From the IMG/VR virus record IMGVR_UViG_3300026488_000003, positions 1 to 46,225 of that record: a DNA stretch of 46,225 nt; one strand, written 5' to 3'. Position numbers and translations under genes: made by a program. The DNA comes from a virus. Position 1 is the stretch's first letter, and every line of letters begins with the position of its first letter. Below the pieces are notes generated by a model. The model saw only the letters and a list, made by a program, of their open reading frames with translations. It was not told the DNA's origin and made no database searches. Positions 1 to 46,225 of the stretch are shown here, one piece after another.

Positions 1-209
1 AGTTTTTAAGAGATAATGCAAATAAGGGTGATATTGTTTTGATTCAGGGTGATTTTGGGGCTGTTGTTGAGATGGTTGAATTTGTAAGGTTTTGGCTTAT
101 TCCAGTTTATGCTACTACTAAAAGAGTAGTAAAAGAGATACAAAAAGACGGAAAGGTTGTAAAAGTAAGCGAATTTAAGCATGTAAAATTTAGGAAGTAT
201 TCAGGATAA
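1..209 (+). CDS. csx20: Csx20-like CRISPR-associated protein, C-terminal part (gene continues from 46023-46225)
   Basis: This is the C-terminal half of a 127-residue protein whose N-terminus lies at 46023-46225; the two parts join in frame through the 28-bp end overlap. It reads from phase 3 (codons start at base 3) to TAA at 207-209. Visible segments are GDIVLIQGDFGAVVEMV, then IPVYATTKR, then a C-terminal FKHVKFRKYSG. From memory these match the Csx20 family, which also has an LFSH-LT start, a WSNIPPE block, a QGDFGA block, a P-YATT block and an F-HV-FR-Y end. The family is found beside type III CRISPR systems and is linked to removal of cyclic oligoadenylate second messengers. In a phage it would act in the host cytoplasm as a counter-defence enzyme or sponge; that role is inference. 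The coding sequence contains no GAACCA word and has slightly richer GC than the main operons, which suggests a separate origin. Confidence 0.8.
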   Translation, partial: FLRDNANKGDIVLIQGDFGAVVEMVEFVRFWLIPVYATTKRVVKEIQKDGKVVKVSEFKHVKFRKYSG

Positions 210-233
210 ATCCCTGAATACTTTCTTTTTTCT
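195..233 (+). terminator. Intrinsic terminator of the Csx20-like gene
   Basis: An 11-bp perfect stem, AAGTATTCAGG pairing with CCTGAATACTT, is followed by a T-rich run. The left arm is the last codons of the gene and the stop codon lies in the loop. Confidence 0.9.
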
Positions 234-318
234 TTTTTTAAACACTTAAAACACTCATATATAAATACTCATATATATTACAATAATACAGAACCAACAC
301 CTCCATAAGGATTATGGA

Positions 319-330
319 TAGCTTTTACGA
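319..330 (+). promoter_or_regulatory. Leader box TAGCTTTTACGA, copy 1
   Basis: Copy 1 of a nine-member box with consensus TAGCTNTTRTGA. It ends 27 nt before the ATG at 358 and is preceded by a GAACCA word at 291 and an AT-rich promoter-like stretch. It may mark the transcription start or be an operator or RNA element. Confidence 0.6.
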
Positions 331-357
331 AAAAAAATTAAATTAAAGGAGATAGCG

Positions 358-615
358 ATGTGTATTTTGTGTGATTTTTATAGAGATAGAGTAAGGGTGG
401 GGGCAATAGCCTTCACCGTCGGACATAATACCGATATCCATCAAAGATGGGGGAGGTATGAAGATGGAAAGCTCATCGGAGTAACAGATGAGCTTTTCAA
501 TGAAATAAAAAAAATAGCTCCTGAATTAAAATCAAAAAAACGTCTGGAGGAGATAATCCTCCAACAAGATGGCTGTTGTTGGTTGTACGAGAAATATGAA
601 AAAGAAAGAGAGTAA
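358..615 (+). CDS. Uncharacterised small early protein with N-terminal CxxC
   Basis: This 85-residue protein is not recognised. It starts at an ATG after AAAGGAGATAGCG and carries a CILC pair at residues 2-5, a further Cys pair (GCCW) near residue 73 and a charged helical end rich in Lys and Glu. It stands alone between its own leader and its own terminator, which overlaps the stop codon, like its neighbours. The codons use more G and C than the replication operon does, as in the adjacent Csx20-like gene. Its position in a row of independent small early genes suggests a host-takeover or anti-defence role, but nothing in the sequence shows the function. Confidence 0.75.
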   Translation: MCILCDFYRDRVRVGAIAFTVGHNTDIHQRWGRYEDGKLIGVTDELFNEIKKIAPELKSKKRLEEIILQQDGCCWLYEKYEKERE

Positions 616-630
616 CTTCTCTTTCTTTTT
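601..630 (+). terminator. Intrinsic terminator of the 85-aa gene
   Basis: The arms AAAGAAAGAGA and TCTCTTTCTTT form an 11-bp stem around the stop codon, followed by a T run. Confidence 0.85.
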
Positions 631-662
631 TATTCAGAACCAACACCCACATTTAGTATTAA

Positions 663-674
663 TAGCTATTGTGA
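663..674 (+). promoter_or_regulatory. Leader box TAGCTATTGTGA, copy 2
   Basis: It ends 27 nt before the ATG at 702 and follows a GAACCA word at 638. It has the same arrangement as copies 1 and 4. Confidence 0.6.
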
Positions 675-701
675 AAAACAAATCAGATAAAAGGAGTAAA
701 A

Positions 702-872
702 ATGAAAGAATTTTATATTCTCTATGAAATAGGTCATAGAGGCAACTATATAAAAGAATGTGATTGCATTAAAGCCTCTTCAAAAGAAGAGGCGATTGAA
801 AAATTGAAAAATTCCATGCCCTGTAGGGTATGGATAGAAGAGGTAAAGGAAGTAAAGAAAATAGAAAAATAA
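702..872 (+). CDS. Uncharacterised 56-aa early protein
   Basis: The ATG follows AAAAGGAGTAAAA, a strong RBS. The product begins MKEFYILYEIGHRGNYIKE and has three Cys residues and a Lys/Glu-rich end. The layout is a beta-strand start, then a helix in the SSKEEAIEKLKN segment, resembling the small proteins at 931 and 14976. They may share a small alpha/beta fold, but sequence similarity is weak. The gene is a one-gene unit with its own leader box and terminator. Function is unknown. Confidence 0.65.
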   Translation: MKEFYILYEIGHRGNYIKECDCIKASSKEEAIEKLKNSMPCRVWIEEVKEVKKIEK

Positions 873-892
873 CTTCCTTTCCTCTTTTTTTT
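839..892 (+). terminator. Intrinsic terminator of the 56-aa gene
   Basis: AGAGG plus AAAGGAAGT (839-853, one bulged T) pairs with ACTTCCTTT plus CCTCT (872-885). An eight-T run follows. Confidence 0.8.
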
Positions 893-903
893 AGCTTTTA
901 TGA
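892..903 (+). promoter_or_regulatory. Leader box TAGCTTTTATGA, copy 3
   Basis: This copy begins directly in the T tract of the preceding terminator and ends 27 nt before the next ATG. There is no room for a separate upstream promoter after the terminator, so the box may act at RNA level or tolerate a promoter lying inside the terminator. Confidence 0.55.
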
Positions 904-930
904 AACAAATTTAATTTAAAGGAGATAAAC

Positions 931-1083
931 ATGAAAGTATACATTGCTCAATTAATTGTTATTGACGGATATTGGGGAGCATTAGTTTTAGATTACCATC
1001 TCTTCTCTAAAAGAGGAGATGCTGAGAAGTTTATCAAAAAAGAAAAAGGAGTATGGGAGATAGTAGAAAAAACTATCTCCTAA
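931..1083 (+). CDS. Uncharacterised 50-aa early protein
   Basis: The start is an ATG after AAAGGAGATAAAC. The product begins MKVYIAQLIVIDGYWGALVL and then has an acidic and basic helical part containing GDAEKFIKKEK. It shares the MKVY start and a DA-containing helix with the small protein at 14976, so the two could be distant paralogues. It stands alone with its own leader and terminator. Function is unknown. Confidence 0.65.
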   Translation: MKVYIAQLIVIDGYWGALVLDYHLFSKRGDAEKFIKKEKGVWEIVEKTIS

Positions 1084-1098
1084 TCTTCTTTTTTTTAC
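1056..1098 (+). terminator. Intrinsic terminator of the 50-aa gene
   Basis: GGAGATAGT pairs with ACTATCTCC immediately before the TAA stop, and a T-rich run follows. Confidence 0.9.
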
Positions 1099-1124
1099 TT
1101 AGAACCAACTCCTCTTAGGATTAA

Positions 1125-1136
1125 TAGCTTTTATGA
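1125..1136 (+). promoter_or_regulatory. Leader box TAGCTTTTATGA, copy 4
   Basis: It is preceded by a GAACCA word at 1102 and ends 28 nt before the ATG at 1165. Confidence 0.6.
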
Positions 1137-1164
1137 ATAAAAATTAAATTAAAAGGAGTTAATC

Positions 1165-1287
1165 ATGGTTCATAACCTTTTCTCTTATATCTCAAACTTA
1201 ATCGCTTTCGTTTGGATTTCCTTGTGGTCAAGGAATTCCAACGAAACAAAAGAACTTCTAAAAGAATGGAAGAACCTTAATAAATAG
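1165..1287 (+). CDS. Uncharacterised 40-aa protein with a hydrophobic N-terminus
   Basis: The ATG follows AAAAGGAGTTAATC. Residues 4-21 (LFSYISNLIAFVWISLWS) are hydrophobic enough for one membrane segment. A charged tail, KELLKEWKNLNK, follows. The RBS, leader box and dedicated terminator argue that this very short frame is translated. It may sit in the host membrane, but no function can be named. Confidence 0.6.
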   Translation: MVHNLFSYISNLIAFVWISLWSRNSNETKELLKEWKNLNK

Positions 1288-1309
1288 GTTCTTCCATTTC
1301 TTTTTTTTA
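1265..1309 (+). terminator. Intrinsic terminator of the 40-aa gene
   Basis: AATGGAAGAACC pairs perfectly with GGTTCTTCCATT, a 12-bp stem with the stop codon in the loop. An eight-T run follows. Confidence 0.92.
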
Positions 1310-1319
1310 GCTCTTGTGA
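1308..1319 (+). promoter_or_regulatory. Leader box TAGCTCTTGTGA, copy 5
   Basis: Like copy 3, it begins in the T tract of the upstream terminator. It ends 23 nt before the ATG at 1343. Confidence 0.55.
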
Positions 1320-1342
1320 AAAAAAAATTAAAGGAGTTAAAA

Positions 1343-1465
1343 ATGGTAGAATATGTGGTTCTTTTATATGTGGATAATGATATTTTTGTCTACATCTTTG
1401 ATGATGTAGACAAATTCCAAGAATTTCTTGAATTACATAAAGGAGAAAAGATGGAGATTTTATAA
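1343..1465 (+). CDS. Uncharacterised acidic 40-aa early protein
   Basis: The ATG follows AAAGGAGTTAAAA. The product begins MVEYVVLLYVDNDIFVYIF and is rich in Asp and Glu. It could be a two-strand plus helix domain, and its acidity would suit a DNA-mimic or inhibitor protein, but that is only a guess. It has its own leader box and terminator. Not recognised. Confidence 0.6.
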   Translation: MVEYVVLLYVDNDIFVYIFDDVDKFQEFLELHKGEKMEIL

Positions 1466-1480
1466 TCTCCATTTTTTTTC
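1451..1480 (+). terminator. Intrinsic terminator of the acidic 40-aa gene
   Basis: ATGGAGATT pairs with AATCTCCAT around the stop codon and runs into an eight-T tract. Confidence 0.9.
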
Positions 1481-1539
1481 TTTTTACTCTAAACAATCAT
1501 ATATAATACAGAACCAACTACTCCTTATAATATAATAAA

Positions 1540-1551
1540 TAGCTATTGTGA
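1540..1551 (+). promoter_or_regulatory. Promoter-like TATAATATAATA plus leader box copy 6
   Basis: A clear TATAATATAATA lies immediately upstream, at about 1526-1537, which makes a sigma-70 -10 element plausible with transcription starting in or near TAGCTATTGTGA. The box ends 25 nt before the ATG at 1577. Confidence 0.65.
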
Positions 1552-1576
1552 GAATAATTAAACAAAAGGAGTGCAT

Positions 1577-1861
1577 ATGAAAATAAAAGATATTAGAAAA
1601 GAAATTGAAAAATATTTAACTGCTGGGTATCCAGCAGTAGCAATTTACCATCAATATCATTATGGTGATGGTATTGCAGAGATAATAAGAAGTGTAGATG
1701 ATTTGGGCAATATTGACAATGTTGATGATTTAGAGATTTTCCCACTTGAAAAAGGGAAGTCCTATTATTGGGTTCATATCCCAATAGAATGGGGGTCTCC
1801 ATACACAATGGAGACCTTCATAAAAGAGTTTAAAGAACCAGAGGGATTAATCCATATCTAA
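1577..1861 (+). CDS. Uncharacterised 94-aa early protein
   Basis: I place the start at the ATG at 1577, five bases after AAAAGGAG; an in-frame GTG at 1571 overlaps that RBS and is unlikely. The protein begins MKIKDIRKEIEKYL, then has an aromatic segment, YHQYHYGDGI, and an acidic stretch, VDDLGNIDNVDDLE. It is not recognised. The 3' end encodes EPEGL, whose codons supply the GAACCA word forming the left arm of the terminator. Confidence 0.75.
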   Translation: MKIKDIRKEIEKYLTAGYPAVAIYHQYHYGDGIAEIIRSVDDLGNIDNVDDLEIFPLEKGKSYYWVHIPIEWGSPYTMETFIKEFKEPEGLIHI

Positions 1862-1884
1862 CCTCTTGGTTCTTTTTTTTCTTT
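1832..1884 (+). terminator. Terminator whose stem is an inverted pair of the GAACCA word
   Basis: AAAGAACCAGAGG (1832-1844) pairs with CCTCTTGGTTCTTT (1862-1875) with one bulged T, and a T run follows. Both arms contain the genome-wide repeated word, one in each orientation. Confidence 0.9.
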
Positions 1885-1954
1885 TTACCAAAATCATATT
1901 CATTACCAGAACCAACCACTACCAATCTCCTACTACATACATACTCTTATAATA

Positions 1955-1966
1955 AAGCTATTATGA
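1955..1966 (+). promoter_or_regulatory. Promoter-like TATAAT plus leader box AAGCTATTATGA, copy 7
   Basis: TATAAT at about 1949-1954 sits directly before the box. The box ends 23 nt before the ATG at 1990, and a GAACCA word lies upstream at 1909. Confidence 0.6.
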
Positions 1967-1989
1967 AAAATTAATAATAAGGAGAGTAA

Positions 1990-2487
1990 ATGGCAATAGT
2001 AAAAAAAACAAGTAAAAAATTAACTAAAAGATTGAGTGATTATTTCGTAAGAGAACCTCATACTTTTGAGGTTCAAAGATTTGATGTTGTTAGAGATATT
2101 GAAAAAGACAATATGGATATTAGATATGGTGCTTCAATAGAAGGAGATTCTATTGTAATAGTTATAGGTGTTGAATCTGAATTTCTGAATGAATACAAAG
2201 AGTTCTCTGTTCCATTAAAAGAGAACCAAGGCATTATTGTTGGAGAACAAGTAGGATTGTTAATTGTAGATTTACTTGAAACATATAACTCATCACTAAC
2301 TAAATTTGGTCAAGGATATTCCTCTGATTGGATTTATCTTTGTGATAAAGAAGAAGAGATTCCATATTCATGGAGAGTAAGATTCTGGTTTAGTGATGAT
2401 TTTGGTTATCTAAAAATAACACCAAAAGAACCAGAAAAAGAGAAAGAAATCGGAAATGAATCTATTTTAGATTTGATTATTCCTTGA
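1990..2487 (+). CDS. Uncharacterised 165-aa early protein
   Basis: The ATG follows AAGGAGAGTAA. The N-terminus is basic (KKTSKKLTKRL), followed by a mainly beta-looking, acidic body with short hydrophobic strands such as DSIVIVIGV and GLLIVDLLE, and a Pro/Glu-rich tail, PKEPEKEKE. It is the longest product of the early cassette row and the last one that carries the leader box. No motif allows a functional call. No clear hairpin terminator is seen after it, only T-rich sequence. Confidence 0.75.
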   Translation: MAIVKKTSKKLTKRLSDYFVREPHTFEVQRFDVVRDIEKDNMDIRYGASIEGDSIVIVIGVESEFLNEYKEFSVPLKENQGIIVGEQVGLLIVDLLETYNSSLTKFGQGYSSDWIYLCDKEEEIPYSWRVRFWFSDDFGYLKITPKEPEKEKEIGNESILDLIIP

Positions 2488-2647
2488 TTTCTTTACTCTT
2501 TTTTTCTTTTTTTTAATTCTCTATATATAATGTATAGAACATCATATAATAATTAAAAAACATATTTACATTTTAAAACATATTTACTAACAAAAATTAA
2601 GTTACACTTTATTTACAGAACCAACAAACCAATAAAAAGGAGAATAT
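2488..2647. promoter_or_regulatory. AT-rich intergenic region with promoter-like sequence and a short direct repeat
   Basis: It holds T-rich tracts, TATATAATG near 2523 as a possible -10 element, two copies of ACATATTTAC (near 2560 and 2578), and a GAACCA word at 2618 before the RBS of the next gene. It lacks the TAGCTNTTRTGA box, which suggests a different control class from the upstream cassettes. Confidence 0.4.
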
Positions 2648-3079
2648 ATGGAAAAATTAATTATTACTTTTAGAAATAAAAAATATGAAGTAGAAAACAG
2701 TAAAAATTTTTTTGAAATAGAAAAACTGATGAGTAAGGTAACTACAAAATCAAAAGTATTTATAATTGATAATCTTTTATTAGAAGATGAAGTATCTAAT
2801 AAGATTGATGAAACAAATAAATTATTAAGAGAACTTTCTTTATTCTTAGAAAATAAACTTATCTTTTGTTCTAATAAAATAAATTCTTTAATCAAAGAAT
2901 TTAAAGAAGATTTTGATGAAGAAGATTGGAATAAATACAAAAAAGAATATCTAGAACCAATAGAGGAAAAAATTAAAATAATTTATGAAATAAATAAACT
3001 AGTTAAATTAATTATCTTAGATAAATCTTTTAAAAGATTTAATTCTTTAAGAAATTATAGAACCAACAAAGGAGAATAA
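2648..3079 (+). CDS. Uncharacterised helical protein, 143 aa
   Basis: The start ATG follows AAAAAGGAGAATAT. The protein is very rich in Lys, Glu, Ile and Leu and looks almost entirely helical, with segments such as EKLMSKV, NKLLRELSLFLENK and EPIEEKIKIIYEINKLVKL that could form a coiled coil. The stop codon abuts the next ATG with no gap, and the last codons (RTNKGE) supply both a GAACCA word and the RBS of the downstream gene, so the two are probably translated together. Confidence 0.7.
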   Translation: MEKLIITFRNKKYEVENSKNFFEIEKLMSKVTTKSKVFIIDNLLLEDEVSNKIDETNKLLRELSLFLENKLIFCSNKINSLIKEFKEDFDEEDWNKYKKEYLEPIEEKIKIIYEINKLVKLIILDKSFKRFNSLRNYRTNKGE

Positions 3080-3544
3080 ATGGCAATAAAAATCACTGAT
3101 AAACAAAAAATGCTTGAATTATATAAAAAAGGAAAAATCCATAAATCTACTTATTATAGAGGAATTAAAAGAGGTTATATAATTTACAAATACAAAGAAC
3201 CACATAATCAAGGTGGTTCTATTGAATGGTTTTTTGATAAAGATAAAGTTAGAAAAATCCAAAATGATTTAAGAAAAATATTTTATAGATTAAGAAATAT
3301 TTATAGTGCTTATCACATTGAATGCAATGAGATGATTCAAGAAACTCTATTGTATCTTTATGAAAGACAAGAACCAATAGAGAATTACAATAGATTTCTA
3401 TCAGTAGCTAAATCATATATGAGAACTCAAATGAGAGGAAAAGGAAAAAAAGAATTTAAGAAAAAGATATTAAGAGGAGACTTTGAAAGAACATTTAAAG
3501 AATATGATGTTGATTTTATTGAATTAGATTCAATTGAAGATTAA
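3080..3544 (+). CDS. Putative DNA-binding protein, weakly sigma-factor-like
   Basis: This 154-residue basic protein is coupled to the gene before it. An N-terminal helix-turn-helix-like segment (KMLELYKKGKIHKSTYYRGIK) is seen at about residues 10-30. Residues 80-125 contain CNEMIQETLLYLYER, then NYNRFLSVAKSYMRTQMRGKGK. The pattern of an acidic-polar helix with QE, then an aromatic linker and a basic helix, recalls sigma-70 region 2 and phage RNA-polymerase sigma-like regulators. I see no region 4. A phage sigma-like regulator of later genes would fit its place, but a plain DNA-binding protein is equally possible. Confidence 0.5.
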   Translation: MAIKITDKQKMLELYKKGKIHKSTYYRGIKRGYIIYKYKEPHNQGGSIEWFFDKDKVRKIQNDLRKIFYRLRNIYSAYHIECNEMIQETLLYLYERQEPIENYNRFLSVAKSYMRTQMRGKGKKEFKKKILRGDFERTFKEYDVDFIELDSIED

Positions 3545-3563
3545 ATAAAAAAAGGAGGATAAA

Positions 3564-3689
3564 ATGATTAAAAAAAGAGATTATAATGTTTTAGCTATGG
3601 CTAAGGGTTTTTACAAACCAAAAGTTGTAAAAAGTAAGAAACAATATTCAAGAAAGATAAAACACAAGAAAAGATTTTTTGAATATTAG
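3564..3689 (+). CDS. Uncharacterised 41-aa highly basic protein
   Basis: The ATG at 3564 follows AAAAAAAGGAGGATAAA, one of the strongest RBSs here. The product begins MIKKRDYNVLAMAKGFYK and is about one third Lys and Arg, without acidic residues except near the ends. It suggests a nucleic-acid-binding peptide. It lies just after the sigma-like gene. Function is unknown. Confidence 0.6.
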   Translation: MIKKRDYNVLAMAKGFYKPKVVKSKKQYSRKIKHKKRFFEY

Positions 3690-3726
3690 TTTAATTATAG
3701 AACCAAGACAAGGTTTTATAATTAAA
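3690..3726 (+). promoter_or_regulatory. Long hairpin in the leader of the 334-aa gene
   Basis: TTTAATTATAGAACC (3690-3704) pairs with GGTTTTATAATTAAA (3712-3726), giving a 15-bp stem with one G-U pair and a 7-base loop. No T tract follows, so it is not a standard terminator. It ends 20 nt before the start codon at 3747. One arm holds a GAACCA word. It may be an RNA processing or protein-binding site. Confidence 0.65.
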
Positions 3727-3746
3727 TTAATAAAAAAGGAGATTGT

Positions 3747-4751
3747 ATGTATACAATTAAAGAAAATAAAAAAGGTAATGGTATAGTTTTATTTGATAGC
3801 AATGGAAAAGTTTGTTTCTTTGATAAAAAAAGCAAATATTACAATATTGCTAGTAATATAAACAATTGGGAAGATAAAACTTTAAAAGATAAATTCTTCA
3901 AAGTTGTTAAAGAGTTTGAAAGATTTAATATTGTTGATTTTAATGAAAAATATATTATTGATAACATTAATAATGTTGTTTTTGATTACAAAAAATATGC
4001 AGAAGAAAATTATATTGATATTAAAATTTCAAGAGATTGTAATTATAAAGAATATGATGAATATTATCAAAAAGAAGTATGTTTAGGTGATGGTATTTAT
4101 GTAAAAGTTAAAGATTACAATTATAGTGAAGTTTTAATGATTGATGATGTTATTAAAACTAAACTAGTTTATATTTTAAAAGATAATTATACTTGGTATA
4201 AATTATTTTCACTATCTGAATCTCTTCATTTAGATAGAGAAATAGTTCATAAATATTTAGAAGAAAAATTAAAAGAAATAAATGAAAAATATTTTATAGT
4301 AAATAAAAACTTTTATAAAACATGGAATGGTTCATATTATATTACAGGTTATGAAAATTACTATTATGTAGATGTTTTAGATAAAAAAGATTATGAAGAA
4401 TATTTAAAAATAGAAAAAGAAATAGAAAATTTTGCAGATAACTTTTTAAAAAGCAAAAATGTTGTAATGAACATCAATAATAAAGAAACACAAGAATTAA
4501 TTAGAAAATTAGGATTTCAATTATATTTTGATAAAGGTAGATTATGGTTTAAAGATACTTTTTATGAACCAGAAAGCAATGATGGTTTTAGAAGAGGAGG
4601 ATATATAGACAAAGATGGAACATGGTTAGATGTAGCATTAGCATTTGATGATGGACATAAAAAATACAATGAGCTTTTAGATAAAAAATCTAAATTAAAA
4701 CAAAAAGCAAAAGAAATTATTCTTTGTAACAAACCAAAAACTAATTCATAA
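3747..4751 (+). CDS. Uncharacterised 334-aa protein
   Basis: The ATG follows AAAAAAGGAGATTGT. The protein is very rich in Tyr, Lys, Asn and Asp. Near the N-terminus it has GNGIVLFDSNGKVCFFDKK, a strand-turn-strand pattern; around residues 145-190 it is helical (SLSESLHLDREIVHKYLEEK), which could be a winged-helix segment; the C-terminal 40 residues are a Lys-rich helix. No catalytic motif is seen. It has no obvious homologue that I recognise. It is the largest gene between the early cassettes and the replication block. Confidence 0.7.
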   Translation: MYTIKENKKGNGIVLFDSNGKVCFFDKKSKYYNIASNINNWEDKTLKDKFFKVVKEFERFNIVDFNEKYIIDNINNVVFDYKKYAEENYIDIKISRDCNYKEYDEYYQKEVCLGDGIYVKVKDYNYSEVLMIDDVIKTKLVYILKDNYTWYKLFSLSESLHLDREIVHKYLEEKLKEINEKYFIVNKNFYKTWNGSYYITGYENYYYVDVLDKKDYEEYLKIEKEIENFADNFLKSKNVVMNINNKETQELIRKLGFQLYFDKGRLWFKDTFYEPESNDGFRRGGYIDKDGTWLDVALAFDDGHKKYNELLDKKSKLKQKAKEIILCNKPKTNS

Positions 4752-4760
4752 GGAGGATAT

Positions 4761-5057
4761 ATGTTAATGATGCATGAATTATTAGAAAAACTAAAAAATG
4801 ATGAAGTTGTTATTTTTGCAGATGGAACAAGATATGTTCCAAATATTGGTGTTAGGTTTTTTGCAAAAGGAAAATTGGTTAATAAGAACCAATACGAGAA
4901 CTTTTTAACATTCTTTCTAGATTATTATAGAAGTTTTAGAAATAAATTATTTATAGAGCATTTATATGATGAAGATATAATCCATATAGATGTTCCATGT
5001 GAAGATGAAGTATTTGATTTTGTTAAAGACTTCTATTTCAAAACATACGCTAATTAG
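4761..5057 (+). CDS. Uncharacterised acidic 98-aa protein
   Basis: The ATG lies after AAGGAGGATAT; two further in-frame ATGs follow within four codons, and I use the first because its spacing is best. The protein has an N-terminal helix, a GTRYVPNIGVRFF strand region and an acidic C-terminal half (DVPCEDEVFDFVKDF). Not recognised. The final codons and stop lie in the perfect palindrome ACGCTAATTAGCGT (5047-5060). Confidence 0.65.
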   Translation: MLMMHELLEKLKNDEVVIFADGTRYVPNIGVRFFAKGKLVNKNQYENFLTFFLDYYRSFRNKLFIEHLYDEDIIHIDVPCEDEVFDFVKDFYFKTYAN

Positions 5058-5117
5058 CGTCTAAAATGCTTTCTGTTGCATTTTTTTTTCTTTTTAGATA
5101 CTAACATACTACAAAAC
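5053..5117 (+). repeat. Intergenic repeat family B, copy 1
   Basis: The sequence starts TTAGCGTCTAAAATGCTTTC at a stop codon and ends with TACTAACATACTA. It aligns with 6296-6361 and 6611-6673; shared blocks are TTAGC-TCTAAA, GCTTTCTGTTG and TAACATACTA. Confidence 0.6.
5063..5091 (+). terminator. Intrinsic terminator after the 98-aa gene
   Basis: AAAATGC pairs with GCATTTT across an 8-base loop and runs into nine T residues. It sits inside repeat family B copy 1; copies 2 and 3 have lost the pairing. Confidence 0.7.
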
Positions 5118-5133
5118 TAAAAAAGGAGCTTAT

Positions 5134-5661
5134 ATGGCTAAATTAGTAAATAAAATTATTTTAAAATCAATTGATAATAAATATGTTCCGTCATTTAAAA
5201 TTACAGGTGCAGAAGATATAAATAATTTGTATGGTAACACTATTCTAGAACCAAGAGATTTAGTTGGTTATAAAGATGGTTATATAAATATTAGCTGTGG
5301 TGTATCTGGCGTTAATAGAGAAATAGTTATTTTTCTTAAAAATTGGAATAAAATTTCCTATGAACCAAAAAGTTTTAAAATTGTCTTTATAGAAAATAAT
5401 TTTTGGATTTTAAAACCAAGTAAAAAAGAAACAAATGTTAATTTATATTTATATGCTTATGAGAATAGAAGAACTTCAAGAACATCAAGAACATATGTTG
5501 TTGATTATGGCTTTAATCCTTTTATGTCATACCAATATAACAATTGGTATAAAGCAGATATTATTCTTCATAAAGAAGAACCAACTTTTGAATGTGATTA
5601 TTACAGAACAACAGGAAGAGGTAATCATTATCACTTTAAATGCTCAAAGGATAAACAATGA
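5134..5661 (+). CDS. Uncharacterised 175-aa beta-rich protein
   Basis: The ATG follows AAAAAAGGAGCTTAT. The body looks mostly beta, with alternating hydrophobic residues such as YINISCGVSG and REIVIFLKN, an Arg/Ser/Thr patch (RRTSRTSRTY) around residue 113, and a C-terminal GRGNHYHFKCSKDK that could bind metal or nucleic acid. Not recognised. Its stop overlaps the ATG of the next small frame (ATGA). Confidence 0.65.
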   Translation: MAKLVNKIILKSIDNKYVPSFKITGAEDINNLYGNTILEPRDLVGYKDGYINISCGVSGVNREIVIFLKNWNKISYEPKSFKIVFIENNFWILKPSKKETNVNLYLYAYENRRTSRTSRTYVVDYGFNPFMSYQYNNWYKADIILHKEEPTFECDYYRTTGRGNHYHFKCSKDKQ

Positions 5662-5783
5662 AATTTAAAATAAAAAGAATAAAAGGGATTTATTATTTGT
5701 CCCTTTTAAAAGGAAATAATGTAATTAAATTATCATTTAAATCATTAAATGAATTAAATAAATACTTAAAGGAGAATATATGA
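5658..5783 (+). CDS. Uncharacterised 41-aa basic protein coupled to both neighbours
   Basis: The frame starts at the ATG overlapping the previous stop and ends at a TGA overlapping the next ATG at 5780, two ATGA junctions in a row. The product begins MKFKIKRIKGIYYLSLLKG and ends NELNKYLKENI. Such exact coupling on both sides is good evidence for translation. It has a strand-strand-helix look and basic charge; function is unknown. Confidence 0.6.
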   Translation: MKFKIKRIKGIYYLSLLKGNNVIKLSFKSLNELNKYLKENI

Positions 5784-6067
5784 TTAGAGTATACGCATTT
5801 GAACTAGAAAAAATTATTAAAACATTGCTTAGTGATGAATATAAAGGTGATTTTTTAGTTGTTAATAGAAGAAAAGATAATGTTGTTTTAGAAATTAGGA
5901 AAAAAGATTTTATTGTCTTAAAGATGCCATTGAAAAGAACAGTTGCTAATCAGTTCTTTGTTGACCATTTTGAAGAACCAACAGACATGGTTACTATGCC
6001 TGTTGGGACTCACAAATCAATGATGGCAACAATTAAAAGATTAGCTATGTATAAGGAGAAAAAATGA
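5780..6067 (+). CDS. Uncharacterised 95-aa basic protein
   Basis: The ATG follows AAAGGAGAATAT, which lies inside the preceding small gene. The sequence has a helical start (YAFELEKIIKTLL), beta strands (DFLVVNRRKDNVVLEIRK) and a Met-rich, basic end, MVTMPVGTHKSMMATIKRL. It overlaps the next start by four bases. It is not recognised. Confidence 0.65.
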   Translation: MIRVYAFELEKIIKTLLSDEYKGDFLVVNRRKDNVVLEIRKKDFIVLKMPLKRTVANQFFVDHFEEPTDMVTMPVGTHKSMMATIKRLAMYKEKK

Positions 6068-6291
6068 GAATTAGATTTTATATTCCTTTTTATGTTCCTA
6101 TCAATGTTGAATGTGATGAGAAGTTAATTCCTAAAAAAGATTTGTTATTGCTAAATAGAAACTTCTCTGTCTATGATTTAGACAGAGATATTATTGATGA
6201 TTGTAAAGAACTTTTAGAGAAGATAAAAAAGTATGAAAAGAAAGGTTTGATATTGATAACTGACTATGAGTCAATAGCAGAAAAAATATAG
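6064..6291 (+). CDS. Uncharacterised 75-aa protein
   Basis: It is translationally coupled to the gene before it (ATGA), with AAGGAG just upstream. It begins MRIRFYIPFYVPINVECDE, a hydrophobic strand pair, then an acidic and basic helical half, DLDRDIIDDCKELLEKIKKY. Not recognised. Confidence 0.65.
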   Translation: MRIRFYIPFYVPINVECDEKLIPKKDLLLLNRNFSVYDLDRDIIDDCKELLEKIKKYEKKGLILITDYESIAEKI

Positions 6292-6295
6292 TGTT

Positions 6296-6361
6296 ATTTA
6301 GCTCTAAAACGCTCTCTATTGAAAGATTTTTAGTTTTAGGTAGTAACATACTATAAAGCAT
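6296..6361 (+). repeat. Intergenic repeat family B, copy 2
   Basis: It reads TTAGCTCTAAAACGCTCTCT, then a T-rich stretch and AGTAACATACTA. It aligns block by block with copies 1 and 3 although the surrounding genes are unrelated. Confidence 0.6.
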
Positions 6362-6395
6362 AAAAAGTTGCTTAAAATTCAAATAAGGAGGTTTT

Positions 6396-6614
6396 ATGGT
6401 AGTAAAAGGAACATGTGGAACTGAGTATGGAATTGAATGTGTGATTGACTATGATGATGATTTTTATGTTGTTGAAATAGATGGTTTTCCTTACAGAAAG
6501 AACCAACCAGTATTTGGTTTAGGATTTTATGAAGAAAAAGCACTAAAAGATGCTCTTAAAAAAGTTAAAAATAAAGAAATTAGAAAGGAAATAAAAAAAC
6601 AATTTGGTATTTAG
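6396..6614 (+). CDS. Uncharacterised 72-aa protein
   Basis: The ATG follows AAGGAGGTTTT. The start MVVKGTCGTEYGIECVIDYD is followed by FYVVEIDGFPYRKNQ, a beta-rich half, and then a Lys-rich helical end with EEKALKDALKKVKN. The order of short strands and one helix matches a small double-stranded RNA-binding-like or DUF-type fold, but no specific family is recognised. A GAACCA word at 6500 is read here as Lys-Asn-Gln. Confidence 0.65.
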   Translation: MVVKGTCGTEYGIECVIDYDDDFYVVEIDGFPYRKNQPVFGLGFYEEKALKDALKKVKNKEIRKEIKKQFGI

Positions 6615-6673
6615 CTCTTAAATAGCCTCTGTTGGTTCTTTTCTTTGTTTATAGGTAAACATACTTAAAAAGT
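6611..6673 (+). repeat. Intergenic repeat family B, copy 3
   Basis: TTAGCTCTTAAATAGCCTCT is followed by GTTGGTTCT, then TTTATAGGTAAACATACTT. The first block starts in the stop codon, as in copy 1. The TGGTTC word has been placed inside this copy at 6633. Confidence 0.55.
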
Positions 6674-6721
6674 ATTTTCGTTGATTATACGCTGTTTTAG
6701 ACACTAATAAAAGGAGGTTTT

Positions 6722-6886
6722 ATGGATAGAAGAGAAGAGTTATTTGATTTAGCACAAGAAATAAAAGATTACTTAGGTTGTGAGTTGTTTTTAGAAGAAC
6801 TTTTAAAAGGCTTGGATGTTGATGAGCTTGAATATCAGTTAAAAGAGATAGTTAAATATTATGAATTAGATGTAGAAAATGAATAA
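6722..6886 (+). CDS. Uncharacterised acidic 54-aa helical protein
   Basis: The ATG follows AAAAGGAGGTTTT. The product begins MDRREELFDLAQEIKDYLG and is almost wholly helical and acidic, with a central VDELEYQLKEIVKYYEL. It could be a small regulator or DNA-mimic. It is the last gene before the candidate origin region. Confidence 0.6.
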   Translation: MDRREELFDLAQEIKDYLGCELFLEELLKGLDVDELEYQLKEIVKYYELDVENE

Positions 6887-6926
6887 GGTTGGAATCAAAA
6901 ATTTGCATTTTTTATAAAAAATTTTC

Positions 6927-6956
6927 AAATTTTTTCTTTATATAAAGAAAAAATTT
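6927..6956. repeat. 30-bp perfect palindrome
   Basis: The arm AAATTTTTTCTTTAT is followed at once by its exact reverse complement, with no loop. Confidence 0.9.
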
Positions 6957-7007
6957 TTTAAAATCCTTTGATATTACCAAGATTTCGGAGAAAATCAATG
7001 ATTTTAA

Positions 7008-7051
7008 GAGGGGTAAAATAGTACCCTCTGAGGGGTAAAATAGTACCCTCT
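7008..7051. repeat. Two exact tandem copies of a 22-bp element
   Basis: Each copy (7008-7029, 7030-7051) begins GAGGGGTAAA and ends TAGTACCCTCT, so each can form a GAGGG/CCCTC stem. The second copy runs into eight T residues and could act as a terminator on the plus strand. The pair also looks like two iteron or operator sites. Confidence 0.85.
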
Positions 7052-7084
7052 TTTTTTTATTAAAAAACACGTAAAGGTTTCCTT

Positions 7085-7495
7085 ATGATAAGGAAAATAG
7101 AGGTATTTAACAATAATGGAGAACCAATCACAAAAGACTTTGTTTATGATGGTTCTCTTGATAATAAAGGTATTAAAAGAAAATTTAATATTGTTTTCTT
7201 TGAATTTTATAAAGTTTTTGATTTGTTTGGTTCTAAGGGAAGAATAATTAAGTTTTTGTTGTTAAATGTTAATAAAAACAATCAAATAAAAATAACAAAT
7301 AAGGAGTTAGCAAAAAAATTAAAAGTATCAGAAAAGTTAATTAAAAATACTATTAAAGAGTTGAAAGAAATAGGTTTTATTAGCAGAGTTGGTTCTGTTA
7401 TAACAATAAATCCATTTTATTTTGATAAATCAATTAATGATTATAAAAATAATATTTTGTTTTATAAAAAAGGAGAATTTAATGAAAATAGTTGA
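7085..7495 (+). CDS. Winged-helix protein, RepL-like replication initiator candidate
   Basis: A 136-residue protein with a likely winged-helix domain at about residues 55-125: GRIIKFLLLNVNKNNQIKI, then TNKELAKKLKVSEKLIKNTI as helix-turn-helix, then KELKEIGFISRVGSVITINP as wing. The order, and the final INP followed by aromatic residues, recalls plasmid RepL-type initiators and related phage DNA-binding proteins. Its place next to the repeats at 6927-7051 supports a role in initiation or autoregulation. The RBS is weak (AAAGG). It may be only a transcriptional regulator. Confidence 0.55.
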   Translation: MIRKIEVFNNNGEPITKDFVYDGSLDNKGIKRKFNIVFFEFYKVFDLFGSKGRIIKFLLLNVNKNNQIKITNKELAKKLKVSEKLIKNTIKELKEIGFISRVGSVITINPFYFDKSINDYKNNILFYKKGEFNENS

Positions 7496-7796
7496 TTATT
7501 CTGATGAAATTAGTATTTGGTTAAGTGAAAATGGTTACCAGAACATTAGATGTTGTTCTTATGCTATTATAATGAGTTTGTTTTCAAAAGTTGTTTTTGA
7601 TGGTGATTCTATTTATATAGAACCAACCAGAGTTAGAGATAAGTTGTTTAATTTAAATGTATTCACTGAAAAATGTTTTTGTGATACATTAGATTTTTTA
7701 GTTAAAGAATTAGGTTTTTTAACAATAAGCAAAGATGAAAAAAGATATTATTTAACTTATAAAGCTCAAAATCAATTATTAGGAGTTGTAAGATGA
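7482..7796 (+). CDS. Second winged-helix-like protein, 104 aa
   Basis: I choose the ATG at 7482, six bases after AAAAAAGGAG, rather than the hydrophobic upstream extension. It overlaps the preceding gene by 14 bases. After MKIVDYSDEISIWLSENG comes a segment with helix-turn-helix spacing (TRVRDKLFNLNVFTEKCFCD) and a strand-rich end with GFLTISKDEKRYYLTY. It may share the fold of the preceding protein, with which it could form a complex. Function is unproven. Confidence 0.5.
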   Translation: MKIVDYSDEISIWLSENGYQNIRCCSYAIIMSLFSKVVFDGDSIYIEPTRVRDKLFNLNVFTEKCFCDTLDFLVKELGFLTISKDEKRYYLTYKAQNQLLGVVR

Positions 7797-8020
7797 AGTT
7801 TATTGGTTATGTTTATATTGATAATAGTGTTGAGAGTGAAGTTAAAAAGTTTAATAGCATAGATGAAATTGTTAGTTTTGTTAATTCATATAAAGAACCT
7901 GTTAATGTTGTTGTTGAGCTTAATAATGTTGAAATAGGTGCTGTTTTTAGTATTGTTGGTTTTAATAAAACAATAGTTGTTGATTTATGTTTTGATTCAA
8001 TTTTATTAAAAGGAGAGTAA
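7793..8020 (+). CDS. Uncharacterised 75-aa protein
   Basis: It overlaps the preceding stop (ATGA). It is acidic and beta-rich, beginning MKFIGYVYIDNSVESEVKKF, with Val-rich strands NVVVELNNVEIG and KTIVVDLCF. Not recognised. Its last codons supply AAAAGGAGAG as RBS for the downstream ATPase, so it is part of the same operon. Confidence 0.65.
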   Translation: MKFIGYVYIDNSVESEVKKFNSIDEIVSFVNSYKEPVNVVVELNNVEIGAVFSIVGFNKTIVVDLCFDSILLKGE

Positions 8021-8716
8021 ATGAAATTACAAATTGTTAAACCAAAAGATTTAGTTGCTAAAAATCTAAAAGCTCTTATTTATGGTAAAAGTGGTATTGG
8101 TAAAACTTATCTCGCTGGTTCTGTAAAAGATGCATTGGTTCTTGACTTAGAAAAAGGTAGTGCATCTGTTAAAAATAAAGATATAGATGTTGTTCCTATT
8201 GCAAATGCAAAAGAGTTTAAAGAAGTATTAGAGTATCTAAAAACAGATACAAAATACAAAACTATTGTTGTTGATTCTATTACAAGATATGCTGAAATGT
8301 TGTATGTTGCATTAACAAAACTTTATCCTGATAAAAAAGATTCACTAAAACTCTGGGGAGATTTTGATGTTGTTAGTAGACAAAGATTGGAAGATTTATT
8401 ACAAATAGAAAAAAATATCATTGTTACTGCTCTTGAAGAAGACATTAATGATGGTGGATTTTTAAGAAAATATCCTATGTATAAAGCAAGTAAATTTAGA
8501 ATGATGATACCAAGTTATTTTGATTTGGTTAGTCATTTAGTTATTGATGAACAAGGTAATAGAATGATGATTAATGAACCAACACAAGATGCTATTGGAA
8601 AAAATAGATTGGTTGGTTTTGGTATTCCTAATGTTATTTCTTCAAATGAAGAATTATATGATATGCAAAAAATAATTGATAAAATTAAAATGGAATCAAA
8701 AGATGGAAATAGATAA
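8021..8716 (+). CDS. Sak4-like phage recombination ATPase (RecA/Rad51-like P-loop)
   Basis: A 231-residue P-loop ATPase. Walker A is GKSGIGKT (residues 22-29), then LVLDLEKGSASV, and the Walker B strand is KTIVVDS at about residue 86. Size and motif order fit the phage AAA_24/Sak4 group, RecA-core single-strand annealing proteins that work with an SSB. The SSB-like gene is next but one downstream and a Cas4/RecB-like nuclease follows, forming a typical phage recombination set: nuclease, annealing ATPase and SSB. It would act on single-stranded ends during replication and genome joining. Confidence in ATPase is high, in Sak4 moderate. Confidence 0.8.
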   Translation: MKLQIVKPKDLVAKNLKALIYGKSGIGKTYLAGSVKDALVLDLEKGSASVKNKDIDVVPIANAKEFKEVLEYLKTDTKYKTIVVDSITRYAEMLYVALTKLYPDKKDSLKLWGDFDVVSRQRLEDLLQIEKNIIVTALEEDINDGGFLRKYPMYKASKFRMMIPSYFDLVSHLVIDEQGNRMMINEPTQDAIGKNRLVGFGIPNVISSNEELYDMQKIIDKIKMESKDGNR

Positions 8717-8966
8717 AAGAGACATTTTAATTTATCTATCAAAGGAGGATAGAGATGAGTTAAGAGAGAAATTAAATAAACAAAAGAACCAACAGGAATG
8801 TAAGGAATCAAGATTATCAGGTTTTTATCCTGTTGGTTCTATATATTGTGTATGGGGTTGTATTAATGGTAAGTTGGTTATTAGATTTTTTGATAATGAT
8901 GAAGAGGCTATAAAAGAATGGTTTGAGTTGTGTGATATTCAAGAAACTTTAAGAAATAAAGAGTAA
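8703..8966 (+). CDS. Uncharacterised 87-aa protein
   Basis: I place the start at ATG 8703, overlapping the ATPase end by 14 bases; an upstream TTG at 8676 also opens the frame. The N-terminal half is helical and charged (SKEDRDELREKLNKQKNQQE) and the C-terminal half has VGSIYCVWG and LVIRFFDNDEEA. Between ATPase and SSB genes, it probably belongs to the recombination module, but it is not recognised. The strong AAAGGAGG inside it precedes an out-of-frame ATG followed almost at once by a stop. Confidence 0.6.
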   Translation: MEIDKRDILIYLSKEDRDELREKLNKQKNQQECKESRLSGFYPVGSIYCVWGCINGKLVIRFFDNDEEAIKEWFELCDIQETLRNKE

Positions 8967-8990
8967 AATAATATAAAAAAAGGAGTGTAA

Positions 8991-9602
8991 ATGAGCTGGT
9001 TAAATCAAATTAATTTAGAAGAACTTGATAAAGCAGAAGAAGTAAAAGAGTTTAAAGGTTTTGAGCCGGGTGTATATGAAGTTGTTGTTAACAATGTGTG
9101 GATTGAATATACAATGAGTGGAACTGCTTATTTTAATATTAGAGCATTTGTTGGTTCTTTTGAAGATGAAAGAGAGTTAAATCTTGTTGGTTGGGCTGTT
9201 GAAAGAATGGTTAAGAATAAAGAAGGTTCAGTTAAAAATAGTAAAGGTGGTTATTTTAGTGGTGTTTTGATGCTTGATAAGATGGCTAAATGTGTTGGTA
9301 AAAGAATTAATGATTTGAATTTTGAAGAAAGAATTATTGAAGTATTTGGTGAAAAAAGAAAGGTTAAAGTTGTTACTGATTTGATTAATAAAAAGATTCT
9401 TGTAGGTATTAGAGATAGAATTTATTGTAATCAAGATGGTGAGGAGAAAAAAAGATATGAGTTAGTTGATGCATGTTGTATAAATGATAAAGAATGTGGA
9501 GAAAAACTTGCTAAAAGAATAGAAAATAAACCAGTTTTTAAAGAAAAATGTAATAATCAAGAACCAAAAGTAGAAGCTGATACATCAGATATTCCTTTCT
9601 AA
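8991..9602 (+). CDS. Single-stranded DNA-binding-like protein (DUF669-type)
   Basis: This 203-residue protein has an OB-fold-like body: PGVYEVVVNNVWIEYTMSG, GTAYFNIRAFVG and KILVGIRDRIY. It ends EADTSDIPF, which is the acidic tail with terminal Ile-Pro-Phe typical of SSB proteins. SSB tails recruit partner proteins; here the partner would be the Sak4-like ATPase encoded just upstream. It would coat single-stranded DNA during phage replication. The family label DUF669-type is a guess from length and layout; the SSB role is well supported by the tail and neighbours. A T-rich tract follows the stop. Confidence 0.75.
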   Translation: MSWLNQINLEELDKAEEVKEFKGFEPGVYEVVVNNVWIEYTMSGTAYFNIRAFVGSFEDERELNLVGWAVERMVKNKEGSVKNSKGGYFSGVLMLDKMAKCVGKRINDLNFEERIIEVFGEKRKVKVVTDLINKKILVGIRDRIYCNQDGEEKKRYELVDACCINDKECGEKLAKRIENKPVFKEKCNNQEPKVEADTSDIPF

Positions 9603-9647
9603 CTCTCTTTTTTTTCTTCTTGTTAAAAAAACAATAAAGGATTTAAG

Positions 9648-10373
9648 ATGGATAAAATAGTTAAAAAACTACTTGAAAAAACTCAATATAATGGAGATAA
9701 AGAACCAAGCAATACAATTAGTGCAAGTGAATTTGGTTCTGATTTATTACAAATATATTATAGACATAAATATGGTGTTCCTGATAATAAAGAATTTAAT
9801 CAAGCTACAATTGGTTCTTTGTTGCATATATCAGTTCAAGAGCTTTTAAAAGATGAGTTTAAAAGTGAAGTTCATTTAAGTAAAGAATTTCCTAATAAAT
9901 GGAAATTAAGTGGTTCTATTGATTTATTAAATGATGAATATATTATTGATATAAAAGTAACTAAACAATATACAGTTGAATCTGTATTAAATAATAAATA
10001 TCATGCTTATAGATGGCAATTAGCAGTGTATAAGTATCTTGCAAAAGAAATTCTTGGAAAAGATTTAAAAACAGGAATTTTATTTTTTTTAAAAGATGGT
10101 GGATATGATTTTAGAAATAAGAAAGATTTACCATCAATTTTATTTAAAGAATTAGAAGTTCCTTCTAGTAAAGAAGTTGAAGAGAGATTTTATGAAATAA
10201 TTGAAAAACTTAATTTAATTGATGAAGATAATTTTCATTGTCAGGATTTATGGTGGAGAAAGGATAAAACTGGTGTATCAGAACCACTTAGATGTAAGAA
10301 ATATTGTTCTTATTCGGATAAATGTAAATGGTATCAAAAATTTAAAGAAAATAATTTAAATGTATCTTTTTAA
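9648..10373 (+). CDS. Cas4/RecB-like PD-(D/E)XK nuclease with a cysteine cluster
   Basis: A 241-residue nuclease-like protein. The core shows a GSLLH motif, then SGSIDLL with Asp at about 92, then IIDIKVTK with Asp101 and Lys103, then RWQLAVYKYL with Gln124 and Tyr at 128, matching the RecB/Cas4 fold order. Four Cys near the C-terminus (about 198, 216, 220, 226) could hold an iron-sulphur cluster, as in Cas4 and AddB. It probably resects DNA ends for the Sak4-like annealing ATPase and SSB upstream. A Cas4 homologue in a phage can also interfere with host spacer acquisition; I see no direct sign of that. Confidence 0.8.
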   Translation: MDKIVKKLLEKTQYNGDKEPSNTISASEFGSDLLQIYYRHKYGVPDNKEFNQATIGSLLHISVQELLKDEFKSEVHLSKEFPNKWKLSGSIDLLNDEYIIDIKVTKQYTVESVLNNKYHAYRWQLAVYKYLAKEILGKDLKTGILFFLKDGGYDFRNKKDLPSILFKELEVPSSKEVEERFYEIIEKLNLIDEDNFHCQDLWWRKDKTGVSEPLRCKKYCSYSDKCKWYQKFKENNLNVSF

Positions 10374-10383
10374 GGAGGTATAA

Positions 10384-10653
10384 ATGAATGCTAGAAAAAA
10401 ACATAAAATTTTTGTAAGAAGATTTTTTAACTTTATTAAAACAAAAAATAAAGTTGATGATTATTATGTTACTACTACAAGAGAAATAGTAGATGAAGTT
10501 GGACTTAGTTCAATTAGTAATGTTTATAGTTTTTTAAGAAGACTTGAACTTAAAGATTTAATTGAAATGGAGAGAAGTATAGCTATGTTTGGGGATTTGA
10601 AATTTATTGGAATAAAAGTATTAAGAGAACCAGATGAGTTGGAGAAACAGTAG
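10384..10653 (+). CDS. Small winged-helix DNA-binding protein
   Basis: This 89-residue basic protein contains TREIVDEVGLSSISNVYSFL and RRLELKDLIEMER, a helix-turn-helix plus recognition helix with a LexA/MarR-like layout. It follows AAGGAGGTATAA and overlaps the HNH gene by 20 bases. A local transcription regulator is the simplest reading. Confidence 0.55.
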   Translation: MNARKKHKIFVRRFFNFIKTKNKVDDYYVTTTREIVDEVGLSSISNVYSFLRRLELKDLIEMERSIAMFGDLKFIGIKVLREPDELEKQ

Positions 10654-10933
10654 AGAGTATAGGATATGGAGAGCAAAGGTAATAAGAAGAGATAAAAGAT
10701 GTATTATATGTAACTCTATTAAACATAGAGAGGCTCATCATTTATATTGTGCATCTTACTATCCTGAACATAGATTTGATGTAGATAATGCAGTTACTTT
10801 ATGTAGACATTGTCATTCTCTTTATCATAATAAATTTGTTGGTTCTTATAGAAAGAAATGTAATAAAGAATCATTTGAGAGATTTATGAAAATAGTAAAC
10901 TATATAAAGGGTTTATATGAAAAAGATGATTGA
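10634..10933 (+). CDS. HNH endonuclease
   Basis: A 99-residue HNH nuclease: zinc ligands C23 and C26 (CIIC), the catalytic H35-H36 in EAHHLY, then DVDNAVTLCRHCHSLYH with N52, C57, C60 and H61. Small stand-alone HNH proteins like this one often assist terminase or act as nicking enzymes or homing endonucleases; being far from the terminase genes, this one more likely belongs to replication or is a homing-type element. It overlaps the genes on both sides (20 bases upstream, 17 downstream), so it is embedded in the operon. Confidence 0.85.
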   Translation: MSWRNSREYRIWRAKVIRRDKRCIICNSIKHREAHHLYCASYYPEHRFDVDNAVTLCRHCHSLYHNKFVGSYRKKCNKESFERFMKIVNYIKGLYEKDD

Positions 10934-12998
10934 TTATATAAATTCAAAAGGAAGATTTTTAAGTTCTGATGAAATTATAGAAAATGCTTTTTGGTTTGTA
11001 ACTTCATCTATTTTATCTCTTATTAATTTATCTGTTAAATTTAATAATAAAATTATTCCTGTGAATTACTATGGAATTACATTAGCTGGTAGTGGTTCTG
11101 GTAAAAGTTTTGTGTATGAGCAAATTAAATCTTATTACAAAGATATTATAGAGAAATGGGATGATGCTTTATTGTTTTCTTTTAGACAAAATACAAAGAA
11201 AGAAGATTCTATTTTTATTGATGGTAACTCATTGAAAATAGAGTCATTCTTACCTCCTTTTGAGGTTTCTATTGAAGGAACAAAGGAGGGATTATATCTT
11301 AGAGCTTTATCTCTTAGTTATTGCTTTGTTGGTTCTTTAAATATTATTAATGAAGAAATACTTGATATTATGTCTAATTCAACAATAGATACTTTAAAAG
11401 AGTTATATGATGGTAGGTTTATTGGTAAAGTTATCAAAGCGAATATAAATGAGAATTTATATGGAATAAGAGCCAATGCTTTATTGTTTGGTTCTTCAAT
11501 AGCTCTAAAAAGAGATTCTAAGACATATGAATTGTTTAATAAAAGTTTATCAAGTGGTATTTATAGAAGAAGTTTTATATATTATGAAGAACCAAAAGAT
11601 ATAAAGTTAAATAATTTAGGTTATGTTGATGAACCTGATTATAAAGATGCTGTATTTGATGTTTTAAAGGCTAATAGAGAGAGTTTATCAACAGGTATAC
11701 CTTACATACTTGAAGTTGATAAAAATGCAATAGAAGCGCTTTTAGATATCAATAATGAGCTAATAGAGTTTTCTAATAAGCATAAAGAAGAAACAAGAAT
11801 GAGTGCTGAGATTGGTTCATTTGATAAGATATTAAAACTTAGTTGTTTGTATAGCGTTGTAAATAAAAAAGATAAAGTTTATGTTGAAGATGTAGAATAT
11901 GCTTATGATTTTTATAAAAGATGTAGAGAAACTAATTTTAGTTTGTTTAATGTAGAACCACAACATAAAAGAATTTATAAGATATTAAAACAAAACAATA
12001 GATTAACTAAATCAGAGATTCTTGAAAAAGATATTTTTAATAGATTGACCTTTAATGAAGATATTAAACTTGTAGAAGAGCTTTGTTATAGGAACAATGA
12101 AAGATTAGTTGTAAAAGGTTCTAAAATTAAGTTTTATTCAATAGAAAAATTACCTATTAATAATTTAGATAAATGTATTGTATCTGTTCCTAAAATAGAT
12201 AAAAGAGAAAAAACTACTGAATATATTAGTATGGAAATCCCTTTTTTTGGTGAAGGACAATCAGTTGAGAGATTAGTTAAATCAGATAAAGTATCAAACT
12301 TTTGTTTGGTTCATTTTGAAAATGGTAAAAGAAAAGCAGATAAAGCAATAGAGGGACAAAATGTTATAGGTATAGATGTTGATAATGGTGTATCTATAAA
12401 TGAGATTTTAGATATTTTAAACAATTATGTTTATTTGATTTATACAACTAAATCACATCAAAAAGATAAAGGAGGTATAAGATGTGATAGATTTAGAATC
12501 TTATTACCTACAAAGACTAAGTTCTATGTTGATAATGAACAGCACAAACAATTAATTAGCAACATATGTGATGCTCTTGGTGTTGGTTCTTATGATGTAT
12601 CTACAAGAAACATTGATAGGTTGTGGTTTACTAATCCTAATGCTATGATATTTAAGAACCAACAAGGAGAATTATTTGATGTTGTTCCTTATTTGCCTGA
12701 TACTGATATAAGAGATGTAATTGAAAAGCAAATAGAGAAGTTTGATGAAAGGGATTATAATACAGATGAAATAAATAGAAGAATAGGAGGTATGATTAAA
12801 TGGTTTATTAATAACACATATCCATCTGTGAGGAATCAAAACTTATTCAGGCTTGGTTCTTTTATAGGTGATTTAACCGGTTCTTATGAAAGAATAGAAA
12901 AAGAACTTTATAAAGCTAATTCTATGCTCTTAGAACCAGTTAGTGAGAAAGAATTAAGGAAAACTGTTTTAGCAAGTTTAAAAAGAAAATATAGTTAA
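10917..12998 (+). CDS. Helicase-primase fusion (P-loop DUF3987-like plus AEP-like primase)
   Basis: This 693-residue protein begins inside the HNH gene. The N-terminal half carries Walker A AGSGSGKS at residues 57-64 and an arginine-rich region, FNKSLSSGIYRRSFIYYEEP, typical of DUF3987-like helicase domains. The C-terminal half has an archaeo-eukaryotic-primase-like core: VIGIDVDNG with an Asp-x-Asp at about 487-489, YTTKSHQ, and CDRFRILLPT. A PriCT-like end is suggested by VRNQNLFRLGSFIGDLTG and EKELRKTVLASLKRK. Together it could prime and unwind the phage genome. The order, helicase first and primase second, is the reverse of the usual fusion. No DNA polymerase is seen in the window, so host polymerase may extend the primers. 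Confidence 0.75.
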   Translation: MKKMIDYINSKGRFLSSDEIIENAFWFVTSSILSLINLSVKFNNKIIPVNYYGITLAGSGSGKSFVYEQIKSYYKDIIEKWDDALLFSFRQNTKKEDSIFIDGNSLKIESFLPPFEVSIEGTKEGLYLRALSLSYCFVGSLNIINEEILDIMSNSTIDTLKELYDGRFIGKVIKANINENLYGIRANALLFGSSIALKRDSKTYELFNKSLSSGIYRRSFIYYEEPKDIKLNNLGYVDEPDYKDAVFDVLKANRESLSTGIPYILEVDKNAIEALLDINNELIEFSNKHKEETRMSAEIGSFDKILKLSCLYSVVNKKDKVYVEDVEYAYDFYKRCRETNFSLFNVEPQHKRIYKILKQNNRLTKSEILEKDIFNRLTFNEDIKLVEELCYRNNERLVVKGSKIKFYSIEKLPINNLDKCIVSVPKIDKREKTTEYISMEIPFFGEGQSVERLVKSDKVSNFCLVHFENGKRKADKAIEGQNVIGIDVDNGVSINEILDILNNYVYLIYTTKSHQKDKGGIRCDRFRILLPTKTKFYVDNEQHKQLISNICDALGVGSYDVSTRNIDRLWFTNPNAMIFKNQQGELFDVVPYLPDTDIRDVIEKQIEKFDERDYNTDEINRRIGGMIKWFINNTYPSVRNQNLFRLGSFIGDLTGSYERIEKELYKANSMLLEPVSEKELRKTVLASLKRKYS

Positions 12999-13009
12999 AA
13001 GGAGAGTAA

Positions 13010-13624
13010 ATGGCTTATTTTGATGGAATTAGAATAGGTGATAAAGTTTGGGATTTTATTTTTAGAAGAAGAGGAGAAGTTATAGATTTAAGTGATGATG
13101 AAATTGTAATCAAATTTGATAACAATCAGACATGGAGTTATGATTATAATGGAATATTATATGGTTTAAAAGATGCAAAACAAACTTTATTTTGGGATGA
13201 AATTAAATTTGAGATTCCTAAACCACCTAAAATTAAATTAAAAGAATGTAATTATATGATATATCTTCAAGATAATGAAGTAGCTACTTCTATTTCTATA
13301 AATTGTGATAAGAGATATATTAAAAGTGGTTTAACACGAAAGGATAGAGAAACAGCTGAAAAAGCTCTTAAAGCTACAAGAAGATTTATGAGATTGTTGG
13401 CTTTAAGAGACCAAGAATGTCCAAATAGTAGAGGATATGAGTTTCAGCATATTAACTCTAATTATGTTATATATAAAAATCATTCATATTCTAAACCAAG
13501 ATATGAAGTAAAGGGTATGAGTATTTGTGCAGAAGAGTTTACAGTTTATTTTAAAGCAGAAGAAGATGCTCAAAAAATTTGTGATATTTTAAATTCAGGT
13601 AGATTTGATTTAGAAGGAGAGTAA
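13010..13624 (+). CDS. Uncharacterised 204-aa protein
   Basis: It follows AAAAGGAGAGTAA. Residues 8-40 (RIGDKVWDFIFRRRGEVI, then DEIVIKFDN) look like a small SH3 or Tudor-type barrel, and later residues include KALKATRRFMRLLALRD, a helical basic segment. The barrel plus helix layout is seen in several phage proteins of unknown role. It lies between helicase-primase and ThyX, so a replication or repair role is possible. Not recognised. Confidence 0.65.
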   Translation: MAYFDGIRIGDKVWDFIFRRRGEVIDLSDDEIVIKFDNNQTWSYDYNGILYGLKDAKQTLFWDEIKFEIPKPPKIKLKECNYMIYLQDNEVATSISINCDKRYIKSGLTRKDRETAEKALKATRRFMRLLALRDQECPNSRGYEFQHINSNYVIYKNHSYSKPRYEVKGMSICAEEFTVYFKAEEDAQKICDILNSGRFDLEGE

Positions 13625-13909
13625 ATGACAAGAGAAGAAGTTAAAAAAGAATTTTGGAAAGAAGGTGGGATTTTTGAAGAATTGTTTGAACATTGTTTTA
13701 ATAAAGTTTTAAAGTTACCTTATAAAGGTAGGGTTATAGATATTTTTATAGACAAAATCTATGATGATTTTGAAAATAGGATATGTAAAAATTGTAAATT
13801 TTTAATAAAAACTAGTAAAGGATTATTATGCAGTAATCCTGTTAATTACAATTACATTATTACAGATGAAAAATTCGGTTGTAATAGATTTGAAAAAAAA
13901 GGAAAATAA
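13625..13909 (+). CDS. Uncharacterised 94-aa protein with a Cys zinc-ribbon-like end
   Basis: The start ATG abuts the preceding stop. After a helical N-terminal half, four Cys appear in the pattern CKNCKFL, then LLCSNP, then GCNRFE, consistent with zinc binding. Small proteins of this kind are common in phage operons. No specific function can be given. Confidence 0.65.
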   Translation: MTREEVKKEFWKEGGIFEELFEHCFNKVLKLPYKGRVIDIFIDKIYDDFENRICKNCKFLIKTSKGLLCSNPVNYNYIITDEKFGCNRFEKKGK

Positions 13910-13910
13910 A

Positions 13911-14177
13911 ATGTTAATGTATGAAGTAAGTTTGTTAAAAATTAATGAATTAGGTGATGTTGTTGATTATCTAGAAGGTATTGATGGTATTGATTATTAT
14001 GTGTTTTATAATGAGGCTGATAGGGTTATTTTTATCTATTTTAACAATAATCTTTCTTTTATAGAGAAAGGAATAATTGTTAATAAAATTAGAAGGTTTA
14101 TTCCTTCTAGAAAATACAATGAATTTACTTATTTAAATCAAAAGCTTAATTTTGATGGTTTAATTTTATCAGAATAA
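13911..14177 (+). CDS. Uncharacterised 88-aa protein
   Basis: The ATG at 13911, one base after the preceding stop and with AAAAAAAGGAAA upstream, is a better start than an in-frame ATG at 13866 inside the previous gene. The protein is acidic and alternates strands and helices (SLLKINELGDVVDYL, RVIFIYFNNNLSFIEKG). Not recognised. It is followed by AAAAGGAGAG for thyX. Confidence 0.65.
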   Translation: MLMYEVSLLKINELGDVVDYLEGIDGIDYYVFYNEADRVIFIYFNNNLSFIEKGIIVNKIRRFIPSRKYNEFTYLNQKLNFDGLILSE

Positions 14178-14188
14178 AAGGAGAGTAA

Positions 14189-14932
14189 ATGGCAGTAAGA
14201 TTAATTTATATAACACCTCTTTGGTTAATAGCAAATGGTATTAGATATTCACATGATAATCATCATTTAAGTGATACAAAAGAAAAACAACAAGAATATA
14301 TTACTGAAACTATAATGAATGGTGGTTTTATTAGTGAAAAAGTTAAAGAACATATAATAGGTGATAAAGATTTTGATTTAATCAAAAGAGTTGGTTTTAA
14401 AATGAAACATGAAAGCATTTTAGAGCATAGTTTAATTGTTTTTGAAATAGAGGCAAGTAGAGCTTTATTACAAGAATTATCAAGACATAGAATAGGTGTT
14501 AGTCCAACAGTAAAATCAACAAGATATACTTTAAAAGAGTTGAAAAAAGAAAAACCTTTTGTTGAGTTGAATGGAAGAATAACTTATAAACAATATGAAA
14601 GAGCATCTAAATATGTGGTTCTTACAAAGGATGAAATGACTGATGAATTAATAATTAATGGACTTGAACATTTAAGGTTTTTAATTAGTAAAGATATATC
14701 AAATGATATTGCTAAGTATGTTTTACCAGAATCATTTAAATTTAAAGGACAATATTCATTTAATTTAAGGTCATTGGTTCATTTATTGGAATTAAGAACC
14801 AACAAAGATGTATTACCAGAGTTTCAAAGATTATGTGTGGATATAATTGATGTATTACCAAATGATTACAAAAAACTTATTTTAACCAATGAAAAAATTA
14901 AATCTAATTATGAAAGGATTAAAAATGGATAA
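14189..14932 (+). CDS. thyX: FAD-dependent thymidylate synthase ThyX
   Basis: This 247-residue protein is ThyX, which makes dTMP from dUMP using methylene-tetrahydrofolate, FAD and NADPH. The signature region is RHRIGVSPTVKSTRYTL at residues 99-115, preceded by the HESILEH segment (74-80) that is typical of the family. In the classical motif Ser follows RHR after seven residues; here eight residues separate RHR from S110, so the loop appears one longer. The C-terminal half has SFNLRSLVHLLELRTNKD, the region with conserved Arg. Phages carry thyX to supply dTMP for AT-rich DNA, and a MazG-like pyrophosphatase gene follows downstream. Confidence 0.93.
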   Translation: MAVRLIYITPLWLIANGIRYSHDNHHLSDTKEKQQEYITETIMNGGFISEKVKEHIIGDKDFDLIKRVGFKMKHESILEHSLIVFEIEASRALLQELSRHRIGVSPTVKSTRYTLKELKKEKPFVELNGRITYKQYERASKYVVLTKDEMTDELIINGLEHLRFLISKDISNDIAKYVLPESFKFKGQYSFNLRSLVHLLELRTNKDVLPEFQRLCVDIIDVLPNDYKKLILTNEKIKSNYERIKNG

Positions 14933-14975
14933 TAATAATTTAGAAATTAAATCTAACTATATAAAAGGAGGACAA

Positions 14976-15188
14976 ATGAAAGTATATGGAATAATCGGAA
15001 ATGTAGAATGTGATGGATTGGTTTTTGAAAAATGTTTTGTTTCAAAAGAAGATGCAAAAGAATATTTTGAGATATTAAAAAATGAATATAAAGATATTGG
15101 AGTGTTTGAAGAATATGAAGATTTTATTATATTTAATAATGATGATGAATATAAAATAGTAGAAATTGAATGTAATGAAATTGACTAA
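14976..15188 (+). CDS. Uncharacterised acidic 70-aa protein
   Basis: I use the ATG at 14976 with AAAAGGAGGACAA upstream; ATGs at 14889 and 14925 in the same frame have poor RBSs and overlap or abut the end of thyX. The protein begins MKVYGIIGNVECDGLVFEK and contains SKEDAKEYFEILKNEY, a strand-helix layout reminiscent of the small early protein at 931. Function is unknown. Confidence 0.6.
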   Translation: MKVYGIIGNVECDGLVFEKCFVSKEDAKEYFEILKNEYKDIGVFEEYEDFIIFNNDDEYKIVEIECNEID

Positions 15189-15199
15189 AAGGATTAAGA

Positions 15200-15448
15200 A
15201 TGAATTATGATGAATTATATGGAATATCTATTGATGAGTATTGTAAGTATCATAATACAACAATTGATTCTTTAATTTCTAAAACATCAAAAGATATTGA
15301 GTTATTAAAAAGAAGATTGAATTGTTTAATTTATGAAGAAAAAGTTGATATTGGTTCTCAATTAATCAATGATGTATATTTTTTATTGCAAAAAAAAGAA
15401 AGACATTTAGAAAGATTAAAAAAATGGAAAAGGAAGAAAAATGATTGA
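15200..15448 (+). CDS. Uncharacterised 82-aa helical protein
   Basis: It starts at an ATG after AAAAGGATTAAG. It contains a hydrophobic heptad-like run and a very basic C-terminus, KKERHLERLKKWKRKKND, and may form a coiled coil. It overlaps the next gene by eight bases. Confidence 0.6.
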   Translation: MNYDELYGISIDEYCKYHNTTIDSLISKTSKDIELLKRRLNCLIYEEKVDIGSQLINDVYFLLQKKERHLERLKKWKRKKND

Positions 15449-15689
15449 ATGTATTAAAAAAGAATTTGATTTAACGATTAATGATTATAAGTTTGATAAA
15501 TATAAGAGAGATTATTATTTTTATATTTGTTATGAAAATGATAGGTTCTTAGCCTATCAAGAGAAACAAAGTAAGTTGTTTGTTAAAGATAAGAAGTTTA
15601 AAGGTATTTATTTTGAAATAGATGCTAACAAAGATTTTGTTGAATTTTATAAAAATAGAAAAAGGAGAGTGAATGAAAAAAATAATTAA
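15441..15689 (+). CDS. Uncharacterised 82-aa protein rich in Tyr and Lys
   Basis: An AAGGAAG RBS in the preceding gene leads to the overlapping ATG. Beta-like segments YYFYICYENDRF and FKGIYFEIDAN are followed by a basic tail, KNRKRRVNEKNN. No family is recognised. Confidence 0.6.
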   Translation: MIECIKKEFDLTINDYKFDKYKRDYYFYICYENDRFLAYQEKQSKLFVKDKKFKGIYFEIDANKDFVEFYKNRKRRVNEKNN

Positions 15690-16017
15690 AAAGTTACCTA
15701 AGTTTTTACAAGAAAAACCAAGTATCTTTATTGAAAAAGATACTTGTAATGATTTTAGAGTTTTAATTAAACTTAATAAAGAAGGTGCAGTTATATTATA
15801 TGGAACTTTAAAAGGGAAAAGAGTTAAATTTAATGATTATTATAAATTAATTGTTGGAGATATTGATGATAATCTTGGTATAAGTGAATATGGTTTTTGT
15901 GAAATGATGAGTTCAATAGAAGTTGATGTTCCTTTTAATACTACTGAAAAAAATTTTTATAGAATTCTTGAAAAAACTGCTGAGATTTATCAAATTATTA
16001 AAAAGGAGAGTGAATGA
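15673..16017 (+). CDS. Uncharacterised 114-aa protein
   Basis: It overlaps the preceding gene and has AAAGGAGAGTGA before the ATG. It begins MKKIIKKLPKFLQEKPSIF, then alternates strands and ends in a helix, NFYRILEKTAEIYQIIKK. Its stop overlaps the ATG of the MazG-like gene. Not recognised. Confidence 0.65.
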   Translation: MKKIIKKLPKFLQEKPSIFIEKDTCNDFRVLIKLNKEGAVILYGTLKGKRVKFNDYYKLIVGDIDDNLGISEYGFCEMMSSIEVDVPFNTTEKNFYRILEKTAEIYQIIKKESE

Positions 16018-16574
16018 AAAAAACTAATTTAGTTTTAAAAATGTATGATTTAGTAGATTTTGTTCAAGAAAAAGGTTATTTAGATGAGGCTCATAAGTTT
16101 AGAAATATAGTTGATGAACTTTATAAAGAAATTCAACAAGAAGAACCAATTGAAGGTATTAAAAAGTTTCAAAAAGATAGATTGTTAGATAAACAAAATT
16201 ATGATTTTATTAATGAATCAACAAATATTATTGAAGAATTATTAGAAACAAAAGGATTTAAAATTAATAAGAATAAAAGAGAATATCTAAAAACAGAAGT
16301 AAAAGGATTTTTTGATTATCTTAAAAACTTATTTGATTTTAATGAAAGTAAAGTTGAAAAAGAAGATATAGTAGATGCATATGCAGATATTGTTGTTTTT
16401 GCAATAGGTGCTATTATGAAGTTAGGATATGAACCAAATTGTGTTTTAAAAGAAGTTTCAAAAGAAGTGAATAGTAGAGTTGGTTCTATTGTTAATGGAA
16501 AGTTTCAAAAAGATTTAACTAAACAACATTTATGGTATAAAGCAAATTATTCTAAATGTAAAGGAGAAAAATGA
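16014..16574 (+). CDS. MazG-like nucleotide pyrophosphohydrolase
   Basis: A 186-residue all-helical protein with the MazG/dUTPase-like signature: ESTNIIEELLE supplies EExxE metal ligands at about residues 68-78, and EDIVDAYADIVVFAIGAI supplies the second acidic helix. A NGKFQKD then WYKANY ending follows, as in phage MazG-like proteins. It would hydrolyse nucleoside triphosphates to monophosphates, adjusting dNTP pools or lowering alarmone levels. It is in the same operon as thyX. Which nucleotide it uses cannot be read from the sequence. Confidence 0.75.
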   Translation: MKKTNLVLKMYDLVDFVQEKGYLDEAHKFRNIVDELYKEIQQEEPIEGIKKFQKDRLLDKQNYDFINESTNIIEELLETKGFKINKNKREYLKTEVKGFFDYLKNLFDFNESKVEKEDIVDAYADIVVFAIGAIMKLGYEPNCVLKEVSKEVNSRVGSIVNGKFQKDLTKQHLWYKANYSKCKGEK

Positions 16575-16789
16575 AAGCATTATTCGTAAGAATTAATCTG
16601 TCTTTGTTAAAAGAGTTTTTAGAAAAAAATAACTTTTGTTATGAAAGTTGGTTTAATGGAACTGATGAGGAAATAAGAGTTGAGTTAAGTTGTTTATCAG
16701 AAGAGCAACTAATAAAATTATTTAAGTTTGTTGGTTTGAAATATGATAAAAACATATTTGATTATGATTATATTATCTTTTGGTATTAA
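16571..16789 (+). CDS. Uncharacterised 72-aa protein
   Basis: It overlaps the MazG-like stop by four bases and has AAAGGAGAAA upstream. It begins MKALFVRINLSLLKEFLEKN and has GTDEEIRVELSCLSEEQLIKLF in the middle, an acidic strand-helix layout. Not recognised. Confidence 0.6.
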   Translation: MKALFVRINLSLLKEFLEKNNFCYESWFNGTDEEIRVELSCLSEEQLIKLFKFVGLKYDKNIFDYDYIIFWY

Positions 16790-16798
16790 GGAGGTTTT

Positions 16799-17092
16799 AT
16801 GAACTCTATTAAAGATAGAAAAAAAGTATATGGAGATTATGAAAATATAGCTGAATTATCACAAGAGTTAAAAGGTGCTTTTTATGAAAGGTATACAGGA
16901 GATGATGATAATGTTATATTTGAAACAATTGATATGTTACTCCATAAGTTAGCAAGAATAGCTAATAATCCTTATTATATTGATAATTGGAGAGATATAT
17001 GTGGATATGCTAATTTAGCTATTGAACACATTAAGAGTAATTGTGATTATATTGATAGTAAAGTTGTTTATTTAAATAAAAAGGATAGATAA
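16799..17092 (+). CDS. DUF6378-like phage protein
   Basis: This 97-residue protein begins with RKKVYGDYENIAELSQELKG and has ETIDMLLHKLARIANNP and WRDICGYANLAIEHI. The YGDY, KLARI and D-GYA-LA blocks are those I remember from a widespread small phage protein family (DUF6378) often found near nucleotide-metabolism genes. The acidic and Lys positions make an all-alpha pyrophosphatase-like fold possible. Biochemical function is unknown. Confidence 0.65.
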   Translation: MNSIKDRKKVYGDYENIAELSQELKGAFYERYTGDDDNVIFETIDMLLHKLARIANNPYYIDNWRDICGYANLAIEHIKSNCDYIDSKVVYLNKKDR

Positions 17093-17235
17093 TGTTTTTT
17101 TATATCTTCTTATTGTTTTCTTTCTTCTTTGCTTTTCTCTCTATTTATTCTCTTGATGTTAATAAAACTTTCTCTTATTATTTTGTTATCTTATCAATAT
17201 TAATGCTTTTAATATCAATAGGAGTTATGAAATGA
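17092..17235 (+). CDS. Small membrane protein, 47 aa, two hydrophobic segments
   Basis: The ATG overlaps the last base of the preceding stop (TAATG) and the TGA overlaps the next ATG (ATGA). Residues 2-19 (FFYIFLLFSFFFAFLSIY) and about 28-45 (YYFVILSILMLLISIGVM) are strongly hydrophobic, giving two membrane segments with a short polar turn, LDVNKTFS. The coding strand is unusually T-rich and carries more C than its neighbours. A holin-like or inner-membrane accessory role is possible but not shown. Confidence 0.6.
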   Translation: MFFYIFLLFSFFFAFLSIYSLDVNKTFSYYFVILSILMLLISIGVMK

Positions 17236-17675
17236 TTTATATAGGAATTGATGTTGGTAAAAAAGGAGCATTGGTTCTACTAGAAGATGATATAGTAGAA
17301 TCATATTCTTTTGATAAAGAAACTTATGTAAGGTTAATTAATAACTTAAAGATGATATATAATATTAATGATGTTATTGTTGGTATAGAGAAGGTTCATT
17401 CTATGCCAAAACAAGGTGTTAAGAGTATGTTTTCATTTGGGGAAAATTATGGTTGGTTACAAGGAATTCTTGATGCAAATAATATAAAATATAAATTAAT
17501 TTCTCCACAAGAGTGGAAAAAGTATTTTGGTTTGATTGGTTCTAATAAAAAAGATTCTTGTAAAAAGGCTTTGGAATTAGAGCCAAAACTTAAATGTTAT
17601 GGTAGTAGAGGAGGTATGCTTGATGGTGTATGTGATGCTTATTTGATAGCAAGATATTTAAAGGAGGTTAAATGA
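17232..17675 (+). CDS. RuvC-like Holliday junction resolvase
   Basis: A 147-residue RNase H-fold nuclease. Catalytic acids are seen at D7 in YIGIDVGKKGA, E53 in VGIEKVHSMPKQG, and D131 and D135 in LDGVCDAYLIARYL. The order and spacing fit the RuvC-like and poxvirus A22-like resolvases that phages use to cut branched DNA before packaging. SPQEWKKYFGL in the middle is also typical. It is coupled to the genes on both sides. Its branch-cutting role fits with the Sak4-like recombination system encoded upstream. Confidence 0.85.
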   Translation: MIYIGIDVGKKGALVLLEDDIVESYSFDKETYVRLINNLKMIYNINDVIVGIEKVHSMPKQGVKSMFSFGENYGWLQGILDANNIKYKLISPQEWKKYFGLIGSNKKDSCKKALELEPKLKCYGSRGGMLDGVCDAYLIARYLKEVK

Positions 17676-17971
17676 GAGAACTTGAATTTTTATATAGAAA
17701 AATTAAAAAGAATAAAACAAAAGAAGATTTTGTAAAATTTATTGAATTGTTAAAGGATGTTGAAGATAAAATTGATGATAACATTTTTAAACATCCTTTT
17801 AAATCATTTATATTGAAATTTGTTTTTGAATGGGTAATGTATAAAGTTTCTGATATTTATGGTGTTGATATTTATTTTGTTAAGTTTGCTTACAATAAAT
17901 ATAAACAAAAAGGAAAAGATGAATTAATTAAAATTGTTAATAATAAATGTAATTGTAAAGGAGATAAATAA
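17672..17971 (+). CDS. Uncharacterised 99-aa protein
   Basis: It overlaps the resolvase gene by four bases and follows AAAGGAGG. It is Lys-rich and helical, with KSFILKFVFEWVMYKVS as a hydrophobic stretch and CNCKG at the end. Not recognised. Confidence 0.6.
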   Translation: MRELEFLYRKIKKNKTKEDFVKFIELLKDVEDKIDDNIFKHPFKSFILKFVFEWVMYKVSDIYGVDIYFVKFAYNKYKQKGKDELIKIVNNKCNCKGDK

Positions 17972-18816
17972 TGAAAACAAAATTATTTTTAAATGATGAT
18001 AATATTTATGCTTTTAAATATGAAATATATGATGATAGTAATAATTTAGTTGAAGAAGGGTATAAGTTATATTCTAAGTTTAATGATGATTTAGTTGTTA
18101 GTGATACACAAAAAGTGTATCTTGATAGTGTTGGTTCTTATACATTAGATGATGATGGTAATAAAGTTTATCATGAGCTTATTGTTGTTAATAAGAACCA
18201 ACAGAGGATAAAAGATAATGAATATTGTGTTGTTAATTTTGTGTCCAATAATTCTTCAAAAACATTAGATATTGATATTAATGATTTTGATAGTAATGGT
18301 GTTTATAAATATGAAGATGATTATTTAAGTTTTGAAGTTGATGTAATTAATAGTGTTGTTAGTTGGTTAACAAAAGATGGAGTATCAACTGTTGATGATT
18401 TTTATTTTTCAAAAGAAATTATTGATAATATTAAAAAGATTGATTATTTTGAAGAATATCAATCATTAATTGATGTTAATAATAAGATTAATGATGGAAT
18501 TAATAAAATTGATTCATTATCAAATAAAATAACTGATGAATCAAATAATTTATATACACAAATTGTTGATTTTATAAATGGTATTTATAACAAGATTATT
18601 ATTGATGCTACTGACATAGGCAGAAATTTTGGTTCAAGATTTTATAATGGAGATATAGTTTTAGTTAAAGGAGATAATACAAAATGGTTTGTTGATAAAA
18701 CCTTTGTGTTCATGAATGATAGAGGAATTATTAAAATTGGAGTATTATTAAAGGATGATTTGACAAATCCTACTGCATCTCAGATAGTTGACCAAGACTT
18801 ACTTACAAAAGTCTAA
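17971..18816 (+). CDS. Uncharacterised 281-aa beta-rich protein with a central coiled coil
   Basis: The ATG shares one base with the preceding stop. The N-terminal 130 residues are strand-rich and acidic, with VNFVSNNSSKTLDIDIND. Residues 150-205 look like a coiled coil (VNNKINDGINKIDSLSNKI), and the end has beta segments, GDIVLVKGDNTKWFVDKT. This strand-coil-strand layout resembles a trimeric virion or fibre accessory protein more than an enzyme, and it is the last long plus-strand gene. No homologue is recognised. Confidence 0.6.
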   Translation: MKTKLFLNDDNIYAFKYEIYDDSNNLVEEGYKLYSKFNDDLVVSDTQKVYLDSVGSYTLDDDGNKVYHELIVVNKNQQRIKDNEYCVVNFVSNNSSKTLDIDINDFDSNGVYKYEDDYLSFEVDVINSVVSWLTKDGVSTVDDFYFSKEIIDNIKKIDYFEEYQSLIDVNNKINDGINKIDSLSNKITDESNNLYTQIVDFINGIYNKIIIDATDIGRNFGSRFYNGDIVLVKGDNTKWFVDKTFVFMNDRGIIKIGVLLKDDLTNPTASQIVDQDLLTKV

Positions 18817-18832
18817 TCTCTCTTTTTTTTTC
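18795..18832 (+). terminator. Weak intrinsic terminator after the 281-aa gene
   Basis: AGACTT pairs with AAGTCT around a small loop and is followed by TCTCTC and a long T run. The stem is only 6 bp. Confidence 0.5.
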
Positions 18833-18856
18833 TTATTTCCTTTTAAAGGGGCATAT

Positions 18857-19129
18857 ATGGAGTATGCTTTACTTGGATTAGCATTAGCTATTAATTTTAT
18901 TATTATCTTGGTTAAGTTTAAGATAAAAAGAAATTTAGATGCAATAATAGAAACTATATTACTAATTATTGTGTTGTTTATCACAAGTGGTTCATTTAGT
19001 GGAATGGTTGTTGGTTCTTTTGCAAGTTTGTTTTTATCAATTTATCTTATTTTGTTTCCAATTGAGAAAAAAAGAAAAAGGAGAAAAAATAGTAAAAGAT
19101 ATGATGTAAGTTTACCTAAATATTTTTAA
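18857..19129 (+). CDS. Membrane protein with about three TM segments, holin-like candidate
   Basis: I place the start at ATG 18857 after AAAGGGGCATAT; an upstream ATG at 18788 lies inside the preceding gene. The 90-residue product has hydrophobic segments at about 3-21 (YALLGLALAINFIIILVKF), 32-44 (ETILLIIVLFITS) and 50-68, then a strongly basic tail (EKKRKRRKNSKRY). Three segments and a basic cytoplasmic tail are typical of holins, but it is far from the lysozyme gene, and other membrane roles are possible. Confidence 0.6.
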   Translation: MEYALLGLALAINFIIILVKFKIKRNLDAIIETILLIIVLFITSGSFSGMVVGSFASLFLSIYLILFPIEKKRKRRKNSKRYDVSLPKYF

Positions 19130-19138
19130 GGAGTCAAT

Positions 19139-19279
19139 ATGTTTGAGTTGGTTCTAACTTTAATTTTATTGAGTTGGTTATTTGTAGAACTTGTTAAGTA
19201 TTTTATCAAGGAAAATATTAAGAAACTTGATGAATGTGAAAAAGAAAAGAAAGAGAAGAATTTTTTTGATAGATTTTAA
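19139..19279 (+). CDS. Small single-TM protein, 46 aa
   Basis: The ATG follows AAGGAGTCAAT. Residues 2-19 (FELVLTLILLSWLFVELV) form a hydrophobic segment and the rest is a highly charged helix, KLDECEKEKKEKN. This layout fits a small inner-membrane or spanin-like protein. It is the last plus-strand gene and its stop overlaps by three bases the stop of the giant minus-strand gene. Confidence 0.6.
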   Translation: MFELVLTLILLSWLFVELVKYFIKENIKKLDECEKEKKEKNFFDRF

Positions 19280-22200
19280 TTTTGATTGATTATAGGAGTA
19301 AATGTATTTATTACTCCTTTTCTTAGTGTATAAGTATCGTAAATCCATTCATACATATCAATTGGAGAACCAACAAATGGAACAATTGAATCAATATCAT
19401 ACAAACTTACCATTGAGTTAATGTTTAAACCAATATCTCCAATCATAACAATGTTATGGTCAATATACCATTCATCTTGTGAATCATTTGGTTCTGACAA
19501 TAAATCAGGTATATTTGTTAAGAATAGAGACATTGTTATATATTTTGGAACATTATTCATTAATGCAAACATTAATATTTTTGGATAAGACAACATAAAT
19601 TTTGTATATGGAACAAATTCACTTATTATTGAAATTCCTGCTGGTAAGTTATTGTATCTTGGAAATGCTAACAATGTATGTTTAACTGCCATTTCAGGGT
19701 CATTATATTTATCTTTGAGATGTAAGAATAAAGCCATTTTAGGAATAATTTCTGAATTATCAAACACTTCTGAGAATTTCTTACCAAGACTATTTTCTTC
19801 TGGGTCAAAACTTAACCATTTAATACCATCTTTTATATCTTTACCAAAATTATTTTCAATCATATGAAACATTGTTAATTCTTTTTCAGAACCAAGAGTC
19901 ATAATATCTTCTCTAATTGTTAAACCAAGTCCATATTTTAATGCTAAATAACCATCTTGTTCTTTTAATTCTTTTTTTAATTTTTCAAGTTCTTTTTTTA
20001 ACTTAATAGATTCTGTTGTTTTGTTTTCAAATTCAAGTTTATTAATTTCTTCTTCAAGTTTAGCTATTTGTTTAATTTTATCTTTTAATTCTTTGATTGT
20101 TTTTTTAGCTTTGTTGTGATAAGTAACATAATTTAATGGACCAAGTGATGAATGATGAGTAAAAATCATAAAGTTTGTTAAGAAGTTACTTATCCAAAAT
20201 CTAGGGTTTAAGATTAACATTTGATGAGATGTATATTTAGTAAAGTCTGCTGTGAACTTGATTATAGGAGATAATGCTTTAATAAAGTTATTATCAATTT
20301 TATTTAAATCAATTCCTTTTGTTCCAAGGATATAATGTTTGTAACTTTTATCAATATAAAATCCTGTTCCAAACATTGTTGATAGATAATGATTATCAGG
20401 TAGTTTTTCAAATTTGTTTCTTAAACTTGGATTTTTTGCTATTCTTTGTTCAATTTCTTTTTTTGATAATAAGAAACCTTCATCTCTTAGGATTTTAAAT
20501 ATTTCATATCCTTCATTTTTAGCTAATTGTTGTTTCATTTTAACATAGTTATTTCTTGTATGTTGAGATGAGAAACTATAATCAATGTTTTTTGATGCAT
20601 AATTGATGTTATGTGGGTTTATTTGAACATAAACACCATTTATTTTTCTCTCAAATATACCTCTTTCAAAGTCATCAAGATTAAGTGTTAATAATTGAGG
20701 TTTTTGTCTTCCAAGAGTCATATCATATTTAGTTATAGGTATAGCATAATAAGTTTTATCTTTCATTCTTATTGTTGCTATTAAATCACTTTCATTTTCA
20801 GGTTTTGTTTCTATTAAAGCTACATTCTGTTGGTTCTTTAAGAAGTCAAGAGAAATGTTTTCACCAAACAAACTAAAATCATTAGCATCTTGATTAAACA
20901 TGTATAGAATTCTATTTACTTCATTATGTTTATTGTTTTTATAAAGAGATAAAAAGTCTCTTAGTTTATTATAGTCTGTATTTTTACTATGGCTTAACAT
21001 TTTAAGTGAAATTATCTTTCTTGCTATTACAAGAGATTCTGTGTATGTTATTAAATCTTTTCCCATATTGTTATGAATTGTTGCTATTTCTTTTGCAAGT
21101 TTTCTTAATAAATCAACTTTTTTAATAGCATCTTGTGTTTTGTTTATTTTGTCTGCAATGTTAAATATTTTGTTTGTATTTTTCATTCCATAGAGATTAA
21201 TCATTTTTTCTTTTAAAGAAATAAGTTTTCTTTTTGAAAAATCATTAATTTGCTCTTGGTTCTCTAACATTTCTTTAAAAGAGATATTAAGTTCATCATC
21301 AAACTCTTTTATTGCTGTTATGTTTGTTACTTCTTTTATTAAAAAGTTTAATCCTTTTGTTATTGCATAACCTAATGATTTATCTGTTTTTTCCCATTCA
21401 ACTGGTTCTATTTCTTTAATAAGAGATTCTGAATATTCTTTAATTTCTGCTGTTGTTGTTTGTAACATACTCATTGCACCATTATAAATAGCTAATGCTT
21501 CATTTAGTTTAACTTTATCTTGTGTTAAATCAAACAAATCTAGTAATCCAAGATTTTTAGCAAAACCTTCTTGTTTGAATGTTACTTTTGAGATAAAGAA
21601 TTCAACATTTTTATTAATCTTATCAATAATTTCTAAATCAGAAGTTTTGTTAAAAGGTTTTTCTCCTATTAAAAGAGATTTAATATCATCATTTGTGTTA
21701 ATAATACCTAATATTTTAGAACCAACAGAGTCAATACCATCTGTTTTAAACTTAACATTAAGAACTTTTTTTAAGTCTTTTATAGTTGATATTTCTGTTG
21801 TCTTATCTTTTTTTATTACTAAAATTTTTTGTAAATTACCATCCAATGATACAAATGATTCACCCTTAACTCCTTGGTTCTTTGAAAAGAAATAAGCAAG
21901 TTTTTCTTTATTAGCTTTTATTATTTCATTTCCAACCAATGAATGTATAAAAGCTGTTTCAAATTCTTCAAATTTTTGAATATCAGAATCTGATATGTTT
22001 GAATATTTTTTCTTTTGAAAATTATAATAATCACTTAATTTAACATTTCCATAAGAACCAACATTCAATACTAAATCAAAATCATCCTTTTGTATTTTTT
22101 CAAATAAATAAAGTAAATCGTTTCTTAATTTATCATAATCAATCATATCTTTTTTATGAATTATTGAGTGTGTTACTTCATGAACCAATTGATAAAATTC

Positions 22201-25200
22201 ATCAAGATTTGTTATTTTTTTAGGAAGTTTAAATTTAATCTTTTTACCTAAATCAATAAATTCACTTTTGCTAATACCATTGTCAAATAATTCATAAATA
22301 ACACTTTCTGGTTCTATTCTAATATTTCCTGATTCATCAATTGAACTATTTTCAAGTCTTTCAAATTTAAAACCTTTAAAGTATTCAGAACTGAATTTTG
22401 TTAAGAATCCTAAATCTTTAACTGCTGTTATATCTATGTTTTTTAAATCATTTTCTGTTAAAGTTCCTTGTTCTATTGTTGCTCTTTCTTTAACATTTGT
22501 AATTTTTAATTTGTTTTCTTTTCTTAAATTTGATGCTAATGAATTAAGTTCTTTTTTTGTTTTTTTACTTTCAATAATACCATTACTAAATTGTTGTGTT
22601 GTAATAATATCGTTATCTTTTTTTTGTTTTAGAGTTTCTTTTTTAATTGAAGATATTTCATCAATCAATTCAGATAGTTTTTCAACATCTTTTACTTTAT
22701 ATCTACCTGTTTTATCATCATAAACAATATTTATTGAGTTTAGAAAATCATTTAATAAGTTCTTTTTAGCAAAATCAACTTCTTTTTGTGTTGTTATTCT
22801 ACCGTTGTTAACCAATACAAGTTCTTTTGCCATTTGTTCAAAGAAACTATCAAGAGAACCAAGCCTATCAGTAAGTTCAAGTATTTTTTTATTTGTATTT
22901 TCAACATCTTTTTTTAAATCTTCTAACCATTTAGTATCAACAAACATAGCACCATAAATATCATTTTGTAATTCACCTACTCTCATACCTTGTAGTCCAT
23001 AAGTAGCATCAAACCTATGAACAATTCCTTTTATTTGTTTTGAATTTGATGCCATTAATGTAGCAAGTCCTAAGTTATCTGATTCTGTTGATTGAACAAA
23101 GTATGTTAAAGGTTTAGAAATTATTGCCATGTTTTTATATGTTATTTTTGTTTTTTCATCATAACCAGTAGGACCATTAGTAAATGGTAATAGTTCTCTA
23201 CCAAAAGGAGTTTTAACTGTTTGTATTCCTGATTCTCTTATTGCAGTAGGAGAACCAAATACTTCAAATCCATTCTTTTTAAATTCATCAAAGATTTCTT
23301 TGTATGTTGGTTCTTTATCAATAAATTCTTTTTTTATGTTTTCTATATCTTCTTTTGTTAATCCAAGTTCTTCTCCTATCTTTTCAATTAATTGTAAATG
23401 ATTTTTAGCTTTTTGATTTACTGCATATAAAGTTAGTAAGTATTTCTTTTTATATAAAGATTCAATTAAATCTCTAAATTTAAAGTATTTAGAAAATTTA
23501 TCATTTTTGTAAAGTTCTTCTCTATAAGAATTAAGATGAGTTTGAGTAAACATTTCAGCTAATCTATCTTTAAAAGAATCTGTTGTTATTTTAGAATCAA
23601 TTGTTTGTTTTATTGTTTTAATTGTTGATTCGTCAAGTAATCCTTGATTTATTACATCTTCAAACATGTTTAAATATTCTTTATATAACATAAGTTCTTC
23701 CATTGGGTTTAAATCATATTTATTTTCAGTTCCTTTCATTAGTTCAAGATAAGTATTTTTTATTTTCATAAATAACATTTCTTGCATGTCAATTGATACA
23801 AAACTTTTTTTAAGATTTGATAATAAGTTGTAATACTCTTTTTCACTCAGTTGGTTCTCTTCAATAAATTCATTAAATAAACCTATTTTCTTAGCTTGTT
23901 CTATTTTGTTATCTATTTTATCTGATTTAGATAAAGCAATAAATTCAATTAGTTTTTTCTTTAAGAATTTTAATTCATCTTTTAATTCTTTTGATTTAAA
24001 GTTTCTTAAATATCTATTATCTTGTTTCGTAAGTTCTTCTAAGAAGAAATTTAATCTGCTATCAATATAGTTGTTTTCAGAACCAAGTTCAAAGATTTTA
24101 TTTTCAATGAAAGAGTATATAAAATCTTTTAATGTATTTTTTACTGCTTGTCCATATCCTAATGCTTGTGTAGGTTTTTTAGCATCACTTCTACTAACCT
24201 CAGGAATTAATAATCTAATAGACTTATCTATTGATTGTTTTACAAGTGTATTTTCAAGTAATTCAGAGTGTTCTGTATACATATCGTTTTTAGCTTTATA
24301 GATTTCTCCATCTATACCTGTTGCATCATCTTTTATACCAATGATTGCATTCATAACTCCATACATGTTTTGGTTACCATCAAACTCTGCTATTAATTTT
24401 GTAGGGTCTATTTTTGATAATAATCTTTTACTTGGATTTAGAAAGTTATTTAGTTTTAATTCTTTATTCAAGTATTCAAGTTGTTGAATATATGTATATT
24501 TTTTGTAACTATTTGGAATTTCATCTTTTAATTCAACTAATTTGTTAACTATTCTTAAATAATCTTTGAATTTAGCTTTATTAGATTTATCTATTTTTAT
24601 TTTTCCAGTATCTATTCTAAAAGGTTCAAGATAAAGTTGTTTTAATTTCTCTTGTTTGCTTGGTTCTTGTTTACTAATCCAATCTTCAATTACATCAAGT
24701 CCATCTATTTCATCAATAGCAGTTTTGATTGATGAAATTATGTATTTTTCTGCTTCTTTTTTATCTTTAAAAACTCCTACTCTGTTTTTTGAATCAAAGT
24801 TTTTTGCTACTTCAAAAAGATTCTCATAATCATCAAAATGTAGAAATACTTTTGAATATCTGTTTGATTGAAGATGTAAATCTCCATCTTGCATAATTCT
24901 TCCACTAAAACTAATATTATTCATAGGAGTAAAATTACTAAATTCAAAATTATCTTTATAAGATTTCATTTTTTTAAAATCTTTTTCATATTCTTTTATT
25001 AAAGCTATTAAACCATTGTTTACATCAAATAATTTTCCATTTAATCTTGTATCTAATTCATTTAATAAATCTTTAACATCAAGATTTGATGAATCAATTA
25101 CTTTCATAATTTGTTTTAAATAATCATCTTTTAAATTAATACCATCATGAGCTTTTTGAAACTTAAACAATTCAAATAATCTTTTAATATCTTGTTTAGT

Positions 25201-28170
25201 AGCTTTATTTTTTTCTATTTTAGAGATAATATCATTAAACTCTGTAAATGAATTTTCTATCTCTCTAATAGAGTCATCAAAGAATTGACCTGATTTAAAT
25301 TTAATTTTAACATTACTCATTGCTTTAACAAGAGATAATTCACTTCTATTTAAAAGAGCTTTTGATTTTTGATTAATAAGTCCTCTTAGTTTTGCATAAT
25401 CAACAACTACTTTTGGTATTTTTCCATCTTTTAGTTCAATCATTTTTAATGATTTTTTATCAATTGCTTTTGGAACACTTGGGTCTAATAAGTTAGATAT
25501 ACCAAGAAAATCATTATTGTATGTTTTAATAAATCTTAGGTTATGAGATACTATATTGTCTTCTATATTTTTTAATTGTTCTTCTGTTATTTTTCTATCA
25601 TTAATATCTTTTATGATATTTGTAAATTGTGTTTTACCTTCTTTAAATATTTCAGTTTTAGTAATTTTAATATCTTTGTTTTCTACTCTTTTGAGTTTTT
25701 TAAATGAATTAATCAACACATAATCTGGTTGGCTCTTTTTGAAGATTAAATCAAAAGATTTTTCATCTGAATTAATGATTTTTGATAAGAAACTTTTTAA
25801 ATTATTAATTGAATCAGTTTCAATAGGAATGTTTCTTTTTATTTCTTCAATTAAGATTTCTGAGTTTTCTATTTTTAAACCTAAATCAATTAATGCTTTT
25901 TTAAAAATATCTTGTGTTAGTTTTTCAATATTCAAATCTTTTGAATCAAGATAAATGTTTACTACTTCTTCAAATTCTTTTGATTTTCCTTTAACTACTT
26001 TTAAATCTTTAAAAAGATTAAATAGTTTTTTTCTTGCAGTTATTTCTAATAATGCTTTAAATTCTTTTTTTAATCTATATTCTCCATTTTCTTCTTTTAC
26101 TAATTTACTAATTAAGTAATCAATATTTTCATCATATGTTGTTGTTTTAGAAATAATATCTTCATACATTTTAATGATTGATTTTTCAACATCATTAACA
26201 AGTTGTTTTCTGATATCAAATATTTGTTTAATATCAATATTTTGTCCAGTAATATCTCTTATTAGTTTTATTGATTTAGCTATATGTCTATCAATGTTTA
26301 ATAGATGTTGAACAATTTTTGATTGTTGGTTCTTTGTTAAATAATCTTTTAATGATTTAAAGTAACTTAAATTTAAATCTCTATCTATTTTAATAGTTTG
26401 TTTCTTATCAGATAAAGATAAGAATTCATCACTACTTATTCCTTTTTGTTCAAGTTCTTCTAAGTCTTTTAGAATTTCTGTTTCTACTTCTTTTTTAAGA
26501 GAAGAATCAATAGGAACTTTTGATTTAATTTTAAGATTTTCTAAATCTGCATCTTTAATATTAATGATGTCATTTCTATGATATTTTCTTACTATTGCAT
26601 CATTTGTAATAATCTCAGGTTCTTTTATAGCTTTTATAATATCGTTAAAAGACAAGTTTCTTAGTTCATTAATATCTTTATCTTTAAATTTATTTAAAGC
26701 CTCTAATGTATATGCAGCAATAGATAATTTGTTTATTAAATGATTTTCTTTTATGTTTTCTTTTGTTAGATAACTTTTATTGTATTCAGCTTTTTTAGGT
26801 TGGACAAGAGGTTTGTCTTTTATCTTAGTTAAGAACCAACCAGAGTTTACTTTTGAATTAAAATGAATTGTTTTATCAGATATATTTGCTTTTAATAAAT
26901 CTTTTACTTTTTTAAGTATCACTTTTTCTTTTTCTGGTTCTACATTTAAAGAATCAATTTGACTAATTATGTTTTCTTTTTCTTTGTCATCTTGTGCTAT
27001 TTCACTTATTAATGTTTTTATATCATTAATTGATTTTAGATTATCTATCTTATCTTTTAATTCTTTGATTTCTGAATTATGTTCTTTTGTTATAACAACA
27101 GAACCAATATCATCTTTGTTGTATTTAATAATTTCTCTTACTTTACTAAGATTTTCTTTTTTAATTATTTCATCTTCAATCTTGTTTAATTCTTTAATTG
27201 CTTTTTCTTTATCAATTTCATTATTAATATATTTTTCTTTTATATTAATAGCTTTTTCTTTTAATTGTTTATCTTTTGTGTTTGCTATAAGTGTTTCATT
27301 AAATAATTCATCATCATTTAAAACTTTATCTATTTCTTCATTTGTTAAGTGTTTGATAGATATTGTTTCTATATCATCACCCTTGTTGGTTCTAAATTGA
27401 ACTTTATGTTCGTAATTGTTTTCATTTTCTGATACTTTTGATTTTAAATTAAAGTTGTTATGATGCTTTATAGAATAAATAACATCATTAAATTCATCAT
27501 CATCAAGATGTTCCATAGAACCCATACCATCTGTTTCTTCAAGAGTTTTTTCTAATGCATATTTAATGTTTTTCTTTTCTTTTGCATGACTTAAAACACC
27601 AAGTGTTACAAAAGGCATAGATGCTATTAAATTAAGACTAAAATTCTCTACAAAGTTATCACTCATGTCAACTTCAACTCTTTTACCTTCATCATCAATA
27701 TATGATGATTTACCAACTGTTGTTTGGAATCCTGCCCAACCTATATTAGAACCAGTAATAGTTAATACATTTTTTAGTGATTCAAGTCTTGTTGATTCAT
27801 CTGAATGCAATGCTATTTGTTTAGCTAAATTACCTTTAAAATGTTTTCTTATTAGTTTTCCAGTTAGTTTACTTGATAAACCTAAAATTCTTTTTTCAAT
27901 AGCACTAGTTAAACCTCCACCAGCTAACAATCCAATAGCATCTCCAACAAATGTTGTTTGTTTAGAACCAGTTGGAGAATAGTTATCTCCAATATCAAAT
28001 GCATTAAATGTTAATCCATCAATAGCATCTTTTGCTACATCTCCAAGATAAGAAGTTCCATAGGTTCTTAATGCGGCTTGTGTAGCTTGTTTATCTAAAT
28101 CTACATCTTCATCAATTGTTCCAGTTATTTCCTGAGTTACATATTCATCTAAATTAAATTTATCACTCAT
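19276..28170 (-). CDS. Giant virion or ejection protein with an HEVTH metallopeptidase motif
   Basis: This 2964-residue protein is the last gene of the late operon and its largest. The N-terminus has hydrophobic Gly-rich stretches (VGDAIGLLAGGGLTSAIEK), as in internal virion proteins that enter membranes. Most of the body is Lys/Glu-rich coiled coil. Residues 1997-2001 are HEVTH, in a context (LDEFYQLVHEVTHSIIHKKD) that suits a zinc metallopeptidase; a Glu-rich FEEFETAFIH about 60 residues on could supply a third ligand. The C-terminal region has LNPRFWISNFLTNF, like large polyvalent protein domains. It is probably ejected into the host with the DNA. Very large polyvalent proteins can carry early-acting enzymes; the protease may be one. 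No transglycosylase or RNA-polymerase motif was seen. Confidence 0.8.
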   Translation of the reverse strand: MSDKFNLDEYVTQEITGTIDEDVDLDKQATQAALRTYGTSYLGDVAKDAIDGLTFNAFDIGDNYSPTGSKQTTFVGDAIGLLAGGGLTSAIEKRILGLSSKLTGKLIRKHFKGNLAKQIALHSDESTRLESLKNVLTITGSNIGWAGFQTTVGKSSYIDDEGKRVEVDMSDNFVENFSLNLIASMPFVTLGVLSHAKEKKNIKYALEKTLEETDGMGSMEHLDDDEFNDVIYSIKHHNNFNLKSKVSENENNYEHKVQFRTNKGDDIETISIKHLTNEEIDKVLNDDELFNETLIANTKDKQLKEKAINIKEKYINNEIDKEKAIKELNKIEDEIIKKENLSKVREIIKYNKDDIGSVVITKEHNSEIKELKDKIDNLKSINDIKTLISEIAQDDKEKENIISQIDSLNVEPEKEKVILKKVKDLLKANISDKTIHFNSKVNSGWFLTKIKDKPLVQPKKAEYNKSYLTKENIKENHLINKLSIAAYTLEALNKFKDKDINELRNLSFNDIIKAIKEPEIITNDAIVRKYHRNDIINIKDADLENLKIKSKVPIDSSLKKEVETEILKDLEELEQKGISSDEFLSLSDKKQTIKIDRDLNLSYFKSLKDYLTKNQQSKIVQHLLNIDRHIAKSIKLIRDITGQNIDIKQIFDIRKQLVNDVEKSIIKMYEDIISKTTTYDENIDYLISKLVKEENGEYRLKKEFKALLEITARKKLFNLFKDLKVVKGKSKEFEEVVNIYLDSKDLNIEKLTQDIFKKALIDLGLKIENSEILIEEIKRNIPIETDSINNLKSFLSKIINSDEKSFDLIFKKSQPDYVLINSFKKLKRVENKDIKITKTEIFKEGKTQFTNIIKDINDRKITEEQLKNIEDNIVSHNLRFIKTYNNDFLGISNLLDPSVPKAIDKKSLKMIELKDGKIPKVVVDYAKLRGLINQKSKALLNRSELSLVKAMSNVKIKFKSGQFFDDSIREIENSFTEFNDIISKIEKNKATKQDIKRLFELFKFQKAHDGINLKDDYLKQIMKVIDSSNLDVKDLLNELDTRLNGKLFDVNNGLIALIKEYEKDFKKMKSYKDNFEFSNFTPMNNISFSGRIMQDGDLHLQSNRYSKVFLHFDDYENLFEVAKNFDSKNRVGVFKDKKEAEKYIISSIKTAIDEIDGLDVIEDWISKQEPSKQEKLKQLYLEPFRIDTGKIKIDKSNKAKFKDYLRIVNKLVELKDEIPNSYKKYTYIQQLEYLNKELKLNNFLNPSKRLLSKIDPTKLIAEFDGNQNMYGVMNAIIGIKDDATGIDGEIYKAKNDMYTEHSELLENTLVKQSIDKSIRLLIPEVSRSDAKKPTQALGYGQAVKNTLKDFIYSFIENKIFELGSENNYIDSRLNFFLEELTKQDNRYLRNFKSKELKDELKFLKKKLIEFIALSKSDKIDNKIEQAKKIGLFNEFIEENQLSEKEYYNLLSNLKKSFVSIDMQEMLFMKIKNTYLELMKGTENKYDLNPMEELMLYKEYLNMFEDVINQGLLDESTIKTIKQTIDSKITTDSFKDRLAEMFTQTHLNSYREELYKNDKFSKYFKFRDLIESLYKKKYLLTLYAVNQKAKNHLQLIEKIGEELGLTKEDIENIKKEFIDKEPTYKEIFDEFKKNGFEVFGSPTAIRESGIQTVKTPFGRELLPFTNGPTGYDEKTKITYKNMAIISKPLTYFVQSTESDNLGLATLMASNSKQIKGIVHRFDATYGLQGMRVGELQNDIYGAMFVDTKWLEDLKKDVENTNKKILELTDRLGSLDSFFEQMAKELVLVNNGRITTQKEVDFAKKNLLNDFLNSINIVYDDKTGRYKVKDVEKLSELIDEISSIKKETLKQKKDNDIITTQQFSNGIIESKKTKKELNSLASNLRKENKLKITNVKERATIEQGTLTENDLKNIDITAVKDLGFLTKFSSEYFKGFKFERLENSSIDESGNIRIEPESVIYELFDNGISKSEFIDLGKKIKFKLPKKITNLDEFYQLVHEVTHSIIHKKDMIDYDKLRNDLLYLFEKIQKDDFDLVLNVGSYGNVKLSDYYNFQKKKYSNISDSDIQKFEEFETAFIHSLVGNEIIKANKEKLAYFFSKNQGVKGESFVSLDGNLQKILVIKKDKTTEISTIKDLKKVLNVKFKTDGIDSVGSKILGIINTNDDIKSLLIGEKPFNKTSDLEIIDKINKNVEFFISKVTFKQEGFAKNLGLLDLFDLTQDKVKLNEALAIYNGAMSMLQTTTAEIKEYSESLIKEIEPVEWEKTDKSLGYAITKGLNFLIKEVTNITAIKEFDDELNISFKEMLENQEQINDFSKRKLISLKEKMINLYGMKNTNKIFNIADKINKTQDAIKKVDLLRKLAKEIATIHNNMGKDLITYTESLVIARKIISLKMLSHSKNTDYNKLRDFLSLYKNNKHNEVNRILYMFNQDANDFSLFGENISLDFLKNQQNVALIETKPENESDLIATIRMKDKTYYAIPITKYDMTLGRQKPQLLTLNLDDFERGIFERKINGVYVQINPHNINYASKNIDYSFSSQHTRNNYVKMKQQLAKNEGYEIFKILRDEGFLLSKKEIEQRIAKNPSLRNKFEKLPDNHYLSTMFGTGFYIDKSYKHYILGTKGIDLNKIDNNFIKALSPIIKFTADFTKYTSHQMLILNPRFWISNFLTNFMIFTHHSSLGPLNYVTYHNKAKKTIKELKDKIKQIAKLEEEINKLEFENKTTESIKLKKELEKLKKELKEQDGYLALKYGLGLTIREDIMTLGSEKELTMFHMIENNFGKDIKDGIKWLSFDPEENSLGKKFSEVFDNSEIIPKMALFLHLKDKYNDPEMAVKHTLLAFPRYNNLPAGISIISEFVPYTKFMLSYPKILMFALMNNVPKYITMSLFLTNIPDLLSEPNDSQDEWYIDHNIVMIGDIGLNINSMVSLYDIDSIVPFVGSPIDMYEWIYDTYTLRKGVINTFTPIINQN
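19295..19325 (+). terminator. Plus-strand terminator in the convergent region
   Basis: GGAGTAA (19295-19301) pairs with TTACTCC (19311-19317) and is followed by TTTTCTT. It sits inside the 3' end of the giant gene and would stop plus-strand transcripts. Confidence 0.6.
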
Positions 28171-30162
28171 CTATTCTCCTTTGATACTTCTTTTAATAAC
28201 TTCTGATGCAATATTATATCCAATGATAATATTTTTTAATTCCTCTTCTTTTTTGTCTGAAATAGAAGAATAATAATTTAGAAAATCAAGTATCATTTTC
28301 TTTTTATATTGAGCTATCCCAATATTATTATAAATAGTTTTTAATTCTTTATCATCTACTTGGTTCATTAAATCAAGTAATGTTTTTGTAATATTATCAG
28401 CTTTTGTTGGTTCTATACCAGAGTTAACTAACTTAGCTTTGAATTCTTTTAGAGATGAAGAAGATTCAAATGAATCTTTAATTAAACTAAATTGTTTTTT
28501 AATCTCTGTTGGTTCTAAATATGTAAACAATTCAATTTGTTTTTCTTTTGCTTTATCAAAATCTTTAATTAAATAATTACTATCATTAATTACATTTTTG
28601 TATTGAGATGATAAAAAGTTTTCATTTGAATAAATACCATAGTTTAATGTTGCATTTAATGCTTCTGTTGGTTTTATATTGTATTTTTTAGAATACATAT
28701 ATGAGTATGCTAGTAAGTTTTTATAAAAAGCACTTTTGCTAAATCTGTTTTTAAATTCTTCTTTTGTTATAATTGGACCATCTGCAACAATATTTAGTAG
28801 TTTATTTATTTTAGAACCAATCACTCCTGCATCTGTTACTCTTTCATATAGTTTATCTATGATACTATCATCTGAAAAAGAGAATTTGCTATCAAAAATT
28901 AAACCTTCTTTTTTAAAGTTTCTATGTTTAAAAATATCTTCAAGTAATTTAGGAAAATCTGATTCAGTTGTATTTATAAGAGTTTCATTGTTTTTTAACA
29001 TAGAACCAAGGAGTGCTATTACAGAATCAGTAGATATTGTATTATTATCAAGGAAACTTTTTATTGTTTTAACAGCTTCATTTAATTGACCTACATTAGC
29101 AAATTTACTTTTAGTAACCACATCTATTTTTAGTTTTGTTTTCATTTTTTCATCAATTGAAAGTGAATTGATTGTTTTCAATAATTCATTTAAAGAAGTT
29201 CCATTAGTATTTAGATATTTTGTAACTTCTTCTTGATTTATTGTAGGTAGATTGTTTTTATCAAAAGTTAAGATTTTTTTAGCTATAAAATTGTTATATA
29301 GTTTTTGACAATCTTTAATACCAGAAGAACCACATGAATTTAAAAAAGCATCTTTGTTTTCAATTAGTGTTTTTAGGTTAAAATCAAGTCCATGGTTTTT
29401 ATATGTTTGTTCAAATACTTTTGTTGGTTCTAAATTTTTATTTTTAGCTAAATAATTAATAGCATCTTTTGTAGCAAGATATGCACTTTCAAGTTTTTGT
29501 TTTTTTGTTACTGGAACATTTAATTTATTTGTTTGTTGATAATTTTTATATATTTCTGATTTTAGTTTTTCATTTTTAAGCACTCTGTTTTCAAACTCCA
29601 TTGGAGTATATTGAACCAATCCATCAGGAGTAATAGTAACTCCTTTTGCTAATGCATTTGCTTTAATTTGTAATAGTTTTGATTTTTCTTTTTGAATGTT
29701 TGCTAATTGTTTTAATGTTTCAATTTCTTTTTGTTTTTGTTCAAGTTCATATTGTTTTGTTACTTGATATACTTTTAAATCAAGAGATGCTTTTTGATTA
29801 GCAATATTAGCTAACACATTTATTCTATTTGTCTTTGCATTGTAAGCAGATATTTTTGCATTTATTCTATCTCTTTCTATTTGAGTTAAATTTGATATAT
29901 ATTTATCTGTTACATTTGCAAACATTTCTGTCATAAATTGATTTTCTTTTTGTAAAGCATTAGCATAGTTTTGATATGCATTCATCATATCTCTTGTTGC
30001 TTGTAATCTTGCATTTATAGCTTGATTATATACTTGATTTAATTGTTGTGTTGATACATCAATTTCTCTCCATTTATCTTCATAAACTCTTTGTATATCT
30101 TCTGATGCTTTTTGTGTATTTGATAACTGTTGGTTCACATCTGAAAAATTAATATTAATCAT
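28171..30162 (-). CDS. Internal virion protein candidate, 663 aa
   Basis: The stop abuts the start of the giant gene, with AAAGGAGAATAG as shared RBS. The N-terminal 220 residues form an Ala/Gln/Asn-rich coiled coil (TQQLNQVYNQAINARLQATR), with no signal peptide. The rest is helical. The gene order after capsid protein, a Gln-rich protein, this one and then a giant protein is like the internal core protein sets of podoviruses such as T7 gp14-16, though sequence similarity is not visible. Role is inferred from place. Confidence 0.65.
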   Translation of the reverse strand: MININFSDVNQQLSNTQKASEDIQRVYEDKWREIDVSTQQLNQVYNQAINARLQATRDMMNAYQNYANALQKENQFMTEMFANVTDKYISNLTQIERDRINAKISAYNAKTNRINVLANIANQKASLDLKVYQVTKQYELEQKQKEIETLKQLANIQKEKSKLLQIKANALAKGVTITPDGLVQYTPMEFENRVLKNEKLKSEIYKNYQQTNKLNVPVTKKQKLESAYLATKDAINYLAKNKNLEPTKVFEQTYKNHGLDFNLKTLIENKDAFLNSCGSSGIKDCQKLYNNFIAKKILTFDKNNLPTINQEEVTKYLNTNGTSLNELLKTINSLSIDEKMKTKLKIDVVTKSKFANVGQLNEAVKTIKSFLDNNTISTDSVIALLGSMLKNNETLINTTESDFPKLLEDIFKHRNFKKEGLIFDSKFSFSDDSIIDKLYERVTDAGVIGSKINKLLNIVADGPIITKEEFKNRFSKSAFYKNLLAYSYMYSKKYNIKPTEALNATLNYGIYSNENFLSSQYKNVINDSNYLIKDFDKAKEKQIELFTYLEPTEIKKQFSLIKDSFESSSSLKEFKAKLVNSGIEPTKADNITKTLLDLMNQVDDKELKTIYNNIGIAQYKKKMILDFLNYYSSISDKKEEELKNIIIGYNIASEVIKRSIKGE

Positions 30163-30164
30163 TA

Positions 30165-30929
30165 TTAGCTCCTAAATTTTTTTGTTATAGCATCTCTTAC
30201 TGCAACAGCATGATTATATTCATTTTCCTTAATTGACCATTCTTTAAGAGCTAAATCTTTTTGAAAATTATATTGGTCAAATTGTAATGCATACATTTTC
30301 TCAAATTCAGCTTGTTTTTCAGCTAATTGTTTTTGTAATAAATCAGTTTGTGTATTTAATGCATATGTTTGAAAATCAAGGTTTTTTAAGAACATATCAT
30401 ATTGTTTTGCTAATGCTTGTTGTTGCAATTGATAAGTCATAGAATCTTTTTGTTTCATATATTCTAATTGTTTATTTAACATGTTTTTTTGTTCATTAAT
30501 CAATGGTGAATAATCTATTTTAGGTAATGTTGGTTGCATAGGTTGTGTAGGTTGTATTGTTGGAATGTTTCCAATAAGTGGTGTTTGTTGTTGTTGTTGT
30601 GTTGTTGTTGGTTCTTGATAAGTATCAAAATAGCTTATATCCTCTGATGTTGGTTCATATAAGAATGATAAATCATCATTGATGTCATACCATACTGATT
30701 GCATATTATCATAGTCTTCATAACCAATTCCTTCTGAACTCCATAAAAAACCATCAGTATCAAAATAAGTTTCTATTGTATCTTCTGTTGAAATTGGATT
30801 TCCAAATATATCATATCCAACATTTGATAAATCATCATCTGTATAATAATCTGAATCATAAGATTCATTTGTATTGCTTGAACCAAGTATTTCAGCAAAA
30901 TATTCATTTAAATCAACATAATCTGCCAT
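30165..30929 (-). CDS. Internal or connector virion protein, Gln-rich, 254 aa
   Basis: The N-terminal third is very acidic with many Tyr and Asp; a QQQQQ run with Pro-rich sequence (IPTIQPTQPMQPTLPK) follows at about residues 112-140, and the C-terminal part is a Gln-rich coiled coil (DLLQKQLAEKQAEFEK). A disordered acidic start, then linker and coil, is common for small internal virion proteins. It comes just before the 663-aa gene. Confidence 0.6.
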   Translation of the reverse strand: MADYVDLNEYFAEILGSSNTNESYDSDYYTDDDLSNVGYDIFGNPISTEDTIETYFDTDGFLWSSEGIGYEDYDNMQSVWYDINDDLSFLYEPTSEDISYFDTYQEPTTTQQQQQTPLIGNIPTIQPTQPMQPTLPKIDYSPLINEQKNMLNKQLEYMKQKDSMTYQLQQQALAKQYDMFLKNLDFQTYALNTQTDLLQKQLAEKQAEFEKMYALQFDQYNFQKDLALKEWSIKENEYNHAVAVRDAITKKFRS

Positions 30930-30989
30930 TAGTAATCCTTTTTTAGTAAAGATTATATAAAAGAAGAGGAAAAAGAGAAAGTGTAATGA

Positions 30990-31313
30990 TTATTGAAGAA
31001 CCATTACAGTATATTTAGGAACAAAACCTATTGAAGTTTCAGTAGTAATATCTGAATCTCCATCTCTCATAATTTTATTTGCTTTTTCTTGTGAGATTTT
31101 TAGTTTATCCATTACTTCATAAACACTCATTCCTCTTGTGTTCTTCTTTGGTTCTTTTATTCTTTTTAATGCTTTTAAATCATCCTCAGATATTTGAAAT
31201 GGAATTCCAAATGGAATTACTTTTCCATTAACTTTAACAAATCTTTCTTTATGAGCATTATCTGTTGCAGGTGTAACAACTACTTTAATAAGGTCTTTTT
31301 TAGCTTTTGCCAT
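30990..31313 (-). CDS. Putative head protein, 107 aa
   Basis: It follows AAAGGAGATTATAA. The product begins MAKAKKDLIKVVVTPATDN and has FVKVNGKVIPFGIPFQISE, then KISQEKANKIMRDGDS. Short beta-rich proteins with a VNGK-IPFG block often lie next to the capsid gene as decoration or head-completion proteins. The gene is directly downstream of a hairpin and the capsid gene. Function is by position only. Confidence 0.55.
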   Translation of the reverse strand: MAKAKKDLIKVVVTPATDNAHKERFVKVNGKVIPFGIPFQISEDDLKALKRIKEPKKNTRGMSVYEVMDKLKISQEKANKIMRDGDSDITTETSIGFVPKYTVMVLQ

Positions 31314-31341
31314 TTATAATCTCCTTTAATTTAATTTAATC

Positions 31342-31365
31342 ATCAGAACCAAGAGAGGTTCTGAT
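31342..31365 (-). promoter_or_regulatory. Hairpin after the capsid gene built on the GAACC core
   Basis: ATCAGAACC pairs perfectly with GGTTCTGAT across a six-base loop. On the minus strand no T tract follows, so it is more likely an attenuator or RNA stability element separating capsid protein from downstream genes than a full terminator. Confidence 0.6.
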
Positions 31366-31387
31366 TGTTAAACTAAATTATATCTAA

Positions 31388-32470
31388 TTAATATTCAATT
31401 TTAGCTTTAAGTAAAGCCATTCTTTCAGGATACACAGAATAAGCTCCAAGCCAAGATTTGATACCAATAATTTGAATTCTGTTTAGAGGGTCAGATTTAT
31501 CTTGTGTGTTAAGTCCCTTAATAATAGTTTCAATTCTTCCTTTACCTCTTAAAGGAATATCATAAGTGTGTTCTTTACCTAGAATTAAAGCATATCCATA
31601 TTTATTTGTTCCATCATCTTCAATAAGCATGTTTTCATTGTAAACATATCTTACTTCTCCAATTGTTCCAATTTCATTATCCATTACTTTTGATTTATCA
31701 GGATATTTTTCAACAGGAATAAAATCAGGATTTTCTCTTAAATCAAATTCACATAAAGGGTTAACAATAGCAACATATTTAGTTTGAATTGGAACAGTTC
31801 CATAATTAGGAGAATTGCTAAGAATTCTATCTACATATCTTGCTCCACTTAATCTAAGTTGCATAGTTACTTTTCTGTTTGCATCTGTAAATGCACTATC
31901 TTTCATTCTGTTAGAACCACTAGCATTACCACTAATATCAATTTGATGTCCTGCACTATTGATATATAAGTCTCTATAAAAACCATCAATAGCATAAGAT
32001 GCAATTTCACTAAGTTGTTTTACATGCCAACTTGTAGTCCATAAATCATGAAACAAACTAACTTCTTCTGTTACTTTTGACCAAAAACCAATAGGAAAAA
32101 TATCAGTTGAGAATTCAACTACTTTTACATCACCAATTTGGTCTCCACTCTCACCTTCTGGTAGAATAAATTGTTTATAGTAATCTTTATCTACCAAAGT
32201 AACAATACCTTCTCCTCTATCTTCAACATTGTTACCAGTGTATTCTTTATAGATTTTATTTGCAATCAATAAATCTTTCATATTGACCATTCTTCTAAAT
32301 GTTAATGTCTTCCCTTGGTTCTGAGGAATAGCTCTTGTTCTTGTTGCAAATTTATCAAAGATTGTTTTTTGTGCAATTTCAGCAGTAGCAAGTTTCTCAA
32401 TTATAGCTTGTTGTTTAGTTCCTAATACATCACCTTGATTTCCATAAGTAATATTTCCATTTAATGCCAT
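31388..32470 (-). CDS. Major capsid protein, N4-gp56 family
   Basis: This 360-residue protein is the likely shell subunit. It begins MALNGNITYGNQGDVLGTKQ and has AQKTIFDKFATRTRAIPQNQGKTLTFRRM shortened here as the expected N-arm plus E-loop start; then YAIDGFYRDLYIN and a P-domain helix region. The N4-gp56 group shows this K-TF-R pattern and a similar length. It lies after a scaffold-like gene, with portal further upstream, the standard head order. Strong RBS (AAGGAGTAATTA) and the following hairpin fit high expression. Confidence 0.85.
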   Translation of the reverse strand: MALNGNITYGNQGDVLGTKQQAIIEKLATAEIAQKTIFDKFATRTRAIPQNQGKTLTFRRMVNMKDLLIANKIYKEYTGNNVEDRGEGIVTLVDKDYYKQFILPEGESGDQIGDVKVVEFSTDIFPIGFWSKVTEEVSLFHDLWTTSWHVKQLSEIASYAIDGFYRDLYINSAGHQIDISGNASGSNRMKDSAFTDANRKVTMQLRLSGARYVDRILSNSPNYGTVPIQTKYVAIVNPLCEFDLRENPDFIPVEKYPDKSKVMDNEIGTIGEVRYVYNENMLIEDDGTNKYGYALILGKEHTYDIPLRGKGRIETIIKGLNTQDKSDPLNRIQIIGIKSWLGAYSVYPERMALLKAKIEY

Positions 32471-32483
32471 TAATTACTCCTTA

Positions 32484-32807
32484 TTAAGATTTTTCAATTT
32501 CTGTATCTAATACAGGTTCAAATGTTGACCTATTCTCTTGTTTTCTAAGAAGAATAACTTTTCTTCCAGAACCAAGTTTTGATGCAAAAGAGACACTTTC
32601 ACCAACTTTTAATTCTTTTAAAGTCTTTTCATCAATTGTTTTACCATCTACATCTGTTAAACCTACAATGATATTCCAACCTGTTAAATCTTTTCTTTTA
32701 CCACTGTAATCAACATTTGTATTGTTAGTAACAACATCACCATTATCGTTATCGTATTCCCCAATTACTTTGTAACTCCTAAGAGTTTCTACTTTGTATG
32801 TAGCCAT
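32484..32807 (-). CDS. Putative head decoration or capsid accessory protein, 107 aa
   Basis: It is beta-rich and starts MATYKVETLRSYKVIGEYDN after AAGGAGGTTAA. It sits between scaffold and capsid genes, 13 bases before the capsid gene. Blocks such as WNIIVGLTDVDGK and GRKVILLRKQE suit a small beta-sandwich. A decoration or stabilising protein is an inference from position. Confidence 0.5.
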   Translation of the reverse strand: MATYKVETLRSYKVIGEYDNDNGDVVTNNTNVDYSGKRKDLTGWNIIVGLTDVDGKTIDEKTLKELKVGESVSFASKLGSGRKVILLRKQENRSTFEPVLDTEIEKS

Positions 32808-32816
32808 TTAACCTCC

Positions 32817-33668
32817 TTAAATTTCTTCAATTAATAATTTTTCAATCTCATCTGGGTCTGAGACATCACTGTTCCAAATGCTATCATAATCATCTTTTTT
32901 TTCTGTATGTAAAGACTTTTTATGTTCTTCTTGTAAAGGTTCACTTGGAGTTTTAGGAACATCTTTATTGTTTTTAAGTTCATTGATTGCTTTTTTAAAA
33001 GCATCTCCCCAATCAATATGAGGTTCTTTTGCTTTTATTTTAAGAGCTACTGGATATATTTTATTAAATGAACCATCTTCTACTTGTTTGATAAAAACTT
33101 CAAATGCTTTTGGGATAGATAATATAACTTGTCTTAATGATGGGTCTATTGTATTAATAGTTTTAATAATTCTACCACTCAATTCAGGGTCTCTTTTTGC
33201 AACATTATCAAACATTTTTTGAATAGGATTTTCTTCTTGTTTTTCTTCTTGTCTTGGTTCTTCAAACTCTAATTCAATTGATTCTTCTCCAAGAAGTTTT
33301 AGAATTTCTTTTTTAGAACCAACATTGCCATTAATAGCATCTTTAAACAACAACAATTTATCTTTACCAATTTCTTTTGCAATATCAATTATATCTTGAT
33401 AATTACTTAATTGATTGTATTTTTCTTCAACTTCTAGTCCTCTTCTAGCTAATGCATAAAGTTCATCTATATCTTTTATTTCAATTGTTTTAGAACCAAC
33501 AACAAGAGGTTTTAATTGATTTTTATTTTCTGTGTTTGTTGGTTCTTGATTAGTATTTTCTTGGTTATTCCATTCATCTAGTGGTATTTCATCACCTTTC
33601 CAAATATCATCAACATTTTCTGTGTTTGTATTGTTTTCTTCAAAAAACTCTTTTAATTCTTCATTCAT
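32817..33668 (-). CDS. Putative scaffolding protein
   Basis: This 283-residue protein is very acidic and Glu/Asn/Gln-rich, beginning MNEELKEFFEENNTNTENV. It is helical around residues 85-215 (IIDIAKEIGKDKLLLF) with a Lys-containing end, EHKKSLHTEKKDDYDS. It has the low complexity, the charge and the position (between portal and capsid genes) of phage scaffolds, which guide shell assembly and are then lost. Confidence 0.7.
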   Translation of the reverse strand: MNEELKEFFEENNTNTENVDDIWKGDEIPLDEWNNQENTNQEPTNTENKNQLKPLVVGSKTIEIKDIDELYALARRGLEVEEKYNQLSNYQDIIDIAKEIGKDKLLLFKDAINGNVGSKKEILKLLGEESIELEFEEPRQEEKQEENPIQKMFDNVAKRDPELSGRIIKTINTIDPSLRQVILSIPKAFEVFIKQVEDGSFNKIYPVALKIKAKEPHIDWGDAFKKAINELKNNKDVPKTPSEPLQEEHKKSLHTEKKDDYDSIWNSDVSDPDEIEKLLIEEI

Positions 33669-33678
33669 TTAATCCTCC

Positions 33679-33873
33679 TTATTTGTAATATTCAATAAAG
33701 TCTCTAAAAGACTTAATTGCTTTTAATTCATGAATAACATTTTCATCTCTAACATCTTCTAAAAATACCAATTCTTTAACCCTATCATCACAATAGTATT
33801 GAATAAATACTTTAACAAAATCTTCATTATTTAGCAACCTATTTAACCTATCCTTGATTTCTGTCTTCTCCAT
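33679..33873 (-). CDS. Uncharacterised 64-aa protein
   Basis: It starts inside the end of the portal gene (26-base overlap) with AGGAGAATTAA before the ATG. It is short, helical and charged (MEKTEIKDRLNRLLNNEDF) and lies between portal and scaffold. Not recognised. Confidence 0.55.
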   Translation of the reverse strand: MEKTEIKDRLNRLLNNEDFVKVFIQYYCDDRVKELVFLEDVRDENVIHELKAIKSFRDFIEYYK

Positions 33874-35938
33874 TTAATTCTCCTAATATTTTTAATGTTT
33901 CAGCATATGCTTTTTTATTCTCAACATCTTTTCCTTGTGCCTCTTTAATTGTTTTAAGAGATTGAGCTTTTTTCTGTTCAACAGATGCTAGTTTATCAGC
34001 TAAATCAAGTTTGATTTGTATTCCTTCTTTTTTAGCTTTTACTAATGTATGCTGTGTTCTTGCTAATGCATTTTTAGCTAATGCCTCTTCTTTCATAGCT
34101 TTTGCTTTTGATTCCATAAGTTGAGTTTTTAGCATCTCTTGTTGTAATGCAACTTGTTGAGGGTCTGGTTGAGGTTGTTTGAAATGTTCAATTTCATCTG
34201 CTATTTCTGGGAATCCTAAAAGTTCTGCAAGTTTAGCAGTTAGTTTTTGAACCAACATAGGTGATGCAAGTTGGTTCTGAACCAAAGGTGCTAATTGTTG
34301 CATAAGCATATTAATTTGTTGAACTTTGATTATATTCATAGTATCAGTTCCTATTTTGATTTTAATATCATATTGAACTCTATCTTTTCTAAAAATATCT
34401 TCTATTTCTTTTACTATAAGTTGTTCTACTTGGTATCTAAGTTTAGGAGGCATTTTTTCTGTTTGATATTTCTCTCTTAATTCTAATGTTTTTTGGAATT
34501 TAGCATCAGCTATTGATATTCCTGTTATCTCATAGATTTCTTCATCAGTTAAATACATCATAGCCATTTTTATCCATTTAGTAAAGATTTTTTTCCAACC
34601 ATCTTGATATGAAATTAAATAATCGTTTAATCTTATTTGTGCTTGTGTAAGCATAGCTTGAAAATTTGTTGCAGGTGCATTAACGTTAGAACCAACTCCT
34701 TGCATTTGTTCATTAATACCAGTTAACCCTTCTGCTTGTCTTTCTATTATTTGTAACATGTTATAAACACTATTAGGTAACTCATTAAATGAACCTTGAA
34801 ATATAACATCAGTTATTTTTGCAGTTGTGTTTAATTCAACAACTGGTTCATTGTTAACTAATCTTTGTAAGTTTACAGAATCTAATGCTCCTTTTTTAAT
34901 AATCTTTTGTCCATTATTACTCATAGCCATGTTATCAATAACGCCTCTTACTATTGCAGTCATAAACTTTTGTTCTTCCTCTAAAACAGAAGCTAAACCT
35001 TCTCCCCAAATATGAAACTCTCTTGGAATAAGGTTAAAAACAACAAAAGGATATTCTTTGCATGGAAGTTCTTTTTCTGTAAGTATTGTTTCTTGTGTTC
35101 CATTAAATAGTAGATATTTTACTATTATTTTATTCTTTTCTTTTTTCCAAAATTCATATAAAAATATCTTTTCATCAATAGGTTTTCCTTTTTCATTTTC
35201 AGTTTCATTGGTATCTATTCTCCATAACTCTCTATCATGTAAATCATCTGCACTTGCCTCAGAACCAACATAAGCATTCATTTTATATTCTTCAATCCAT
35301 CTTTCTACCTTTTCTCCATCAAGTAAAGGATTACTTCTTAACTCATCTTCTGTTACTTCTTTTCTTATAAAGATAAATCTACTATCTTCAATTGATTTTG
35401 CCAATGGGTCAGTAAAAACATCTTCATTAGGTATCACATCTATATAAGGTCTATTTTTAATAGTTTGTAAAATATAAAAACCTTTATCATCTTTTAAAAT
35501 ATTTTCATTTTGAAACACTTCTTCTTGTGAAACATTATCAAGATAATGTTTTTTTGTAACTTTTTTCCAACCTACTTTTACAAAACATGTTCCTTCTTTT
35601 GCAGGAACTTTAATTGTTGTTTTAATAAGATTAATCTTATTCTCCATTGTGTTATAAAAGAAATTAATTAATTTCTCATCTATTTTAGCTTTAATAACAT
35701 CATTCTTTGTTCTTGGTTCTATAACACAAATCCTATCTTGACTAAGAAATGATTTTCCTATGTTTGAACTTAAAACTTCAATTTGCTTTTTAATCAACTT
35801 CCAAACTAATGAACTTCTACCTTCTACCTCATTACCATATGGTTCTCCTCTATATTGAGATAACCAACTTTCTATTTCTGTGTTTATGTTTGCTTTATAT
35901 TGTTTACTTTCTTGAAATAACTCATATATACTTTTCAT
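33848..35938 (-). CDS. Portal protein, P22-like
   Basis: This 696-residue protein is the likely dodecameric portal through which DNA is packaged and ejected. N-terminal WLSQYRGEPYGNEVEGRSSL and later ARGLT-type region EGLTGINEQMQGVG fit portals of P22-like podoviruses, and the length is close to the roughly 725 of P22. The C-terminal 150 residues are a long Ala/Lys/Glu coiled coil (MLKTQLMESKAKAMKEEALA), matching the barrel helix of P22. Its ATG overlaps the stop of the preceding gene. Position before scaffold and capsid supports the call. Confidence 0.82.
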   Translation of the reverse strand: MKSIYELFQESKQYKANINTEIESWLSQYRGEPYGNEVEGRSSLVWKLIKKQIEVLSSNIGKSFLSQDRICVIEPRTKNDVIKAKIDEKLINFFYNTMENKINLIKTTIKVPAKEGTCFVKVGWKKVTKKHYLDNVSQEEVFQNENILKDDKGFYILQTIKNRPYIDVIPNEDVFTDPLAKSIEDSRFIFIRKEVTEDELRSNPLLDGEKVERWIEEYKMNAYVGSEASADDLHDRELWRIDTNETENEKGKPIDEKIFLYEFWKKEKNKIIVKYLLFNGTQETILTEKELPCKEYPFVVFNLIPREFHIWGEGLASVLEEEQKFMTAIVRGVIDNMAMSNNGQKIIKKGALDSVNLQRLVNNEPVVELNTTAKITDVIFQGSFNELPNSVYNMLQIIERQAEGLTGINEQMQGVGSNVNAPATNFQAMLTQAQIRLNDYLISYQDGWKKIFTKWIKMAMMYLTDEEIYEITGISIADAKFQKTLELREKYQTEKMPPKLRYQVEQLIVKEIEDIFRKDRVQYDIKIKIGTDTMNIIKVQQINMLMQQLAPLVQNQLASPMLVQKLTAKLAELLGFPEIADEIEHFKQPQPDPQQVALQQEMLKTQLMESKAKAMKEEALAKNALARTQHTLVKAKKEGIQIKLDLADKLASVEQKKAQSLKTIKEAQGKDVENKKAYAETLKILGELNGEDRNQG

Positions 35939-36381
35939 TCTACCTCCTCAATAGTTTGAACTTGAACATTACAAGCATCACCAGTTTTCCAAGTTTCATT
36001 CTTAACTCTATCAAGAAGAGTATCATATAAATTTGAAATATTCTCATCTCTTATAATTGATGGTATATCTTCAAGATTACCACTTTTAAATGCCTCTGCC
36101 CAACTATATAATTGGTTTTTCATCATTTCTGATAATACATTATCATCTATTTGTGCTACTTGTCTTTGTAAAAGTTCAGATTGCTCTTTTAAAACACAAC
36201 TTTGATAATCATCTAATGCCACTTTTGATGCTATTTCCAAACACTTACCAATCAATTGAGAATATACTTTTGAATATTCTGTTCCTTTGATTCTTCCTTG
36301 GCTAAACTGACTTTCTAAATCTTTTAGAACCAATGTTGATACTGCATCATATATCTCAATAAACCTATTTAAGTCAATCAT
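35935..36381 (-). CDS. Uncharacterised helical protein before the portal, 148 aa
   Basis: The ATG follows AAGGAGATAATT and the stop overlaps the portal start (ATGA). It is mainly helical: LNRFIEIYDAVSTLVLKDLE, then GRIKGTEYSKVYSQLIGKCL. A role in head-to-tail joining or as portal partner is possible from the coupling. Not recognised. Confidence 0.6.
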   Translation of the reverse strand: MIDLNRFIEIYDAVSTLVLKDLESQFSQGRIKGTEYSKVYSQLIGKCLEIASKVALDDYQSCVLKEQSELLQRQVAQIDDNVLSEMMKNQLYSWAEAFKSGNLEDIPSIIRDENISNLYDTLLDRVKNETWKTGDACNVQVQTIEEVE

Positions 36382-36391
36382 AATTATCTCC

Positions 36392-38515
36392 TTATTTTAC
36401 TTCTATTCCTAAAACTGATTTTACCAAATCACCGTTATAAAATGATAACCAATATGCTCTTCCATATTTTACTTTATTATCATCATACCTTAAAAACATT
36501 TCTATATTGGTATAAGCACGAACACCACATTCAATTGATTGAGATATCACTCTAAAAGTAATGTAATTAAATTTCCAACCATCTATTTCAATTTTAGTCC
36601 ATCTTCCCGTTGGTTCTTTTATAGTGTCCATTGCTTTTGTATGAGCTTGTCCACAACTTGCCCATTTTTCATAATCAGTATAATTATATCCCCAGCAAGG
36701 GTTGCCAATAAATCCTAATACTCCAAAACTAAAATTAATTTTGTTTTCGCTTAATCTATTTATCAAATCTTTGATATTTATTGAAACTAAGTTTTTACCA
36801 TCATATTGATACCATTGTCCGTTATATTCAAATATTGGTTTTCTACAATCAAGTTTACATTTTTTATATTTTTTAATTATTTTTCCATTTCTTGTTGTTT
36901 CATCACATAAAACAAGACTATTTTTTATTTTGTTGTAATATTCAATCTTTATTTTTTCTTGATATAAATCAAAACATGTATAAGAACCAACAAGTTCTAG
37001 TGATTTTTCTTGTTTTGAATAAACTCTTCCTTTTGAACATTTACATTCTTCTTCTGAATTAAATTCATCTCCATTAGGTTTATATATTTTACAACCATCT
37101 TTTTTACAACATTCACATTTACAACCTATACCACAACATTTCAATTTGTTTTCAAGTTCTTTAATGTTATTACATAAATCACAATTACACTTAGAGCACA
37201 ATGGATAATCCATACAATTTGGATATAAAGGATTATTACAACCACATATGTTAGTTGTTAAACCTTTTAAATCACTTTTATCTATAATAAAACAAAATGG
37301 AATAGGTAATGATTCAAGATAACATAAATCATTTTTTTCTTCTTCTGTTATTGTTCCATCTATTTTTTTCTGTGTTAATTCAGTCAATTTTGAAGAAAAA
37401 TATTTTAATCTCTCTTGATTGACTCCAATGATTGAAATTAAATAATTTTTGCATTTTACATATGAAGATGGATTATAGTTTCTACAATTTGCATATCCAT
37501 TATTTAAAATAACATTTGAGTTTGTTTCAAGAAAACAATCTTTAAAAATTATCTTATCAATTTTTCCTTCCTCATTCTTAATGACTTCAACACAATCCCA
37601 ATTTCTACAAGTTCTATTTTTAGATTCATCACACATAATAGTTAAATATTTCCATAAGTTTATAGATTCTTTTCCATCTTCTCTTTTTAAGAAATTAACT
37701 ACTTTATCAAAGTTATAAATATTTGTTGCAAAGAATTGATAAAACTCAATCTTTGATATTTGGTTCTTTTCTAAAAAATCATTAAAAGATAAATTGAAAA
37801 TATATTTATTACATCTCTCATCAATTATATCACATGGATATTTATAACCCAATAATGTTGTTTTTGTATCTCTTAATGCTACATTTTCAAAAATCTTATC
37901 ATAAGCACAAATTGGTTTTATGCAATCTCCCGTATCAATAAAAACACCATTACTATCTTTATCACAAATCTTACCATCAGAACCAACAATTTCAGGACAA
38001 CAAATATTGTATTTTTCAAAAGAAAAAACAATACCACAATCATTATAAAAAACATATCCTGCACTATTCATATAAAGTTCATATGCTTTTTCTATAAATT
38101 TAACATAGTCTTTTTCTTTAATATGAACCAAATCTTTCCTTAATTCATTAGGAACTACATCAAGTTCAGATGCTAAATAAGGAATATTTCCACATCTCTT
38201 ACATAAGCAATCATAAACATCATCTTTTATACATTTACCATCTTCATCATAAGAAATAAATTCAGTATCAATTGATAATTTAAAAACATTTGTAGGTTTA
38301 TAGGATATAACAGAACCAATTGTAGGAGAATAAAAGTTTAAACCTAAACAATCTATCTCTTCTTGTGTTAATTCAATTTGAATTGTATCTCCAAATTTCA
38401 TAATAAAACCAACATCATAACCATTTTTAATTGACCTATATATTCTTGGAGTCGTTGAACTCATTATTTGATAAACAAAAGTTTGAACAAATAAATCATT
38501 TTCATAATAATTCAT
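36392..38515 (-). CDS. Cys-rich 707-aa protein, probable tail or receptor-binding component
   Basis: I use the ATG at 38515, sharing one base with the preceding stop (TGATG); a TTG lies just before it. The protein has roughly fifty Cys. A dense cluster lies in the region coded at about 37,050-37,230: CGCNNPLYPNC, then LCSKCNCDLCNN, then CCGIGCKCECCKKDGC. Such a cluster suggests zinc or iron-sulphur binding, or disulphides formed outside the cell. The C-terminal part has WTKIEIDGWKFNYITFRV and an aromatic beta-rich layout. It follows a possible lectin-like gene, so an adhesion role is likely, but no known family is recognised. Confidence 0.6.
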   Translation of the reverse strand: MNYYENDLFVQTFVYQIMSSTTPRIYRSIKNGYDVGFIMKFGDTIQIELTQEEIDCLGLNFYSPTIGSVISYKPTNVFKLSIDTEFISYDEDGKCIKDDVYDCLCKRCGNIPYLASELDVVPNELRKDLVHIKEKDYVKFIEKAYELYMNSAGYVFYNDCGIVFSFEKYNICCPEIVGSDGKICDKDSNGVFIDTGDCIKPICAYDKIFENVALRDTKTTLLGYKYPCDIIDERCNKYIFNLSFNDFLEKNQISKIEFYQFFATNIYNFDKVVNFLKREDGKESINLWKYLTIMCDESKNRTCRNWDCVEVIKNEEGKIDKIIFKDCFLETNSNVILNNGYANCRNYNPSSYVKCKNYLISIIGVNQERLKYFSSKLTELTQKKIDGTITEEEKNDLCYLESLPIPFCFIIDKSDLKGLTTNICGCNNPLYPNCMDYPLCSKCNCDLCNNIKELENKLKCCGIGCKCECCKKDGCKIYKPNGDEFNSEEECKCSKGRVYSKQEKSLELVGSYTCFDLYQEKIKIEYYNKIKNSLVLCDETTRNGKIIKKYKKCKLDCRKPIFEYNGQWYQYDGKNLVSINIKDLINRLSENKINFSFGVLGFIGNPCWGYNYTDYEKWASCGQAHTKAMDTIKEPTGRWTKIEIDGWKFNYITFRVISQSIECGVRAYTNIEMFLRYDDNKVKYGRAYWLSFYNGDLVKSVLGIEVK

Positions 38516-39210
38516 CAAAACACCTTATATATAGGATAAGTATTATTATTTACTAAATCAAACAATTCTTCATCTGATAGAAATTTTCTAAAACCATACA
38601 TTGAACACATTTTATGATTACCAAAATAAAACCTAACATTACGACTTTGTCTTGATGATACTTTTATTTCTCCAATTAAAATTTTAGAATTATTTTCTAT
38701 TCTATAAGCTAAAAATTTATCAAAATACATTTCAAAATATATAAATTCTTTAACTTTTATATTTTTGGGATAAAAATCAATAGATTTCCAATCACTTTTA
38801 TCAAGTATTGAATATTTTTTTCCGTATGGTATTGTTTTGATTAAACAACTCATCTTTGGTTCTATACTTTTAATTGTTAAAAGCATTTTATTACCAATTC
38901 CATTTTCACAATCACAATCATTATAATTTATTTTAGGGTGAAAGTATTCATCTATTGAATACTCAACATTGCCAGTTTCTTCAACAATGTTATTTGAATC
39001 TTTAAAATTAAAAACAAAATAAATCCCATTATTGAATATTTTATTATTACACATATTAACTTTTATTAATAAATTATCTTTTATTTTTTCAAAAATCTCA
39101 TATTTTTTTTTCATGTATTTATTTAAATAGCTATCTACTTTTTTATAGAAAGGACTTTTATCATTTAAAACTTCATTTAAAAAACATTTTTTAATATTTT
39201 TAATCATCAT
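38515..39210 (-). CDS. Putative LamG/concanavalin-like adhesion protein, 231 aa
   Basis: It overlaps the preceding gene by four bases. The C-terminal part has strand-rich YFEMYFDKFLAYRIENNS, then VRFYFGNHKMCSMYGFRKFL followed by SDEELFDLVNN. An aromatic strand, an acidic loop and a final helix with SDEE-like residues are typical at the end of laminin-G or concanavalin-like lectin domains in tail proteins. It contains several Cys like the larger neighbour, so the two may act together in host recognition. Confidence 0.5.
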   Translation of the reverse strand: MMIKNIKKCFLNEVLNDKSPFYKKVDSYLNKYMKKKYEIFEKIKDNLLIKVNMCNNKIFNNGIYFVFNFKDSNNIVEETGNVEYSIDEYFHPKINYNDCDCENGIGNKMLLTIKSIEPKMSCLIKTIPYGKKYSILDKSDWKSIDFYPKNIKVKEFIYFEMYFDKFLAYRIENNSKILIGEIKVSSRQSRNVRFYFGNHKMCSMYGFRKFLSDEELFDLVNNNTYPIYKVF

Positions 39211-39845
39211 AAACCTTTAAAATTATGATGTATTTTTGAATTAAGATAAAAATAATGAGGATTTTTATCAAGAATCTTATTTAACTGAAATTCATATTCT
39301 TTTTTCAATCCAAAAACATGTTGTTGGTTCTGAACATCAGTATACAATGATTGTGCTTTGTATCTTAAACCAGCTATTAAAGCATCCTTGATTAAAGTTT
39401 CAAGATACATATCTATTTGAGTCATGTTTGGAATAATAGATAATACAACTTTATATGTTTTATAAGAATCAACAGGTAAACCAATATACTCAAAAGTTTC
39501 AATATCTAATTGTTTAAAATCGTTAAACATAACTGATTGATTTTTTAAATCAAGAATATCAATAACATTATTCATTCTCTTTGAATAAGATGAACCATTT
39601 GGTTCATTTAATGAAGATATTAAGATAGTAGAATCATCTATTGTAGTTGTATCTGTTGTGTTTTCATATCCTATCAAAATAGCATTAAAATTATATTCTT
39701 TTAATCCATTTAATACATTAAAATATATTTCTTTTCTAAAAAGATTTGTGTATGAAAAAATCTCATCAAGTAAATCATCAATAAAATCATAATATAAATC
39801 ATCATCAAGTTGTAAATCTCTCAAATATGTTCTATAATCTTTCAT
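39207..39845 (-). CDS. Putative head-tail adaptor protein, 212 aa
   Basis: The start ATG follows AAAGGAATAAGGT. The last 90 residues are helical: MTQIDMYLETLIKDALIAGL, then RYKAQSLYTDVQNQQHVFGL, an arrangement seen in podovirus adaptor proteins (DUF6682-like as I recall them). The N-terminal half is acidic. It would link portal to tail. The call is based on layout, not on a unique motif. Confidence 0.5.
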   Translation of the reverse strand: MKDYRTYLRDLQLDDDLYYDFIDDLLDEIFSYTNLFRKEIYFNVLNGLKEYNFNAILIGYENTTDTTTIDDSTILISSLNEPNGSSYSKRMNNVIDILDLKNQSVMFNDFKQLDIETFEYIGLPVDSYKTYKVVLSIIPNMTQIDMYLETLIKDALIAGLRYKAQSLYTDVQNQQHVFGLKKEYEFQLNKILDKNPHYFYLNSKIHHNFKGL

Positions 39846-39848
39846 ACC

Positions 39849-40145
39849 TTATTCCTTTAATAAATTATCAGAATAACTTAATATTAATTGTTTAATTTCA
39901 GATAAAATATCTTCATTTGAAATTTCTTTGTTTTTGCTTAAATAAACTATTTTTTTATCAATCAACAATTCATTACAATAAAGTTTTATTTCAACTTCAT
40001 TAGAATAAATTGTTACTTCAAATGTTTTAATTAATCCATCAGAACCAACAGGGGTATATTTTATACCTTCAACTTCTAATGTTGGTTCTAAACAATTAGT
40101 TTTTACTTCTATTTGATATAAGTTATCAGTCATTTGTTTAACCAT
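39849..40145 (-). CDS. Uncharacterised 98-aa beta-rich protein
   Basis: I place the start at ATG 40145, overlapping the lysozyme stop by eight bases; a TTG at 40160 and an ATG at 40133 are alternatives. The protein is beta-rich (IKYTPVGSDGLIKTFEVTIY) with a helical end. Small proteins of this shape often belong to tail assembly. Not recognised. Confidence 0.5.
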   Translation of the reverse strand: MVKQMTDNLYQIEVKTNCLEPTLEVEGIKYTPVGSDGLIKTFEVTIYSNEVEIKLYCNELLIDKKIVYLSKNKEISNEDILSEIKQLILSYSDNLLKE

Positions 40146-40560
40146 TGAATGCGCTTTCAAATAATTTTTTAACTCTATTACATCTACTTTTAACTTGATT
40201 GCACCATTTACTATTCTCTATTTCATATGATGCTTTTTCAAAATCAAATTCATTTAGAGCTTTAATCATTTTTTTAAATGTTTTAAATCTATTAATCCCC
40301 ATATTAAACATCATATCAATAAGTCCTATCTTGATTGGTTCGGGGAACAAATAAAAATTATCTTTAAATATCTTAACTAAATCATTAATAGCATCATCTA
40401 TATCATTTTGAAAAAGATATTCAACCTCATAATCTTTTAATCCTTTTCCAGTTAAATTTCTACCTATTCCAATAGTAATATTACCATATATATCTTTATA
40501 TGGTTTATTCCTATATCCTTCATTTAATAAAATAAATTCTTTTACTTTGTCTATGTTCAT
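40138..40560 (-). CDS. GH24 endolysin (T4-type lysozyme)
   Basis: This 140-residue enzyme cleaves peptidoglycan at the end of infection. The catalytic triad Glu-8-Asp-5-Thr is plain: E14 in LNEGYRNKPYK, D23, and T29 in IYGNITIGIGRN. The later GLIDMMFNMGINRFKTFKKM is the usual helical region. There is no signal peptide, so it should need a holin; the coiled-coil membrane protein directly upstream is the obvious candidate. The length is a little below T4 lysozyme (164). Confidence 0.92.
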   Translation of the reverse strand: MNIDKVKEFILLNEGYRNKPYKDIYGNITIGIGRNLTGKGLKDYEVEYLFQNDIDDAINDLVKIFKDNFYLFPEPIKIGLIDMMFNMGINRFKTFKKMIKALNEFDFEKASYEIENSKWCNQVKSRCNRVKKLFESAFNG

Positions 40561-40561
40561 A

Positions 40562-41044
40562 TCAATCCTTTAATATTCCTCTTAAAATGACTTCTATTAA
40601 GATTCCTACTATTGTAGTTGTTATAAAAATAATTGTTTTATTTATTTTGTTTATTTTCTCATCTAAGTTATTAATTCTTTCATCAAAAATATCATATGAT
40701 GGACATTTTCTATTTTGCATTTTTTCTTTTTCTTCATTAATTGTTTTATAAATATCTGCAATATCTCTTTCAATTTTTTCTATTTCAGAAGAAAATGTTT
40801 CTTTACTTTTCATACAACAATTATCAACTTTATTAATTTTCTCTTCAAATATTTTCATGTTTTTTTCTGTATCATTTTTAATATATTCAATCTTTGTAAG
40901 TATTATCTCTTGGTTCTTTAATGCCTCATTGATTTGTTCTATTGATAGAGAAATTTTTTCTGTTGTCTTTTGTATATTATCAATACTTTTTTTAATATAC
41001 TCAATCTCTAACGAATGTCTTGATATTATCTCTTGACTATCCAT
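40562..41044 (-). CDS. Coiled-coil protein with one C-terminal TM, holin-like (XhlA-type)
   Basis: This 160-residue protein is a long coiled coil (KKSIDNIQKTTEKISLSIEQ) ending in one hydrophobic segment at about residues 137-155 (TIIFITTTIVGILIEVILR) and a charged tail. The layout resembles XhlA-like haemolysin/holin proteins. It lies one base before the lysozyme gene, so a role in lysis is likely. A Cys pair, NCCM, lies in the middle. An alternative is a structural membrane anchor. Confidence 0.65.
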   Translation of the reverse strand: MDSQEIISRHSLEIEYIKKSIDNIQKTTEKISLSIEQINEALKNQEIILTKIEYIKNDTEKNMKIFEEKINKVDNCCMKSKETFSSEIEKIERDIADIYKTINEEKEKMQNRKCPSYDIFDERINNLDEKINKINKTIIFITTTIVGILIEVILRGILKD

Positions 41045-41069
41045 CCTAATCCTTTAAAAGGAAGAGAGA

Positions 41070-41660
41070 TTAAACAAGAATCTCTCCTACAACACTTCCT
41101 GTGAAATTATCAATTTTATTTTCAACACTTTTAATAGCATCATAAATCATATCTTCATCATGAGCAACACATTCAACAGCTTTACTGATATTTAGTAAAT
41201 CAATGCTTGGATTATTAATAACAACCAAATATTTACCAATACTTTTTGGAGTATATTCCATTTTATATACACCAGTGTTTCCTACTCTATTAATTGTATC
41301 TCCATCTGCAATACTATCACTAATAGGTTTTCTTGCATAAAGGATATTGTTTGTAGTATCTACATCTTCAACATAAAAATAAATATCTTTACCATCAACT
41401 TTTGCTACAAAACCTTTTTTCCAATTAGTGGCATCATCTACTGTTATTTTTGTAGAACCAACAGGAGTATCACCAGATGCTTTTGAACTCAATGCATCTA
41501 CTTCAACAACAACCTCAGTCATTACTCCTTCAAACTTATCTTCAATACCAGCTTTTGGATTTGCTACAATAACATTAAATGTGCTATCTTTTCCATATAC
41601 ATCATCTTTACCTAAGTCAACTCCAATTACTTCACTTCTACCAACAACCCATTTACTCAT
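41070..41660 (-). CDS. Structural protein with a possible Ig-like domain, 196 aa
   Basis: It follows AAAGGAGGTTAT. The product is acidic and beta-rich: KDSTFNVIVANPKAGIEDKF, then a central GSTKITVDDATNWKKGF with an N-x-NNILYARKP strand pair, then MEYTPKSIGKYLVVINNP, which looks like an Ig-like strand end. Such domains occur in virion surface and tail proteins. Not tied to a known family. Confidence 0.5.
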   Translation of the reverse strand: MSKWVVGRSEVIGVDLGKDDVYGKDSTFNVIVANPKAGIEDKFEGVMTEVVVEVDALSSKASGDTPVGSTKITVDDATNWKKGFVAKVDGKDIYFYVEDVDTTNNILYARKPISDSIADGDTINRVGNTGVYKMEYTPKSIGKYLVVINNPSIDLLNISKAVECVAHDEDMIYDAIKSVENKIDNFTGSVVGEILV

Positions 41661-41685
41661 ATAACCTCCTTTTGTTGTAGTAGTG

Positions 41686-41985
41686 TTACAATATTACAAT
41701 ATCATCATTTTTATCAAATATGTCACTAATAACTTCAAAAACTTCTTTAAATTCTTCATTGGTTCTTTTATTAACGATAGTTATAATATATTTTTGTGGA
41801 GAGAAAATATAAAAAACAGGAGTCCAATACCAATCATTATCTTTAATAAAAGAACCAACAACATGAGTTTTTGATAAAGGATTTATTAATGGTGAGTAAT
41901 AACATTCAAAATGTTTTTCATTAGTAAAAATTGATTTATACAAAACACCAAATCTAATGGGTTCACCAACTTTAAATACTTTCAC
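41686..41985 (-). CDS. Uncharacterised 99-aa beta-rich protein
   Basis: The start overlaps the preceding gene (ATGA). It begins MKVFKVGEPIRFGVLYKSIF and has WYWTPVFYIFSPQKYIITIV. The strand pattern resembles the beta domain in the 196-aa neighbour. It is not recognised but lies in the run of small structural genes. Confidence 0.5.
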   Translation of the reverse strand: MKVFKVGEPIRFGVLYKSIFTNEKHFECYYSPLINPLSKTHVVGSFIKDNDWYWTPVFYIFSPQKYIITIVNKRTNEEFKEVFEVISDIFDKNDDIVIL

Positions 41986-42329
41986 GCTATTGTTCCATTT
42001 TCTTGATTTGAAATTACAGAACCGCTTGTTGGTTCTATATATGGATTAGCATCCATAATTCCTATAATCTTTGTTCCATCTTTTAATATAAAAGAATCTT
42101 TAATATCAAACAATTTAATAGCATAATCACAAAATATTTTGTAGTTTTTACCATTTCTCATATCAAATAAATCTGCATAATAAATAAAAATATAATTACC
42201 ATGTTCATCTTTATTTGAATCTGATTCTTGTAGTTTATTTATTATTGTTTTGTATTTTGAGAAGAGGTAATCGTAAGTGGCTGTTGAGTTCTTACGAACC
42301 ATTACCTCATATCTTTTTAAACCAGCCAC
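41982..42329 (-). CDS. Uncharacterised 115-aa protein
   Basis: The start may be GTG 42329, after AAAGGTTAAG, giving MAGLKRYEVMVRKNSTATYD; an ATG at 42302 is the alternative. The middle is helical (YLFSKYKTIINKLQESDSN) with a later GTKIIGIMDANPYIE. It is probably a tail-completion or structural protein by position. No family recognised. Confidence 0.5.
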   Translation of the reverse strand: MAGLKRYEVMVRKNSTATYDYLFSKYKTIINKLQESDSNKDEHGNYIFIYYADLFDMRNGKNYKIFCDYAIKLFDIKDSFILKDGTKIIGIMDANPYIEPTSGSVISNQENGTIA

Positions 42330-42344
42330 TTACTTAACCTTTAA

Positions 42345-42806
42345 TTATTCTACTGCACCATCAGAATCTTCAATTGTTTCAGGGAAAAATACAGCTCTAA
42401 CTTCACTAACAATAGAATCAGTATCAAAAGTAAAAATTTCCTCAGCCTCTGCTTTTGTAAAATAATTTTCACTAAGATTTTTTTCAAGTGCATCAACTCT
42501 CTCAATTAAAGCTCCTAAGTCTTTTGCAATGCTAAGGATTTGTTCTTTTAGTTCTTTTACATTTGATAAAGTAGCATAAATTTCATTTAGCTTTTTAACA
42601 AACTCATCCAATGTAATTGCACCATCTTCATTTGAGTCAAATAAACCTAATAGACTTTCAGCTAATTTATTTGCTTTTTCAAGTTCTTCTACTTGTTCAG
42701 GAGAGATAGTATTTTCATCAATATATTGTTTAATTACTTTTGAAGTTTCAACAGCAATTGTTTTTAATTCTTCCTGAGTTAATTGTTTTAATTCTTCTTT
42801 TGTCAT
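42345..42806 (-). CDS. Helical structural protein with an EF-hand-like calcium loop
   Basis: This 153-residue acidic protein has a loop at residues 57-68, DSNEDGAITLDE, which matches the canonical EF-hand loop (Asp at 1, Asn at 3, Asp at 5, Gly at 6, Ile at 8, Glu at 12), flanked by helices LAESLLGLF and FVKKLNEIY. Only one loop is present. The rest is coiled coil (SIAKDLGALIERVDALEKNL), so it may form a trimer or stalk. It would probably bind calcium in the virion. No signal peptide is seen. The EF-hand match is strong; the role is inference. Confidence 0.6.
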   Translation of the reverse strand: MTKEELKQLTQEELKTIAVETSKVIKQYIDENTISPEQVEELEKANKLAESLLGLFDSNEDGAITLDEFVKKLNEIYATLSNVKELKEQILSIAKDLGALIERVDALEKNLSENYFTKAEAEEIFTFDTDSIVSEVRAVFFPETIEDSDGAVE

Positions 42807-42818
42807 TTAAACTCCTTT

Positions 42819-43067
42819 TTATTTAATTAGTTTTTCTAATGCTTTTAGATTGTAAATTGCTTTTTGTATAAGCTCTCTATCATCTTCTTCAAGAGCTTTT
42901 TCAAGCATAGCAATTGTTCCACCAATACCAACTACTTCATTTTCAACAACATCTTCTCCACCAAGTTCTTCAACAATATCACTTAGAAGAACCAATGCAG
43001 TTCCTGCAAGAGGATTTACATTGCTAACAACAACTCCTGTTGCCCTAATAACATCATCAAAATCCAT
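42819..43067 (-). CDS. Uncharacterised acidic 82-aa protein
   Basis: The ATG follows AAAAAGGATTCAAA. A mildly hydrophobic stretch, VIRATGVVVSNVNPLAGTAL, is followed by LSDIVEELGGEDVVENEVVG and an amphipathic helix with EKALEEDDRELIQKAIYNLK. It lies between large terminase and structural genes. It is not recognised; it might be a small structural or membrane-associated protein. Confidence 0.55.
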   Translation of the reverse strand: MDFDDVIRATGVVVSNVNPLAGTALVLLSDIVEELGGEDVVENEVVGIGGTIAMLEKALEEDDRELIQKAIYNLKALEKLIK

Positions 43068-43134
43068 TTTGAATCCTTTTTGAGTTGATGCAAACTCATT
43101 ATATTAAGTAGAACCAAGAAGAAGAAATGTAAAG

Positions 43135-44646
43135 TTAAAATATATAAGGATTTTTATATTCTCTTTGCTTTAAGAAAGAAAATTCATCATCATCTTCTTC
43201 ATCTACAAACATAGAACCAACATAAACAGTATCAGTTAATGTTAGTTGAGCTATACTATCTATTAAATCATCATGTTTAGCTTTTATAGCCTCATTTGTA
43301 ATCATACTCATTTCTGATTTTAGTTCATCTACAAAGTCTTTTAAATAATCTTCTGGTAACCAGAACTTACCCATTTCAACAATAGGTTGAAATCCTTTTA
43401 ATACTGCTAACTTACTATTGGTTCTTTTAACTTTTTCTATATTAAAAAACTTACCTCTTTTAATCATCTCTTTTTTTAAGAAAGTATCAAAAGCAAGTTG
43501 TAATCCTATCTGTTCCATAACAACAGCATAAGGTCTCCATCTTGTAACAAACTTAAATATTTGTTCTATTGTTTCATCAGGTTTTACTCTTCCAAAAAAA
43601 CCATCAACTAAGAACCAATCATTATTTTCATTTATCCCTATTACACTAATAGCAGTATAATCAGCATAATCTTTTTCACTTACAGCTAAATCAACAGAAA
43701 CATAAAAAGTTAATGAATGAACAAATTTCTTTAAATCTTCTAATTTAAAGTAATTAATTTTGTTCATATCATAGAGTAAGTTATCTCTTGGAACAACTTT
43801 AAGCATATATTCTTGCCAAAAGCTAAGTTCTCTACCATTTTCTTTTAATTCTTCATATGTTCCTAGTATTTCATCAGGAGTAAATCTATCAGGCCATGAA
43901 GAGATTATTTCATTTTTGTTTAATACAGGAAACTTCTCACATACAGGAAGTTCTATAAAAGCCCATTTTGAATTATGATAAAGCTCCATTAATAAACTGT
44001 CTTCATGAGTAGGGGTTCCAATAATAATCATTTCATATTTATTCTTGTTAACAGCAGGTGCTACTGCATTATAGAACCACCATTTTAACTTATCTCTACT
44101 TTCTTTTGTAGTTTGTTTATTCTCATCTTCAATATCATCAAGGATAATAATATTAGGTCTTTTACCTCTTATGTTGATACCCCTAATAGCTTGTCCACTA
44201 CCTTTACCTCTTATATACATCATCTTATCTTTTTCTTTATTATAAACCCATAATACAGGATTATCACCTAAATTCTTTTTCTTTATTTCAAGATAATTAC
44301 TTAATTCAGTATCTTCAATAAGATAAGATAATGTATCAATTGTTGATGCTACCATATCAACAGTATCTTGAATAAGTAAGATATAATCAAACTCTCCAAA
44401 GTTAGGTTTTCTTGCTTTAAAGAGCCAATACAATAAGTTATATCTCATTAAAGTTGTTTTACCAAAACCCCTATGACACATAACTCCTTTTCTCTTATAC
44501 CTTGAATTAATATGGTCAATTAATTGAAAATGAGAAGGTGGAGTTTTGTTTTCTTCTTCAAAAAACATATTGAACCAAGTGAAGTATTCAATAGCTTCTT
44601 TTGTAGGAGTATAAGGTTTATTGTATGGAGTTCTATTTATTACCAT
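43135..44646 (-). CDS. terL: Large terminase subunit (DNA-packaging ATPase-nuclease)
   Basis: This 503-residue protein pumps DNA into the head and cuts it. Walker A is HRGFGKTT at residues 58-65 and Walker B with catalytic acids is IIILDDIEDE near 170-178. The RNase H-like nuclease has FYVSVDLAVSEKDYADYTAI near 307-326, then YAVVMEQIGLQLAF, and an acidic end, HDDLIDSIAQL. The HRGFGKT form is that of T7-like and related terminases, which often produce direct terminal repeats. It overlaps the small-terminase-like gene by 14 bases. The N-terminal part reads WFNMFFEEENKTPPSHFQ. Confidence 0.92.
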   Translation of the reverse strand: MVINRTPYNKPYTPTKEAIEYFTWFNMFFEEENKTPPSHFQLIDHINSRYKRKGVMCHRGFGKTTLMRYNLLYWLFKARKPNFGEFDYILLIQDTVDMVASTIDTLSYLIEDTELSNYLEIKKKNLGDNPVLWVYNKEKDKMMYIRGKGSGQAIRGINIRGKRPNIIILDDIEDENKQTTKESRDKLKWWFYNAVAPAVNKNKYEMIIIGTPTHEDSLLMELYHNSKWAFIELPVCEKFPVLNKNEIISSWPDRFTPDEILGTYEELKENGRELSFWQEYMLKVVPRDNLLYDMNKINYFKLEDLKKFVHSLTFYVSVDLAVSEKDYADYTAISVIGINENNDWFLVDGFFGRVKPDETIEQIFKFVTRWRPYAVVMEQIGLQLAFDTFLKKEMIKRGKFFNIEKVKRTNSKLAVLKGFQPIVEMGKFWLPEDYLKDFVDELKSEMSMITNEAIKAKHDDLIDSIAQLTLTDTVYVGSMFVDEEDDDEFSFLKQREYKNPYIF

Positions 44647-45259
44647 TCATTATCTCCAATACCTTATCAGCACTTAATCCTTCTAATTTAGAACTTATTT
44701 CATTCATTTTATCTTCTATTCTATTTATCTGAACATTGTTAACATTAATATTAACTTCTAATCCTTTCATTTCTTCTGGTTTTCTTGTTTCTTGTAAAAA
44801 TACTTTCATATACTCAATCCTATCTCTGTCTTTGGTTCTTTTATCATAAATCTTTTCAAGAGCCAAGTCCAATACCATAAATCTATCAGCCATATATGAT
44901 ACATACATAGATGCACTAACTAAACTAACTATTCTCTTATATACTTTATATTCTTCAACTCTTCTAGCTTTTGTTTCAATAGTGTTTCTATTGTTACTTG
45001 AATTGTATCTTTCAGGAAAAGCAACCTTAAAAGCCTCTACTCTTGATTTTCTATAAATCAATCTATGTTTAGCATAAACAATTGTTCTTATTGTTTTTTC
45101 ATATTCACTTGGTTTAACATTACAATCAAGAATTAACATTTCAAGTTCATCAAAATCAATATCATTAGCAAAACCTATCTTATTAGCAATCTCATATATT
45201 GGTTCTAATCTTTTTTCAACCACTCTCATTTTTTTACCTTCAAACTCTAACTTATTCAT
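44633..45259 (-). CDS. Putative small terminase subunit
   Basis: The first gene of the late operon, 208 residues, starting with ATG after AAAAAGGAGCTAATT. It has LEPIYEIANKIGFANDIDFDE and YRKSRVEAFKVAFPERYNSS, with a basic helix-turn-helix-like region, then NTIETKARRVEEYKVYKRIV and a coiled-coil end. Position directly before terL and the DNA-binding-plus-oligomerising layout support the call; no unique motif exists for this family. Confidence 0.65.
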   Translation of the reverse strand: MNKLEFEGKKMRVVEKRLEPIYEIANKIGFANDIDFDELEMLILDCNVKPSEYEKTIRTIVYAKHRLIYRKSRVEAFKVAFPERYNSSNNRNTIETKARRVEEYKVYKRIVSLVSASMYVSYMADRFMVLDLALEKIYDKRTKDRDRIEYMKVFLQETRKPEEMKGLEVNINVNNVQINRIEDKMNEISSKLEGLSADKVLEIMNGNK

Positions 45260-45514
45260 AATTAGCTCCTTTTTATTAAAATAATTAAGATTTTAACAAA
45301 AAGTGTAAATGAATATTAAGAGTAAAATAGTGTTATATATATTTTTAGTTTATTGATTTTTTTATTAATTTTTTTTATTAATTTTGGGTGGGTGATTATT
45401 ATTTTAACCCATCAAATCTCTAAACCAACCCTCCCCCTATTGGTTCTTGAAAAAAGAATTCTTTTTTTTATGAGCTTTTGTGAGAAAAATTAAATTAAAA
45501 AAAAGGAGAGTATC
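45260..45514. promoter_or_regulatory. Divergent control region between the late operon and early cassettes
   Basis: This gene-free 255 bp separates the two transcription directions. It includes two copies of TTTTATTAATTTT near 45,358-45,385, several TATATAT or TAAATA stretches usable as -10 elements for the minus-strand operon, GGGTGGGTGATT, a TGGTTC word at 45441, and the perfect palindrome AAAAAAGAATTCTTTTTT at 45450-45467. The late promoter and its activator site should lie here. Confidence 0.5.
45472..45483 (+). promoter_or_regulatory. Leader box GAGCTTTTGTGA, copy 8
   Basis: It ends 31 nt before the ATG at 45515 and follows the palindrome at 45450-45467. It is the most divergent copy, with GAGC in place of TAGC. 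Confidence 0.55.
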
Positions 45515-45886
45515 ATGGAAATTGTTAAATGTCTAAAAGAAAAGCTTATTAAAGAAAAGAAATTAATGGAGGAAAAGGAAAAAGCAGTTAAAGAAAAATT
45601 AAGAAAAATAATGGAACATTCCATATATTGGAGGGCGGAAATTGAAATAAATGAATATGAAAAGATTTATGTATTCGGAGATGGTGATGTATCATTAATC
45701 AAGGAATATTGTGATGAAGACGGATATGTAACAGAAGAAGAACGAATAGAGGTTACAGGCATAAAATTGGCACAAATGAAGGACTTAGATAAGACATTAA
45801 TAAATAAAATAATTAAAGATTACGAAAAAGAAATTGAATGGGTAAAATCAATTAATGATTTGTTCAAAGAAAACTGGGGAGTATAA
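45515..45886 (+). CDS. Uncharacterised 123-aa early protein
   Basis: It follows AAAAAAAAGGAGAGTATC. The N-terminal 30 residues are a Lys/Glu coiled coil (EKKLMEEKEKAVKEKLRKIM), followed by a more compact acidic part with IYVFGDGDVSLIKEYCDEDG and EERIEVTGIKLAQMK. It is a stand-alone unit with box copy 8 before it and a strong terminator after it, directly upstream of the Csx20-like gene. It has no GAACCA word inside. Function unknown; an anti-defence or host-takeover role is possible from context only. Confidence 0.7.
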   Translation: MEIVKCLKEKLIKEKKLMEEKEKAVKEKLRKIMEHSIYWRAEIEINEYEKIYVFGDGDVSLIKEYCDEDGYVTEEERIEVTGIKLAQMKDLDKTLINKIIKDYEKEIEWVKSINDLFKENWGV

Positions 45887-45902
45887 CTCCTCAGTTTTTT
45901 TT
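45872..45902 (+). terminator. Intrinsic terminator of the 123-aa gene
   Basis: AACTGGGGAG pairs with CTCCTCAGTT, with one mismatch, around the stop codon. A run of eight T residues follows. Confidence 0.88.
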
Positions 45903-45986
45903 ATTCCTAAAAACATTCAAAACAAAAAAAAATACATAAATATTATTTTTAATAACAAACAAACACCTACATATATAGTATATAAT

Positions 45987-45998
45987 TAGCTTTTGTGA
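45987..45998 (+). promoter_or_regulatory. Promoter-like TATAAT plus leader box TAGCTTTTGTGA, copy 9
   Basis: TAGTATATAAT lies directly before the box, which ends 24 nt before the ATG of the Csx20-like gene. It is the best promoter candidate for that gene. Confidence 0.65.
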
Positions 45999-46022
45999 GA
46001 AATCAAAAAAAAGGAGTGTAGA

Positions 46023-46225
46023 ATGAAAAAGATGTTTTTACTATTTTCTCATAGATTAACTGATGAGCAGGAGATGGATGCGAGGGAGAATTTTGGGATA
46101 GAGGAATTTGTTTATTTACCTGAAAAACTCCAAAAAGTTTGGTCAAATATTCCACCAGAAATTGAAGATATAAAGCCGTTGCTTGAAGATATTAAGCAGT
46201 TTTTAAGAGATAATGCAAATAAGGG
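46023..46225 (+). CDS. csx20: Csx20-like CRISPR-associated protein, N-terminal part (continues at 1-209)
   Basis: The ATG follows AAAAAAAAGGAGTGTAGA. The N-terminal part reads MKKMFLLFSHRLTDEQEMDA, then IEEFVYLPEKLQKVWSNIPP and a helix ending QFLRDNANKGD. The LFSH-LT-EQ start, the FVYLPE-LQ-WS-IPPE block and the later QGDFGA block (bases 45-62) together are what I remember as the Csx20 signature. Joined length is 127 residues, the usual size. No CRISPR array or other cas gene is present in this genome, so the gene stands alone and is more likely an anti-CRISPR than part of a system. Whether it degrades or merely binds cyclic oligoadenylate cannot be read from the sequence. Confidence 0.82.
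   Translation, partial: MKKMFLLFSHRLTDEQEMDARENFGIEEFVYLPEKLQKVWSNIPPEIEDIKPLLEDIKQFLRDNANK
46198..46225. repeat. 28-bp end overlap identical to bases 1-28
   Basis: The last 28 bases equal the first 28, and the Csx20-like frame continues through the join. The contig is a circular assembly of about 46,197 bp. A repeat this short inside a gene is more likely an assembly overlap than a physical terminal repeat. Confidence 0.95.

Follow-up and report, generated by a model that had tools for sequence, protein, structure and literature searches.

The window analysed here is a stretch of 46,225 nucleotides of a virus record in IMG/VR. It is a circular phage contig that carries the same 28 bases at both ends (1-28 = 46198-46225), and it encodes a terminase, an SU10-type portal, a major head protein, a primase, a lysozyme, ThyX, and a Sak4-like annealing protein, a gene content that is that of an ordinary tailed phage. 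The gene csx20 lies on the plus strand across the ends of the window. Its first part (46023 to 46225, codons 1 to 67) is an intact ORF starting with ATG at 46023, and its second part occupies positions 1 to 209, of which bases 1 to 28 duplicate 46198 to 46225 and bases 29 to 209 are new coding sequence ending in TAA (207 to 209). When joined at the 28-bp overlap, the two parts give an uninterrupted frame of 127 aa, in agreement with the earlier note on this DNA, which had described a 127-residue protein split across the window ends. The join is genuine and does not result from wrapping the window, because an independent IMG/VR contig, 3300026382_000071 (L001/L091), whose DNA is 99.2 to 99.5% identical to the window, encodes the identical 127-aa Csx20 in one piece (L001:6001-6384) with phage genes on both sides. 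An assembly chimera was also ruled out by this contig, in which the unbroken csx20 lies among the same phage genes with another left neighbour.

Judged by its sequence, the 127-aa phage protein is Csx20, with a match far beyond chance. The joined protein scored 163.1 bits (E value 3.5e-48) with the NCBIfam model NF040559 (CAS_Csx20), whose curated cut-off is 70 bits, and the match spans all 124 profile positions (1-124). The PADLOC Csx20 model gave an E value of 5e-53; scores over the Csx20 models ranged from 163 to 177 bits. The assignment to Csx20 made in the earlier note is thus supported by profile search. All eight columns that are invariant in a 71-sequence alignment (phage copy included) are kept in the phage protein: H10, Q16, L72, Q74, G75, F77, R100, and R123. 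The product had no match in PHROGs, no match over the cut-off in Pfam, and no relative in a sequence search of the PDB. Csx20 is a CARF-derived ring nuclease. An AlphaFold2 monomer model of the phage protein (pLDDT 95.7) was compared with PDB structures; Csm6 (8jbc) ranked first, and the Crn1 enzymes Sso2081 (8htw_B; prob 0.91, TM 0.50) and Sis0455 (7z55) were also among the top matches, with no match reaching an E value of 0.001. Identity with AcrIII-1/Crn2 was rejected, as only Csx20-type models match the protein and no AcrIII-1 structure was among the PDB matches listed for the model.

Sixty proteins (the products of 58 window ORFs and of the joined csx20, and one cassette gene product of L001) were scanned with PADLOC; apart from Csx20, no CRISPR effector or signalling gene was found, and the weak matches were CARF-, regulator-, and Cas4-like. 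The Cas4 match comes without a protein name in the PADLOC output; its source is most likely the PD-(D/E)XK protein encoded at 9648-10373, an ordinary phage nuclease. The statement that this genome has no other cas gene therefore holds for signalling and effector genes, but one phage protein scores weakly as Cas4. The 2964-aa ORF at 19276-28170 was scanned against PHROGs only and had no match there; it presumably encodes a giant virion protein.

The closest relatives of the phage Csx20 were sought in 84,980 prokaryote genomes and were found in two Nautiliaceae (Campylobacterota) MAGs, G001 (locus L026) and its sister G002 (locus L011), from the hydrothermal sample 4571-419, a Guaymas Basin vent deposit (PMC12043954). 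The gene order at L026 is cas1, a DnaG-like gene on the opposite strand, cas2, cas2, a gene for a 117-aa protein, and csx20. L011 has the same order, and a Csx1-like CARF-HEPN gene then adjoins csx20. Both relatives are associated with a type III CRISPR locus, an association that is absent from the phage genome itself. The two adjacent cas2 genes differ from each other, and they and the 117-aa gene of no known function lie just 5' of csx20 in both loci (L026:2070-2922 and L011:4310-5162). The DNA of the phage csx20 is 98.6% identical to that of L026 over 209 bp, up to the end of the contig; because this contig stops inside csx20, the comparison covers 64 codons only, with two base differences in 192 coding bases and 98% protein identity over 64 residues. 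The Csx20 of L011 is 78% identical to the phage protein (dN 0.11, dS 1.07), which has two additional C-terminal residues (SG). In the base-by-base comparison with L026, upstream similarity is limited to the last ~6 to 14 bases before the ATG, with an unbroken TGTAGA beside it; the ribosome-binding site AAGGAG (46011 to 46016, plus strand) was delineated in the same comparison, and further up lies the phage leader.

In a maximum-likelihood tree, the phage copy groups with that of L026 (100/91) and then with that of L011 (100/97), nested among cellular loci of Campylobacterota. Since the phage copy lies inside the cellular sequences, a transfer from host to phage is favoured. The opposite direction is disfavoured both by this nested position and by the gene order common to L026 and L011. 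The DNA identity to a CRISPR-locus csx20, together with the position in the tree, points to a recent acquisition, and the phage gene was probably taken from the host lineage. The GC content (csx20, 32.6%; phage, 25.1%; host locus, 33.2%) was considered as proof of host origin and was not used as evidence, because the neighbouring cassette genes have 30 to 38% GC. Patterns made from wider alignments to seek further close viral Csx20 returned the same phage only.

In the window, csx20 is part of an array of at least eight small genes that extends from ~45472 across the origin to ~2490. The genes of the array have a TAGCTTTTGTGA-like leader and an AAGGAG-type site 5' of each, and most of them end in a terminator-like hairpin that spans their own stop codon, with T-rich sequence after it. 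The TAGCTTTTGTGA motif precedes nine cassettes; at two mismatches or fewer, 8 copies occur within 2.8 kb, compared with 9 in the remaining 43.4 kb. The leader of csx20 (45981 to 45998, plus strand), composed of TATAAT and then the motif at 45987-45998, is a putative promoter, and a terminator-like hairpin with a following T-rich run straddles the stop codon (193 to 225, plus strand; −18.8 kcal/mol for a 60-base stretch), the layout seen in most neighbouring cassettes. Because it sits in this array and has the leader and the hairpin of a phage cassette, csx20 appears to be set up for phage expression, which suggests that it has been fitted into the expression units of the phage. The left neighbour (45515 to 45886, plus strand; 123 aa, no known function) is replaced by a different 124-aa gene in L001, and the exchanged segment runs from the leader to the T-run behind the hairpin. 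This swap between near-identical phages suggests that single genes are exchanged in the array. On the other side of csx20, the next cassette gene (358 to 615, plus strand) encodes an 85-aa protein of no known function. The array is a good place to seek further counter-defence genes of vent phages.

The earlier note had named a type III system in the likely host as a check, and such genes are found at the level of the lineage. G001, the MAG with the near-identical csx20, contains partial csm3, csm4, and csm5 and a CARF protein on a contig other than that of csx20; no Cas10 was recovered from it, the sole hit (28.8 bits) being probably a GGDEF protein. Its sister G002 contains Cas10/Csm1 (507 bits), Csm2-5-like genes, and a Cmr module with a Cmr-type Cas10. 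A CRISPR array of G002 (L011:252-2117) has a duplicated spacer block, with 300 bases repeated exactly 579 bases apart.

Spacers of these MAGs match the phage. A protospacer at 5868 to 5905 on the minus strand matches the G001 spacer C66:3578 in 35 of 38 bases, in an array that is assignable to no single Cas module, type III or other. In the controls, at least 8 mismatches were seen for every one of 40 shuffled windows searched with the spacers of G001 and G002, and unrelated sequences gave at least 11 with the G001 spacers. Chromosomal genes of Nautiliaceae lie on the contig that bears this array, with UvrA at 88-92% to that of other members of the family. At the protein level, where the maximum control score in 20 shuffles was 46, two identical G001 spacers encode GAIAFVVGHNAD against GAIAFTVGHNTD at 400-435 in the 85-aa cassette gene (10 of 12 residues, score 54), so the host lineage has targeted relatives of this gene. 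A G002 spacer likewise matches at 8264 to 8299 (plus strand), within the gene for the Sak4-like annealing protein (8021-8716), with IIIDSLTRYGEM against IVVDSITRYAEM (8 of 12 residues, score 49). Further short, AT-rich DNA matches to Nautiliaceae genomes were taken to be noise, and G018:C122 (L204), the one of them that was inspected, had no array repeat. The G001 bin holds two uvrA copies (100% and 98%), indicating a mixture of close strains, and microdiversity has been described for vent Nautiliales bins (PMC9793634). Because of this mixture, the link between phage and host stands at the level of the lineage with no single proven strain, and the csx20, csm genes, and array of G001 may derive from sister strains.

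Considering that Csx20 is encoded by a phage whose host lineage has type III CRISPR and spacers against this phage, we suggest that an anti-CRISPR ring nuclease is the best reading of the gene. We regard it as very likely that the phage Csx20 is a recently acquired host cA4 ring nuclease that is expressed by the phage and used against type III CRISPR; the parts of this reading that we infer are the cleavage of cA4, the expression of csx20 in infected cells, and an advantage to the phage. The proposal of the earlier note that the phage probably silences host type III signalling is well supported by the type III genes of the host lineage and the matching spacers. In this scenario, the source of csx20 would be the type III CRISPR locus of the Nautiliaceae lineage that the phage infects, and a cassette among the phage's own small accessory genes would provide its expression. 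The binding of phage transcripts by host Csm/Cas10 during infection would lead to cA4 synthesis, and the phage Csx20 would linearise this cA4 before full activation of CARF effectors such as Csx1; the off-switch of the host would thereby serve the phage as an anti-CRISPR.

One member of the CRISPR-locus Csx20 family has been tested; it fully degraded a 100-fold excess of cA4, cleaved cA3 weakly at a high enzyme concentration, and did not cleave cA6, and ring nucleases occur with cA4 effectors (PMC12409355). Cleavage of cA6, which the earlier note had named beside cA4, is accordingly not expected of the phage protein. It could be proposed that Csx20 is mainly a cA4 sponge that binds its ligand without useful turnover, since sequestration is a way in which some Csx15 proteins, relatives in the CARF superfamily, can neutralise cA4-based defence (PMC13148439). 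However, the complete degradation of excess cA4 by the tested enzyme and the presence of every invariant residue in the phage protein make this quite improbable, and the large amounts of cA4 made by type III systems would probably leave a sponge with little effect (PMC13148439). The cleavage of cA3 at high enzyme concentration (PMC12409355) would allow Csx20 to act for the phage against a different cyclic-oligonucleotide defence, for instance a CBASS with cA3 as its signal, instead of type III CRISPR; but the preferred substrate is cA4, the near-identical relative lies in a CRISPR locus, and the host lineage has type III genes and spacers to the phage, so that we consider this very unlikely. 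That csx20 is a passenger, picked up by chance among exchangeable cassettes and not yet under selection for any function, would suit the very recent transfer and the swapped neighbouring cassette but is scarcely credible for a gene whose frame is intact and identical in two independent phage contigs and which carries the leader of the phage and a hairpin across its stop codon.

The use of Csx20 as an anti-CRISPR ring nuclease has to be seen beside what is already known. Csx20 is already known as a phage gene, since, among 28,114 phage genomes, Hoikkala et al. 2025 (PMC12409355) found it in 4 and Csx16 in 2; the expectation in the earlier note that a viral Csx20 would extend the known kinds of anti-CRISPR ring nuclease is therefore overtaken. 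The four published proteins are likewise phage-encoded and have been proposed to act in counter-defence (PMC12409355). The phage protein resembles the Csx20 of type III loci (NF040559) over its full length and keeps the invariant residues, whereas its gene lies in a genome without a CRISPR locus and under phage-type signals. Divergent Csx20-like proteins are encoded by the Fusobacterium phages JD-Fnp1, JD-Fnp4, JD-Fnp6, and JD-Fnp7 (that of JD-Fnp1, at L007:5001-5366, shares ~31% identity with the window protein and has a score of 48 bits) and by IMG/VR 3300043395_001531 (L002:5698-6102, 31 bits), with both scores under the cut-off of 70; compared with the JD-Fnp proteins, the window copy is almost identical to a host CRISPR gene. 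AcrIII-1/Crn2 is also a viral ring nuclease that destroys cA4 against type III CRISPR, the role proposed here for the phage Csx20, but its fold is unrelated. AcrIII-1 is thought to be viral in origin and to have passed from virus to cell, whereas the csx20 of the window probably came from a CRISPR locus. Other viral ring nucleases are Crn4b (PMC12830947) and the SAVED protein AcrIII-2 (PMC12751052). The latter offers a close parallel, as a cA4 ring nuclease of a hot-spring phage from metagenomes that scavenged a CRISPR sensing protein, with a host spacer against the phage (PMC12751052); however, it has a SAVED domain and the window protein is Csx20.

On the question of whether phage ring nucleases originate in viruses or in CRISPR loci, the window offers a clear recent case of transfer from cell to virus, marked by a DNA identity of 98.6% and by a matching spacer. 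The case contributes a very recent gene capture from a host CRISPR locus, a spacer record of the conflict, and visible expression signals. A fuller reading, on which we are evenly balanced, is that the phage has been caught soon after the capture of one gene, from ~6 bases before the start codon, which was spliced into a cassette array that exchanges anti-defence genes and whose genes are targeted by host spacers; this would be the first Csx20 for which donor, recipient, and target are all visible. The matched pair of phage and host enzymes also raises a direct question, namely, whether a ring nuclease that resets the immunity of the cell disables this immunity when it is supplied by a phage.

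Related prophage genes were also sought in Nautiliaceae. A Sak4 relative was not found there, and similarity was confined to the phage lysozyme gene (40138-40560), which weakly resembles stretches of two MAGs (G021:C179:4011-4154 and G015:C128:1515-1760) with 68 to 72% DNA identity; these stretches perhaps belong to related phages.
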